Assembly (NCBI RefSeq): GCF_000218685.1
Contig: NW_006763303.1
Span: 558,001 to 622,000, forward strand
DNA: 64,000 nucleotides
Direction: 5' to 3'
Source: Serpula lacrymans var. lacrymans S7.9
Lineage: Eukaryota; Basidiomycota; Agaricomycetes; Boletales; Serpulaceae
The first letter of the stretch is position 1; each line of letters opens with the position of its first letter. The notes under the pieces are model-generated. The model had not been told where the DNA came from and did not search any database. It worked only from the letters and a program-made list of their open reading frames with translations. A program made the position numbers and the translations under genes. Shown here piece by piece: positions 1 to 64,000 of this stretch.

Positions 1-947
1 TCAGATCAAGATGGGAAAATTCGATCACATCCCAGAATTAACAGGTGCCAAAATTTTTCATGAATGGCATCGTCACACCAAAACTATAACAACCAAGAGT
101 TAGTTACTCTGGCGCACACAAGAACACACTATAAAGAAGATGTTGAGGGAGTGGTTACCCCTTAAGCTGCAGAGAGTTTGTTGGTATACAACAGGAGGAC
201 TCGCTAAGGAGTCTCCTGGATCTATTGGGGTATATATACTAATACAGAGTGTTTGTACTTATGTACTGTACAGTTGATAAAGTTAGTGGCTGATGATGTT
301 ATGGGGCCTAGCCCGCATGACCAGCTCCACTGCGTGAGAGAGTTGTATCTAAAATAAGAAGAAGGCAATGTGGCGCAAGAAAGAGGAGTTTGGACAAAAG
401 GGGAAGTGCCGCATGGCACCATGTGTGAAAGCTAAAGTGTACAAGGTTAAAGCGGAGAATGAAAAAGAAGGAAAGGTCTGAAAATTGTGTTATCGTAACA
501 AAAACACTGTTAGTCGGGGAAGGCCTGTATAATCACATTAGCAAGGGAACTGATCCGACAAATTTCTTTGAATATGCGTCATTGTTGCCGTCTCCTCTCG
601 ACCTGAGTGCACCAACATCAACAGAAGTCCAATTGATTCAATCATGGATCAAAGACGACAGAAATGCAAAAGGAATCATCCTTCACAAAGTGAACACCAT
701 CATATTAAACATTATTCCGGATGATGTTTCTCTACTAGCTCGTGACACTTGGACCATACTGGCTGATCAATTTGATCACATTGATATCTCTGTTCAGTTC
801 ACCATTAAGAATCAGCTGAATGACCTCAGAATGAAAGATGCAGGTGACGCTCAATGCTATGTGTCAGCTCACATCTCTGCAAACAAACACTTATCACGCA
901 TACAAGTAACACAAACTCAGATTGCGATCACTTCCATATGTCATTGA
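1..947 (+). pseudogene. Copia-type gag remnant split by a solo LTR
   Basis: An open frame starts at ATG 11 with residues MGKFDHIPELTGAKIF and runs to position 84, where a solo LTR interrupts it. It resumes at 501. With the LTR and one copy of the 5-bp duplication AAAAC removed, the frame is continuous to a stop at 945-947. Composition and layout (N-terminal FDHIPELTGA-type start, then about 140 residues with WTILADQFDH and a polar helix-rich tail) resemble the N-terminal half of Ty1/copia Gag of the UBN2 type. No zinc knuckle, protease or integrase follows, so this is a truncated fragment. The copia assignment is inference from composition; the continuous frame across the LTR is seen directly. 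Confidence 0.55.
85..500 (-). repeat. Solo LTR, gypsy family A (416 bp)
   Basis: Reverse-complement copy of the LTRs at 18655 and 28143. Read on the minus strand it starts TGTTACGATA and ends GGTTGTTATA, where the family norm is TTGTTACA. It is flanked by the direct repeat AAAAC at 80-84 and 501-505, the 5-bp target-site duplication expected for an LTR retrotransposon. No internal sequence is present, so this is a solo LTR left by LTR-LTR recombination. It interrupts a gag frame. Confidence 0.85.
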
Positions 948-3023
948 CTCTCAGTTCCTCTCTAGGTTCTCAGTGGAAAAATTCCGCATTGGTATCTCAG
1001 CAAGGACTTACAAGTTGCTTTCAGGTTGATGCAAGGAATAAATCCCGAACAATCTGTCTATCCAGAAAATGGTCACATTTCTGATCCACATTGGGCCTCC
1101 ATCAACAGTTGCTGGTCGTCTTCTGGGTTTCACACTGATATTACAAATGTATCTAACAGGATTCAACAATTTTATCATGAATCCTTGGAAGAACCTTTCA
1201 TTGCACTAATACCACAGCCACAACCTCGATGTATTGGAGCTACACCATACACTCTATTTGCAACCACGTGACTTCAGAGAGACATTACTAGGGCGACAAC
1301 CTCAGGCCCAGGGCACACAGAGTCCGCCACGTTCTAAAGTCTTTCGGAAACATTATCTTCTATGACTGTCACCCGGACACAGGTCCGTACCCAAATTGCT
1401 TTCTTTCTGTTCCATCACTGACATATGTGCTGACAGGCCATCTTACCAGGTGTATTAAGCGGTGCATGTGATAGCCTTCGCAGACTCTTGCAGGTTTTCA
1501 TGCTATGGATTATGAAAGAGATGCCGAAGTCTCTAGTAAGCGATGCATATGTTCGTTGGACAGAGAATCTTAGCGTCATCATTGCCATTTTTGAGGCTCT
1601 TGATATGGACACGAGGTTCTTCTCCCCATGACTACGTTTTCATTTCCGCACGGCTTATTTTTTAACCACAGAGATATGAAATTCGACAAGCTCCGGCCAG
1701 CACTCAAATACTGTAGTCTGGTCCAAAGTAAGGACCTTTGGCAGGAACCCCCGCTTTGGTAGTAATAGAGAAGGCACCATGAACGGCACATTCGGCTTGA
1801 ACTCAGCATTTTGTGGCTAGTCACACCAGGAAAAAGCACATAAAGGTTTCAGCTGAAACAGCTACTGTAGAGAACAAATGTTATGTTTATGATCCCTACT
1901 ATTGTATCGCAACTACGTCAATTTATGTAGCACCTTGAACCTATATGACTCTGAATATCCCATTTCTTTTTGCCTGTGTTTTGGTTCAGGTGTGTCTGCA
2001 ATTCATAGCGGCGTTTTAATTGGAGTGGCTGACAGTTTCACTATCTCAATGGCTCAGCATCTGTTTGGGATGGAAGAAAAATTTGAAACTAGCATTGTTC
2101 GTCATCTGAGAGCTTCACTATCAACTCTACCGATTCGCACAAAGGCTAAGTGGTGAGTTACGCTGGTTGAAGCAATAGCTAGCCTTTAATGTGATGCTCA
2201 GCCATATTCAATCGGAGCAGTTGAGTTTAAAATCAAGGTGCCAAAGAGCTCAATATTCGCGTTATTGGTACCGAAGGGAGGGTTCACGCCAAATGGCCTT
2301 ACTTTGGTGCAGACCTTATTTACAAGATATCGACTTATCATATATTGAATTAGGTAAGCAAGGGAGACTACGAATACTGTCTCATGCACTGCCCAGGAGG
2401 CAATATGTCTACATTTTATCGTGCCTTATTCGTCCAACTCTCCTGCTTGCATCAGCAACTAGACATCCACCAGGCTCGTTTTTATGCACATTACTACCGG
2501 AGTTACTGTTACTTCATGAACCTAATGTGGCAGTCTGCAATCGACTTGATGCCTGATCAGCAGGGCTACTGCTAGTAGCTTACGGGCTTTTCCCCCCTCC
2601 CTATGCCACGATCCTACAGGGACTAATGTTCACTACTGGATGTCTGGGACAATCTTCCTAGATAGTTGTATGAAAGCGGAGGACATAGTTACAGTTTCCG
2701 ACTGACATTAGCTGCGTTCAGAGTGTAAGCGAAGCCAGGGGAAAGTCCTCCAGAGAGGATTTTTAGACTAACGAAGCGAGTCCCCTGGCGTTCGGTAAAG
2801 ATAACCGAGGAATAACTCGGGGTAGATTTCATCTAGGTTTAGAATTACAAAATGAAAATACATCGAAAATACCACTTCTACCTCGTATATAAGATCAAAA
2901 CGAGATCTGGGAAATGCTAGTCTACCCCATCATGCCCACAGCTCTCACTCGAAACCGTCCGACTATCCGCCAGCAACGGCGCCAGCAGTTAGATAGGACT
3001 GTCAAAAAGGTCCTTCACCAGCT
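948..3023. other. Unassigned decayed sequence
   Basis: Short ORFs occur in all frames (for example 1026-1271 plus, 1579-1839 minus, 2191-2556 plus). None shows a domain, a conserved motif or a consistent splice structure. The first part may be eroded continuation of the copia fragment. A strongly mixed stretch at 2710-2830 precedes the Harbinger element. No RNA gene, LTR boundary or terminal inverted repeat was found. Confidence 0.4.
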
Positions 3024-5324
3024 AATATTCGTGGCAAACCTGAATTTGCTGAGGCGGATATTCTTGGGAAAGCTAGTATATTGAAGTGCCGATTCAATCC
3101 CTTCATTGATGGGGACGCTCCTCCATGTGATGACCCACTAGCAGCCTTCAAACCTCGAGGTTCCTCATGTCATCCCACAGCGTCGACGACATCTCCGACA
3201 ACGACAATCAGAGCCAACAGCTGTCTGGTGAAGGCCACAGCATCACTAAGACTCTTACAAGTTGCAAGACAGGATCAGTGCAGACTCTTGCGTCCCAAGG
3301 CAATCCCCCGGCTCCATCTCGCATTACTTGGTCAAATCAACGCACTGACCGCATAATGGATTGGCTCGAGAAACATCCTGTGCGACGTCAAATGCTTTTT
3401 TCTGATTCCTTATCTGTAGCTAGGGGAGAAAATCGGCCAGTTGTGAGGAACACCAAGAGCGTCAGGGTCCCAATTGTCAGAAGAATTGCTCGACATGTCT
3501 TCAAGAACGACTCAAAGGAAGAACTCCGCATTGCAGTTGACCATCACCGCAAGCAATTTGGAGAATCAGTGCAATCAAGACTCGACCAGTACATATTTAT
3601 ATATTATTTTTAACAGACATAATGATATTAACATGATGAATACTTCTGAAGCCTCGGGAAAAAATATAAGGAGTGTGTGCGCACATTGTCAGGTACAGGT
3701 GCTGGATTGTCTGCTGAAGAGTTGGCTTCGTCGGGTTTTAGCAACCCTATTGGTGAGCTTTGAATCAGTTGGGATTTCGGAATGGAAGCATATAAATCTC
3801 TACATTTAGAGAAAGTGCGTGGGCAGTTCAGATGGTGGGATCGTCTGCATGCAATGTGGAAGTCATCGCCAAAGTACACATCACAACCCGAGTCGTCCCT
3901 GCCTGGCCAAAATCTCGAAAGTAGTGCTATGTCGCTGCTGTTCGGTGCAAAGGCTGATCAAGATCCCATGGACAACAGCAACTGCCAGAGCAATGGTGAC
4001 TGGAGCCTCATGGAATACGAGGATGGTAGTTTAGTTCAGACGTCACAACACAGCATGCATCACCCTACGCCTCAGCAGCAGTTCGCTAGTCAGCAGCAGC
4101 AATATTTGGCCCTCCCTCAGCAGCAGTTCGCTAGTCAGCAGCAACAATATTCGGTCCTCCCTCAGCAGCAGTTCGCTGGCCAGCAACAATACACTGGTCA
4201 ACAGCAGCAGCAGTTTACCGGCCAGCAGCAATATGCTGGTCAGCCACAGCAGCAGTTTAACGGCCAGCAGCAATATGTTGGTCAGCCGCAGCAGCAGTTT
4301 AACGGCCAGCAGCAATATGTTGGTCAGCCGCAGCAGCAGTTTACCGGCCAGCAGCAATATGCTGGTGTTAGCACTCAGTCTTTTGGCGGGAACCATGTAT
4401 ATAGGAACCCACTACCCTTTCCCGCCCATCCCTCTTTTTCTAGTGCATCATTTGACAGTTTTAACTCCTCGACTCCTTCTGTACACTCAGTTTCGTCGCT
4501 CAATTGGCCTCCCACTCTTGCACCAACCCCAAGTACACCAGCCACAATTGCTTCGCAATCTGATCATTCGCTTGTGACGGGGCCATCCACTACTTCAGTT
4601 CTTACGTCGCCATCCGCCACATCTCTTCCTGGCACGAGGTCTGTTACCGCTATTCGTCGGCAAAGTCTCCAAGCGAGCGCCAGTGCAATCCGGGGCTCTC
4701 AAGATGCTTCCTTGAGTCAGACGCCTGCGCGAGGTGAAGATGACTCCCTGAGTCAGACACCTTCACGAGCATCCAAAAAAGGCAAAGGGAAATGGGCGCG
4801 TGTTGATGATGCACCAAACAACCCAGCAGATGATGTATCACAGACTCGCCCCTCCGAAGCTGATCAGATGGCAGACTTCATGCAGCCAATCATTCAGTCT
4901 GCAAAAGAGCAAGAGACTGCAGCATTGGAGGTCAAGCGGCTGAAACTAGTTCACGGAAGCGACGTCATACGGTACAAGAGTCTCAAAGTGCAATCTAAAA
5001 TAGACGAAACAAAGAAAGAAGAACAGATTGAGATCACTAGGTTGCAGGTGGAGCAGGATCTGAAGATGGAGGAGATGAGGCTGAATACACACAGGATGGA
5101 GAATGACGCAAAGAACAACATGGAGATGAAGAAATTTGAGTTGTTGGCACGCCTGGGCGTATTTGGAAACCAAGGCGGAAACCAACAAGTTAACATGTTA
5201 CGTGGCCTGCTAGGATCCTCTGTTCATCTTCCCTCTCCCCCTGAGTTTTCTCCCTCACAGATCCCGTCAGAGCTGCATATTGGACGCGCCAAGATTAGCC
5301 ATATTAGGCTGGTGATTACTAAAT
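3024..5324 (+). repeat. Left arm of 2301-bp inverted repeat
   Basis: This segment equals the reverse complement of 6793-9093. Both arms are exactly 2301 bp, every pair of mirrored ORFs has coordinates summing to 12117, and the encoded proteins are identical over the whole arm. Inner divergence begins after GATTACTAAAT and outer divergence just before AATATTCG. The spacer is 1468 bp. The arm carries the Myb-like gene of a Harbinger element. It is far too long to be an ordinary terminal inverted repeat, so an inverted duplication is inferred; an assembly palindrome is the main alternative. Confidence 0.9.
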
Positions 5325-5482
5325 TAACTCCCTCTGCTGACATGAATTATGATGATGCTGATATGCCTAGTCAGTACACATCCACCTCATCCGGCCATCA
5401 TCATCATCCGTCGGCCCAAAACCCATCCATTTTTCAAAGGGACTATCACAGTGGGGATGCTATTTATGAGAACGATGTATAA
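3167..5482 (+). CDS. Harbinger-associated Myb/SANT-like protein, Q-rich
   Basis: The proposed joined exons 3167-3588, 3652-3752 and 3789-5482 give 738 residues in one frame. The second intron would be only 36 nt, so that junction is uncertain. The N-terminal part has a Myb/SANT-like region (ITWSNQRTDRIMDWLEKHP), then a KKYKEC..LSGTGAGL segment and FRWWDRLHAMW, a pattern seen in DNA-binding proteins that accompany PIF/Harbinger transposases in basidiomycetes. Next come Q/Y/G-rich repeats (about 4065-4365), a Ser/Thr-rich linker, a charged coiled coil rich in Lys and Glu (about 4915-5150), and a short tail with HHHH. The partner protein in such elements helps nuclear import and DNA binding of the transposase. 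It is convergent with the transposase, whose stop lies about 100 bp away. The family assignment is moderately secure. Confidence 0.65.
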
Positions 5483-5585
5483 CTTTTTGCTTGCGTGTAG
5501 ATATGTCCATGTTGTTTTAGCAATGTTTATAGTGTTATATGTATGCTTACAATGTATGAATGAATGATTATACTGCATTCTCTGA

Positions 5586-8500
5586 TTATCTATATAAGTG
5601 GCTAGCAAAAAGAGCGGCCAAAAGGGTGTCTCTCAGGTTCTCCGTTGTGGCCAGGTCTATTTCAAGGTCCTCCTGGTCCGATTCTTCCAAGTCCCCATCA
5701 GTTGACGCTTCTAAGCTATCATTTAGTTCTCTCCGCCAGTCCCTGTCTATCGTACTTTTATTTCCCTCTATTTCTATGATCATATTGTGAAGAATGAAGC
5801 AACACCGAATCCAAAGTTTGGTGTAACTGAGTCGGTGAACTGAGCTGACTTGAATTCGGAGTTCCTTCAGTGACTGGAAGCGAATTTTCAGAAGCCCGAT
5901 TGCGTGCTCAGACCGAATGCGGACACGGGATAGGTAATAATTGAAGTGCCGCTGTCGGCGTGTCAGAGCCCCATTAGGCGGCTGCTTGAAGGGTGGGACG
6001 CATGTGGCTGATAGTGGATAAGCTGAGTCAGCCCAAATCCACTCCCCAGGTCCCAAGAATGATTCTGGTTGCGTTCTCAGGCCAGTGTCGAGATATGCTG
6101 AAGCATCGTGGATACTACCTATGTGACCAACACAGTAATCAACAATTTTCAGATTATGTGGGAGAGTCACAACCTATATTACAAATAAAAATTAGAAAAT
6201 GAAAAACAGTTTCTATCAAATAAAATTACCTGTGCATTAATGGAATAATTAGACTTCCTATCATAGAAAGTCTCTCCATAATGGCTAGGTTTTTGAAATA
6301 AATTGAAGGTTGTCCCATCTATGGACAAATACCCATTTCGCCAAGCAGGACAGACCTGTCTCTCGACCCAACATTTAGCGGCTTCTTTTTCAGCGGGAGT
6401 TGGTGCCTTGATGACATCATCATGGAGGGAAATGATCGCGATCATGCACCGCTTTGTGCATAACTCAACGCCTCCCACGGAAACGCCAGACCAATCGGCA
6501 ATGTCAGCCACCGAAGCCCTATTGCCATAATGGCCTAATCGGGTAAGGAATATGGCCAATTGGACCTCAACTGGAATTTGCTCATTATTTGAATTGTTGT
6601 GGTAAATAGGGTGGTGGCGTACTCGGGCAAGTATTGCGTCAAAAGTGGAGGGATATACCCTCAATTGATGTCGGAAACGGGTCTGATTGTGGTTTCTGGA
6701 CCATGCCAGTAAATTAAATTGGGGCTCACGTGGTGCAGGCGGGTGCACTGTGAAAACGCGTGTTTTCTGAATTTGCTGACATAAGTGACGGTATTTAGTA
6801 ATCACCAGCCTAATATGGCTAATCTTGGCGCGTCCAATATGCAGCTCTGACGGGATCTGTGAGGGAGAAAACTCAGGGGGAGAGGGAAGATGAACAGAGG
6901 ATCCTAGCAGGCCACGTAACATGTTAACTTGTTGGTTTCCGCCTTGGTTTCCAAATACGCCCAGGCGTGCCAACAACTCAAATTTCTTCATCTCCATGTT
7001 GTTCTTTGCGTCATTCTCCATCCTGTGTGTATTCAGCCTCATCTCCTCCATCTTCAGATCCTGCTCCACCTGCAACCTAGTGATCTCAATCTGTTCTTCT
7101 TTCTTTGTTTCGTCTATTTTAGATTGCACTTTGAGACTCTTGTACCGTATGACGTCGCTTCCGTGAACTAGTTTCAGCCGCTTGACCTCCAATGCTGCAG
7201 TCTCTTGCTCTTTTGCAGACTGAATGATTGGCTGCATGAAGTCTGCCATCTGATCAGCTTCGGAGGGGCGAGTCTGTGATACATCATCTGCTGGGTTGTT
7301 TGGTGCATCATCAACACGCGCCCATTTCCCTTTGCCTTTTTTGGATGCTCGTGAAGGTGTCTGACTCAGGGAGTCATCTTCACCTCGCGCAGGCGTCTGA
7401 CTCAAGGAAGCATCTTGAGAGCCCCGGATTGCACTGGCGCTCGCTTGGAGACTTTGCCGACGAATAGCGGTAACAGACCTCGTGCCAGGAAGAGATGTGG
7501 CGGATGGCGACGTAAGAACTGAAGTAGTGGATGGCCCCGTCACAAGCGAATGATCAGATTGCGAAGCAATTGTGGCTGGTGTACTTGGGGTTGGTGCAAG
7601 AGTGGGAGGCCAATTGAGCGACGAAACTGAGTGTACAGAAGGAGTCGAGGAGTTAAAACTGTCAAATGATGCACTAGAAAAAGAGGGATGGGCGGGAAAG
7701 GGTAGTGGGTTCCTATATACATGGTTCCCGCCAAAAGACTGAGTGCTAACACCAGCATATTGCTGCTGGCCGGTAAACTGCTGCTGCGGCTGACCAACAT
7801 ATTGCTGCTGGCCGTTAAACTGCTGCTGCGGCTGACCAACATATTGCTGCTGGCCGTTAAACTGCTGCTGTGGCTGACCAGCATATTGCTGCTGGCCGGT
7901 AAACTGCTGCTGCTGTTGACCAGTGTATTGTTGCTGGCCAGCGAACTGCTGCTGAGGGAGGACCGAATATTGTTGCTGCTGACTAGCGAACTGCTGCTGA
8001 GGGAGGGCCAAATATTGCTGCTGCTGACTAGCGAACTGCTGCTGAGGCGTAGGGTGATGCATGCTGTGTTGTGACGTCTGAACTAAACTACCATCCTCGT
8101 ATTCCATGAGGCTCCAGTCACCATTGCTCTGGCAGTTGCTGTTGTCCATGGGATCTTGATCAGCCTTTGCACCGAACAGCAGCGACATAGCACTACTTTC
8201 GAGATTTTGGCCAGGCAGGGACGACTCGGGTTGTGATGTGTACTTTGGCGATGACTTCCACATTGCATGCAGACGATCCCACCATCTGAACTGCCCACGC
8301 ACTTTCTCTAAATGTAGAGATTTATATGCTTCCATTCCGAAATCCCAACTGATTCAAAGCTCACCAATAGGGTTGCTAAAACCCGACGAAGCCAACTCTT
8401 CAGCAGACAATCCAGCACCTGTACCTGACAATGTGCGCACACACTCCTTATATTTTTTCCCGAGGCTTCAGAAGTATTCATCATGTTAATATCATTATGT

Positions 8501-8950
8501 CTGTTAAAAATAATATATAAATATGTACTGGTCGAGTCTTGATTGCACTGATTCTCCAAATTGCTTGCGGTGATGGTCAACTGCAATGCGGAGTTCTTCC
8601 TTTGAGTCGTTCTTGAAGACATGTCGAGCAATTCTTCTGACAATTGGGACCCTGACGCTCTTGGTGTTCCTCACAACTGGCCGATTTTCTCCCCTAGCTA
8701 CAGATAAGGAATCAGAAAAAAGCATTTGACGTCGCACAGGATGTTTCTCGAGCCAATCCATTATGCGGTCAGTGCGTTGATTTGACCAAGTAATGCGAGA
8801 TGGAGCCGGGGGATTGCCTTGGGACGCAAGAGTCTGCACTGATCCTGTCTTGCAACTTGTAAGAGTCTTAGTGATGCTGTGGCCTTCACCAGACAGCTGT
8901 TGGCTCTGATTGTCGTTGTCGGAGATGTCGTCGACGCTGTGGGATGACAT
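5586..8950 (-). CDS. Fused Myb-like/DDE transposase (PIF/Harbinger)
   Basis: Proposed exons 8950-8529, 8465-8365, 8328-6230 and 6173-5586 give about 1069 residues. The first about 690 residues repeat the Myb-like protein of the left arm. From about 6792 the frame enters a Harbinger DDE nuclease: a helical N-terminal region (FRHQLRVYPSTFDAIL), an HTH-like LGHYGNRASVADIADWSGVS, first catalytic Asp in SIDGTTFNLF, second Asp in WADSAYP, and Glu in RSEHAIGLLK. A clear 56-bp phase-0 intron (6174-6229, GTAATT...TATAG) separates the first and second catalytic Asp and restores the frame. All three acidic residues are present and no stop interrupts the nuclease. The usual Harbinger arrangement is two separate genes. 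Here the inverted duplication has removed the native transposase start and placed its body in frame behind a second copy of the Myb-like ORF. Whether the fusion is expressed is unknown. Confidence 0.75.
6174..6229 (-). other. 56-bp intron in Harbinger transposase
   Basis: On the minus strand the sequence is CAG|GTAATT ... AATATAG|GTTGTGACT. Removing it joins SINAQ to VVTLPHN, the expected continuation of the DDE fold between the first and second catalytic residues. It is phase 0 and of typical basidiomycete length. Confidence 0.85.
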
Positions 8951-9093
8951 GAGGAACCTCGAGGTTTGAAGGCTGCTAGTGGGTCATCACATGGAGGAGC
9001 GTCCCCATCAATGAAGGGATTGAATCGGCACTTCAATATACTAGCTTTCCCAAGAATATCCGCCTCAGCAAATTCAGGTTTGCCACGAATATT
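6793..9093 (-). repeat. Right arm of 2301-bp inverted repeat
   Basis: Mirror copy of 3024-5324. Outside the arm (9094-9111) the outward frame continues differently from the left side, so the duplication edge is sharp. On the inner side the shared sequence ends exactly where the transposase-specific sequence begins. Confidence 0.9.
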
Positions 9094-9455
9094 TTTTGGG
9101 TTTCTATCCACAAAAATACCGTAGGGTTTGAGGTAAGGCCATTCGGGTAGCGATGACGTGCCTGTACAGCAGCTACGCGAAAACAGTCTGTAGCTAAGCG
9201 TAGCTACGCGAGGACGCTCTGAACAGAGCTATTATACTTTACTTCAGAATCAGGCATTACGTGTTAATTTGATCTTGGTAACTGGAAACCCAACAGGGCT
9301 CGCGGTGAACTAGATCTTCGGTGACCGAGGAACAAAATCGTCCAAGTGTACTCGATTTACCTTAAGGTTTTCGTAAACATTATTGGTTCACTGGTCTTTC
9401 TTGGTGCCATTAAGTCCGTTTACTCAAAGTAATACTTTAAATATTACACTTCCTC
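9094..9455. other. Spacer with 12-bp perfect palindrome
   Basis: No gene is seen. GCGTAGCTACGC at 9198-9209 is a perfect palindrome, and AGCTACGCGA occurs twice (near 9172 and 9203). It lies about 100 bp outside the Harbinger arm and could be an element end or a decayed hairpin, but no matching copy exists on the other side at 2700-3023. Confidence 0.4.
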
Positions 9456-11448
9456 TTACCATGATGCAACTACAAAAGCCCCAGCACCTACACTCCCGAA
9501 CATCATTTCGTCTGATCCTGCCGTCGCCTGCCCGCTCTCAAACAGCGTTTTCGTAGCACCTTGGCTCTTTAGCCCAACATCGCTCCACTTCACGCTGGCA
9601 CTCTTATAGTTGGTATTCAAGCCCACGACAAGCGTCTCTCCATTCACAGACCACGTCGAAACATCGACGCCGCCTATGAGGTAGTTTGTTTTCACCGCAA
9701 TGGGAGAGTATAGGAAAGGCACGAGGGATGGGAGGGCCAGAGCGAGCGATGAGGCGGAGGTTTTGATGTCAGCTGGTGTGGGGTCGTCCCAGGAAACTAT
9801 TCCCAAAGCGCCATGGTTAACACCAATTAGCGACTCAATGACGAATTCTTGGCCTGTAGGTGCGCGAAGCCAGTATCTAAATCTGGAGTGTTAGCTGATT
9901 GTGACAGGAGTGTAACATGTTAAATCATAAGGGCTAGTACTGACTCGCTGCCTCCAAATCCTTGTGGGACCGTCCACAGTGCCTTGGTCCTCTCCCAGCC
10001 TTGGGCGACGAGCCGGTTGAGGTGGGTGTCCACACGATCACTAATATCGAAGAACGATGAAGAGCAGTCCTCGCCTACGCCTGTAGTGGCATTTCCACCA
10101 TAGCATTCACCAACACAGTTATCACATCCACAGTCGCCATAATCAGGCGTACACACAGTTTGCCATTCGTTGGACCAAGTAACATTGTTACTGATGGAAT
10201 AGGCGTCTTGCATAACAATGTCCGTGCCGGCGGTATAATATTGCCATTCATAATCCTGGTAGATGAAAAGCGAGGATCAAAAATTTAAGGTCTCAGGTGT
10301 GGCGCTCCGATCAAGGAACCTAACGACATACCTGGCAGTTGAGCACCAAACTAACGGGATGGTATCCATCAAGACTATAGATAAGATCGTACGCATTCGA
10401 TGTAGCGTTGAGGGGATCAGATGTGCCGTCAGGCTCGTCCGCTGTGTACCACAGAAGTAAGTTGGGCCGGTTTTTGATTGAGTTGACTTGTTCGGTGACT
10501 GAAGTGAGGTTCATGTAGGTGAATCTCATATCATACATGAGGTACATCCCAACTTCCTGCATCCGATCGAGGACCTCTTCAAAGGCTGTCATGTTGTCAA
10601 ACGTCGGTACAGGGTGTATCTAATTGGACAACAACAGAATTTAGTCAGCGAGACTCCTTCGATCCGTGCTTGAAGAGGTTCAATACATACAACGGTGAAA
10701 CTGAATAAAAACGGTCAACTCGAGACCATACGAAGCGAAAGCAAAGAAGTACTCACCCTTGCTCCTTCAGCTCGTTGACGATGGACAAGTTGGTTGACAA
10801 ATATCCATCAAAGGTGGTATAGAATCCCATCGGAAACACAGGTGCATACTCACCACCCAAGCCTGTGGCAGGCTTTGCTAGGAGTGCACCTGTTCTGAGA
10901 TCCATCTTGGTGACAGAGCTATTAGTAGGGTTGGGAATATACGACAGAGATGCCGTTGTGCTGAACGACTGGCTCTTTGCGTCAGAGGTACCGGAGTATG
11001 TCGCCGAGCAGGTCAGATTGTACGGTGTCATCTGGGGCGTGAGGCCTTCCAGGCTGAACGGTAGCTCAAAAGCAGTCGTATTAAGGGGAACATCACCCCG
11101 TGCAAGCGTTTTCCCGTCGAGTGAGACTGTAACATCAATACTACCTGCCTGAGAAAGACCTCTTGAAGGAAGAGAGATGGGAGCAGCGCCTGTGATCTCA
11201 TAGTTCACGACAAGCGCGTCGATGAGGATGGCGGCGGGTGAGTGTACGTCTTCAGCGAGATAAGGCTTGATCGCAGGACCACAGCGTAAAGCGAGAAGTG
11301 GGGAGTGTGAATACGTGGGTATAGGAAAGTTACCACCGGGGGGCACGATAGACTGGTTAGCCATATAATTCTTGTTGCACCATGTCTGTGCTGAAACGCC
11401 TCCAAAGAGGTGAGTGCCGAGTAAAGCAGCGAGAGTGAGCAAGACCAT
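9456..11448 (-). CDS. Secreted glycoside hydrolase-like protein
   Basis: Five exons (11448-10757, 10700-10691, 10619-10332, 10255-9945, 9882-9456) total 1728 nt and encode 575 residues without a stop; all introns are GT-AG. I chose ATG 11448 because it begins a classical signal peptide (hydrophobic LLTLAALLGTHLF, cleavage likely near SAQ). After a beta-rich N-terminal region with several N-glycosylation sequons comes a TIM-barrel-like segment. It ends in LLLWYTADEPDG (about 289-300), where the Glu of DEP is a candidate acid/base residue as in clan-A-type glycosidases. A cysteine-rich loop (CTPDYGDCGCDNCVGEC) follows, and a beta-sandwich-like C-terminus closes the protein. It is probably an extracellular polysaccharide-active enzyme; substrate unknown. 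It appears intact, unlike its transposon neighbours. Confidence 0.8.
10691..10700 (-). other. 10-nt microexon of the hydrolase gene
   Basis: The minus-strand sequence TTTCACCGTT is bounded by an acceptor (TATTCAG) and a donor (GTATGT), with introns of 56 bp and 71 bp on either side. Its inclusion is needed to link NELKEQ to IHPVPTF in frame as GFTV. Skipping it would shift the frame. The total CDS is divisible by three only with it. Confidence 0.85.
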
Positions 11449-11530
11449 CGTCAATGGCGGTCACAACTGCGAGGACGACGTCGAGGACAGCACCAATAGT
11501 GCTTGCTGAACGAGCCTGCGAAAATGCCTA

Positions 11531-11541
11531 TGATATATATG
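11531..11541 (-). promoter_or_regulatory. Candidate TATA element of hydrolase gene
   Basis: An ATATATATC-type run lies about 85-90 bp upstream of the chosen ATG at 11448 on the minus strand. The spacing suits a fungal core promoter. The call rests only on composition and position. Confidence 0.35.
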
Positions 11542-11544
11542 TTT

Positions 11545-12612
11545 TGTGGGTGAACCATGTGGTAAAAGCGGGACTCGGACTCGGACGCGTGATGACATTT
11601 GGGTTCTTGTTCTCAGCGAAACTCTTCGAGAACCGATTAGCTGGACTTGGCAGGAGTTAGTTCGTCGTCGTGGCTGTCATACGCGACTTGCCGTTGCTGC
11701 CTTGACGTGAACTTGGACGACAACGACGAATATGAGATTTCCAAGTCGTCATATGCCTTGCTGACGCTCGTTGACATCGGCGTCCACAGTGGTCCTGGAA
11801 AAGGACACGGCTCAAGTTATCCGAGTCCACAGCCCGGCATAGAACCTTTATTCCATAGATGTCTCATGCCAGTACCTAGAAGCCCTACCAAACTGGAACA
11901 ACGGATCTCCGTCGAAAATGAAGCTCGTATCACAAGACCAACACACGCATGTGTCTAGTACACAATGAATGAAAATCATCCAGGGAGACATTGTGATCAT
12001 GATGTGATCATAGCTATTAAAATAGATTCATCCAAGCGTCAGATTGATATACGCCGAAAGATGCCGACCTGACTCGCCTGTCAAGGTCCTCAGCACAAAC
12101 CAGGTGCGATAAAGCCCTATAATGTCTGTCCAGTATTGGGATTTTGATTCAATGATATATGGCAAAATAATTTGTAGATAATTTGTAGCAATATCCATAC
12201 ATCATTAATTACTGGTTACAAAGAGGTTGGACTGGGTAGGTTACTACAATATGTCTGTTATGCTAATACAATATACAAATCAATGGCTCTGTTCCAATGA
12301 AGTTAATGTCTTAAGTCTACTATGGAAGCAGGTCTGAAGGGAAAAGTAACAAATGCTGGATCATATAATTTAAGAAGTGCATAAGGACATCCATTTTAAT
12401 GTTATAATAAATAGAAAGTAAAAAGTACAACATCCTGTGATATCCAATAAACTAGTCAACATGAGCAATAAGTGGATAGGGATACATAGAAGAGATTAGA
12501 GCTGAAATATAATCTACAAATGTGCCGCAGCATGCCTGCAAGTGAATTTTGGGGCAGGACGGTTGTGGTCAATATCATCATCAAAAAGATTGTTGTTGTC
12601 TGCAATATTGTA
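11545..12612. other. Intergenic, AT-rich, no gene seen
   Basis: The ORF at 11647-11958 has no recognisable domain and no supporting splice structure. From about 12000 the sequence is AT-rich with short direct repeats. It ends at the target-site duplication TTGTA (12608-12612) of the next element. Confidence 0.5.
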
Positions 12613-12954
12613 TAACAAATCTAAGTGAAACTAACCCACTGCCTAAGAGGCTATAGAAACAACTTTATTATTTACCTAAGTGAAACTACAATAGATGTTA
12701 GTTTAAGGTGATCTCTAATAAATGTAATGTAACATACCTCAGCCACTGCCTAAGAGGCTATAGAAACAACTGAGGTATTCTTATACTAAACCCCCTACTA
12801 CTTATAGTCGGAGGTGCTACCCGCTACAGTATAATAGCTCCTAGGAGTACAATTGTGCTTCTAGGAGAACAATGGTGACTCCATGAAGCAGCCATTATGC
12901 TCCATGGAGAACAATGGCTGCTTTAGCAGAGACCAGGTTTATCCGGTTTTGTCA
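12613..12954 (-). repeat. Solo LTR, copia family B (342 bp)
   Basis: It matches the LTRs of the copia element at 22652-28741. On the minus strand it starts TGACCAAACC-like (family TGACAAAACCGG) and ends GATTTGTTA, so the termini are TG...TA. Flanking direct repeats TTGTA lie at 12608-12612 and 12955-12959. It contains two copies of the block around GGCTATAGAAAC and several near-palindromes of the type CTCC-NN-GGAG. Confidence 0.85.
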
Positions 12955-12959
12955 TTGTA

Positions 12960-15900
12960 CCCGTTATCCTCCAATTGAACTAAAGCAGAATCATTATTAT
13001 TCAACACCTTCACATTGCGCTGGCCTATACCAGACATCCACATGACAATGAACTGACCTTCAAGAGGAATTTGGCTGTCCCATTCAGGCCAGTTGCCTTG
13101 TGGGAATGTAGAGTGTGTGGACACATACAAAATCCAAAATACATCCAAGTGCCAGCTCCAGATGGGAGGGCTTTGTTTCAAACCATATTAAATCAACCAT
13201 AATTGAATAGGTGGTATCAATTTTACCCAGGAAGATTGTTCAGTGAAGTCAAAGAAAGGAGAGAGGGGCAAAAACAATATAGCAATATCAGGAGGTAGTG
13301 GCTGTTTAGTAAAATCAGGTACAGGGGAATCCAAGTTAGCTCTGAACTAGAAACAAAAAATTGATTGTAAAATAGTACTAACCACAAACAGTGATGGACA
13401 CTCACCATAATGTCACTTTTGACCAACATACCCTGGCTTTGAAAATTGCTGGCAGAATGATGGTAATTCTCAGAGAGAGGGATCTAGAATAATAATAAAT
13501 ATTAACAAATAAAGTATGTAGAAACAATCTAATCACCAATCTTGAAACTTCAGAGTACCCAGCGTCTATTAAAATGTGCATTTCATGGGGTGCAGGTTCG
13601 GTGGAGAGAACTCCAGAGCTTTTCTGAATCATGGGCAAAGCAAATACAGCATATTCTTTGGGAAGTTGTACTGATACATATACTGGCTAGAGAATGCTGA
13701 CAATAACCAAGAGAGTGGGAAATCAGAAAGGTAATCAATCTCACAATGTTTTGAGCTGCAAGTGCAGGAGGCAAATCTCTTACAATAGATGTCTTCAGCT
13801 TTACAGAAGGGCAGCCAAGCTGATTACTGTGCTTTAGAGAGTGAGAAGGATTGGTGTAAATGACTGAGGTTGCCAACAACATTGTGACAACAAGAGAAGG
13901 GACTTGGAAAGAAGAAAGCTTGCATGACACAGCTTTGGGAGTTTGAGCAATGCTGTCTCCAGTGTCCCATGCTTCCTGTTGTTGAGTCCTGCACTTCCAA
14001 AATCCACCTGGATGATTGGTGTTTGCTCAACGGCCCATATGGCGAAGCAAGATCATGCATGGGACAATGTATCCTACATGAGGCATATGAAATAAATGAG
14101 TTTGCATTCAAGGTTACACACAACTCAATTTCCTACCATTCATGCCCAAAGCTGCAGTATCATGGTTGAAGGAGCCCTCTTCCACTGGTGCATTTTTCCT
14201 ATCATGGATACATGTCAATTCAAACCAAGAAATTTGACCCTCAACAGTTTACAAGCATTTGCAAGGCACAAAACGTGTTTGCTGTTTAGTATGCCCTCAT
14301 ACCTCAGGTGTGAAGTCGATGAAAGAGAGTCACATACCTCAACATGAACGGTCACAGAAACATAAGGACAGTCTTTGAACCTACCTTGATTGTTAAAACT
14401 GTGATGGAGACCTGATATCTACCAGCAATATCTTCAATTTGGTCCACAGAGTTCCAGATTTTTTTAACAAATTCCTTCAGTTTAATACCCTTGGATCACA
14501 GTTAGCTGACACATCTCCTGGTTGTGATGGCTCTACAAAACTAGGTGGTACAAATTGTGACACGGTTGAGCATGAAGAATTCACATCAGTTCAGTCACCA
14601 AAAGATACTCCAATGTTTGCATTGGATGATTGTGACTCAGGTCATACACCTGTTACACATTTGGCTGACCTCTGGCCACGTGAACATGGTGATCGTGTAT
14701 TTGAAAATAGGGAGACCAATATGGACCTATTTGAAGAGACCTTAGAAGCCACACAAAATTGGGATGATTAAGATGAGCCTCTTACTGCATAGGGTATAAC
14801 CAACAAAGAACTTGAAGACTTCAATATAGGGGAGTGTATCTATGAGGACAAATCAGATGGTATGTGTATTTTACAAGAGTTGAGATGCAGAATTTACTAG
14901 TCACGTAGACAAATATTTCCCCATTCCTACATCTCGTCACAATCAGCATAAAGCTTCATCCAAGTCTCCGTCTTATCCCTGGCCATCCATGCAGGTATGT
15001 ATTTTCACTCTATCTTGCTGGTTTGCTACTACTAAAATAATCACAGATGTACCTCACCAACCTATTGTTCAGCTCTCCCTGGTTGTGATTTTCCAAATTG
15101 CAGAAGTCTGCAGTTTTGTAATGGGCAGTAGAGATGGGGGCGAGGAAAGTTCCATCACTTGAAGCTCTCAGGAAATGCTAGAAGGATGTTTTTGAAATTA
15201 TTGGCAATCCCACACAGAAGGTGGTGTCATCTTCTGGCACGGTGTCGATGATGAGAACTGTTGTTAGAAAACCACACACAAAAACAAACTAACACACAAT
15301 CCTCCCAGATTCCACAGAACTTGTTTATGGGCTTTGCCTCCTAGAACAGTGGGTGCTCTGGTTGTTCGTGGGGTGGTATGTATAAGGGTCCTTCAAAGTA
15401 AAACCCAGAGATGTATGGGTGTGGGTTTTGAGGAGGAGGGATAGTTGGACTATAGAAAGATAGGGGCTTTGTGGCGAGTATAGACGAGCACTACCTTGCT
15501 AATCGTAGCACAAGGTAGGTTTGAGAATAACAATATGACGAGGTTCCCAGTGATAGCAGGCTCCTGACGCACAAACTGTAGTGCTCAGAAGGACTCTAAT
15601 TGAAAGGGATGACAATGACTTCAAAAATGGGAAGTGACGATGGCAGCAGTTGACAGTGGTAGCAGTGGGAAGTGTTGTGACCACACTGGATCACAAGTAG
15701 CAGAGTAGTGAACTTAAGAGTAGAGAAGAAGTCTGGATTTGAGTTCTTGTTCTTTTTACAAGGTAAAATACAGGGGTTTATATAGTAAAAGAAAAGTAGG
15801 CTATGCACAGTATAGCTGTGCAAAAAGAATGAGAAAGAATATGAAGGAAGGAATATACACTGACTAATCCTGCGTAGGTAGTACAGGATAAGATTGTCAA

Positions 15901-17287
15901 AAAAAGGAAAAGAAAGGGATAGAACAATAAATGCTGTGAGTAATGTCACAGGTTTGTACAGCCATTAAGTAAAGTCCAATAGCAAAAAGAGAGCAGGAAA
16001 ATCATGATGTCATGGGAAGATGCAGTAAAAAAAAGGGCAAGGCAAAACACTATCAGTATCAACACAGTTCCTTTATTGTCAGTCAGGCATTCTAAAAAAA
16101 TATGTGTCCATAAAAATGATTCAAAAATCAAAAATAATCGCACTGTAAATGAATGTTCTGCTGAAAAAAAAGAAACTGGAGCCACCAGTGCACCACCTAG
16201 TCCAAATCCGACGGTTCCATGGCCTTACCAATAGACTGGTTGTACTGGACCACCTGGTCAAACAAGGGAGGGAGGGGAGTAGTTCCAATTTGAAACAAGT
16301 GAGTCCCAGGCAGTGTGTGGTAGCTGTAGCTGTAGCGAAGACGATGGACAAAAGCTTTTTGTACCCAAGTGAATGGGATGGCGATGTACATGGGCAATGC
16401 AAGGGGATGAACCTTCTCCAGCTCAAAAACTACCCACCCACGCTCCAACCAGGCAAGACGAGCGACCAATGTTTTAATGGTATATGATGGAAGATCAATA
16501 TCATGAAGATGGACCTTTTGCCCAATTTTGACCAGCCACTGGGGCTTTGCTGATATCAGCAGCGGCACGTGGTGGTCAATGGATCGGTGACAGAAAGAGC
16601 TGAACCAGAATAGGGATCCAGAAGCGACCGTTGGGTGAGAATAAAAAAGAGAGCAAGGGTCCCATGGTGGGGCTGAGTAAAGAAAAAAAGTAAGGGAGAA
16701 CAGACAAAAGCAAGTGCGCAATGTGTAGCCAGTGGCGACACGAAAATTTGCTTAAATGCCAAAACACGGAAAGTACCGAATGGAAAAGCAAAGGTGAACA
16801 CGACTGGATTGCCTAATAGAGGTGGTGCTGATCAGCCACAAATTCAAAAAGGCAATATTAATTACTATTCCACGTGGCACTGTGCCTGTGTGGCGCAAAG
16901 GTGAGTATTTTTGAATATTTGCTTCATTCTTGACACCTGTCCATGCTACCAATCAACTTTGGTGCATAACACCGCTAATCAAATCTTGCAGCCTCTCGTT
17001 GTTTTGTGAGCTGTATAAGCTTGGTGAAAATGTCAAAAGTAGCTTGGATTGGTTGGGTTACATGGTGGGAGACAATCTGGAGGCTGTTACAGAACAACAG
17101 CATAGGGAAGCAGGATTCAAGCCTCTCACATGGGCTCATGTTTTGAAGGCCTACCGTAGATATAAGAAAGATCACCATATTTAGTCTTACATACACTCAT
17201 TTACATTTACACTCGTAATCAGACAACACAACATTGTTTTGTGCATTTTTACACAGAAAATGGCCAACATACACTAAAATACAGTTT
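12960..17287. other. Decayed region, possible gene remnants
   Basis: Fragments that look protein-like but unassignable are: minus 13181-12939 (FIVMWMSGIGQRNVKVLN), minus 13638-13402 (SSGVLSTEPAPHEMHILIDAG), minus 13930-13583, plus 14439-14771 (acidic), minus 16721-16197, and plus 16930-17184 (LDWLGYMVGDNLEAVTEQQ). They may be exons of one or more eroded multi-exon genes, since splice-like GT and AG pairs occur near their ends, but I could not join them into a gene. No LTR or terminal repeat boundary was identified. Family unknown. Confidence 0.35.
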
Positions 17288-18205
17288 CTACACTTCAGGA
17301 TACTTGTGTTCTTGAATGCAAACATGGTTACAGCGGATCCAGCTTTTGACTAAAAAAAACCAAGTGTTAGCCTAAAATGCAAGCTAAAAAGAGAAAATTG
17401 TACCACAACTAAAGCTCTCTTCAATTGGATTCAAGTCTGGAGAGTATGGCGGCAAAAAGATCAACACACACCCTACACTTTCTACAACTTCACGGACAGC
17501 GTTCATTTTGTGTATTGCACAGTTGTCGAGTATAATGATGCTTTTATCTTGAGAATACGGGTTCATCACAGGCAGCTGTAACATGTTAGAATGATGAGCA
17601 TGAATATAAACAAAAAAAATGTACCACATTGTTTACAATAAAATCGAAAAAATCCTCACTATTGACAGAACCGTGGACTACGTTCATGGCCAGATATCTG
17701 TTGAGTGTGAGTGCTGCTACTAAACTGTAGTGTTCTCCCCGAACAAAATTAGCCTGAACCACAGCACGACAACCTTTGGGCACCCGTCCGTAGTGTCGAT
17801 AAATTGTCCGGTCATCCTTGCTGGTTTCATCAATCATGATGAACTGGCTGGCTGTAAAGTGTGTATTGATGTCCTTCAACCACTCCTCCATCCAATTGTT
17901 ATCCCTTTCTGCTGCTGATTTTTGTAGAACCTTATAAGTTAGCCCTGCATCTCTAATATGCTTGAAAAAAGCGGTCTTCAATATGTGCACATCATGTGCA
18001 AGGGCTAACCAGTCTTGAATTTTGGCCAGGTACATCTCTGGGGTGTCTTCAAGCAGCAAATATATCCTCTTGGCTTGGTTTGCACCAAGGATATATGGGT
18101 GGCCTTGAATGGGGTACATAGGAGGTGCTACAGAGCCAAATGCTTCTTGATTGGCCTCCCAGCAGCAAAGGGAACACTCAAAGATGCCAAAAATGTCGCA
18201 GATAT
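17288..18205 (-). pseudogene. Tc1/mariner-like DDE transposase, 5' truncated
   Basis: Three exons read on the minus strand: about 18205-17625, 17575-17404 and 17349-17288, with introns of 49 and 54 bp. The order is the tail of an HTH domain (SNICDIFGIFECS), a second HTH-like GHPYILGANQAKRIYLLLEDTPEMYL, the first catalytic Asp in FIMIDETSKDDRTIYRHYGR, the second in IIILDNCAIHK, and the third position in LPPYSPDLNPIEESFS. This is the DDE_3/IS630-Tc1-mariner fold as found in many fungal elements. The N-terminus of the first HTH is missing: at about 18205 the sequence changes to a gypsy polyprotein on the other strand. The C-terminus ends early (EHKYPEV). No terminal inverted repeats or TA duplication were located. 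Confidence 0.75.
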
Positions 18206-18654
18206 TGGATGGGATGTAGTTATGCTCCTCAACCACTTAAAATTAAAAGATCGGCAGTCTAGAAAACTGACTGAAAAGTGGATTGGTCCTTACCGGATTA
18301 AGGAAGTCAAACCCAATGCAGTGGAGCTGGAACTCCCAAAATGAATGAGGGTAGTACCCACCATCAATATTAGCCGTGTGAAACCCTACAAAGGGACGCT
18401 GCCAGGACAGTGCGTAGGCCGGCCCGGACCGGTTGTAGTCACCCAGGAAGGTGAAGAAGAGTTTGAAGTCGAACGAGTGGTGGATGCTGTGATGCTGTTC
18501 CAGAATTTTATTCTAAGAATCCCTTGGCTTCTAGGAAGCTTAGAGGCATGGATTTGAACCTTTTTAATTCCCCTTTTCAACCTATGCCCGAAAATTTAAC
18601 TACTACCTCCGGTATTTGGTCTTGCCTGGAAGTCAAGCCTTAGGAGGGGGGTAG
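18206..18654 (+). pseudogene. Gypsy polyprotein C-terminus (family A)
   Basis: From about 18206 the plus strand reads a typical Ty3/gypsy integrase C-terminal segment: LKLKDRQSRKLTEKWIGPYRI, then NAVELELPK, an in-frame TGA, then MRVVPTINISRVKPYKG and EEEFEVERVVDA. This corresponds to the GPY/F module and the region that precedes or begins a chromodomain. A purine-rich tract (TTAGGAGGGGGG, about 18640-18651) sits directly before the LTR at 18655, as expected for the polypurine tract priming plus-strand synthesis. Everything upstream of the integrase C-terminus is lost at the mariner junction. Confidence 0.75.
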
Positions 18655-19422
18655 TGTTACGATACACAATTTTTGGACCTTTAACTTCCATTCTCCTCTT
18701 TAAACTTTATACTGTAGTTTTCACACATTGTACCAGGTGGCACTTTCCATTTTGTTCAAACTCCACCTTCTCACACTACGCTGCTTTTATTCTTATTTTA
18801 GCTACAAGTCTCTCATGCAGTGTATAACGTTCTCACTATTCCGAACCAACGGAGTGATAACGTCAATCTACTAGCAGGTAGTTGAACTTGGTATATTTAG
18901 AAGAAATCAAAAGCTGAGATATGTACAAGGGAAACTAGCTACTTATATATGTGGAGGAACGTGTCAGCCTTAAGGCGCTGACTGAGAAACATGAGGATTG
19001 TGCATGGCTAATGAGTAAGTAGATGAGTAAGTGGTCATGTGACTTTAGAGTCACATGACAAGATAAGATAAATATTGTTATGTAATTAGATATGGCGATA
19101 TGAGTGTTTCTACTTCAGAGTTCAATAGATAAGATGAAAGTGTAGGTTGCGGAGTTGAGGATCGTGACACAGTAGAGCTGATCGCACAGGCTACACCCTC
19201 TGACATCATCAGCCACTGCTTTGTCAACTGTATAGTACAACATGTACAAACAAACCTGTAGTAGTATATATACCTCAATAGATCCAGGAGACTCCTTAGC
19301 GAGTCCTCCTGTTGTATCCTCACAACTAACTTGTTGAAGCCTAAAGGGTAACCACTCCCCCATCATCCTCTCTATAGCTTGTCTGAGTTGTGCGCTGGAG
19401 TAACAAACTCTTGGTTGTTACA
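18655..19422 (+). repeat. 3' LTR of gypsy family A, with nested insertion
   Basis: It starts TGTTACGATACA right after the purine tract and ends CTTGGTTGTTACA. Without the nested 347-bp insertion plus one 5-bp duplication it is 416 bp, the same length as the solo LTR at 85-500. It shares long blocks with 28143-28649. Confidence 0.85.
18823..19169 (-). repeat. Insertion in LTR, probable solo LTR of third family
   Basis: 347 bp absent from the other two family A LTRs, flanked by CAGTG (18818-18822) and CAGTA (19170-19174), a 5-bp duplication with one mismatch. On the minus strand it begins TGTCACGATCC and ends GAACGTTATA. It holds the hairpin TCATGTGACT-TTAG-AGTCACATGA at 19035-19058. No coding sequence. 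A solo LTR with TG...TA ends is the best reading. Confidence 0.55.
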
Positions 19423-19983
19423 CTATGGTCACTGTACAGGATAAGCTAGATAAAGATCAGAATGCAGCTACACTAGCTACAATAAAATTAAATGCAAATG
19501 CACCTAGTCAGGTATGTTAGTCACCTCAATCACTATAAATCTGTAATTATTATACTTTTACAATGTGGGATTATCATATGAGGTTGCTGGAAAAATTTTA
19601 GAAACATTTTCCTACATATCTGGTGGCTGTAGTTGATGAGATTGCTAAATATGTTTGGTAAGAGCTTACTACATATTTATATAGAAATATTTTCTTAACC
19701 TCAAGTATTCTTGTAGGAATGTGGGGCAATCTGATGTTTCTGAGCTTATATTTGATTTTGATGCTTTAGAGGAAGCAGCAAAAGCGTCAAAATCATTTTT
19801 ATAAATATTACTGCTGCAGCATTTTTAGAAACCAATATAATTTGCTTTATTAGTGATTTTTTTTGGATATGTTTGAGTATGGATTGATATAATTGCATTT
19901 AGAGTAAATTATAGTGAAAAAGTGCAAGGTCATTTTTGTTTTAACAACTATGCTATAAACCATTTTTTATGATATAGCAATAT
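19423..19983. other. Flank of gypsy LTR, no gene assigned
   Basis: Starting at 19423 a short open stretch (MVTVQDKLDKDQNAATLATIKLN-like) with intron-like gaps may be a fragment of a copia-type Gag, but it stops by 19800. Nothing firm is seen. Confidence 0.3.
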
Positions 19984-19989
19984 CAACTT

Positions 19990-20930
19990 ACTCCATTCCT
20001 GCAGTTCAAATATCAACCGGATTCCCTCGCTTTTTTATCAGTCCTTTTCTAAAGACCTTTTCAATCCTTCTCCAAAGGATCTTTGCTCTGCTCCCTTTCA
20101 TCCTCTACTTCTTCTCCATTCACTTCCAACGAGTTAGGAACCAAGGTCCATGGAAGGGTTTAGCACATGAGCTAAGCCAATTCCCCATCTTGTCCTCTGT
20201 ACTCCGTTACTCCATCCCCATACTCCACAGCTCTGTCATTCTGAAGAGGCCACAGTTCTGACAGACAGCTTTGTTCAAACTAGCAAATATGTGACTGCAT
20301 CCAGAGTTTTCAATGACATTGACTGCAACCAGTACAATATCACAATATGTGATTGTGATTGTGGCCACTGTAGTGGTCACACAATAATGGTCTACAGCTG
20401 GAAATAGAGGATGTAGACTAGAGTAGATAAGCAGGGGCTTACATTAGGTTACTACAAATATTATTCTAGAGATGGGAAGCGGCAGATTAAGACAGAGTGG
20501 TCCTATTGGGTATTCAGGCAATACAGTGCTAATCTAGACTTATGGTTAAAACTGGGCAAAAGGTATGTTTTGTTTTGTATTCAATTCTCTTGGAGACCTG
20601 ATACCAGTATCAAGCTTAGGAACAATGGCCTCTGAATGCCGCAGGAACATGGTGGATACATTGCGTAGAGCTATGGGACTAGTAGTACAGAGATGGAGTA
20701 GGGGGGGGGGGGGGGTAACAGAGTACAAGATTGAAAGTTGGCTTAACTTGTGCACTAGGCCCTTCCGCAGACCTGGGTCCCTAACTTGTTGGAATGGATG
20801 GAGAAGAGTAGAGGATAAAAAGGGAGCAGAGTAAATGTCCTTCAGAGAAAGACCAGAAAGATTTCTAAAGGGACTTGTAAAAAGGCGAGGGAATCTAGTT
20901 GATATTTGAACTGCAGGAACAGAGCACAGG
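19990..20930. repeat. Imperfect long inverted-repeat element (~0.94 kb)
   Basis: The segment 19990-20250 is an imperfect reverse complement of about 20625-20930. Shared blocks read, from the outside in, GTTGATATTTGAACTGCAGGAA, AAGCGAGGGAATC, GAAGTAGAGGATGAAA and GGAGTAACGGAGTACA-type sequence. The loop between the arms is about 370 bp and non-coding. This is the form of a foldback or long-TIR non-autonomous DNA transposon. Arms have diverged, so it is old. A run of 15 G lies inside the right arm at 20701-20715. Confidence 0.65.
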
Positions 20931-21889
20931 AGCTATGGCTTAAATACTATTGGAGGAATAAGAGTTCATAAGGAGTAGCTTGTAATGTAGGTACAGAGTT
21001 CCATGCGGACAACTATTTAGTGGGGGGAAATCATATGTGGAGAGAGAGTATCATAAATTCCAAATTACAGAGTCAATGAGAAAATGAGAACATGCAGAGG
21101 AAATATATGGCAACTAGAAGTCCGGTGCAGGAGTATTAGAGCGGATATCCAGAGTACCATGTGGAGGTGGGGCACAGGGTTATGCCAAGTGGCAGAACAC
21201 GAGGAGTGTAATCCCAAGGGTACCAAAGATTTGGGGGTTCAGACTTGAGAATTTTTCCTTTTCAGAATTCTGGAACTATGCCTTCTGGCATGGATATGAC
21301 ATATACTATAACTACAGATATACTATACTAATGTCTGTTGGTTCACCAGGTCTGCCAAAAACTTACCAGATATATCAGACTTGTAGAATATTATCCTAGT
21401 ATCACATGAAAAAAATCACTGGGTGAGAAAGTCAATAGCACCTGGTACAATGGGTGATTAAAACTCATACAATATATTGAGGATAACATGCTTGGTCAGT
21501 GTTAATCTATGCTAGTGGTGACAAGTGAGCAGTGGGTGAATTTGGACATAAAAGTAGTGAAAGTCACCTGATTAATTTGTCAGTTTTTCTAGGACTTTTT
21601 CCCAGCTGCTAGTGATTATTACCTGGAAACTGATGCTTCTTAACCTTTATTCAAGTGCTCAACCAGGTGATTACCACCTGCTTTTAAGACTACAGTGCTG
21701 GTGAGCAATTTCACTCCTTGCAAAAATGGGTGCAACGTCTGTCTAACAATAGTACTGTGACATGTAGGATGACTACCTCTGCTCATTTTATCTCATGGTA
21801 GTTACAGTGTCTTACACCCACACCGCACTTTGGGAAATATAATGTTGAGACTTTACCATGTCAGAATCCTATGTAATTGGTGAATAATG

Positions 21890-22505
21890 ATAAGGTAGGC
21901 CTCATGCAGAGGCATCCTATGTTACGTGTTTGGCGTTACAGAAGTGTAGCATTTTTGCGTTTCCTGAGTTTTTGCAGTTTCTATTTTTTCATCTGTGCAG
22001 TTTGGAAAAAATTATTACATTTGTTGTTGTAGACAGGCTGTAATCTTCTGATTGAAATTGTAAATAAACAATAATCCATTAAGGTGCCAATATTTTCTAG
22101 ATTTGCAAACAAATCTCGGTGGTTTATTGATGGATATCAGAAGGGCCTCAATGTCACGCAGGCTGCATAGGCTATCAAGGAGTATTGTGGGCATCGGGTC
22201 CTTCCAGAAAGCATTATGAAGGAGTTTGATGATACTCATTCCACCGAGCCAGCTCATGAGTGAGATTTAATTCATATCTATACTAATCACACATCTAGTA
22301 TATAATAGTACTACAGTATATTCTTTGTTGATAATATCATCCCTCGTAGTACAGTGTATTTAATCTGCCCATCCTGTTGATGGAACTTGCTAATCTGACT
22401 TATCCTTGTTGGCACCCTGGCATCACTTGTCTTTCAGGACTGTCACAGACTTGTCACCTCACGTGACGTTGGATGCCTTTGCACGAGGCCTACCTCAAGA
22501 TAGTG
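21890..22505. repeat. MITE-like element with ~38-bp inverted ends
   Basis: The left end reads AGGTAGGCCTCATGCAGAGG then CATCC...ACGTG. The right end, reverse complemented, reads AGGTAGGCCTCGTGCAAAGG then CATCC...ACGTG. The two ends are about 570 bp apart. Inside, the plus strand at about 22115-22260 gives a protein-like fragment (FIDGYQKGLNVTQAA, stop, AIKEYCGHRVLPESIMKEF) resembling a short helical module common in fungal transposon genes. No clear target duplication was found. Confidence 0.55.
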
Positions 22506-22651
22506 ATAAGAGAACATCCTGACATTTGACAAAACCGGATAAACCCAGTCTCTGCTAAAGCAGCCGTCGTTCTCCATGGAGCATAGCCACCACTCCATGG
22601 AGTCACCATTGTACTCCTAGGAGTCATTATACTGTAGTGAGTAGCACCTCC

Positions 22652-22952
22652 TAATAAAACTATGTGAAACTCAGCCGCTGCCCAAGAGGCTATAGAAATG
22701 ACTTTATTATTTACCTATGTGAAACTACAATGGATGTTAGTTTAAGGTGATCTCTAATAAATGTAATGTAACATATCTCAGCCGCTGCCCAAGAGGCTAT
22801 AGAAACGACTGAGGTATTTCTATACTAAACCCCCTACTACTTATAGTCGGAGGTGCTACTTGCTATAGTATAATGACTCCATGGAGAACAATGGTGACTC
22901 CATGGAGAACAATAGCTGCTTTGGCAGAGACCGGGTTTATCCGGTTTTGTCA
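22652..22952 (-). repeat. 3' LTR of copia element (301 bp)
   Basis: On the minus strand it starts TGACAAAACCGG next to the purine tract and ends CATAGTTTTATTA next to the CCTCC duplication. It contains two copies of a block around GGCTATAGAAACGAC and two CTCCATGGAG palindromes (22877-22886 and 22898-22907). Confidence 0.9.
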
Positions 22953-23068
22953 CTCCCACTCGAGTGCAACTGTAGTCCCATAGCTTTAGAGAATTTCCAG
23001 TGTTTTTCGTGAGTGAGGGGTTTAGTGAGAATGTCGGCAACCATATCTCCTGTAGAAACATATCTGAT

Positions 23069-24637
23069 TACTGCCTCTCACTTTGATACTCAGTCATCTC
23101 AAATAAAATGATATTTCTATTGAATGTGTTTTGTGCGAGCACGGAACTGTGGATCTCGTGTAAGAATAATAGTTGCTTGATTGTCACAGTGCAATGTTGT
23201 AGGTCCATTTTGAGCATGTCCGATTTCTTCAAAAAATGTCCGAAGCCATGCAAGGTGTTGTCCAGCATTGCTCAATCCAATGTACTCTGACTCCGTGGAG
23301 GATAAAGCTACCATGCTTTGTCTTTTGCTTGTCCAGGAGATTGCTCCTCGGATGGTGATAAAAACAAAACCTGATGTTGATCAAGACATGTCTGGGTTTC
23401 CAGACCAATCTGCATCCGAATATCCATAGAAATCCATGTCCATGGAGACATCTGTGCCATCATATTGTAGTTCCATGTCCCTGGTTGCTTTCAGATATCG
23501 GAGGACACATTTTGCAGCTTCCCAGTGATGGCTCCTTGGAGCTGAGCTATGTCTGCTTAGTATTCCAACAATGTAGCCAATGTCTGGGCGGGTTCCGAGC
23601 ATGACATACATGAGGGAGCCTACAATTGAGAGATATGACACTTGACGCCCTTCAATATGCATCTCGTGTTTCACAATATCTTCCCCTGGAGCATTTGCAA
23701 GGAGTTTTGATCCATGGGCCATTGGTGTCCATACTGGTTTGCAGTTCTTCATTCTAGTACACTCCAGGACTATGTCAATGTATTGGCGTTGCAATAGGGA
23801 TATTGTTTTGTTTGAACGATCACGTTGGATTTCTATTCCGAGGATTTATTTTGCTTCTCCAAGGTCCCACATTTTGAATATGGATTCGAGTTTGGCTTTT
23901 GTGATATCCATAAATTTTTGGGATGAAGCTCCTAGGAGGAGGTCATCTACATAGACAACAACAAAGCATATTTGTTTGTTGTCCCGGAATACATAGAGAC
24001 ATGTTTCTGCATTTAGTCTTGTGAAACCGAGCTCCTGGAGCTTGCGATCAAAAGTTTTGTTCCATGTACGACCAGCTTGTTTTAACCCGTAGATGGATTT
24101 CTTCAATCTCCAGCAGTATCCAGGTTGGATAGGAACACCCCATGGAGGAAGCATGTACAGTTCTTCTTCAAGTTCTCCATTGAGATAAGCTGTGGATACA
24201 TCCATTTGATCAAGTTCTAGGTCGTACTTTGCTGCCAGGGCTAGAATAATTTGGATTGACTCTGAGTTTGCAACCGGAGCAAAAACCTCCTGGTAATCAA
24301 TCCCCTCCCTTTGAGTAAAACCTTATGCAACAATCCGGAGTTTGTATCTCTCAATGTTTCTGTTTTGATCAAACTTGATCTGGAACACAGGTTTTGATGT
24401 GATGGGTTTTACTCCCTTCGGAAGTGGAACAGTGTCATATACTGCATTAGTATTGAGACTTAGGAGTTCCTCCTCCAAGGCAGACTTCCATAATTCTCCA
24501 TCCGGACGTGATAAGGCTTCCTTTAGTGTCCTTGGAAGGTCTGTGTTAGATGGACCGGTACTTGCTATTCCAGCAAAGAATGTCTCCTCTGTATCAGATG
24601 TTTCTTCATGAACCTCAGGAGTGTTAGCTTTCTCCAT
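23069..24637 (-). pseudogene. Copia reverse transcriptase and RNase H, decayed
   Basis: Minus strand, from high to low coordinates: a linker (TFFAGIAST), the start of RVT_2 (FQIKFDQNRNIERYK), a short gap with a frame change near 24320, then MDVSTAYLNGELEEELYMLP, the catalytic YVDDLLLGA at about 23955, LLQRQYIDIVLE, and RNase H motifs around YGYSDADWSGNPDMS, ALSSTESEYIGLS and HCDNQATI. In-frame stops occur after GEAK (TAA, 23846-23848), after PDMS (TGA, 23381-23383) and after KHIQ (TAG, 23117-23119). RT catalytic residues are kept, but the protein cannot be made whole. Confidence 0.85.
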
Positions 24638-24890
24638 GGAGTTGTCATGCTGCTCTTTTTGAGATTGTTCCTCATCTAGAGTCCTTTGATAATCTCAGTT
24701 TTTGTCTGTAGGACGGGTCTGGCGACTGCTTCTGCGTACTCCTAGGACTTCAGCAGGCATGACTGCTCTTTTAGGAACTTGTGCAGGTACTCCAGGGAGT
24801 AGACACATTTGTGTATTTGTTGCCCCACTTACTCCTGAAGGTGTTGGATGACTCCTCGGAGGTGTTGGATGACTCCTTGGAGGTATTGTA

Positions 24891-25209
24891 TATTAAGAAC
24901 AAAGCTTGAAGGAAGTGTCTAGCTACTTGCTGAGAGCAATCAGGGACTGGAACTAGAGTCCAATGTGAGTAACTTTATTATTAGAGAGTATGACAGGTAT
25001 ACAGTACCTAGAGTCCAATGTGAGTAACTAGAGAATAGGAAGCATTGGACTCTGCAATACTGTCCGAAGTTTTGTAAACAAAGGTCAACAAAGCAGCCAC
25101 AAAGGCGAAATAATAGAGAACACAATCAATAGTGAATGATAGAAGAATAGATAGAGAAAGGAATGAAAATATATAGGTAGCACAAAGGTGCAGAATCACC
25201 AAAACTAAC
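24891..25209 (-). repeat. Solo LTR inside copia pol (319 bp, other family)
   Basis: Flanked by the perfect duplication TTGTA at 24886-24890 and 25210-25214. On the minus strand it begins TGTTAGTTTTGG and ends TTCTTAATA. It contains an internal direct repeat of the block around GAGTCCAATGTGAGTAAC. Removing it and one TTGTA restores an open copia frame from SVSIGSASGRHT into a Pro/Ser-rich linker, which continues to a TGA near 24696. Confidence 0.8.
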
Positions 25210-25214
25210 ATTGT

Positions 25215-27103
25215 ATGCCTTCCAGAAGCTGATCCAATGGACACGCTGTCTAGCTGTATTCGGACTTTTTCCACATCAGCTGGCTGTATGTTGAGGGGCT
25301 GTCCTCCCACTGACTGTAACTCTACTTTGGCTTTCCATTCTGAAGATGGCCAGTGTTCAGGTCTTGGTTGTAGAGACTGTTGTGGAGGGTGTTTTAGCTG
25401 ATCAGGTGCTCCCACTGCGCTCGGAACGTCTCCACGGAGGTATTGCCCCACTGCTCTTGGAACATCTTCATGCTGATATGGTTCCATTGCTTGTGGAACA
25501 TCTCCTTGGAGATGTGGTTCCATTTGCAATTCATTTGGATCTCGGATCCGAGGGTCAGGATCATCCTCCTCCAATGTATTTTGGTCTGGATAGCATTCTC
25601 TGGAATGAGTCCCTCCCACTGATCTGTGCTAGTGTCTGTGTTCCAGGGAGCAGTGTTGTCCTTTTGTACCTTTCCGGATTCATTGAATATGACATGCCGA
25701 CTGGAAAACACAGTTCGTTTTTCAGTGTCTAGGAGTTTGTAGGCTTGCTTTCCATGTGTGTAGCCAATCATATGGCTTTGCGCCCCTTGGAGTAAAACTT
25801 CCCTTGCCTTTTGTCTTTCGGAATCAAGGCATATGCTTGGCATCTGAAAGGGCAAAATAAAGTTGGATCAACAACTCTCCTTTTAAACAGTATTTCATAT
25901 GGGGTCTCTCCATGGAGTCCTGATGCTGGGCTGCGTGCTGTGATATATGCAGCTGTTTGCATGGCATCTACCCAGAATGACTTTGGGAGCTTGGAATCAT
26001 AGAGCATAGTGGTTGCTAATGTAGCCAATGTCTGATTCATGTGTTCTGCAATGCCATTTTGTTCCGGAGTATCTGCAGCTGTAGTTTCTTGGATGACACC
26101 ATCTCCTCGGAGTTGATTTTTGAATACATTTATATTCTCCTCCCCCATTGCTCCGGAGGAATTCTGTGTACAGTGGAGTGAAGTTTTCTTCTCCCAAATG
26201 AGTCCGGAAGAATGTTTGGACATCTTCTTTCCATTGTTTGTATCGTTCCAGTGCTTCACTTTTATGTTTTAGGAAATATATCCATGGAAATTTGGAGAAA
26301 TCATCTACAATGATAATCCAGTACCAAAAACCCTCCCTGGAAGTTGGTTTGATTGGTCCTCCAACATCCATGTGCACAATTTGTATGGAGCGCTTGGCTT
26401 GGTTTCCTCCAGTGGACTTGAAAGGTAATTTCTTCATCTTTCCTAAAGCGCAAGGTTGACAAAACTCCAGGGTTCCGGTAAGGGTGTCTATGTCCTGGAG
26501 CTGTCCTTTTGTAACCATTTGTTGCAAGCGGTCCATTCCAATGTGTCCCATTCTCCTGTGCAATAAATTTACATCTACTGCTGCAAAACCTGACTCCGGG
26601 TTGATTTTGGGTTTTGCTTGGATGTGATAAAGTCCTTGCTTGTGTAAGGCAGTGAGGATAAGTTCCTTCTTTTTCCGAACTTCACAAGCATTTGACCCTG
26701 CTGGAAAAAGTGTTGATAACCCCGTTTTAGACAATTTGTGGACAGAGACAAGTGCTAAAGTGAAGTTTGGCACAAGTAAGACATTTGACAGTGCAATATT
26801 GTAGTCCTTTTTGCCAATGGTTGCTTGTAGGATTACAGTTCCAATTTCAATGGCATTTACAGAGGATTCATCCCCAAAACTGATTGTCCTCGGAGGATTC
26901 AGAATATGGTATGTTCCTGGCTCAAACCAGGAGCAGTGAGGGACCATGTGAGATGTTGCTCTGGAGTCAATGATAATTGTTGTTTTGGTCTTATCGGGTT
27001 CCGACACAAGGTAAGCTTGAATGCGTTTAGCAAGGGGCTTGGAAATATGTATATGTTCCAATGCAATATGACTCTGTTTTTCCTCGGAGTCAGATCCAGA
27101 CAA
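25215..27103 (-). pseudogene. Copia protease and integrase, decayed
   Basis: Order on the minus strand: protease region with IIDSRATSHMVPH (the usual DSGA triad motif has Arg in place of Gly), pre-integrase HHCC zinc finger (LLHRRMGHIGMDRLQQ ... CQPCALGKMKKLPF), integrase core with first Asp in HMDVGGPIKPTSREG, a degraded second motif (LRSNGGGEY where LRSDNGGE is expected), then a frame change near 26000-26100 and the third region (TAADTPEQNGIAEHMNQTL, with the catalytic Glu replaced in EQNGIAEHMN). The region after the core (about 25855-25394) is in a further frame. Catalytic loss in both protease and integrase is visible. Confidence 0.85.
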
Positions 27104-27858
27104 TTGCTCCGCCGTATTTGCGTTTTCCTTCTCCCTTTGACCTTTTCCAGCTGACTGAAGTGTTCAACACTCCAAGGTGTTGTGTGATTTGGCTTTGTGG
27201 AAGTCACACCACTTCTCCTCAGATTTGAGTGCTGATTCGGAACCTCCAGGGCCTTCCCTGACTGTCGTGCAACTTCTGCAGTAATCCGGATCACAACTAC
27301 ATCAAAGGTAAGTTTATTTTCTTCAATTGTGTTGATTACCAATGACTGAAATATTTGCCATTCAGGAGTGCATGGGAGAGATTGGAGAAGAGCGAAAGCC
27401 ATGAGTTTGGTATCAACTCCTAGTTTCATTCCGGAGATGTGTGAATCAATTGTCCGGATTTTTGCAATGTGGTCCTGGATAGGTGATGTCCCATCCCAGG
27501 ACAATTTGGTGAGTTGCTGGAATGAATAGAAGGCTGAGGCAATGTTGGACGTCTGATGGAGTGAGACAAGTTTATCAAATAACTCCTTGGAGCTGGTGAG
27601 GTCTCCAGTCCTCATTAGGAGGGCATCAGAGATGTGGTCCTGAATGATTTCATGTGCCTTCTCATCCTTAAGTATCCAGGTGATTTCAGGATCCTCCGAG
27701 GACGTAGGTTTTCCTGGTGAGGGCTTAAGCTCCTCTCCAGTAACAACCTGGAGAACTTTTTCCCAACGTAGCTTTGAGATGATCCGGAGTTTCCATATCT
27801 GAAAATTGTTGGGTCCAGTGAGAACTGGACATGTGGATGTATCGTGTGCTGTGGTCAT
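26899..27858 (-). pseudogene. Copia Gag
   Basis: ATG 27858 starts MTTAHDTSTCPVLTGPNNF, followed by the UBN2-type Gag features WILKDEKAHEIIQDHIS, ELFDKLVSLHQ and LSWDGTSPIQDHIAKIRTI. The frame is clean for about 200 residues and then shifts before the protease frame at 27103; no CCHC knuckle is intact. It lies about 70 bp downstream of the 5' LTR and primer-binding site. Confidence 0.8.
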
Positions 27859-27907
27859 GGTTCCGAGGTTGCCGTTTCAAATAAGAATTATTTCCTGCGT
27901 AGCTTTT

Positions 27908-27927
27908 GCGCACCAGGGCTCATAACC
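27908..27927 (-). promoter_or_regulatory. Primer-binding site: initiator tRNA-Met anticodon arm
   Basis: Immediately after the 5' LTR the minus strand reads GGTTATGAGCCCTGGTGCGC. Its first 14 nt are complementary to the anticodon stem-loop of initiator tRNA-Met (CAGGGCTCATAACC) rather than to its 3' end, with extended partial pairing on the 5' side. Priming by an internally cleaved half-tRNA is known for Drosophila copia and Ty5-like elements. Confidence 0.75.
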
Positions 27928-28741
27928 TAATAAAACTATGTGAAACTCAGCCGCTGCCCAAGAGGCTATAGAAACGACTTTATTATTTACCTAAGTGAAA
28001 CTACAATAGATGTTAGTTTAAGGTGATTTCTAATAAATGTAATGTAACATACCTCAGCCGCTGCCCAAGAGGCTATAGAAACGACTGAGGTATTCTTATA
28101 CTAAACCCCCTACTACTTATAGTCGGAGGTGCTACTCACTATTGTTACAATTGACATACCAGTACATACTCACACTTTACTTTTCGCACTTCACTTTTAC
28201 TTTTTCCAAAGTCACATGACCAGTCATGTGACCATTTACTTTACTTTTCATTTTCGGACCTTTCCTTTGATTTTCATTCTCCGCTTTAAACCTTGTACTG
28301 TAGTTTTCACACTGTGCCATGTGGCATTTCCCTTTTTAGTTCAAACTCCACCTTTCTCGCGCGGCGCTGCCTTTATTCTTATTTTAGATACAAGTATCTC
28401 ACACAGTGGAGCTGGTCACACAGGCTAGACCCCATGACATCAGCAGTCACTGCTTCTAGCAACTGTACAGTACATATGTACAAACAAACATGTATTCAGT
28501 ATATATACCCCAATAGATCCAGGGGACTCCTCAGCGAGTCCTCCTGTTGTATACCAACTAACTCACTGCATCTTAAAGGGTAACCACTCCCTCTTCATAT
28601 TCTTTATAGTGTGTTCCTGTGTGCGCCAGAGTTTATCTTGGTTGTTACAGCTATAGTATAATGACTCCTAGGAGTACAATTGTGCTCCTAGGAGAACAAT
28701 GGCTGCTTCGGCAGAGACTACGGGTTTATCCGGTTTTGTCA
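27928..28741 (-). repeat. 5' LTR of copia element, carrying a solo LTR
   Basis: Same family as the 3' LTR. After removal of the gypsy solo LTR (507 bp) and one 5-bp duplication it is 302 bp, within one base of the 3' LTR. It ends TTTTGTCA on the plus strand directly before the CCTCC duplication. Confidence 0.9.
28143..28649 (+). repeat. Solo LTR, gypsy family A (507 bp)
   Basis: Starts TGTTACAATTGACA and ends CTTGGTTGTTACA. Flanked by ACTAT (28138-28142) and GCTAT (28650-28654), a 5-bp duplication with one mismatch. It is about 90 bp longer than the other family A LTRs; the extra part holds the hairpin TCACATGAC-CA-GTCATGTGA (28212-28231). It sits in the 5' LTR of the copia element, so it is younger than that element. 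Confidence 0.88.
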
Positions 28742-28826
28742 CCTCCATCCATAAGTAGTAGGGGGTTGAGTATAGGAATACCTCAGTCGTTTCTATAGCC
28801 TCTCAGGCAGCGGCTGAGGTATGTTA

Positions 28827-29020
28827 TGACAAATTATGACATTTGTTTATAGTATGAGAAAACATGCATTGGCCAGGGCTTGAACCTGGGACTCCAGCTT
28901 TCATGGTCTGGTGCTTTACCAACTAAGCTACCAAGGTGTACTTGGAAAGCATACTGATTGGTTGCATGCCCAGAAGGTCCAGAATCACTGTACATGGGTG
29001 CGGATCCCATTGTGTGGTGA
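28827..29020 (-). repeat. tRNA-related insertion (SINE-like), 194 bp
   Basis: Inserted in the older copia solo LTR and flanked by TATGTTA at 28820-28826 and 29021-29027. On the minus strand it includes a tRNA-like core at about 28937-28868 with an A box (TAGCTTAGTTGG, 28930-28919) and a B box (GGTTCAAGCCC, 28886-28876). The T arm (CCAGG/CCTGG) and D stem (GCTT/AAGC) pair perfectly. The anticodon stem is imperfect and about 85 bp of other sequence lies on its 5' side, which is unusual for a SINE head. A decayed tRNA gene carried on a small insert is the alternative. Confidence 0.5.
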
Positions 29021-29149
29021 TATGTTACATTACATTTATTAGAAATCACCTTAAACTAACATCTATTGTAGTTTCACTTAGGTAAATAATAAAGTCGTTT
29101 CTATAGCCTCTCAGGCAGCGGCTGAGTTTCACTTAGATTTATTAACATT

Positions 29150-30050
29150 ATCCTATCATTTGGCTCCATTTTGCCATGAAATGGTTTTGTTTATATCTAT
29201 TAGGTAAAAGCGCATCTCACGAACTGTCCAATTCCCTGATGCGACTGTGGAGAGGTTCAGATCGAAAAAAAGTTCAGTTGCTTTAAAATAATTATCTTAT
29301 CATTTTCCAATCTAATCTACATCTATTTCTGGTGACTGTCCGATTTGGTCATGTTCCTCGCAATGGCGAACCCCTTCTTTTCTCCCTAAGTTGACTCCTA
29401 CGGTATGATAATCTATCTTTTCTTCGATGTTATTTCTGACTTCTTATCTACCCATAGTGTCCCTATTCTAGGTATATTGTTAATCAAAGAGCTCCGTCCA
29501 ACTGATGTGGTCCCTATTCTAGATCTTCACTTTTTCAAATCTTGAGCGTTGTAGAACCAAAGTGCCGAATTGTAGATGTTGTAACGTCCGACTCGGACAC
29601 CGGTCTTTACCACCAATACTTCCATATCGCAACGTGATTTGTTCCTGGATCTAATCCAGTCTGAGTCACTATCATTGAATCCCTCATGCATATGTACCCG
29701 CTCAAAATTTATTCGATGACGTCCATCTGGTTTCTTGTGAGTACGGGATATATTCTATTTGGCCAGGCTAAATTCTGAAAACGATATGACTGTGTCGAGA
29801 TGGAACGACACTGCATTTGACTTGTTGAGATCCAGTACATAGTAGATCGGAAAGATGTGGGGGATCTGGGGTTCAGAATGTTAGACGCTAAAGGCACGCT
29901 GCGATCAGTCAAATATAAACACCGACGGGACAGGATTAAAGATGCTCCACTTGCGCTGAAGGCAGGTGGGGATGGTTTGGCGGGACGCCTTACGATATAT
30001 AATCAAGAGATGCATGAAGCAGTTGAAGCACGGCTTTTCCCAGGTTCGAG
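29150..30050. other. Intergenic, upstream of MFS gene
   Basis: The flank of the nested retroelements ends at 29149. The rest holds only short ORFs without motifs. The 5' regulatory region of the transporter gene is presumably here, but no clear TATA element could be singled out. Confidence 0.4.
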
Positions 30051-32573
30051 ATGTCCTCCTCTAACGAAGGCAAAGTCGTTCATGAATCGGTTGCTCAGGT
30101 CGAGCATACCCACCACCATGGTCATCGTACCCGTGAGCTCGATGCAAAAAGCAAAGTAGTAGCGTATGCTATACCCTATCGACCGACGAATTGTTTCTCA
30201 TGAATTATCCAGGAATACCAATGCTAAACTTACAAACCCTTTGCGTGGTATCCCATACAATCAATTGATGACGGATGTTGAAATATTTGCGCAAGAGAGA
30301 GGTCTCGAAGACATCATTGATGAACTTAAAAAGGGCGCTCTTGTCGCACAAGACCCAGCTGGTATGATTTCCATCGTGTTATTGCTACTTAAACTGATTT
30401 TTTTCATCAGCTTTAGAACGTCATGATGTGTTTACCGAGGAGGATAAACGGGTGCTGCGCATGGAGGTGACTCATAAGTGGCAACAGACAAGAACATTAT
30501 ACTATGTAAGTATCCAGCGAAGTATGCCAGTAGAAAGCCAGTTGCTCATCGCCTTATAGATGGTATTCATGAGTTCTATGGCGGCGGCTGTTCAGGGAAT
30601 GGACCAGGCCGTCATCAATGGTGCCCAGATCATCTACCCGACGCAGTTTGGGATTGGGGATACTAATAGCCGTACGTATCTAGCGCACTTTTTTGAGATT
30701 GATCCTCTTACATTGTCCCAGAGCGTGATTCTTGGCTAGTTGGTCTTGTCAACTCTGCTCCATATCTGTGAGTTTGTCTGAAATATATTTGCGAGAAAGA
30801 AAATTGAGACGGGGTTTAGTTGTTGTGCTGTCGTTGGCTGTTGGCTCACCGACCCTTTGAATCGGTGGCTGGGACGGAAAAAGACCATTTTTATCACTTG
30901 TATGATCAGGTTCGTCTTAAGCATCGGTCAAAAAAATTCATTCGTTAACACGCCAGCCCCTTAGTTTCCTTACATGTATCTGGAGTGCCCTTACCAATAC
31001 ATGGTGGCATCTCTTCATCGCTCGCTTTTTCTTAGGATTTGGTATCGGGTATGCCTAATCCTATTTGCGGGGCGTATTGTACTAATAATATTCTAGACCA
31101 AAATCCGCCACTGTTCCCGTTTATGCAGCTGAATGCTCCCCAGCCGCCATTCGAGGCGCACTTGTCATGATGTGGCAAATGTGGACTGCGTTTGGTATCA
31201 TGTTTGGTGATCTCCTCGATGTAGCATTTTATTTCGTTCCTGACAAACCCAACATAACTGGACTCAATTGGAGATTGATGTTGGGTTCTGCAGGATTCCC
31301 TGGTCTTGTTGTTTGCTTGCAAGTTATGTTCGCCCCGGAGTCCCCTCGATGGCTTATTTCCAAAAGCCGATACCACGATGCTTACAAGGAACTTTGTCGA
31401 CTTCGACTCACAACGGTGCAGGCCGCCAGAGATCTGTACTATATCCATGTTCTCCTTGAGGCCGAGAATGAGATGAAGGAAGGCAGGAACCGATTTGTTG
31501 AGATGTTTACCGTTCCAAGGAATAGGAATGCAGCCCTGGCAAGTTGGATTGTCATGTTTGGGCAGCAATTTTGTGGTGTTAACGTCATTGGTGAGGTTTC
31601 CAAGGCGAGACTACCTACAATTATTAACCACCTTTGATCCAGCATACTACTCGTCGAATGTTTTTGTTTCCTCCGGATTTACCCAGGTCTCTGCGCTTTT
31701 AGCTTCCTTCGGATTCGGTTTAATCAACTGGGTTTTCGCGTTTCCTGCTGTGCTCACTGTATGTGATCTCATTGATCAGACTTTACAGTGTCTATCTAAC
31801 ATTTACCTTTAGATTGACACGTTTGGACGTCGTAACCTTCTGTTGTTCACGTTCCCTTGTATGGCCATTTGCCTTTTGATCACAGGTTTTTCGTTCTGGA
31901 GTACATCCGAGAAAGGCAAACTAGCTGGAGTGTCCCTTGGCATATGTGAGTTTCATGACCTGTTTAGCTCAGTACACCGCTAACTTTGAAGCTGTATTAG
32001 ACCTGTTCGGCGTATTCTACTCCCCAGGCGAAGGACCCGTGCCTTTCACATACTCTGCAGAGGCCTTCCCTTTATATATACGCGAGATTGGTAATATGTT
32101 AAACTGAATTTACTGGTGCTTATTAACGATGCCGCTTGTTTAGGGATGTCATTTGCGACGGCAACTACATGGTTCTTCGACTTTATCTTGTCAATAACGT
32201 GGCCTTCGTTGGTCCTGGCTTTTAAGCCTCAAGGTGCCTTTGGTTTCTATGCCGCATGGTGCTGGTGAGTGTCGCCACATTCGAGATGCATTTGTTTCCT
32301 GACTAGTTGAGTAGTGTTCTATGGGTGCTTATCTTACTCTTCGTTCGTGAGACGAAGGGAAGAACGCTCGAAGAATTGGACCAAATCTTTGCTGTTCCCG
32401 CCCATGTGCATGCTGCGTATGGACTCAGACAGATTCCGTATGGCGTTAAGAAATGGGTATTGTGGCAAAATGTTAAGCCTGAGAGCCTTTATGATTTCGA
32501 AAGCGAGGACTCGAGCGTGGTTGACGAGAAGGGACAAAGAGAGTTGAGAGAGGATGTAGAAAAGGCGAGTTGA
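30051..32573 (+). CDS. MFS sugar/inositol-type transporter
   Basis: Thirteen exons were traced: 30051-30163, 30213-30361, 30411-30505, 30560-30671, 30722-30767, 30820-30909, 30965-31048, 31097-31590, 31643-31758, 31813-31945, 32001-32090, 32144-32264 and about 32315-32573. They give one frame of about 633 residues. A polar His-rich N-terminus is followed by twelve predicted membrane spans. Family signatures are present: [12 protein letters not shown] in the first span region, [11 protein letters not shown] between spans 2 and 3, [50 protein letters not shown], and a terminal [14 protein letters not shown]. This matches proton-coupled sugar or myo-inositol transporters of the plasma membrane; the substrate cannot be told from sequence. 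The final acceptor is ambiguous between 32311 and 32314. The gene looks intact. Confidence 0.88.
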
Positions 32574-33513
32574 TAGCCTTGAATTTTGATTGTCATATCA
32601 CCGCTTTCTCTCTCCACGAGTCTACGGATACATGTATTTTATTTCAGCCCTTCTCTTTCAAAATGTCTGTAGTGTTGCTGCTCTAATGTTTATCGGGGCT
32701 TGCATACATGAATTCTATCCATTGACATTATTTCCAAAGTATGTGTGTGATATAATTAATGCTGATGGAGTGCTTGCTTCTCGGTTGGAAGGTCAAAGTG
32801 TGCTTATGCTTATTAAGATGCTTTTTGAGATTTTGGATAATAGGCTCAAAGGTCGGGTAGAACAATAAATCGAAGCTTTTGGGTCGTCTTCTTCGCTGTC
32901 TCGGGGTGTGGAACTTCCACACCATCCTTCACTAGCTCCACTACACGTGCACATGGCAAGAGTATCCACATCTTGACCCACGTGAGTTTAAACTCATCAT
33001 CAACAACCATCACGATCGAGAAGACCCGGAACTAAATCGAGTCGGTCAAATAAAATGAGTTTATAGAGGTCCCGGTCACACGGCCACATATTGTCGACTA
33101 CCATTACTCCACCTGCCCGTGAAACCGTGTCTACATCGTGTCCACCGTGACAAGTCTTGCATTGCATCGATGTCATTGTGTATAAAAGGAGTTATACGGC
33201 TCAGCAATACCATGTATTGACAACGAGGAGCCGAGGAGGTGCTATCTCACGACCCCATCAGCGTTTGCTACTCATATCATTCAATGCCAGTGGTCGTGAA
33301 GGACTCATCTAACTATGATCAGTTCATCAGCGGCATTTATCTGGTTCTTTTCAGTTTATGGTGAATTTTGCGTTTCCATGCCTTTCTTATCTCACCCTCG
33401 TCTCACCAAAGGAAAGGTTCCCACAGCCTTCAAAACTCTAATATCAGACTGGTTTGACAGTCAAGGGTACTAGTCGAACTTTATAACCTACGACAAAGAG
33501 TGTTGTGGTTATC
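32574..33513. other. Intergenic
   Basis: No gene is seen. This stretch includes the 3' flank of the transporter and the presumed promoter of the next gene. Short ORFs at 32590-32868 and on the minus strand carry no motif. Confidence 0.45.
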
Positions 33514-36500
33514 ATGCCAGAACCAGAAAGAGAATCACAATCGTCTAGTACCTCGAGCTCGTGCATCTAAAATCCCTTTGTTATGCGTTCATAGACTCAA
33601 CTATGTTTACAGATCACACTGGATTCTTTTGGAGATCTTAGAAACGCTTCAACAGTCTACAATTGTAAATCGCGGCGGTAAAGATGTCCGTTCTCGATTT
33701 TGGACTACATACAGAACAGAGGCCGCAGAATACGACGGAGAGTTTCTGGATAAGTACAAAAGCGACATGGATATAGTACTGATATTCGTAGGTGCTTTCT
33801 CGGGGTGGCCCGTGTCGTTCTGATTATTGTATATATGACCATCTGTCATCGCAGGCTGGTCTCTTTTCCGCTGTCAGTACATCATTCATCGTCAGCTTAG
33901 AACCCAACCTGAGCCCGAATCCAACTGACACAACGAATGCTCTGCTCAAGCTTTTGATACATACCATTGATAACAGTACAGTTTCAGGTCAAACTATTGA
34001 GCTTCCAACATGGAATGGACCTGGCTCCACTGTTATATGGATTCAAACTGTTATGTACGCAAGTCTCTCGGCCAGTCTTCTCGCTGCTCTAGGCGCTGTC
34101 CTAGGAAAGCAATGGTTAAGCCATTTCAGTCGTCATGGTAGAGGTACCATTGCTGCTCGTGGTAGGCGCCGACAGCAAAAATTTGATGGTCTACAAGCCT
34201 GGCACTTCGACGCTGTGTTGGAGGTTTTACCTTTATTACTACAGATCTCCCTGTTATTGTTCGGAACTGCACTCGGATCCTACCTCTGGACACAACAACA
34301 GACAGTTGCGTCTGTTGTAATAGGCACCACTGCATTCGGCGTTCTGTTCTACGTCGTTATTGTGCTTAGTTCTCTGGCTTCTCACGATTGTCCCTACCAG
34401 ACTCCGGCGTCTGCTATCCTTCGTACATTCACTGAAGGGATCATCCACTATTACGAGCAACTTCAAGGAAATTATGCCAAGGGTGCAGTGATGTTCCGGT
34501 TAATGCTATATATCCCTTATTATGCCATCCAGACTCTCGGCTCACTTCCTGTGCAATTAAAATTGGCCTGGAAACGTCTCGTCAGAGCTATCAGAAGATC
34601 TTCGTCAATGTCTTCTGAAGCACTTTCATCACCCGAGTTGTCCACCAGTGATAAAAACACAGAACCTTCAGATGCACCCTCTATTTTGTGGATCCTCGAA
34701 ACTTCTACCGATCCCGAAGTCATCACTGCAGCAGCAAAAATGGTCCCTGATGTAGAGTGGTCATCAGACCTCGATGTATCTGGTGCTTTACTCCAACTTC
34801 GTGACTCGTTCTTAGGTTGTTTTGAAAAACTTCAACTTGGGCACCCACTATTAGTACCACTTGGGCGTGACCGTGCACTTGCATGTGGCAGGGCTCTCCT
34901 ATATATATATTTGGAGCGACAAGACAATGACCATCGCAATCTACCCCCACTGTTTGACGCTCCATTGTTGTCTACAGCAAACTATAAAACGCATCTTCCG
35001 AGCATCGAATGGCTGGGTTCTCTTCGACTGGATACAGATACTGACTTGGCCTTCATCTGCCTTCTTCTTAGAAATGTATTTGTTCATTCGGCGTACAGCA
35101 GGAAGCTGGTTCTACCGGACATACCAGATGTACACCTCTCCTGGTTTATACACCCTCTGCTTCACTGTCTTTGTGACTCAAAACTTCCATTGAAGGCAAG
35201 AAATGTTGCTGTACAGGCCATCTCCAGATTGCTTTCTGTGACCCTACCCCCGAGAAATGTTTTGGCCGATTGCCTGTTGGCGATTGGCTTACTTACTGGT
35301 CTACCGATGCACCGAAGGGAACTCGTCAGACTTGATAAAAGGTGGGCTCAATATACTTTGCATGAACACCTCGCTGAAATAATTGTGTGTTCAGTGATTC
35401 GATGGAGACTATTTTGAAAACAGTGTTGCAACAATTACAGCAGGCTTTACCCTCACGTAGTAACTCGTGTTTGCTAACGTATCGCAGTTTATGTGCGGTC
35501 AGACTACTGGAACCTCTGTCAAACCTTCTTCGAGTACGCGATTTCCGCAGGATATTCTATGCCAGCTGTATACCTCTGTGGAGTCTTCATGTATCGAAGG
35601 CTTTAGTCCAGGAAGCCCTTCGAGGAGTCTCCCTACCGAGTAATAAAGTTTGGAGTTATGCTCGCTCGACCCTCCACTTCAGCATCTCAACAGGCTCAGA
35701 TTTGAACCTTGCACCAGATGTCGTGCAGCGGATGTGGGACCTTGATGGCTTGAAGGAATCGGGATCCAACCGCGAAGAAGCTCTCATAACTATCGATATC
35801 CAATGGCTAATCGAATATATCGAGCACTTCCGAGCTTTGTCAGACGAGATTGCTGTTGGGGACGCACTTTTAGCGTTAAGCGTGATGCCCCGTGTAATTC
35901 ATTACGAGAAAAAGGCCATATTGATGGAAACAATGATCTGGGCGATGGGTCCAAGCATGTCAGTACGGACTCGTCACGCTTCTCTAAAGCTTGCCCAAAC
36001 TCTGAGAAATGTACTGTCGCATCCCAAGGACGAACCGTTGCAAACCATTCTCTTTACTAAATTCTCGCCTGCTCTCTGTTTTGCTGCCTTCCCTCGTCCA
36101 TACACCCGACCCTCGGACTTCTTGTATCACCCAGACCAGGCATTTCCCGACGATTTCCTGTTTTACGAACGTGATTTAAGCTACCTCCAAATCGTATTTT
36201 GCCTCTCCAGGAATGACGCTTGGAATGATTTGCTCCACCACGATGGTCATTACGAACGATGTAATGTTATTGCGCGTGCTCTTCAGCAAGTTACCCTGAG
36301 AGACTCGCAGCGGTCACATATGTCAGCATATATTGTAGCAACGCTTGGGAGGCCCGTCTTAAAAGAAATGCTAGCGGACAGTATAAATGGAGATATAGAA
36401 TGGACACTTGTCTTCAAAGCATGGGATTTTATCCGCTATGGCCCTGGTGCAGATGTATCTGCCATGCTGCCTGCTATGCGACCGATTGTTGAATATACCT

Positions 36501-36655
36501 TGTCTTTGGTGTCAAAACGGTCGAGCGAGGTAACAGAAGAGTTCGCAGATTGTTTACAAGGTTCTCTGAGGCGTCTGAAACGAGGAGCCATGGACGTGCA
36601 AGAACCGATATTGTTATCAGTGGAGGCCTTGGTGAACTATACGAAGGGTGAATGA
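33514..36655 (+). pseudogene. DUF6535 membrane protein gene with one frameshift
   Basis: Exons 33514-33560, 33613-33787 and 33855 onward give MPEPERESQ..., then a DUF6535 domain: FWTTYRTEAAEYDGEFLDKY, DMDIVLIFAGLFSAVSTSF, a polar loop (LEPNLSPNPTDTT) and three hydrophobic segments (VMYASLSASLLAALGAVLG, LPLLLQISLLLFGTALGSYL, VVIGTTAFGVLFYVVIVL). A long helical C-terminal part follows. The frame stops at 35417, but the next frame opens at 35387 and runs to 36655 with the same character. Dropping one GT from the GTGTGT tract at 35385-35390 joins the two halves into one protein of about 1000 residues. DUF6535 proteins are expanded in Agaricomycetes; function unknown. A real allele, a recent null or a sequencing error are all possible. 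Confidence 0.8.
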
Positions 36656-37484
36656 GTCCTAGTATGCGTCAGTTTGTGGGATTGATGAAAAAGGCCACTC
36701 CCTGGAGGCACAGCCTGATCCAAACCTGAATTTTTGAACTGGTGAATTGTTACTCTCTTCCCGATCCCCACTCTCCGCAGGGTAGCAAAAAGGTTCGCAG
36801 AGGCAGTACACCCTTCCGCTATACCCTCTCTGCCTTCGATCCGATTCCAAAATCACCGGTGCCCTGATTGTACAGACTGGTCTGGGGACTCACTCACCCC
36901 TGCTCTATTCACCTTCACTTCCGATCCCTCCTCGACCATACAGTGGTTGATCAGATCAGTCACTTACTCAGACCTCCACAGAGACTCCACTGAATCAAGG
37001 CGAATCCCTTACTAGCTTGCATCTACCAAGGTGTGACAGAAACAAGACAACGAAAGTATCTGAGTGCACATGTAGGCTAGGAGAGTCCACTTGTCTTATT
37101 GTGTTCGAGAGGGCGAAAAGCAAAATGGTTCAAGAAAAGCACAGTAAGCGGAATGGACGACGTCGTTTCGTGTGGCTCCACATGTCCAAGGAGATGATGC
37201 ATGTGATTGTCACATCTCCCATGTAATAACGAATGCTTGATGCATTTCTGATTTCTGGTTTCAATCAACCTCGCTTTATTTTTTGATATCCAGTACCATT
37301 ATGGATCGGACATATAAAGTTCTAAGGCTTGCCTTTTCTTCTCGTAACGGGCCGCATCCATATTCCAATCCTTTTCCTTTCCTCTGTTCCATATTTTGCG
37401 CCGGTCATCGCAAATAATTTTGTTGTATTCACATCGCGTTGTATAGGTCCCCGCTTGATTAATATCTCATCATTCTCGCCCGCC
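36656..37484. other. Intergenic
   Basis: No convincing gene; ORFs on either strand are short and lack motifs. It separates the DUF6535 gene from the truncated transporter copy. Confidence 0.45.
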
Positions 37485-37807
37485 ATGTCGACCGAGAAAA
37501 CAGACCAGGCAACGCATTCCGAGCATCAACATGTAAAACTTGATGCTGAAACAAAGGTTTGGCGTACGTTTATCGTGTACGTAGGACGGCAACCTCCTTT
37601 CAGTAATACCGATGTAAAAGTTCAGGGTGTGAGACATAGAAATATTTTGCACAAGAATGTGGATTAACGCACATAATCAATTATATCAAGGAAGGCGCTT
37701 TCGTTGCCCAGGACCCCGAAGCCTATGAGCAGCACGATATGTTCGTGGAGGCGGACAATTGGGTCGCACTCAGGGAGGAGGTGACAAATCGGTGGAAGCA
37801 GACAAAC
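37485..37807 (+). pseudogene. Truncated MFS transporter N-terminus
   Basis: ATG 37485 begins MSTEKTDQATHSEHQHVKLDAETK, parallel to the His-rich N-terminus of the transporter at 30051. After an intron-like gap comes HIINYIKEGAFVAQDPEAYEQHDMF and WVALREEVTNRWKQT. This aligns with exons 2 and 3 of that gene ([38 protein letters not shown]). The copy stops where the first membrane span should begin. It lies tail-to-tail with the NAPE-PLD-like gene, 87 bp away. Confidence 0.7.
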
Positions 37808-37893
37808 GCGCTTACAGAGGCGAGTGCAGCTCATCTATTGTTTCCCTTATTTCAATATAGAGTATTACAGATGACTCGATCGAACACCAAAAC

Positions 37894-39483
37894 TCAGCTA
37901 GAATTCACAGGTACAACAACAGTTTCACCGATATCAATTGCACCAAACCCTCCTTCCTCTTTCCAGTCACCACTTCGTGCTTGGCAAAGTCTCACGAGAG
38001 GTTCCACCGCCTCATCGTCACTCCCTGCCCAGGTGGCAAAATGCATTGCAAGCGAGTGACGAGCTCGTACGTCTTGCGCGAGTAAGACGGCATCTTCTGG
38101 CGAGGCGTGAGTGGTTGCGAGATGGGTTTCGTCTGCGAGCTGGACACAGCATCATAGCGTTAAACTCTTGAAAGAGACAACAATGTCACAAAAGTTAACA
38201 ACACGCACTCGATAGCCTATTTGCCCCAGAAAACTTAGGGTGGCACCTCGCCAGATAGGAATCATTGCGAGGTCAAAGGGCCCGAACTTTTCACCGATCT
38301 CTACAAACCTGTGTAAGTTAATGGCTTGAAGGTGAAAGGAGGTGAATACCTTGAAAAGCAGCTTTGAATTGTAAGACAAACGTGAGTGCAGATGAATGAA
38401 AATATACGAAATCGGTTGATACTAACGGCAGGGTCCGCTTGCTGTCTGGTATCCCGTATCTCTAAGAGCCGATAATGACACTCCAGTGTGAGCAGTATAC
38501 TCAATCACGTTAAAAGAGAAGACGGACCCTGCAAAATACACTGAAGCCACGGGGTCACCGTTTGTCGATTTCTGCTGAAGGACCCAACTTGACCATAAGG
38601 AGCCCTTTTGATCGAAGACACCTCTTCCTAAACAGTGATAGCCATGAGCACAATAAGACATATAGCTGGAATAAAAGCCGACCACTAGTGTGCTGACATG
38701 GAGTACATGTGAATACAAGGTCGGAGGCATGGTCAAGTTGAGCATCAGGTGAGAAGGAGGAAGAATACGACGGGTATGCGATAGAATCCCACCAATCCAG
38801 CTCTAAAACTTGAGACTCGGGAATGCCTACAGCTACCAAGGTGACCCGAACTCCAAGTGGAACAAGAAACCGAGTAGGCCTATCAGGCGTTGATCGCTTC
38901 CAGATGGCCAATAAGGTATCCGTATCGCAGTGATCATAACTAAAAGCGTTAAAGAATCACATATGCTGCTGCATAGTTCAAGATATGGACTTACTGATTA
39001 TGACTTATTACGACGAAATCAATCTCAGGAAGGAGATCGATAGTACATGGCGCAGGAAGGCGTCTGCGTAAACCCCTGAACACATTAGACGGATATGCAG
39101 ACTCTGCGAAAATCGGGTCAAAAATGATATGCACAGGTTTTACATATCCACGAGCAGGGAGCTGCACGAGAAATCCCTGTGTTCGGAACATATTTCAGAC
39201 CCGCTGCGACTATACGTTCTAAGAGTCTACAGATACTCACGGCGTGACCAAGCCAGGTAGCGCATATGCCAGCCTTCCCCTCTACACTATTGTATACTGT
39301 AAAGTCTGCATCGATCGATTTCGTGACTTGAATATCTCCTGTAACAACGGAGTCTGCACGGACCAAGGGCAAAGCTAGCTGCAGGAGACTCCGCAGGCTT
39401 TCTGAGACAGTCTTGACAGGTGGCCATGGATTGTCGAAAGAGGAATTTGTATCATCTTTATGATGAGGTGGTAGTGAGGGCAT
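37894..39483 (-). CDS. NAPE-PLD-like metallo-beta-lactamase-fold hydrolase
   Basis: Eight exons (39483-39241, 39176-38995, 38939-38683, 38627-38528, 38461-38427, 38361-38350, 38300-38209, 38139-37894) total 1167 nt and encode 388 residues, close to the usual length of this family. Motifs in order: ATWLGHA, IIFDPIF, CTIDLLPEIDFVVISHNHYDH (metal-binding HxHxDH, His codon split by an intron), FLVPLGV, VLELDWWDS, FTCTPCQHTSGR, GSLWSSWV, YFAGDTGYQ (metal-bridging Asp at about 262), AFQEIGEKFGPFDLAMIPI, HASPEDAV and a C-terminal MHFATWAGSDDEAVEPLV. The family hydrolyses N-acyl phosphatidylethanolamines at a di-zinc site; the fungal substrate is not established. It is divergent from the coiled-coil gene at 40053 across a 569-bp intergenic region. 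It looks intact. Confidence 0.88.
38350..38361 (-). other. 12-nt microexon of NAPE-PLD-like gene
   Basis: The minus-strand sequence CTGCTTTTCAAG is bounded by acceptor TTCAAAG and donor GTATTC, with introns of 65 and 49 bp. It encodes the PAFQ of the conserved block GPCPAFQEIGEKFGPF. With it the total CDS is divisible by three and the conserved block is continuous. Confidence 0.8.
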
Positions 39484-40052
39484 TGGCTAAGTTCGGGTCA
39501 TGGGCCCCAAGACATACATTATCTATAAGTTCTGTCTTTTGTGCGATAAGCGCTGAGGAGCGTGGTCACATGATCATTTTTACTGGTAGGTGCCAGTTTA
39601 TTAGCGCTCATAAATAGACGCGGTAGTAAAACAGAGTCTGCAACACGACCGTGACTGAGGGTGCCTACGCTCCTTTCTAGAATTCTCCTCCTTCCCTAGC
39701 AAGAATTCAAATAGATAAATATTAAATGATTTGTCCAAAAATTAGTTTTCTGCCCATGGAAGGTCATTATCAACTGATGTACCGTTATCAACAGCTGTCC
39801 AGGCATAGTATACTTAATATAGTGCCAGTGATCATGATACTTGGTACGAGACTCCGCGACACTCAGACTGGCAATTGACGCGGGACCTGGCTTGCTTCTC
39901 CTTTCATCGGTTTCGGCACAAGACCACAAAGCATATAGTTACATATGTTCATAACCTCGCTCGTAAACCAGTGAAAACACGACAACACCATCGTTTTAAT
40001 CTTTCTCTGTGTCCTCTCTTATCAGACTTGCACGCGAATCCACAAAATCCAT
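39484..40052. promoter_or_regulatory. Divergent intergenic region
   Basis: 569 bp between the start codons of the NAPE-PLD-like gene (minus) and the coiled-coil gene (plus). It must contain both promoters. No TATA box or other element stands out with confidence. Confidence 0.45.
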
Positions 40053-42235
40053 ATGTCAAAAGCATCTCGAATTCCACAGCCAAAGGCTGCCGCTGCTGCA
40101 CCTTCAACTTCAAGGACGGCGGGGGCTGGGACTAGTCGGGAGGCGCCAATGATGCAAGCGGAGATGGACGTGGACGCACTACATGCACGCCTCGCCCTTC
40201 TCGGCGCGCCGCCTGTATCAAAAGAGGAGTTGGGGAGACTTACAAAAGGTGCTTTTGGAGAGGCGTTGTTCTTCCTTGCGGAGAGTGTGAGAGGGAGGAG
40301 CGGTGTGGGGGTGGTTAGGACAAAGTTGGACGAGTGAGCGTCTTATTTCTTTGTTTTTATGATAAACATTTTATCTTCCTGGATTGCATCGCGTGTAGAC
40401 TGCTTAGCGACGAAGTTTCGAGGAGGAGGCTTTCTGGGGATGGGATGGGAGCGGCGAGAATGGAGATGCGGAAGGCTTCTTCGAGGCTTGAAGGCGCGAG
40501 ACGCGAGGTTGAGGGTCTGGAGGTGCAGCTAAGGCAGCGGGAAGCCGCGCTATGCTCAGATGGTAAGCTTTCCCTCGTGTGTGGCGTGCAGCAAGGCTCG
40601 GAAGTACTGAGAACACTCCCGATTGTGATTGTGATTTGCAGAAAAAGAGGTGAGGCGGCTTGAGGGAGTGCTGGTCCGCGAACGCCACGTTGATTTGCTG
40701 CTGTTGGCTCTAGAGAGGAAGGAAAGGGCGAGAAAGGAACGGGTTGAGGCGATGGAGGGGTTGTTGAAGGAGTTTAGGTGAGTGGTAGAGTTTTTCCTTT
40801 GACGAGAACTGATGTGATGACTTGTATTTTTGTATGGGTGAAGGCAACGTGTGCAGGAGCGGAGCTTACAAGTAGTAATTTCGTTCTACCCACTCAAACT
40901 GTTAGTCGCGCTAATACGGCTTCTAGAATGGTTCTAAGAGAACGGCTCCTGTCCTTACTCAGCAGGTCATCAAACAACGGCTACCCTCTCACAAGCTGAT
41001 GAAGACAAGCCATACTAAAGACGCTTTGACGGTAATCAATATTACTAGTTTAGTTTTCAGGATGCTGATTCTAACACTCTCCCTTTTTCTTTTCCGTTAT
41101 CCACCTCTAGCGGCTACATGCCCATCATATATATCTCAGCAATCTTGCTTCTCAGGGACAAGGTCAAGATTCAAACAAACTCGAGCTTCGCCTTCGCAAA
41201 GCTATAGCTAGGTCGGAAAACCTTGTAGAGTCTGACGAAAGGGTGGAGGCACTATTGTGAGTAAATTCCCGCCTCATGAGTGTAATGATGTTTCAATTTT
41301 GGCTTGTAGCCAGCATGTCAAAGCCTCTGCGCATGCGAACGCCAGAAGCAAAGTGCATTTTTCTTCCGACAACGTCAAGGCAACGGACCCTGCTGAGGCA
41401 CTGGCATCTAAAGTATGAGACCCAGCTTATGTGGCCAATTAAGAATTAACGTTTGCTTTTCTAGAACGCGAGGCAAAAACTGTTGCAGGAGGTATATGAT
41501 CGTTCTATTGCACTGGGATTTCTGTGCGATCATCATCTTGCATCTGTCAGTACAAAAATTCTGTTCCTTTTATTCAATTCAGACTCGTTATCGCGATCTA
41601 CAGTTATACACTTTCAGTACTCACACTTCTGCTGCTTTGCGAGCCGCACTGCAGGATGAGGCGCCTTTGACGAAGGGGTATATCAGCGCGCTTTCACAAC
41701 ACATTACCGATGTTGCTGTTAATAAGCCTGATACCACTAGTCTGCGGATACAAGAAGAATGTGGAGTATTAGGCAATGTGGTACGTCAATATGCGTTTGC
41801 TCGAGCTGTTTAGGGGCGTCTCATCGAGTCACTCAAAGACGCAACAATATGTACTTGAAGTGACAGAAAAGAAAATAAGAAGAGGTATGTGTGCGCTTTA
41901 CGATATGTGCCTTAGGGGGTATTCAAAACCGGATTGGTGTAGTGCATGATGCGGAGACGTTCCTCGTAGGAGTGCAGATTAATAAACCACATACCAGTGA
42001 CGAAGACTCGCTGCTCATCGGTTCGTTCCCTGCTCTTTTCCTCAACAAAAAGGCTGCGCTCTCATCTCGCCTTCCCCCAGCCAACTATACCCGTGATTCA
42101 AGGCTGGCACACGATCAGGCCAGCAAGCTACTTGCGCGAAAATCGGAAAAGGTCGAGATGGGACAGGCGATTTTGAAGGATATCGAGACGATTCACAGGG
42201 AGGCTAAGATGATATGTGATGCTGGTTTGGTGTAG
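40053..42235 (+). CDS. Coiled-coil protein, unknown function
   Basis: Eleven exons (40053-40333, 40399-40562, 40642-40777, 40844-40871, 40927-41031, 41111-41256, 41310-41412, 41465-41491, 41583-41780, 41814-41850, 41916-42235) sum to 1545 nt, giving 514 residues without a stop. An Ala-rich N-terminus (PQPKAAAAAPSTSRTAGAGT) is followed by a small helical domain (ALHARLALLGAPPVSKEELGRL) and long stretches with heptad-like Lys/Arg/Glu/Leu pattern (RLEGARREVEGLEVQL, LLLLALERKERARKERVEAM). The last exon is helical and basic. The build recalls augmin/HAUS-type or other microtubule-associated coiled-coil subunits, but I cannot assign a family. Consistent splicing over eleven exons is the evidence that it is a real gene. 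Confidence 0.75.
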
Positions 42236-42798
42236 GATTTGGTTACGACGATGATAATGTGGATATTTGTGAGTTGTCCATTTCATGCTTGAGCCTCCAC
42301 ATAACGATCTGGCTCATTGTATCAGTGCTTAGTTTGAAATATACCTAACGTAGGGTTATACTTTACAAAAAACCCATTGGCGTTCAAATTGTTGTATGGG
42401 CTTCGTTGTGATAGGATAGGTATAGGCCGTTCAGGACCGGCGATTGCTGATGACAAAAGTCCTCGGACTTCAAGGTTCCATGAAGGTTAACGCTTTGAAG
42501 CTTCCGTCAAACCAGTACACGACTACTCACGGCAAAGATGCCGTATTAGCCTGTGACATCCATTAATTCCGATGGGAGTATAGCTCTATGTGGCCGACTT
42601 TGTATTGCCAGCCGCTATTAATACGAGGACTCGGCATGTTGAACGACTTGAACGCGTTGCATGTATGGCCGGCATTGGTAGCAACGTACGAAATCGAAAT
42701 GAAGGTAGCGGTTTGAATATAATGTGATTCTTCATGATACTATGAGTGTCATCTCATCCCTCTACAACAGCTATTCTCGTGTGGCCTCAATCTTCAAT
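42236..42798. other. Intergenic
   Basis: No gene is seen between the coiled-coil gene and the dehydrogenase. An ATG at 42724 is in frame with the dehydrogenase start and would add 25 residues; I preferred the later one by family length. Confidence 0.45.
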
Positions 42799-44184
42799 AT
42801 GGGAAATTTCTGGTCCCTAGTTCAAGAGACGTTTCCCCCTACATCAAAGTTTGGCATCGATGATATTCCCGACATGACTGGAAAGGTAGTGATTGTTACT
42901 GGTGGGAATACTGGAATTGGGAAGGAAACCGCTAGGGTACGTTGTATAATTGATATATGAGCATTGAATGCAAACTGGACAATGTTCACCGCAGGTATTA
43001 CTTCTCAAGAACGCACGAGTGTATATCACTTCCCGAGACCACAAGAAAGGCGAATACGCTGCTAAAGAGTTGTTAGAACGTACTGGAAAGGAGGTGCACG
43101 TTCTCAGGTTGGACCTGGCAAGTCTGAAAAGTGTCAAGGCCGGTGCGGAGTATTTTTTGAAGTGAGTGGAGGTTTCCTAGATGTGGTTATGTGTAGCTGA
43201 TGTTTTTGATAGTCAGGAAACAAAGTTACACGTCCTGTTCAACAATGCGTGAGTCTCCTTCATGTGTGTCTCCTCTCAGATTGTTGACAGCGGTGTCCAT
43301 ATCTCAGAGGCGTGGCCAACTGCCCTGTCAATCTAGTGACTGAGGATGGATATGACCTTCAGTTTGGGACGAACGTTTTAGGTAAAATTAGTTCCAAGTA
43401 ACGTCCAATTCTTACTCCCGCATCTCTTAGGACACTTCTACTTCACAAAGTTTCTGTTGCCGGTCCTATTATCAACAGCCAAGTCTTCACCGGATGGTAT
43501 CGCACGCGTTGTTAACACTTCCTCCTCGGCACACCACCTTAGCGGCCTTCACTTCAACACATTTAAAGACTCGCCTGCGCGGAGGGAGATGTCTTCGGCG
43601 AGATTATATGGGCAGAGTAAGACGGTGTGTGCAGCTTTCAAATTTCTCCTGTATACCGCGTTGATGTTCGCCGCAGGGAAACATTGTGTTCGCAGCTGAA
43701 CTAACACGTCGCTACGGGCAACAAGGCATAGTATCTACGGCCCTCAACCCAGGTAAGTATTACGGAGGAATAACATCAAATCTTGCTGAAGTGAAACGAT
43801 TCACGTCTGCGCGGTATAGGAGGCATCAGGACGGAACTATCACGCCACAGCAGTAATCTGTTCACTATGCTAGTGGCAAGTATCTTCTCACTCAAAGTCC
43901 AGTATGAATTAATTTATCAACTTTGATGCAGGATGTTCTGCTGTATGACGTGTCATACGGTGCGCTCACGCAGCTGTACGCTGGGACTATACCGGATGGC
44001 GCTTCGCTGAATGGAAAGGTAAATGTTTCTGTTTTCCTCACTCACACCACACGGAACAGCTAAAAATCGGTCTTAGTATCTCATACCATGGGCAAGGGTG
44101 GGTAGACCCGTCGCAAGCACACAAGATCTTCAACTTGGAAAGGAGCTTTGGACATGGCTGGAGGAACAAGTTCAAGATGTATAG
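42799..44184 (+). CDS. Short-chain dehydrogenase/reductase
   Basis: Nine exons (42799-42936, 42995-43161, 43213-43248, 43308-43381, 43431-43624, 43677-43752, 43820-43875, 43932-44018, 44077-44184) sum to 936 nt and encode 311 residues, typical for classical SDRs of the retinol-dehydrogenase/protochlorophyllide-reductase-like group. The Rossmann motif TGGNTGIG is at 34-41, LDLASLKSV follows the second strand, NNAG is at about 112-115, the catalytic Ser lies in [10 protein letters not shown], and YGQSK (Tyr 198, Lys 202) completes the active site. ALNPGGIRTEL is the usual post-active-site segment. It is an NAD(P)-dependent oxidoreductase; the substrate is unknown. I chose ATG 42799 (MGNFWSL) by family length. 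One intron appears to use a GC donor. Confidence 0.88.
43876..43931 (+). other. Probable GC-AG intron in SDR gene
   Basis: After ATGCTAGTG the sequence GCAAGTATC is an almost perfect donor except for GC instead of GT, with acceptor TTGATGCAG. A GT donor two to three bases upstream (GTGGCA) is a poor match. Either choice keeps the frame. Confidence 0.55.
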
Positions 44185-44911
44185 TGGTTCGGAAATACGC
44201 ATATGTGGTGTGCGACCCGTTAGCTTTATGATGTGAGAGCCGAACGGATCACTGAATTGTTGTGCGAGTCGAGTTGGACGGAAATGTAGACGATGCGAAA
44301 ACCTACGGTGGTCATTTGGTTACGGTTGGAATGCCGGCGACGGCATCGGATTTCTTTCAACGACCGACAATTCCGATAGGTCTCTTTGAATATTCCTAAG
44401 GGCATGACCATATCTGTAAAAATGAATGTAGTATATTGTGCTTATTCTCATATGTGGTAGCCTGTATTTGTTATATTTACATTGAAAAAACAGAAAAGTA
44501 ATCAACGAGCAGGAAACAAGAGATGATAATGCCGGTGCAAAAGCGAGAATACCTGGATGAATCAGTAAACACGGATAATATAATAACTTACAATATGTGA
44601 CTGCCCGTAAAACGTGGGTGGCAACTGTGGCGACAAGTGATAAAGTCATAAAACAAGAATAAAATAAAAACTCACGTGTTATCCACGGCACCAGGGTTGC
44701 TATACCGTTATATGACCACCAAATTAGCAACATTGTATGGCCAGATTATCAGAGCTGAATGACAGGGCTTGGTTAGTTGACTATAGTGCGACAGCCATAG
44801 AAATTTTAGTACTGCACAGTTATGCGGATCTGTGGCCATGTTATTAGTTACAGGTCACACCATCACACGACGAGGTTTTTTCCTTACTACCGCTCACTGG
44901 GTGCTCAATCT

Positions 44912-44947
44912 TACGGTGGTCGTTTGGTTACGGTTCGATTTTGGAGG
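44912..44947 (+). repeat. Left terminal inverted repeat, inner element
   Basis: Starts TACGGTGGTCGTTTGGTTAC, continues GGTTCGATTTTGGAGGC. It pairs with 60257-60293. Confidence 0.8.
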
Positions 44948-47422
44948 CAAGCCGAAGTCCGGCATTATATTTTTCAAACCCCGTAGCTACACTGTAAATC
45001 TATCCCTAATAACCAAAATTTGATCAGAGTTTGATCAGAGCTCGTGAGTTCGTGATTTTCGGGATCGAGCAAATGTGTGCTTCACTATAGCGGTTTATTG
45101 CATGGGCATCATCTATGTTCTACAAAAGCATACGTAACAAAGAAACACTCTTAGCCATGAACACGACTAGACATAATGTCTGCCTCGACTTCCTGTAGTG
45201 CTCTCTTTATCGTAGCAGACCCCTACAAAAATGTACATAAAATGCATTAGAGGAGTATACATCAATTGAGTTCAAAACATACCGCTATTGCTAAGGAAGG
45301 GAGTCCAAAATATAAGCAATATTCATTGCATTTGTGCAATGATGGGAAGTTGTCCAGAGTTGCCGTCCAGTTTCCTTCACCAAAGTTATTTGCAAACTCA
45401 CTGGGGGCAAAGATGAGAGCTGGTAACTTGATAGGAAAAAAAGACTGACTTGGTTGTGATAATCTGACAGTCGGTCAGGATTTTACTGGACCCTGAGAAG
45501 CAAAACTAAGTAAGAGATAGAAAGAGACAAAATAACATACCTTGAAAATCTGAAACAAAGACAAGACCTTGCGAGAAATGATACTGTGCGTGTTGTGCAA
45601 AACACAGGAATGTTGCGATCTCCAGTTTGGCTGGGGCAAGGCTATGGCGAGGAGTTGCACAGTTGTTGTTGATATACTTGACAAACTGGCCGCTAATCCT
45701 TTCTTCCAGAAGATACACGGCATTGTGTGACTCTCTGGTATCTTGGGGGATGGCTAAAGCAGTGTGGACAATACAGAGGCGAGGAATAATTGGGGGAGAA
45801 TAGACGAGGGGCCTGCAAATTAGTTTGTCGTCAATGAAATTATACACTAAAGTCATTAGGCTCGTTGCCCAGTAAAGACAATTGGCTTCGTCAAGCATCT
45901 TCACTAGCTCGTCCTGAACAGCCAGCCGTTTGCGCCCACCCGAAGGACTTGATGGGGTCTTGCTCACTTCGGCCCCCTCTACCTGTTTTCTGTAAAAGCA
46001 ACACTTAGCCACTATGGTTTCCACCTGCAGAATGTTGTCCTCTGGTTGCAACATTTCACTTCGTTCTAACAACGCCGGATAACACGTTTTGAAGCTTCCA
46101 GCCGGTCCAAGCATTGCCTTGGAACTACAGTCAACCGTCAATATCACTATGGGGCGATTAACCTGGTTCATGACGCCAAAAGGGACTCATTTCTTGAGGA
46201 GGTCTGTAAATGGGGTTGAGGGTACCAGGAACAGCACATACACTCCTATGTTGGTGCTTATTTCAGTGTTGTATTAGTACATATTCATGAAAGAGGGTGT
46301 TCCACTTACAAATAGGCTTTGCCAGGCGCTGAACATCCCCTTGAGCCATCATCACACATTGAAGAACAGCTTTGTCCGGCACACTAAATGGTGGGACATC
46401 CAGGGGTGGGGTATCCATAGAGAGTATCCTAGAAGGCAGAGATTGGATGCTGGAACTCAAGGGAGTGAGGGGGCGTAGTTCGGGTAGTGGTTGTGCCCTG
46501 CTATGAAATAAGCTTGAGGTTGAAGTTGTCATCTCCGTATCTACATGATTACTAGGTACCTGCAAGCAGTAAGTATTATTTGTAATTATATAAAACCCAG
46601 GGACATACCTGTTCTCCGGCTGGTATTTTCTGGTGAACGGGCACAGAGCCACGTGTGGGAGGAGGATACTGCACTGATGTCTCTTTTGCACGAGTTTTTC
46701 TGGCTTGTTTTCCGCCTGATGTTGCTGCAAGAAATATCTATGAGAATAATAGTATGAGCATAGCAAAATAATACATAACAAGAAGTATTAACCCTATCCA
46801 TTGGACCACCAACATCATCATCCTCACCAGATGAGATCCCCGGACTCTGAGCATCTTCATTGCACAAGTGTGCTTTGGCATGCTTATCTTCTTCCTTCCA
46901 CAGCAAGACATCTTCAAAATCTTCCTTCAACATCAGGAGGACGATGGAGACTTTGACGTTTGGCAAAAACTTTGGTGTAAAGTCTTTACCAGAGGCGCGA
47001 AAAAAGAAGTTGTGGAGGATTAGTCACTTGGAGTACTGCTGAGGCTCTTCAGGGTCATAAATGAGTAGTAACGGAGCCTTGAGCATTTGTAGTGACTCGA
47101 GCGCCAACCAATGGTCACAAGACCAGACAACCCATAGACACTTCAGGTTTTCTATGATAGTGTCATGTAGTTGGCCGCATTTGATGGAGAGTGGTACTGA
47201 AATATCCCGCTCAATGTTCTCAACCCAAAATATGAGCGAGTGTCCTCAAGAATCAAAATAAAAGCCATGAACTCACCCCAACCAACTCTGTCCCAGACTT
47301 TCCTTCATCCTTCACATGATGTAGAGCAATCTGAATTGTGACCTGACATTGAGGAGCCACTGTAGAAGCCAGCATTTTTGTGCGGTGGTGGGTGTGGAAG
47401 TTGTGGTTATGAGTGTAACCTA

Positions 47423-48050
47423 TGTCAGGCAACAAATACGAAGCTATATAACAAAGCCCAATGTCTGGTCAAGTCCTTCCTTGAAGGCGGTGAATCAGAG
47501 TATGAGAATGAAGAGTATCGGTAAGAGCGCAAATCCAAACTAATATTGAACTGGAGAACAATACATCAAGTATGTACTTCTCTATATAGTGAACGACGAT
47601 GGTCAGACCGAGAAAGGGGAGTACTGAGAAAGTGGTCTGACCAGCTAGCTAACCAATAAGAAAAAAGGAAGAAAGTGGTCCGATCTATCGTCTTTACTAA
47701 TCGTATGAGAAAGCGTATTGGTAAGGGATGTACGATTGGCTGTATCAGTAAGCCCATGAGAAGGCGCTGACTCACAACCTTCTTCGCTTATCAATATTCC
47801 TCCAAAGTATTCCCAGACATAGCACTGGATCGTGACTATGTCATCTGGATATCTTCTCGAGGGTCGACAACGAGTCTACCTCGTCGTAGGTACGATAGAA
47901 CGTGAGTGTGAAGAGAGAATAAGAAGAAAAATGATAAAAGTAATAAGACACCTGCTGTAATCTCTAGTCCAAGGGCAAGAGGAGTGACGGGGATTGAGTC
48001 TGCTAACCACGACATGACGGGAATGCGATAAGAAAAATCGATTCCTCACA
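47423..48050 (-). repeat. 3' LTR of chromovirus element
   Basis: 628 bp, matching 55045-55672 position for position at an offset of 7622. It contains the TATA box CTATATAG (47582-47589) and the 11-nt self-primer block (47542-47552). Confidence 0.95.
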
Positions 48051-48062
48051 TTAGCTCCCCTT

Positions 48063-51000
48063 TTATAAGACTCGTGTCCTCATGAGTCCGGATGCGGCAC
48101 TTTGGAACTTGTTACTAATCCAATCAAAGAGCATGGGAGGTTTGGAAGTGGCGGTGTAGTTTTCGTAAGGACGGAAGTGGAGAGAAGCGGTAATAATCCG
48201 AGGGGCGGCTGGATTTGTTTTATGGAAGGCGGCGAGTAAATCAGCGACATGCGTAAGATTGGTGTCGGGTTCCCAAGTTCGTTCGGAGACTGGATAACCA
48301 TGCCAGTGAATGAGGTAGTCGAGTTTACTACCTTTCAGTTTGGTCGGTCTGGAAGCGATTATACTCTCTACTTCGTATTCGTCTATCCCTTCCACGATCT
48401 CGGGTGGTGGTCGCGAGGAAATTGGTTGATTGATGAATTCGGGAGCGTGGTATGGGGAAAGGATGGCTTCGTTGAACACGGGATGAATGGACTTCCAACT
48501 TTTAGGGATATCGAGTTGATAGGCGGAGGGTCCGACCTTTTGGGTGACTTTGAAAGGTCCGAAGCGTTTATCGTCTAATTTCTTCATTGGTCTATCCGTT
48601 GTGATGTTATGCCCTTCTAACCAGACTTTGTCGCCAGCTTGGTACTCCCGGGAGGGGGATTTCTTACGGTCGTAATACTTCTTCAGATTCTCGTTTGCTA
48701 CCAGAAGGGAGGATTTCGTGATATCGTGGAGTTTTTTCATTTGTTCGCTAAATTCTGCTGCAGAAGCGGAGCGAGGGGATAACGTGGTGGTGATATTCGT
48801 TCTTGGGTGTAACCCATAGTTCAAAAAGAAGGGTGTTTGATTCGTTGCGGTATGGAGGTGGTTGTTGTATGTAAACTCAGCAATGGAGAGCCAGTCTGCC
48901 CAGTCATCTTGTCGATGATTTATAAAAACGCGGAGGTAGTGCTCTAGATCCTGGTTGATCCGTTCGGATTGTCCGTCTGTTTGAGGGTGATAGCCTGTAG
49001 AGAGGCCTGGTGTTATCCCCATTAGGTCGTAGAAGTCTTTTGTGAATCGAGACATGAATTGAGGACCTCGATCGGAGACGATCTTTTCAGGAATTCCGTG
49101 GAGTCGTATTACATTATCTCGGAGTTGACGTGCATAACCGGCCGAGTCGAGAGTGACGAAGGTGGGGACGAAATGGGCCATTTTACTAAATCGGTCAACA
49201 AAGACCTGAACGGCGGTGTAGCCCTTGGATTCCGGTAATGCGCCTATGAGATCGGTGGTGATAACCTGCCAAGGCCGATCTGGTATCGGGTTCGGGTGTA
49301 GAGGGGCGTTAGTCTTTGTCCGGTGTGCCTTGGTGCGTTGACAACTCTCGCACCCTCGTACATACCGTCTGATATCTGTACGAAGACTCGGCCACCAGAG
49401 CTCTCGGTTCACTCGTTCAAACATCGTTCTTTCTCCTGGGTGCCCGGCTAGGGCTTCGTCGTGATGATCTTTCAATATTCGCGCCCTTAGTTCGTGATTT
49501 CGGGGAACGTATACTCGGTCAGCTAAAGGGATCGGGTAGGAACTCGTCGCGGACTCTCTTTTGATCCAGACGATCCTATCCTTCATCTTCCAGGTATCCG
49601 GCTTCTCTTTCAAGTTCTTCCTTACTACGTCGTCTTGTTTCTGGAAGCTTTGACGTATATCTGGTAGGTATCCTTCGTTGGTGTCAAGTAATTCGAAATG
49701 TACGTCTGGGAGAAGTATCTGATCTTCGTTATCGTTTGTGCCTTTAGGATGATCGATCCGTCTGCTTAACAGGTCGGCCTTCGTATTCTGATTTCCTTTG
49801 ACGTGTTCCATCTTAAAATTATAATCTGCAAGCTGGGATGACCATCGAGCTTGGCGTCGATTGTATTTCTGCGGTTGACGGAAGTAGAGGAGGTTTTGGT
49901 GATCTGTGAAGATGGTGAAGGGGTGTTTCGATCCTACAAGGTGATGTCGCCATTCATCTAACGCCGTCATGACTGCGAGCATCTCTTTGTCGTAAATTTC
50001 ATAGTTCCGTTCTGCAGGGGTAAGGGCTTTCGAGAGGAATGCTATGGGTCTGAATTTGTCGTTTTGTTTCTGGGATAGGACGGCTCCTACAGCGAAGTCA
50101 GAGGCGTCGGTTTCTAGTTTGAATGGGTCGTCGTCGTTTGGTATAGCAAGGGTGGGGGCAGTAGTAAGCGTTTTCTTCAACGTTTCAAAGGACGTCTCTT
50201 GTTCGTCTTTCCAGGTCCAGTCAACTTTTCCAGTGAGCACAGTGAGTGGTTTCGCAATTCGTCCGTAGTCTTTAACAAATCGTCGATAGAAATTGGAGAA
50301 CCCTAAGAATGATTGGAGTTCCCTTTTGTTCTTTGGTGCGGGCCAGTCAGCGACCGCTGCGACTTTTAACGGATCCATACGGATAGTGTCTTTGGAGATG
50401 ATCATGCCTAAGTACTCGACTTCCTGTTTCTCGAATTCGCACTTCTCTGGTTTAAGATACAACTGATTTTGTTGCAGGATACGGAGGACTTTGGTGACTA
50501 TTTGACGATGTTCTTCGAGTGTTTCCGTGAAGATCATAATATCGTCTAAATATACAATAACTTTTCCTTCCGTGATCAGTTCTCTTAGGAGGTGGTCCAT
50601 CATGGTCTGGAAGGTTGCTGGCGAGTTGGTAAGTCCGAAAAACATGACGAGGGGTTCGAACAGGCCGCGATTGGTCCTGAAAGCGGCCTTGTGTTCGTCT
50701 CCTTCTTGGATTCGGACGTTGTTGTATCCCCATCGTACGTCTAGTTTTGTGAAGTAATTGGCACCTTTGAGTTTATCGATAAGTTCGGATATGAGGGGGA
50801 GGGTGTAGCGATTCTTTATGGTAAGCTCATTCAGCTTGCGATAATCTTGGACAGGGCGTAGTGAGCCATCTTTCTTTTTGATAAAGAAGAATGGTGATGC
50901 GTAAGGTGATTTGGATACTCGAATTCGTCCACTTGTTAGATTTTCGTTAAGGAATTCGTCTAGATGGTGTTGTTCGTCTCGGCTAAGAGGGTACGTTTTA

Positions 51001-52079
51001 CAGTCAAGACCATTAGCTTCGGGTATTAACTCGATTGCATGGTCCCAAGGACGTTTCGGGGGAAGTTTGTCGAATGATTCTTTGGTGAAAACGGGTTCGA
51101 ATTCATGGTAGATTGGAGGAACGACATCTCGGAAAGTAAGCTTTGACTTTGCCTTTTCGGAGGATTCGGCGATTTGTTGACTTTTAGTGGCGAATGCGTT
51201 CAGTTCTAGCTGTGTTATCTCCATAATTCGTGTTTCAAGATCGACGGCTAGAACTTTATCCCCTTCTTCAGGATGATACTCCGGATCATCAGCAGGGAAG
51301 GTAATCTTGTTGGTCCGCCAATCAATTGTTGGATTCGTCAGTATCAACCAGTCGTATCCAAGCAGTATGCGTGGTGAAAGTAGAGATGCTACGATGACAT
51401 CTATCAAATGTTCTTTCCCTTTCACATTGATGTGAAGAGTGACATAGTGTGTTACTTTCTGGGATCGACCATCGGCTCCTGCAGCGTCAAGAGGGATGGG
51501 CAGAGGCGTAGTATTGAGGGTATACTTGTCAACCAGGCTTCGATCGATAACCGAGTTGGTGCAACCAGAGTCGATAAGGGTTGGGACGGTGAATGTCTGT
51601 CTGTCGTCTATGGTAGTGACTTGAGAAATGACGTGGAGGCTTCGTTTTGACGTAGGGTTGTGCGACGAGGTGTAAGCATGGATGCGTTCTATAATGTTCT
51701 CTTCGTCGTGGTTCTTTAGCATCTGTATCGCCTGCAGGGTGATATGCTTGTAGTGATCTTTATGGGCCCAGTTTCGTAACAGAGCTCTTGCTCTTTCTGG
51801 TTTCTGGTCTTTGATTCGTCTGGCCAACCATTCCGGTGAATGTGGCTTTGCGTAGGTTTCAGTTACAGCACGTAGATGTTGATCAACTCGTTTCATTGCA
51901 GTCGTTGGTAATATACGAGGGTTAATTACAACATTTCGGGTCAGAGAGTCCGTGCTTACTCCTGACCTTTCTGAAAATCCTTCGGGGGTGCTTCGATTTC
52001 TTTTAATGATGATGTAGTGGGAGTGTCTTTGGTTTCCTCCGTTTCCATATATCGTATTGCCATCTTTCCATGTGGGCAA
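48063..52079 (-). CDS. Gypsy Pol polyprotein (PR-RT-RH-IN-chromodomain)
   Basis: An ORF of 1338 codons. Approximate residue positions: aspartic protease with DSGCTNSVID at 170; reverse transcriptase 340-580 with the active site IVYLDDIMIF at 508 (Leu in the second place of the Y-x-D-D box); RNase H from 655 (LETDASDFAVGAVLS) through Glu 698 and Asp 726; integrase HHCC finger 873-914, catalytic Asp in TTDLIG (941), Asp in VSDRGPQF (1003) and Glu in DGQSERINQDLEHY (1040); GPF module near 1174; chromodomain 1234-1288 (YEVESIIASR ... YLIHWHGYPVSERTWEP). All catalytic residues are present. It overlaps Gag by 124 nt in the -1 frame, which suggests ribosomal frameshifting. The chromodomain suggests targeting to methylated histone H3. 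Confidence 0.95.
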   Translation of the reverse strand: MPTWKDGNTIYGNGGNQRHSHYIIIKRNRSTPEGFSERSGVSTDSLTRNVVINPRILPTTAMKRVDQHLRAVTETYAKPHSPEWLARRIKDQKPERARALLRNWAHKDHYKHITLQAIQMLKNHDEENIIERIHAYTSSHNPTSKRSLHVISQVTTIDDRQTFTVPTLIDSGCTNSVIDRSLVDKYTLNTTPLPIPLDAAGADGRSQKVTHYVTLHINVKGKEHLIDVIVASLLSPRILLGYDWLILTNPTIDWRTNKITFPADDPEYHPEEGDKVLAVDLETRIMEITQLELNAFATKSQQIAESSEKAKSKLTFRDVVPPIYHEFEPVFTKESFDKLPPKRPWDHAIELIPEANGLDCKTYPLSRDEQHHLDEFLNENLTSGRIRVSKSPYASPFFFIKKKDGSLRPVQDYRKLNELTIKNRYTLPLISELIDKLKGANYFTKLDVRWGYNNVRIQEGDEHKAAFRTNRGLFEPLVMFFGLTNSPATFQTMMDHLLRELITEGKVIVYLDDIMIFTETLEEHRQIVTKVLRILQQNQLYLKPEKCEFEKQEVEYLGMIISKDTIRMDPLKVAAVADWPAPKNKRELQSFLGFSNFYRRFVKDYGRIAKPLTVLTGKVDWTWKDEQETSFETLKKTLTTAPTLAIPNDDDPFKLETDASDFAVGAVLSQKQNDKFRPIAFLSKALTPAERNYEIYDKEMLAVMTALDEWRHHLVGSKHPFTIFTDHQNLLYFRQPQKYNRRQARWSSQLADYNFKMEHVKGNQNTKADLLSRRIDHPKGTNDNEDQILLPDVHFELLDTNEGYLPDIRQSFQKQDDVVRKNLKEKPDTWKMKDRIVWIKRESATSSYPIPLADRVYVPRNHELRARILKDHHDEALAGHPGERTMFERVNRELWWPSLRTDIRRYVRGCESCQRTKAHRTKTNAPLHPNPIPDRPWQVITTDLIGALPESKGYTAVQVFVDRFSKMAHFVPTFVTLDSAGYARQLRDNVIRLHGIPEKIVSDRGPQFMSRFTKDFYDLMGITPGLSTGYHPQTDGQSERINQDLEHYLRVFINHRQDDWADWLSIAEFTYNNHLHTATNQTPFFLNYGLHPRTNITTTLSPRSASAAEFSEQMKKLHDITKSSLLVANENLKKYYDRKKSPSREYQAGDKVWLEGHNITTDRPMKKLDDKRFGPFKVTQKVGPSAYQLDIPKSWKSIHPVFNEAILSPYHAPEFINQPISSRPPPEIVEGIDEYEVESIIASRPTKLKGSKLDYLIHWHGYPVSERTWEPDTNLTHVADLLAAFHKTNPAAPRIITASLHFRPYENYTATSKPPMLFDWISNKFQSAASGLMRTRVL

Positions 52080-53047
52080 TTTCTAGCAATGTGGCCTCGT
52101 TCGCCACAGTTGTAACAAGTAACATTCGGGTTGGGCCGATGTTGTCTCTGCGTGTTGGAACTCCCAATCTCCATAGGTACACCTGATCCTCCAAACGTTC
52201 CTGCTGTGTTTGGATGGACTGCATTCTGGGGCGGTGGTCTATGAGATGGAGTATAATACGGTCGCTGTTGGATATATTGTGGTCTTCGCGTCTCTGTTCG
52301 CGGTACTGTCTGTCGATACTGTGGCGGAGGGTAGTCTCGGTTCTGCTGATAGCGCGGTTGATATCGTTGGTACTGAGTTGGCAGCCTCTGTTGAGGTGGT
52401 TTATCTCTCCTCCTTTCCAGATTAAGCTCTTCATTTCGCTGTTCCCATTTCCTTGCTGCTGCCTTCCACTCTAAGTACGTGGTGGGTAGGTTTTCCTGTT
52501 GCGAGATACGATCACGAAGGAATTGAGAGAGGTTGCGGCGAAGGATACTGTGAATGAACGGATAACTTTCATCTGCGTCTGGTGGTAATCCTGCTTCCAT
52601 GAGTTTGGATTCGAGTCCTCCAAAATATGCGTCTACCGTCATCTCTCGCTGTTCGTAATCGTGAAGGGCAATCTCTGCTTTCAACTTGAGATGGGGGTCC
52701 AAGAATTCGTTATCTAACTCCTTGATGAATTCTGAGATAGTTCCCCAATTTCGCGGTGCAAATAGGTCTCCTAGCACTGCGGTTTTGTTGTTGAAATTCG
52801 CCTTCCATGTATGACAGGCGTCATTGGCTTTATCGGACGAGATCCGGGATAGTGCAAAGAGGATTTTGGAGGAATTGGTTTGGAAACTTCTGGGATAGGC
52901 GAAAAAGTAGTTTGCTAAAGCGTTCTTCCAGTCAACGTATGTTTCCTTTTTACCGATGAATTCGAATGGAGGAGTGGCAAGGACAGCTTTACTTCCTTGA
53001 TTTGTTTCGTCGGCCATTGCTGCTGCTAGATCAGGTTCAAGGTCCAA
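51956..53047 (-). CDS. Gypsy Gag with CCHC zinc knuckle
   Basis: The stretch from 53047 is open; the first ATG is at about 53017 (MADETNQGSK), and the frame is open upstream to about 53252 without an ATG. Capsid-type features include FEFIGKKETYVDWKNALANYF, ELDNEFLDPHLKLKAEIAL and TYLEWKAAARKWEQRN, then a Pro/Gln/Tyr/Arg-rich linker and one zinc knuckle (CYNCGERGHIARNC). Residues upstream of the ATG (EPENQPDDWFDQES) look protein-like, so the true start may lie further up by splicing, frameshift or a non-AUG codon. It ends at 51956, inside the start of Pol. Confidence 0.9.
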   Translation of the reverse strand: MDLEPDLAAAMADETNQGSKAVLATPPFEFIGKKETYVDWKNALANYFFAYPRSFQTNSSKILFALSRISSDKANDACHTWKANFNNKTAVLGDLFAPRNWGTISEFIKELDNEFLDPHLKLKAEIALHDYEQREMTVDAYFGGLESKLMEAGLPPDADESYPFIHSILRRNLSQFLRDRISQQENLPTTYLEWKAAARKWEQRNEELNLERRRDKPPQQRLPTQYQRYQPRYQQNRDYPPPQYRQTVPRTETRRPQYIQQRPYYTPSHRPPPQNAVHPNTAGTFGGSGVPMEIGSSNTQRQHRPNPNVTCYNCGERGHIARNCPHGKMAIRYMETEETKDTPTTSSLKEIEAPPKDFQKGQE

Positions 53048-53304
53048 AGATTCCTGATCGAACCAATCGTCGGGTTGGTTTTCGGGTTCCGGAGTTGAAG
53101 GTGGGGGAGGAAAGTTTTCTGGTCCTGCTGATTGATACAGATCGTCTGGTTCTAGAGCTTCAGCAGCAGCTCCTAGAGATTGTGGGGGAGGTGTGTCGGG
53201 AGTGACCAGAGGACGGGGTTCTCGATAGGGCTCCAGATTTTCAACGGGTTAGATAACGGGTTTTTTAGATAACAAGTCTTTCTAGATAACTAGTCCTTTT
53301 TTAT

Positions 53305-54342
53305 TTACTCGAAGTCTGGGTCAAACGTAAAATTACTAGGGAAGTCTCCTCCTTCTGCTTCTCGGGGTCTCCAGTATTCTACGCTTTGAGTAGACTCTTC
53401 ACTTTCCGACTCGGTTTCGCTGCTAGATTCTCCTCCAAGTATATCTGTTAATGAACTTCCTGTTTCTCGTTCTATCCTTTCTGCGCAAGGTGCAAAAAGT
53501 TGTTCAACCGACGGGATGAGTGGTGCTTCTCCTCTCCGACCTTGGTAGGTGTAAGAGTATTGCGAATAGATACGAGTTCGTGAGCTATGGTTGATAACGG
53601 CCCAGAAATCGCTTTGGAGTACTGTAACAATGAAACGTTCGGGGTGATCAGATTGTTGGTTAACAACGAATGGAGTGAGGATTTCTAGGATCCAGTAATA
53701 TTCGTCAACGTATTCTGAAACGTGTCGAATGTTGTCGATTTCGGTCGTGTAGTCTTCTCCGTCACGGGATTTCCTCTGAGCAGTTGCGATGAGCTGATCA
53801 AATCGTGCTAACGCAGCAACAACTCGTCGAATATGATCTTTAGTAGAGGGCGTGACAATGATAATGGAAGTGCTGTGTTGAAGACCAAACCGCGGCCCGA
53901 ATGCGTCAAGATCGTGGACTTCAGGGAGGTAGAGAGTTCGGCGAAGTCGTGTCAGATATTGGACAATAGAAAGGTGGTCTAGATGATTGCCGATGCAGAA
54001 GTACTGGATGGGTTGGTAACTGACAGGAGAGGCGGAGTAGGTGTCGTAGTAGTCAGATGTAAAAAATGAGGACGGGATATCGTAGGTAGGTTCCTCGTTA
54101 GGCCTCTTCCTTAACACAATGCCACAAAGCAAGGTGTGTTCGAAATCGTAAGGGAGGAGGCGGCTGGGTATGTCTGGAAAAATGAGAGGGCGGATTCGAT
54201 AAAGATCGAGGAGATCTGGGATGTGGCTCTGCGAAATAAGTTGCAGGTTTCGTTCTTGTACGTTGGCTATTCCTTTCAAAAGCTTAACCCTCTGAGTGTT
54301 CTCGTAACTCGGGCGTACTAGGCTCTCGAAGTAGTCTATCAA
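53305..54342 (-). CDS. Accessory ORF upstream of gag, unknown
   Basis: 345 codons in the 5' region of the gypsy element, same strand as gag and pol. No family recognised. Visible traits: predicted mixed helix/strand with many aromatic residues (HEQIPLIDYFESLVRPS just upstream, DYYDTYSASPVSYQPIQYF), an acidic C-terminal tail (SSSETESESEESTQ, ending FDPDFE). The listed start is a TTG; the frame is open slightly upstream and overlaps the next ORF (54787-54284) by 59 nt, so the two may form one product by frameshift or splicing. Ordinary gypsy elements carry no such gene. Confidence 0.65.
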   Translation of the reverse strand: MIDYFESLVRPSYENTQRVKLLKGIANVQERNLQLISQSHIPDLLDLYRIRPLIFPDIPSRLLPYDFEHTLLCGIVLRKRPNEEPTYDIPSSFFTSDYYDTYSASPVSYQPIQYFCIGNHLDHLSIVQYLTRLRRTLYLPEVHDLDAFGPRFGLQHSTSIIIVTPSTKDHIRRVVAALARFDQLIATAQRKSRDGEDYTTEIDNIRHVSEYVDEYYWILEILTPFVVNQQSDHPERFIVTVLQSDFWAVINHSSRTRIYSQYSYTYQGRRGEAPLIPSVEQLFAPCAERIERETGSSLTDILGGESSSETESESEESTQSVEYWRPREAEGGDFPSNFTFDPDFE

Positions 54343-54787
54343 CGGAATTTGTTCGTGCCACAGGGATATGAAGATTAAAAGTTCTCTCCGTGCTCTGTCG
54401 GAGATGTTGGAGTATCTCCTCGAGACTGCGAGAATTTCTCCTACAGATGGCGGAATGGTAAAAGATGGATTGGGTGAGAGCGAGTGCGTCGTTTATGTCG
54501 AGGATGATATCCTCGATCAGATCGATTGGTGAAGACGAAGCAGAGGAGTCTTGATACAACTCAGTGATCTGTTCGACCGTTCCTTCCACGTCTGGAGTAC
54601 GGGCTTCGGTAGGGACGGGGAGGACCGGGAGCGGTTTGTTGAGAGTTGCGAGGAAATCTCTCTGGTGTCTGCGGTCCGCTTCTGATACCCACTCTTCTGA
54701 GAGCTGTTGGGAGGTAGACACGATGGAGGTACACGACGTCGCTGTCGAGTCCGGTTTGTAGGTACCTGATGATGGCAAAGAACGCAA
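54284..54787 (-). CDS. Second accessory ORF before gag, unknown
   Basis: 167 codons, ATG 54787 (actual ATG of MRSLPSSGTYKPD should be checked). Ser/Thr-rich start, then helices (QQLSEEWVSEADRRHQRDFL; EQITELYQDSSASSSPIDLIEDI). It ends in the overlap with the 345-codon ORF. It could be the N-terminal part of the same accessory protein. No family recognised. Confidence 0.5.
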   Translation of the reverse strand: MRSLPSSGTYKPDSTATSCTSIVSTSQQLSEEWVSEADRRHQRDFLATLNKPLPVLPVPTEARTPDVEGTVEQITELYQDSSASSSPIDLIEDIILDINDALALTQSIFYHSAICRRNSRSLEEILQHLRQSTERTFNLHIPVARTNSVDRLLREPSTPELREHSEG

Positions 54788-55032
54788 AGAATTGGACGAG
54801 AGCGGTGATGGTAGAGAAGGCGTCCAGTTTGGGAAGACTGAACGACAATAGGTGTAATGGGGTGGATAGTGAGAGGTCGATGACGATAGTGAGGAGAGGG
54901 ATAGGGATGGTAGAGAGGTGGAGAAGGTGATGATGAAGGTTTAGACCGGTGCAGTGGCAACGACAGTCTTTTTCAGGGTGTAAGGAAACGGTTTTCCAAA
55001 GAGGGGCTCTGGAAAAGGATTCGAGGTAGGTG

Positions 55033-55043
55033 AGTTCAATATT
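55033..55043 (-). promoter_or_regulatory. Self-complementary primer-binding site of gypsy element
   Basis: One base after the 5' LTR the minus strand reads AATATTGAACT. This is the exact reverse complement of AGTTCAATATT at 55174-55164 inside the LTR, where transcription is predicted to start. The arrangement equals Tf1 of fission yeast, in which the first 11 nt of the RNA fold back to prime reverse transcription. Confidence 0.8.
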
Positions 55044-55044
55044 T

Positions 55045-55672
55045 TGTCAGGCAACAAATACGAAGCTATATAACAAAGCCCAATGTCTGGTCAAGTCCTT
55101 CCTTGAAGGCGGTGAATCAGAGTATGAGAATGAAGAGTATCGGTAAGAGCGCAAATCCAAACTAATATTGAACTGGAGAACAATACATCAAGTATGTACT
55201 TCTCTATATAGTGAACGACGATGGTCAGACCGAGAAAGGGGAGTACTGAGAAAGTGGTCTGACCAGCTAGCTAACCAATAAGAAAAAAGGAAGAAAGTGG
55301 TCCGATCTATCGTCTTTACTAATCGTATGAGAAAGCGTATTGGTAAGGGATGTACGATTGGCTGTATCAGTAAGCCCATGAGAAGGCGCTGACTCACAAC
55401 CTTCTTCGCTTATCAATATTCCTCCAAAGTATTCCCAGACATAGCACTGGATCGTGACTATGTCATCTGGATATCTTCTCGAGGGTCGACAACGAGTCTA
55501 CCTCGTCGTAGGTACGATAGAACGTGAGTGTGAAGAGAGAATAAGAAGAAAAATGATAAAAGTAATAAGACACCTGCTGTAATCTCTAGTCCAAGGGCAA
55601 GAGGAGTGACGGGGATTGAGTCTGCTAACCACGACATGACGGGAATGCGATAAGAAAAATCGATTCCTCACA
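55045..55672 (-). repeat. 5' LTR of chromovirus element
   Basis: Same sequence as 47423-48050. Predicted U3 is 55672-55175, and R plus U5 is 55174-55045, about 130 nt. Confidence 0.95.
55203..55210 (-). promoter_or_regulatory. TATA box of gypsy element 5' LTR
   Basis: CTATATAG, about 30-36 bp upstream of the predicted RNA start at 55174 on the minus strand. Confidence 0.7.
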
Positions 55673-56189
55673 ACCTATGGCTTGAGAGATACTAACAGAC
55701 ACGGGAACATGAGGTGGAGGCATTGAAGCAGTATGGCCCATGCCAATATGCTGCTTGGGGAATGATTGTTCTGCAAGTACATTGTGTCAGTAAGTGCTAT
55801 TACCACGCACAGGGGAGACAGAAATTTTACTCACCGCCACATTGTGCTGCCGAGGAAGCTTTGACAAGAGCTTGGCGCGAAGTAGCATCAATGCCACGTG
55901 TGCTGGAAGCTACTTTTGTGAAATCTAGTATTAAGCCGCCTTATCAGCATAGATTAGATTACAGAAATAAAACAAACATACCAACAGATCCATTTGATGT
56001 GCCCCCATTAATGTCTTCTCTAGCTTCAGCACGCTTGCGTTGATAATGAGCGGCACAATCCGGGCAACAGTGGCGACCGGTCCCATCTCTGCCCTTGATG
56101 TACAAGAACTGGATTGACCTATCAAACTCAGTGCGACAACAATTACAAGTCTTAAAAGAGGGGCCTTCAGTAGTGGGTGTAAAATCCAT

Positions 56190-56583
56190 GATAGCGAAAT
56201 TACATACCTTTCCCCTCCTATTGTATTTTATATGGATACTTTGGGTTACATTCAAGTCCGAGTTAAGTGATGTTGTGTCCGAGTTGCAGGCCTCGCAAGA
56301 ATTTCCTCGGCACAAAGACAAAGATAAGGGCTATGTAAATCAGGGTGAATTGCAGCTCACCAATGGGCAATCTCAAACACTTGTGATTGAGTAAAGACAA
56401 GGAGACGGTGATTGAGGTAGCATCAGTGAGGAACAAACAAGGAAGAGGTGACAGGTGACTGGTGATTGCTTGCACAACGGCTAAATGGATAGCCCTTCAG
56501 CACGTTCACAGTGAGTTCATTTTTGAGGTTGCCTTATTTCCGGCAACAGAGCCTTCACATTGCTTTTTGTTTACATCTAGGAC
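56190..56583. promoter_or_regulatory. Head-to-head intergenic region in the TIR element
   Basis: About 394 bp between the start codons of the alpha-kinase (minus) and integrase-core (plus) genes. It would hold a shared or bidirectional promoter. An upstream in-frame extension of the kinase ORF to 56321 is open but looks non-conserved. Confidence 0.5.
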
Positions 56584-58374
56584 AATGCCCAATCCCCGTG
56601 GTACCAATGGATATAAGGTAACTCCAGGTAGGCTTGCAGGAATCTCAGTGTAACATTATGCTCACTTTACGTCCTTTTAACACAGCTCCTGACACTGTAA
56701 TTTGGCCATTGGTGGAGCAATTTGTAGCAGAGGGATATACCAATCCAGAAATTATCACTAAACTCAAGGACTACTATGACACAGAGCAGTATTCTTTTTT
56801 GTGAACCTTTCCTTCTAAGTGTGATGCTAGCATACATTAGACTGACACATTTGTTTTGTTAACTACAGCCTTTCATTATTGAAGAAAAAAAGGATGGTGT
56901 GGGGCTTAAAGAGCACTCGGGGCCAGGGACATTCAGTTAAAAGTATTGGGCTAGCTATTGAACGTGTTCGTGCACGGTTTCCTCATCAAGGATCACATGA
57001 CATGAAACAGACATTGCGACATGAAGAATCGGTGATGGTGCCTCAGTAAATTGTTCCATTCTCCACACCGACTGGGACACTCAAATAATATTTTGACAGG
57101 CGAGTAATACTAGAATACATGAACTTGCACCATCCAGAAGAAGTACAAGGACAAGTAAGACGCCAATTAAAACGTAGCTATTTCTGGACAGCTGGCATTA
57201 ATGAGCTGTGGTGCTTTGATCAGCACAATAAATGGCGCCACTTCCAGCTCTTTTTCACGTTGGAATTGAGCCCTGTTCTGGCTATGTCCTCTGGCTCAAA
57301 GTTTGGTGGACAAACCACAATCCTCGTCTAATATGCGGATGGTACTGCAACATTATGGAGCGGTTGGGTGGTAAGTTCACTTTTTTTTAACAAGTTCCAT
57401 TGCTAATGTTCATGTTATACAACACAGGGATGCCTCTAATCACTCAAAGCGACCCTGGAACCGAAAATTATAGCATTGCAAATGACCACACACTCCTTCG
57501 ATACATGCAAGACCCAGCTTTGGACAAAATGTTACAGCATAGTTTCAAAGGATCCCATTGCAACATCAAGCCAGAGATCTTTTGGGGTAAACTTTGAAGA
57601 CAGTGGTCTCCGGGTTTTGAGTCACTTATTGACTGGGGGGTCAAAGAGGGCCTATATGATGCAGATGATCCCCTCCAATGGTCGCATTCCATCTATCTAG
57701 GCTATAGTATGACTGACACTTATTTGCAGGCTGGTATTCCACTATGTATTTATCCCCTGGATACAACAGGAACTCGACCGCTTTGTTGACAGATTCAACC
57801 GCACAAAGCCCCGACATAATTCACACAAGCTGCTTCCACACGGACACCCCATTGATATCTTCAATCAACCAGAGAAATTTGAGTTGCGTGACTTTGTGGT
57901 AAGTTTGTTTCCCTTGATTCCATTGGTCATCTCAAATACATGCTTGTCCAGGTTAAGATCCATCCGCCTTATCTCACTGAAGTGCGAAAAAAATATGCAC
58001 CCCCCGATCATCATGTCTTTAACTTAGTACCTCCAGCCTTTGCGTTACAAGCTTGCGCAATCTCAGATGCTGCAAACTACCCACCAATTTGTTGCAACAA
58101 TGTATGGGACATCTATGTCCACTTGCTCGAGCAGTTCCAAAACCAGCCGAACGACACTGAATTCCAGGCCATGCTGGCCAAGTCTGCTATTCCAACAATG
58201 CAGAAGACTTGGATTTCATGCCGGTTATACCTCTTCCACCACACCAGCAAGGGAGACCTGTTGTGGGAGGCGCACCACATAATGTTGCATGCTACTCATC
58301 ACACGAAGCAGAGACTGACTTTGAATATGAATGGACGGACGATTCGGATGGAACCTGGGATTGATTTGCCTTAG
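56584..58374 (+). pseudogene. Fungal integrase-core domain protein, lightly decayed
   Basis: ATG 56584 starts MPNPRGTNGYK. After introns come PDTVIWPLVEQFVAEGYTNPEIITKLKDYY (HTH-like), RMVWGLKSTRGQGHSVKSIG, then RRQLKRSYFWTAGINELWCFDQHNKW (candidate first catalytic Asp in FDQH), KVWWTNHNPRLICGWYCN, PLITQSDPGTENYSIAN (second Asp, TQSD), NIKPEIFWGKL, QWSPGFESLIDWGV, VFHYVFIPWIQQELDRFVD, KLLPHGHPIDIF and KYAPPDHHVFNLVPPAF. This pattern is a widespread multicopy integrase-catalytic-core family of basidiomycetes. Damage: a frameshift in the T5 tract at 57251-57255 and an in-frame TGA at 57595-57597. It is divergent from the alpha-kinase gene and both lie inside one TIR element, so it may be the element's transposase. 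Confidence 0.75.
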
Positions 58375-58505
58375 CTATTGTCTTGTAGTACATGTCTCAT
58401 TTTCTTGCAATTTAATGTCTATAATTGTGAATATATAATTACAGTATCTATTATCAAAACACCGGCCTCCAATCTGAATCCCCGTAAAAAAGTGGTTTGG
58501 ATCCT

Positions 58506-58910
58506 TGTAGTTAGCAGATGATCAAGTTTTGGGCTGACCTTACTTGAAGTCAGTAGAAGGCTTGAGGTCCGGTTTCTTCAAGGCTGCGTGACTGGTGTGC
58601 TTGGAGTCCTTCAATCCTCACAGTGCCCGCATTACTGGGGACCCTGCGACATTGTGGAGGATCTTTGTTGTTAAATTTAGGATCTGCAAAGCAGTCATTC
58701 AGATCATCGTGGTTAGCAGATGACCAAGTTGTGGGCTGACCTTACTTCCTTGAAGTCAGTAGAAGGCTTGAGGTACGGTTTCTTCAAGGCCGCATGATTG
58801 ATGTGCTTGGAGTCCCTCAATCCTCCCAGTTTGTGAGATCCAAACCTTTGCCTCCTTGACTTGGAACTTGACAGAAGCTTGAGGTCCGGTTTCCTCAAGG
58901 ATGCATCGGA
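58506..58910 (+). repeat. Imperfect direct repeats (~120 bp, period ~202 bp)
   Basis: The block starting GTTAGCAGATGATCAAGTTT at 58510 recurs with few changes at 58712 (GTTAGCAGATGACCAAGTTG). Both run through GGGCTGACCTTACTT, AGTCAGTAGAAGGCTTGAGG and GGTTTCTTCAAGG to TTCAATCCTC-type sequence. A third partial copy (GCTTGAGGTCCGGTTTCCTC) is near 58872. The sequence is non-coding and lies in the right part of the inner TIR element. Confidence 0.7.
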
Positions 58911-60256
58911 GGATCTGTAGGGAACTCATTTGAGCCTTTGTAAGCTAGCACTACAATAAATGGTTGGGCAACTCACTTCCAAATTTCTTCTTTGAACTTG
59001 ATGGAAAGCTCAAGGCTTGAGCTCCAGCATCTTCGACTTGACCTTGAAGGTTGGCACTTTGACATAACAGATTGGAAGAGGTGTTCCCTTGCAAACCGGA
59101 ACTTCAGACTCATTGCACCTCATGCACATGCCCTTTTTTTCATGTCCTTGTATTTGTTTCCTTGTTCCAAACGTGAACATTGTGAACACTTGCGGATAAC
59201 TTGATGAAGTTTCTGCTGTCTGACTTGAGGTCCATGTGCGCGAAATGGTCATGTGAGCTGACTTTCCTGATTCGGCAGCCTTCCTCATTATTTGTTTTGG
59301 CTCTCATCTACGACTACCCTGCCTATCCACAACATTGTTTCTCTTAACTCAATTCATAGCTCTAAATGCTGGTATTGTTACTCCCTTCATGCACCATATA
59401 GGGCTCTGGTTTAGGTTGGCTCACGCTGCAAGGGATCATATACAGGTCAGGATGTTCTCTCTAAATTCTGTACGCATTGATAATATGCTCGTGGGGATAA
59501 TGATAGTGGTGAAACTGGGACCGGTAAGTTGTTTTTTTGTCAATCATCCCTCTGCTAACTCACCTCTCAGATTTAATTGTTTCCATCCTCGCCAACATGC
59601 ACCTGTCAAATACCAACGCTGATGTCCTTTTCGCAACTATCATCCATTACACTCGCCCTGGATTGTCCGCCAGCTCTTGCACACCTAGTCCCAAGGGTTG
59701 GCCCATATCCCCCGTGATCAATGTGCAGATGCTCCAGCCAGCTGTGTCTGCTCCGGTGTCCTATTTGTCAGGTGCTGCCGTTGTTCCCACCGCCGCCGCC
59801 TCCCTTGCTGCTGTGCCTGCTCCCCATGGTTCAACCACCCTCCTCATTCCACTGTCAAACCCATGCCCCCTTTCCCCATGTGCACACACACATCTACCAT
59901 GGTGCCACCTTGGAGGTCCCAGAGAACAGTACTGCAGGACCATTTTGGCTGGTATGTTACATATCTACCGATTCTCATCATTTTCATCCCACTGACATCT
60001 TCTGTAGGGCTAGAGCCTCTCTTATTGGCACAGGAGTCAGCCGTGCTGTCTTCATTCGTACTGCTTCAGTTGTATGTCCTGAAAGCGCATCTGTGACAAT
60101 ATATTTGTTTTTTTGGTCTCACAAACTGTATCTCTAAGGAAGCTCTCTCGATCTTAATTAAGCTATCGCTGATCATTACTCACATATCTATAAACTTACA
60201 ATATAATCTTTGTACAGTTTATCGGCCTTTCAAAAAAATTACTGAATTTTAGATCG
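58911..60256. other. Right part of inner TIR element, no gene assigned
   Basis: Plus-strand ORFs at 59537-59995 and 59721-60137 are Pro/Ser/Ala/His-rich, and the overlapping frames are all open, which is typical of compositional bias. A segment GPFWLVCYISTD is protein-like. No family assigned. Confidence 0.4.
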
Positions 60257-60293
60257 GCGTCCAAAATCAAACCGTAACCAAACGACCACTGTA
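60257..60293 (-). repeat. Right terminal inverted repeat, inner element
   Basis: On the minus strand it starts TACAGTGGTCGTTTGGTTAC and continues GGTTTGATTTTGGACGC. CAATCT follows directly at 60294-60299. Confidence 0.8.
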
Positions 60294-60958
60294 CAATCTC
60301 GTCCAACGCTGCAGCCACTATTCTGGATCCATTCCATCACAACGCTCACTCCACAGATCAGCTAAAACCTAATTTTTTTTTTACTCTGGCCACTCGAGGT
60401 TGACTGAGCATGCAAAGTAGGTAAGCGTGACTTTCTGCTTACCTAATATTTCCAGCTGACATATGCCTTGTACCCCCTTGCACTCAATCCCTGGCCTGCC
60501 TGCGAACTTTTCCGTACAAGTTTTTTGTAGTAACTATTTTCCTTTCCATATTCGTGACATTTTGTCTTCACCAATTTTCCCTGTACTTGCAAAGCACATT
60601 TTATAATAATATTGATACTCACAACAATCATGGTCACACTGCATGGGCAAATTAGAGGTATAAGAGTGGCTGTTGAATATACTAAGATGCCGTGTTCTGC
60701 GGTGTTTAAAATTCCAACCGTAACCAAACAACCACCGTAAAAACAAGCTCCGAGTCGAGTCTTGAGATCTTGAGGTCTGAGATCTGAGTGTCTCTCAGAC
60801 GATGCATTGAGCGTCTGGCTAATGCCGACCACGAGGCCACCTTGCTGTACACACGTGTGCTTCTGAGACCCACACATCTTTTGCCCCCACCACTCTTTCT
60901 CTCCCCTCAACATCAACTTCACAAATATTGTCCTTCCATACCATTCAACTCCTCGATC

Positions 60959-63945
60959 ATGCCTTTTACTCAAGCTGGATCGCATGTTGAAGCTCACATA
61001 GCTAATTATCAAGACATTGGAAGAGATCAGCACAATACAAATATTACCAATATTCAATCTGGCGCCTCAGACAAGGCCATCCTAGTGAGGTTGGATCCCG
61101 TAGATTACAATCGCCACTATGTACAACCATTTATGGATGGCATATGTCAAGATATCTTCAACAGAATTGATGAATGGCTTGTGGATCCCAGCGCAAAGAA
61201 TATCTTGTGGATTAAGGGTAGTCCTGGCACGGGCAAGCCCGCCATCGCTTCCAGCTTTAACTCTTGATTATTGCAAAAAGGTCTTCTCGGTGGATTTTTC
61301 TCTTTTCACCGAGGTGATGCCTCTCTGAGCAATCCTGCTGCTCTGTGGTGTACTGTTGCACACGAACTTGCTCTATTTGATACCAGGATTGCATCCACTA
61401 TCATTGAAACTCTAAAGAGTGGGCAGCTAAACCTGCAAAGGCCAAATATCAAAGATCATTTTAATTCTTTCATTGTGAAGAGTTTGAACGCCAACTACGG
61501 CAAGGATTAGCAACATTATACGTAGGATATAATGTTTACTTTGTCCAGAGACTTGTGACTAATGTTGCTGTCCTCTTGATTTTAGGTATCCAGTCATTGT
61601 AGTGGATGCACTTGATGAGTGCAATAATTTGTCTGGGGAATCTCAACGGGAGGCTCTATTGGATACTCTCACACAGTGGTCAAAGTTGTCCAAGGCGTTC
61701 AAATTAATCATCACCAGTTGAGACGATCACATCCCTCCGGATTTTGGTGAAGCCTGCAAAGATATTGTTTTACCAACTGGAAACCAAGTGACGTCTACAG
61801 CGACTGCAGATATTCGTGCTTTTTTAAATAAACATTTTATTGCATTGAAAAAGAGGTTTTGCACCCTACAAACTACTGACTGGCCAGGACCTGATGTTAT
61901 TGAACAGCTTACAGATCGTGCAGCGGGCCTTTTTATCTGGGCAGTAACTGCCATGCGCTTCTTAGAAAAAGGTGATCCACTAAAGCAACTAGAGATAATA
62001 CACTCTGGAGGGCCTTTAAACATAGAGCATAGCGTCAATCATCTGTATAAGCAGATAACCACCAATGTGTGGGACAGCATAGGAGATATTGGTGATGTGG
62101 TGCAGGCATTGCTTGGAGCTATAGTGTTCGCAAAAGCTCCACTGTCACTCAAATACCTGGAAGAGTATTTTGCTGCTCGTGGCGAGGTGGATAGCATTGC
62201 AATTGCAATTGATCGTGTGTTGGGCGAGTGGACTTCTGTAGTCTCTGTAGGCAAAGACGAGACTGTTCCCATCGGGCATCTGTCCTTTATAGAGTTTCTT
62301 TTGGATTCAGACTGGTGTCCTGATGCATTTCGCATTCGCCGCAATACAGAGAGCAGGAGGAACTTGGATCTGTTGCGTGCATGCATGCAGATTATGCAGA
62401 ACCCACAGGACGGGTTGAGATTTAACATCTGTGGGCTCGAGACATCATATCTCCGGAACAGTGATGTAAAAGATGTGGACAAGCATATCAAGGTTAATAT
62501 ACCTGACTATCTGAGCTATTTGTCCCGGTATTGGGGGGAGCACCTTGCTGACGCCAGAGCATCATTGGCTGGTTGCACCTGGTCGGCAGAAATGCTGCAG
62601 AGATTCTTCAAACATAATTTACTCCACTGGAAGTCATATCGCTATTGTACAACACGCCTAGTGCCCATGTTGTCCTAAATGCTGTGTCACCTTCACTCAA
62701 GGTAAGCCAACTAATGTAAACTATGTTCACTCATCATATAATAACTTTGTGGCGCTTTTTACAGTTCATTGATGCAAAATCAGAAGAATATGCACAAGAT
62801 GCATGTCGATTTATTGCCAATTTTGATGTGCCCATTTTTGAGAGTGTGCCTCACATTTACTTGTCTGCTCTGCCATGGGCACCAGACAACTCACTGGTAT
62901 CTACAGCATGTCCACCACATTTTTCGCATACTATGAATATTGTGTCTGGCAAGAATAAACAGTGGCTGCCTATGCTAAATATCTTACGAAGTCACCATGG
63001 TAGCGTCACATCTGTTGCATTTTCCTCTGATGGTACCAAAGTGGTTTCAGGCTCTTCTGATCAGACAGTGAGGATCTGGGATGCCACCTCTGGTCAGCTA
63101 GTGGCTGGCCCATTGGAAGGCCACACTCAGCAGGTCAGATCTGTTGGATTTTCTCCTGATGGCACCAAAGTGGTTTCAGGCTCTTGGGATCAGACAGTGA
63201 GGATCTGGGATGCCACCTCTGGTCAGCTAGTGGCTGGCCCCTTTCAAGGCCACAATAGGGTTGGTGAATCTGTTGGATTTTATCCTGGTGGCAATGAATC
63301 TACTTCAGCCTTGGTGGATAAAAAGCACTCCAGCCATGTATTGCCATATCCAGTCCCTGTTGATTGGGAGAGATATAAAGGCATACAAGGTGACTCAGGG
63401 TGGATATCATTTGAGAATGCACGCATGGACACACTCCTTATGCATTGGATGCCACCAAACATAATCAGGTATTGGTACAATTCTCGCACTGTTCTAATGA
63501 TTGGTGCACATGATACTGTCCGTGTATCATATGAGCACTTTCTGCATGGTAACAACTGGACTGCCTGTCAGACCGCCAGCTGTGTTTCAGGTCAGTTCAC
63601 TCATCCTTTCTTCGGCTAGTAATGTACAGCTAATCACATTCTGTAGTTTCCACTGGATTTTACAATGGATGGGAATATGACTCTGTAGGGGTGGAAGTAC
63701 TTCATGCATCCTCTGCGACTGATGTGCGCATGGAACCACAAGAAAGCACTACTCAACTGAGATCCATCGTGTCCAGGTTGCCATGCAAACAGACCACTCA
63801 AGATACCCCAAGTGCTAATCAGCTTCAACCTCAATCATTACAGAGAGAATCCATGGTGTCGCAACCACTTAGTACTGTTCCCAACAAAGAGGCTAGACCA
63901 CAAGCATCAGGGCCAGCATCAGTCAGTGCTCCTCTTCGTGTGTAA
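60959..63945 (+). pseudogene. NACHT-WD40 NLR-like (STAND) gene, decayed
   Basis: ATG 60959 starts MPFTQAGSHVEAHIANYQ. A NACHT domain follows: ILWIKGSPGTGKPAIASS (P-loop with Pro where Ser/Thr should hold magnesium), GGFFSFHRGDASLSNP, YPVIVVDALDECN (Walker B), FKLIITS, then the winged-helix/superhelical region (AGLFIWAVTAMRFL, YLEEYFAARG, IGHLSFIEFLLD), VWDSIGD, a linker, and WD40 units from about 63000 (VAFSSDGTKVVSGSSDQTVRIWD). In-frame TGA codons at 61265-61267 and 61719-61721 and a frameshift near 62630 (TGGAAGTC, consistent with loss of 4 nt) inactivate it. Only about 2.5 WD repeats remain before unrelated sequence. Such proteins act in fungal nonself recognition. The gene continues to or beyond about 63943. 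Confidence 0.8.
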
Positions 63946-64000
63946 GTCCCGCAGGCTGAAACATCCAGAAAATGGAGGAAAAAATCAAACTTGCTATGTT

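Follow-up and report, generated by a model that had tools for sequence, protein, structure and literature searches.

An alpha-kinase gene as a regular component of a probable IS3EU-type DNA transposon in Serpula lacrymans

Why do an alpha-kinase gene and an integrase-core gene lie together between two nested pairs of inverted termini, and do these termini bound one mobile unit or two? The question is raised by a 64,000-nucleotide stretch of the Serpula lacrymans S7.9 genome (hereafter the window). A search of the window with TACGGTGGTCGTTTGGTTAC at up to three mismatches returned exactly four matches, in the places and orientations of the original prediction, and 100 shuffled sequences gave none at the same threshold. 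The inner pair (44912/60293) has 37-nt arms that are 92% complementary, flanked by a perfect duplication, CAATCT/CAATCT; the outer pair (44304/60739) is flanked by AAAACC on the left and AAAACA on the right (5/6). Pattern search, flanks and Pfam matches together confirm the four termini, the 6-bp duplications and the gene order that had been predicted.

The four termini belong to two separate insertions, of which one lies within the other (Table 1). The outer element is a non-autonomous element of ~1.05 kb, present without interruption at four further places in the genome. These short copies serve as paralogous empty sites: each has only one CAATCT at the insertion point of the inner element, and the flanking sequences on either side are the same. 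This bears out the proposal of a DNA transposon that duplicated 6 bp of target on insertion. Alternatively, the outer pair could be the mobile unit and carry both genes as a composite, as its inverted termini and 5-of-6 duplication would allow. However, the outer sequence amounts to one copy of the ~1.05-kb family, uninterrupted elsewhere, its two pieces overlap by six bases where it is broken, and a second arrangement of this size was not seen among the genome-wide 20-mer matches. The uninterrupted short copies rule out a 16.4-kb composite unit, and we consider it very improbable that the outer pair moved both genes. We conclude that the outer pair marks a short non-autonomous element in its own right, which the inner element hit, and not a larger carrier.

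Table 1. Features of the nested insertions, in window coordinates.
Feature	Position	Strand	Remarks
Outer element, left piece with left terminus	44304..44911	+	608 bp; 98.5% identity to left part of C7:1564660-1565710
Left copy of inner element's target duplication	44906-44911		CAATCT; last six bases of outer left piece
Inner element, probable IS3EU-type DNA transposon	44912..60293	.	37-nt inverted termini, CAATCT duplication, empty sites
Alpha-kinase gene, several exons, split by LTR retrotransposon	45150..56189	-	PF02816 E 1e-7, over cut-off; 3' limit approximate
Alpha-kinase catalytic exon	45506-46186	-	Part of the 45150..56189 gene
LTR retrotransposon	47423..55672	-	LTRs 628 bp, identical; duplication ACCTA; inside kinase gene
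Alpha-kinase first coding exon, CxxC...CxxC segment	55995-56189	-	N-terminal segment 71% identical to 7,307-bp family
Transposase gene (integrase-core, rva_4 type), introns, broken frame	56585..58374	+	Matches 4-467 of intact 467-aa transposase, changing frames; PF24764
Third-gene remnant, weak	59886..60098	+	37.5% identity over 72 aa, E 3.5e-4 in four-element search
Right copy of inner element's target duplication	60294-60299		CAATCT; opens outer right piece
Outer element, right piece with right terminus	60294..60739	+	446 bp; 96.4% identity to right part of C7:1564660-1565710

More than half of the inner element is an LTR retrotransposon that the original prediction did not mention: the element measures 15,382 bp with it and ~7.13 kb without it. 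This retrotransposon, which appears Gypsy-like from a reading of its frames, is a later insertion than the transposon around it. Its own integrase was ruled out as the source of the integrase-core gene, because the latter, of the rva_4 type, is located at 56585-58374, beyond the retrotransposon. The window copy is dead, because the retrotransposon splits the kinase gene and the transposase frame is broken, with a frame change and an in-frame TGA in the exon of the catalytic Glu.

Genome-wide, a 20-mer of the terminus gave 33 matches at up to two mismatches, against none for the reversed pattern; at four mismatches, the reversed-pattern control also found 2 of 23 loci. The inverted pairs with 6-bp duplications sought in the genome were found: 27 pairs, 20 of them with identical 6-bp flanks and two more with identical 7-bp flanks, compared with one identical combination in 702 when flanks were cross-paired as a control. 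The five pairs without a perfect duplication match at 5/6 (three), at 4/6 (one) or not at all (one, C21). The inner element itself has TACGG at its left end and TACAG at its right, a single departure from TAYGG; the 7,307-bp family has TACGG at both ends, and other copies have TATGG or, in some cases, TATAG or TACAG. At ~20-37 bp, the shared motif is short, as would be expected if the termini were unrelated repeats that enclose genes by chance. Shuffles and reversed-pattern controls, which gave no match at up to two or three mismatches, rule this out, and together with the recurrent duplications and copies of exactly 7,307 bp they leave it a negligible probability.

Those copies form a related, uninterrupted family of seven members, each exactly 7,307 bp long and 99.9-100% identical over 2.4 kb. 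The family spread recently, and it provides a counterpart for comparison.

The Pfam rva_4 model returned only seven distant matches in the genome and missed the window gene, so transposase searches were run with the family's own protein instead. In an alignment that took in 40 of 105 homologues, D152, D211 and E252 are nearly invariant. PF24764 was detected in 40/40 of these proteins and HTH_21 in 8/40; the window fragment itself matches PF24764 below the cut-off (E 0.008). The IS481 and IS3 models match 12/40 and 7/40 homologues, respectively, at E values of up to 1 (best 1.1e-6 and 3.9e-7). The nearest folds are those of TnsB, IstA and retroviral integrases. A transposase profile found no relatives in IMG/VR, and its best match among PDB sequences was not significant (E 0.06).

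Is the kinase a regular part of such elements, as had been proposed? In the window the two genes are divergent, the kinase starting near 56189 on the minus strand and the transposase near 56585 on the plus strand. Across the genome, 16 of 23 alpha-kinase matches fall between paired termini, which span 0.5% of the genome; the remaining seven lie outside, four of them at places lacking a convincing terminus or transposase. A transposase was found within 15 kb at 21 of 30 kinase loci, in divergent orientation every time (21/21), and excluding the burst family leaves 13 of 21 loci, again all divergent (13/13). Conversely, a kinase is missing within 15 kb at 6 of 28 transposase loci. The counts between paired termini (16/23) and near a transposase (13/21) uphold the kinase as a regular component. 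Beyond Serpula, 5 of 14 kinase matches share a species and an equal-sized contig with a transposase match.

These counts also support transposition as the source of most alpha-kinase copies in the Serpula genome. The broader suggestion that the element explains the fungal alpha-kinase expansion is supported for this genome. Alpha-kinases are described as highly expanded in rusts, a table row in the accessible part of the source having one column with 79 copies and another with 39 (PMC4469406), and are listed among the enriched families of wheat rusts in the available text of PMC5295586. As the apparent expansion in Serpula is largely the spread of a transposon, counts of kinase expansion need correcting before they are used to infer function.

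The kinase of the 7,307-bp family scores 63.9 bits against PF02816 (cut-off 21.3; the query was an approximate concatenation of exons). A full-length search recovered three proteins and the catalytic region 19, of which 18 were aligned (P0123 was left out). The alignments show the catalytic and zinc-site motifs in the kinase; its middle domain has weak ubiquitin-like matches only (E 0.03 and above). Judged from substitution rates, purifying selection acts on the kinase as it does on the transposase (kinase dN 0.13, dS 1.2-1.5). It could still be a passive passenger, captured once and taking no part in transposition: copies without a kinase or with a damaged one exist, and gene-less non-autonomous copies have spread. 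Against this stand strong purifying selection across element lineages (although a kinase serving the host would show selection too), the retention of the catalytic motifs and the kinase-transposase pairing in several other species, and we find a passive passenger unlikely, at perhaps a quarter of the weight. We conclude that selection maintains the kinase as a constant component and that it is no chance passenger. The element makes it possible to study, in a eukaryotic DNA transposon, a protein kinase that has been retained under selection.

A third gene, absent from the original prediction, lies at the other (right) end of the element and is predicted to encode a small protein whose domain resembles the N-terminal one of RNase H1. 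PF01693 is over the cut-off in three of seven copies and under it in the other four, as well as in a longer query. The remnant in the window was not among the genome-wide matches for this gene.

How might these components work together? A transposon, very probably of the IS3EU type, inserted into a short non-autonomous relative with the same termini. The likeliest course is that the DDE transposase binds the inverted TAYGG..CCRTA ends, excises the element and joins it to staggered target cuts, giving rise to the 6-bp duplications. The element type also encodes, as its second component, the divergent alpha-kinase with its N-terminal zinc-binding-like segment and, as its third, the far-end protein with its putative hybrid-binding domain. 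The kinase, which we infer to be active, most likely acts in trans on behalf of the element: it would phosphorylate the transposase itself or else a host factor that holds back its expression or movement. The original prediction had the integrase-like protein mobilising the element and the kinase as a regular passenger or helper; the mobilising and the helping we still infer, and the kinase's place as a regular component is supported. We favour a helper role as the probable one and hold any single target to be far less so. A tentative extension, to which we give somewhat less than an even chance, is that basidiomycete IS3EU elements are three-component systems in which the kinase (with TET in some lineages) and the RNA:DNA-hybrid-binding-like protein regulate the transposase or counter host control, and that the alpha-kinase expansions of rusts and mushrooms are mostly IS3EU copies and not host signalling genes.

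The element was thought to be an undescribed transposon type. This did not hold: its ends, duplication and transposase fit IS3EU, a named superfamily listed in Repbase since 2013 (PMC10045372), and the divergent gene order has been published for TET+ IS3EU families, whose transposase and alpha-kinase are oppositely oriented (PMC12730594). As the TAYGG..CCRTA ends, the 6-bp duplication and the IS3/IS481-related DDE transposase agree with the published description, the inner element is very probably an IS3EU transposon with an alpha-kinase as a regular component. A new superfamily that merely resembles IS3EU is improbable; Pfam offers the rva_4 model only and the comparison is with the description of IS3EU, but ends, inverted-repeat length, duplication, IS3/IS481-like transposase and divergent alpha-kinase all match that description. 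As far as our search reached, the genome-wide linkage, the selection and the third gene are new, and the third gene may be described in subscription papers or Repbase.

Like IS3EU and GingerRoot, the latter described from a clubmoss, the Serpula elements have TA..TA ends, 6-bp duplications and a transposase akin to prokaryotic IS3/IS481; they also have a kinase, of which the accessible part of that source makes no mention for either (PMC10045372). With the TET+ IS3EU elements of rusts and Tuber indicum (PMC12730594, as far as available) they share TAYGG..CCRTA ends, inverted repeats over 30 bp, a 6-bp duplication and the opposite orientation of transposase and alpha-kinase, here in all linked pairs. 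Unlike them, they have no TET/JBP gene between transposase and kinase (0 of 18 TET matches in the genome fall inside 21 long terminus pairs), they carry the third gene (putatively RNase H1 N-terminal-like), which goes unmentioned in the available text, and their host is an Agaricomycete. The kinase resembles eEF2K, TRPM7 and MHCK A in its catalytic domain, by sequence motifs and fold, and differs from them in its N-terminal zinc-binding-like segment, its middle domain, for which the ubiquitin-like matches are weak, and its being encoded by a transposon.

Exactly four matches to the terminal motif were found in the window at ≤3 mismatches, all at the places originally predicted; the motifs are real, are the only ones there and are not chance occurrences. 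Genome-wide, the 20-mer derived from them matched 33 times at ≤2 mismatches, and the reversed-pattern control 0 times. The inner pair (44912 and 60293) has 37-nt arms with CAATCT flanking both sides, and the outer pair (44304 and 60739) has AAAACC on one side and AAAACA on the other. Convergent terminus pairs 1.05–1.56 kb apart occur at five genome loci. Four of these are mutually 95.7–98.0% identical, and what the fifth (C9, 1,557 bp) shares with them is confined to its two ends (493 and 64 bp). The window's two outer pieces, 608 and 446 bp long, align end to end with the four short copies and overlap by exactly six bases; at the overlap point, CAATCT is single in 4/4 copies, with identical flanks on both sides. 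Because the four copies match both pieces and carry CAATCT once, the outer pair is a short non-autonomous element that was hit by the inner element. The four termini and their nesting stand as predicted, but the outer pair is a separate element. Directly beyond it lies a NACHT-type reading frame (NPHP3_N, PF24883; 60788–61267).

Inverted terminus pairs with 6-bp duplications, sought genome-wide as the original prediction had proposed, were recovered: flanks were identical over 6 bp at 20 of the 27 tested pairs, versus 1 of 702 cross-pairings (16 matched at ≥5 positions). Two more had identical 7-bp flanks (the short element C9:115131–116687 and C14:365979–377614), both with T preceding the left terminus; the remainder matched at 5 of 6 positions (three pairs) or 4 of 6 (one), or were the C21 case described below (one). 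A related terminus, TACGGTGGATGATTGGTTACGG, delimits ten pairs, seven of them uninterrupted elements of exactly 7,307 bp and three of 8,249, 8,947 and 8,018 bp, with perfect 6-bp duplications at 9/10. The exception is a 7,307-bp copy, C21:160256–167562, which shares its right flank with C21:116403–124651 on the same small contig, where a target duplication is present only at the latter; this could have arisen by ectopic recombination or segmental duplication, or from a fault in the assembly. The kinase-side 2.4 kb of the seven 7,307-bp copies is 99.9–100% identical. The fully read C7 copy holds an open spliced transposase (467 aa), a kinase, which scored 63.9 bits against PF02816 with its exons joined approximately, and a third gene. 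This small, conserved gene lies at the transposase-side end and occurs at 24 genome loci, 20 of them ≤1 kb from a terminus. Its C-terminal segment matched the RNase H1 N-terminal domain above the Pfam cut-off in 3/7 copies and below it in 4/7; in the window the gene is visible only as a weak remnant.

The alpha-kinase is supported as a regular component of such elements: paired termini enclose 16 of its 23 genome-wide matches, although the 21 long pairs on which this count is based cover 0.5% of the genome. Duplications around these 16 matches were perfect over 6 or 7 bp in 13, matched at 5 of 6 in two and were absent in one. Outside pairs, a single terminus lies ~1 kb from each of C17:94198 and C5:1821293, C2:741764 is accompanied by a transposase and the far terminus, and no convincing terminus or transposase was found for C2:2799853, C5:1982804, C15:220689 and C2:1711724. 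When ~3.2-kb kinase loci were scanned at ≤3 mismatches, a terminus was present in 16/23 (reversed pattern 0/23), compared with 0/12 window tiles and 0/7 distant rva_4 loci. Relaxing the limit to 4 mismatches gave 18 kinase loci with a terminus, versus 2 with the reversed pattern. A more sensitive kinase query raised the count to 30 loci, 21 with a transposase within 15 kb, divergently oriented in 21/21. Excluding the recently spread burst family, 13/21 kinase loci were linked to a transposase, against 0.4 expected under uniform placement with elements treated as unrelated. A kinase lay within 15 kb of 22/28 transposase loci, one of which (C17:108949) is linked solely via its neighbour's kinase. 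Outside Serpula, 5/14 kinase matches were paired with a transposase match from the same species on an identically sized contig, and the other nine had no such counterpart among the matches listed in these non-exhaustive searches. In seven pairs, kinase distances rise with transposase distances (r 0.90, p 0.0016), which host descent alone could produce.

Features of the elements in Serpula and kinase–transposase pairs in other fungi
Feature	Location	Details
LTR retrotransposon	window 47423-55672	identical 628-bp LTRs; 5-bp duplication ACCTA; sits in kinase gene
Third gene	C7:1334741-1335400	one of 24 loci
Boletus edulis, kinase + transposase	contig 48,838	
Suillus occidentalis, kinase + transposase	contig 82,938	
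Suillus clintonianus, kinase + transposase	contig 147,019	
Grifola frondosa, kinase + transposase	contig 2,125,601	locus tags 05042 and 05045
Record named Pleurotus ostreatoroseus, kinase + transposase	contig 104,574	tags 009038 and 009039

Kinase and transposase are both under purifying selection. Comparing the 7,307-bp family with the window, C15 and C13 elements, dN for the kinase exon was 0.13 and dS 1.46, 1.18 and 1.52; for the transposase (window and C15), dN was 0.21 and 0.17 and dS 1.48 and 1.54, the ratios being only rough because dS is near saturation. Against more distant elements, where dS is saturated, pN/pS was 0.30–0.40 (kinase) and 0.29–0.38 (transposase). TRPM7 and eEF2K can be aligned with the kinase over the motifs at the catalytic Asp and the zinc site, and the predicted model of a Boletus homologue matches MHCK A and eEF2K (whole-chain pLDDT 68); an N-terminal CxxC...CxxC segment gave a sub-threshold Pfam match (zf-UDP). 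This selection and the constant linkage both favour a putative role of the kinase in the element's own spread.

PF24764 (rva_4 integrase-core) was detected in 40/40 scanned transposase homologues, HTH_21 in 8/40, and the IS481 and IS3 models in 12/40 and 7/40 at E up to 1 (best 1.1e-6 and 3.9e-7). Structure prediction (pLDDT 88) gave a fold whose closest matches are TnsB, IstA and retroviral integrases, at low overall TM-scores (0.17–0.31 by query length, first 20 rows); a PDB sequence search gave no significant match. D152, D211 and E252 are nearly invariant in the alignment, and we read them as the putative catalytic triad. Judging from family knowledge, the ends and the duplications, a DDE enzyme would move the element by 6-bp staggered joining.

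The inner element totals 15,382 bp, or ~7.13 kb without its LTR retrotransposon, which appears Gypsy-like from its reading frames. The shorter length is close to that of the sister element C13:632576–639746 (7,171 bp; 93.6% identical over 2.3 kb). Long open frames resembling retrotransposon insertions occur in three other long elements. The window transposase aligns with relatives in changing frames, and an in-frame TGA replaces an arginine codon of the intact family. Given these lesions and the retrotransposon in the kinase gene, the window copy cannot encode either protein in intact form. Just behind its transposase gene lie two diverged direct repeats ~200 bp apart (58486–58830; 86 nt at 91%, 60 nt at 82%).

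The proposal of an undescribed transposon type is not supported. As far as the available text of PMC10045372 goes, Repbase has listed IS3EU since 2013; its ends are TA..TA and its duplications usually 6 bp long. The elements here agree with the IS3EU description in the accessible part of PMC12730594 except for the TET gene. None of 18 genome TET matches lies within long terminus pairs; a weak TET/JBP-like one, C1:1328285, is ~4 kb from the IS3EU transposase fragment C1:1324134. In the literature searched, PMC12730594 alone places alpha-kinase and IS3EU together, and the sole Serpula mention in its accessible part concerns Plavaka; Repbase lay outside this search and may hold close relatives. 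From the fit with both descriptions, in the parts available, it follows that the element type is known, represented in this Agaricomycete by a variant with three genes and no TET gene. The kinase may plausibly act on host control, since in rust families the same gap is occupied by a TET gene whose proposed function is to oppose silencing (PMC12730594, accessible part).
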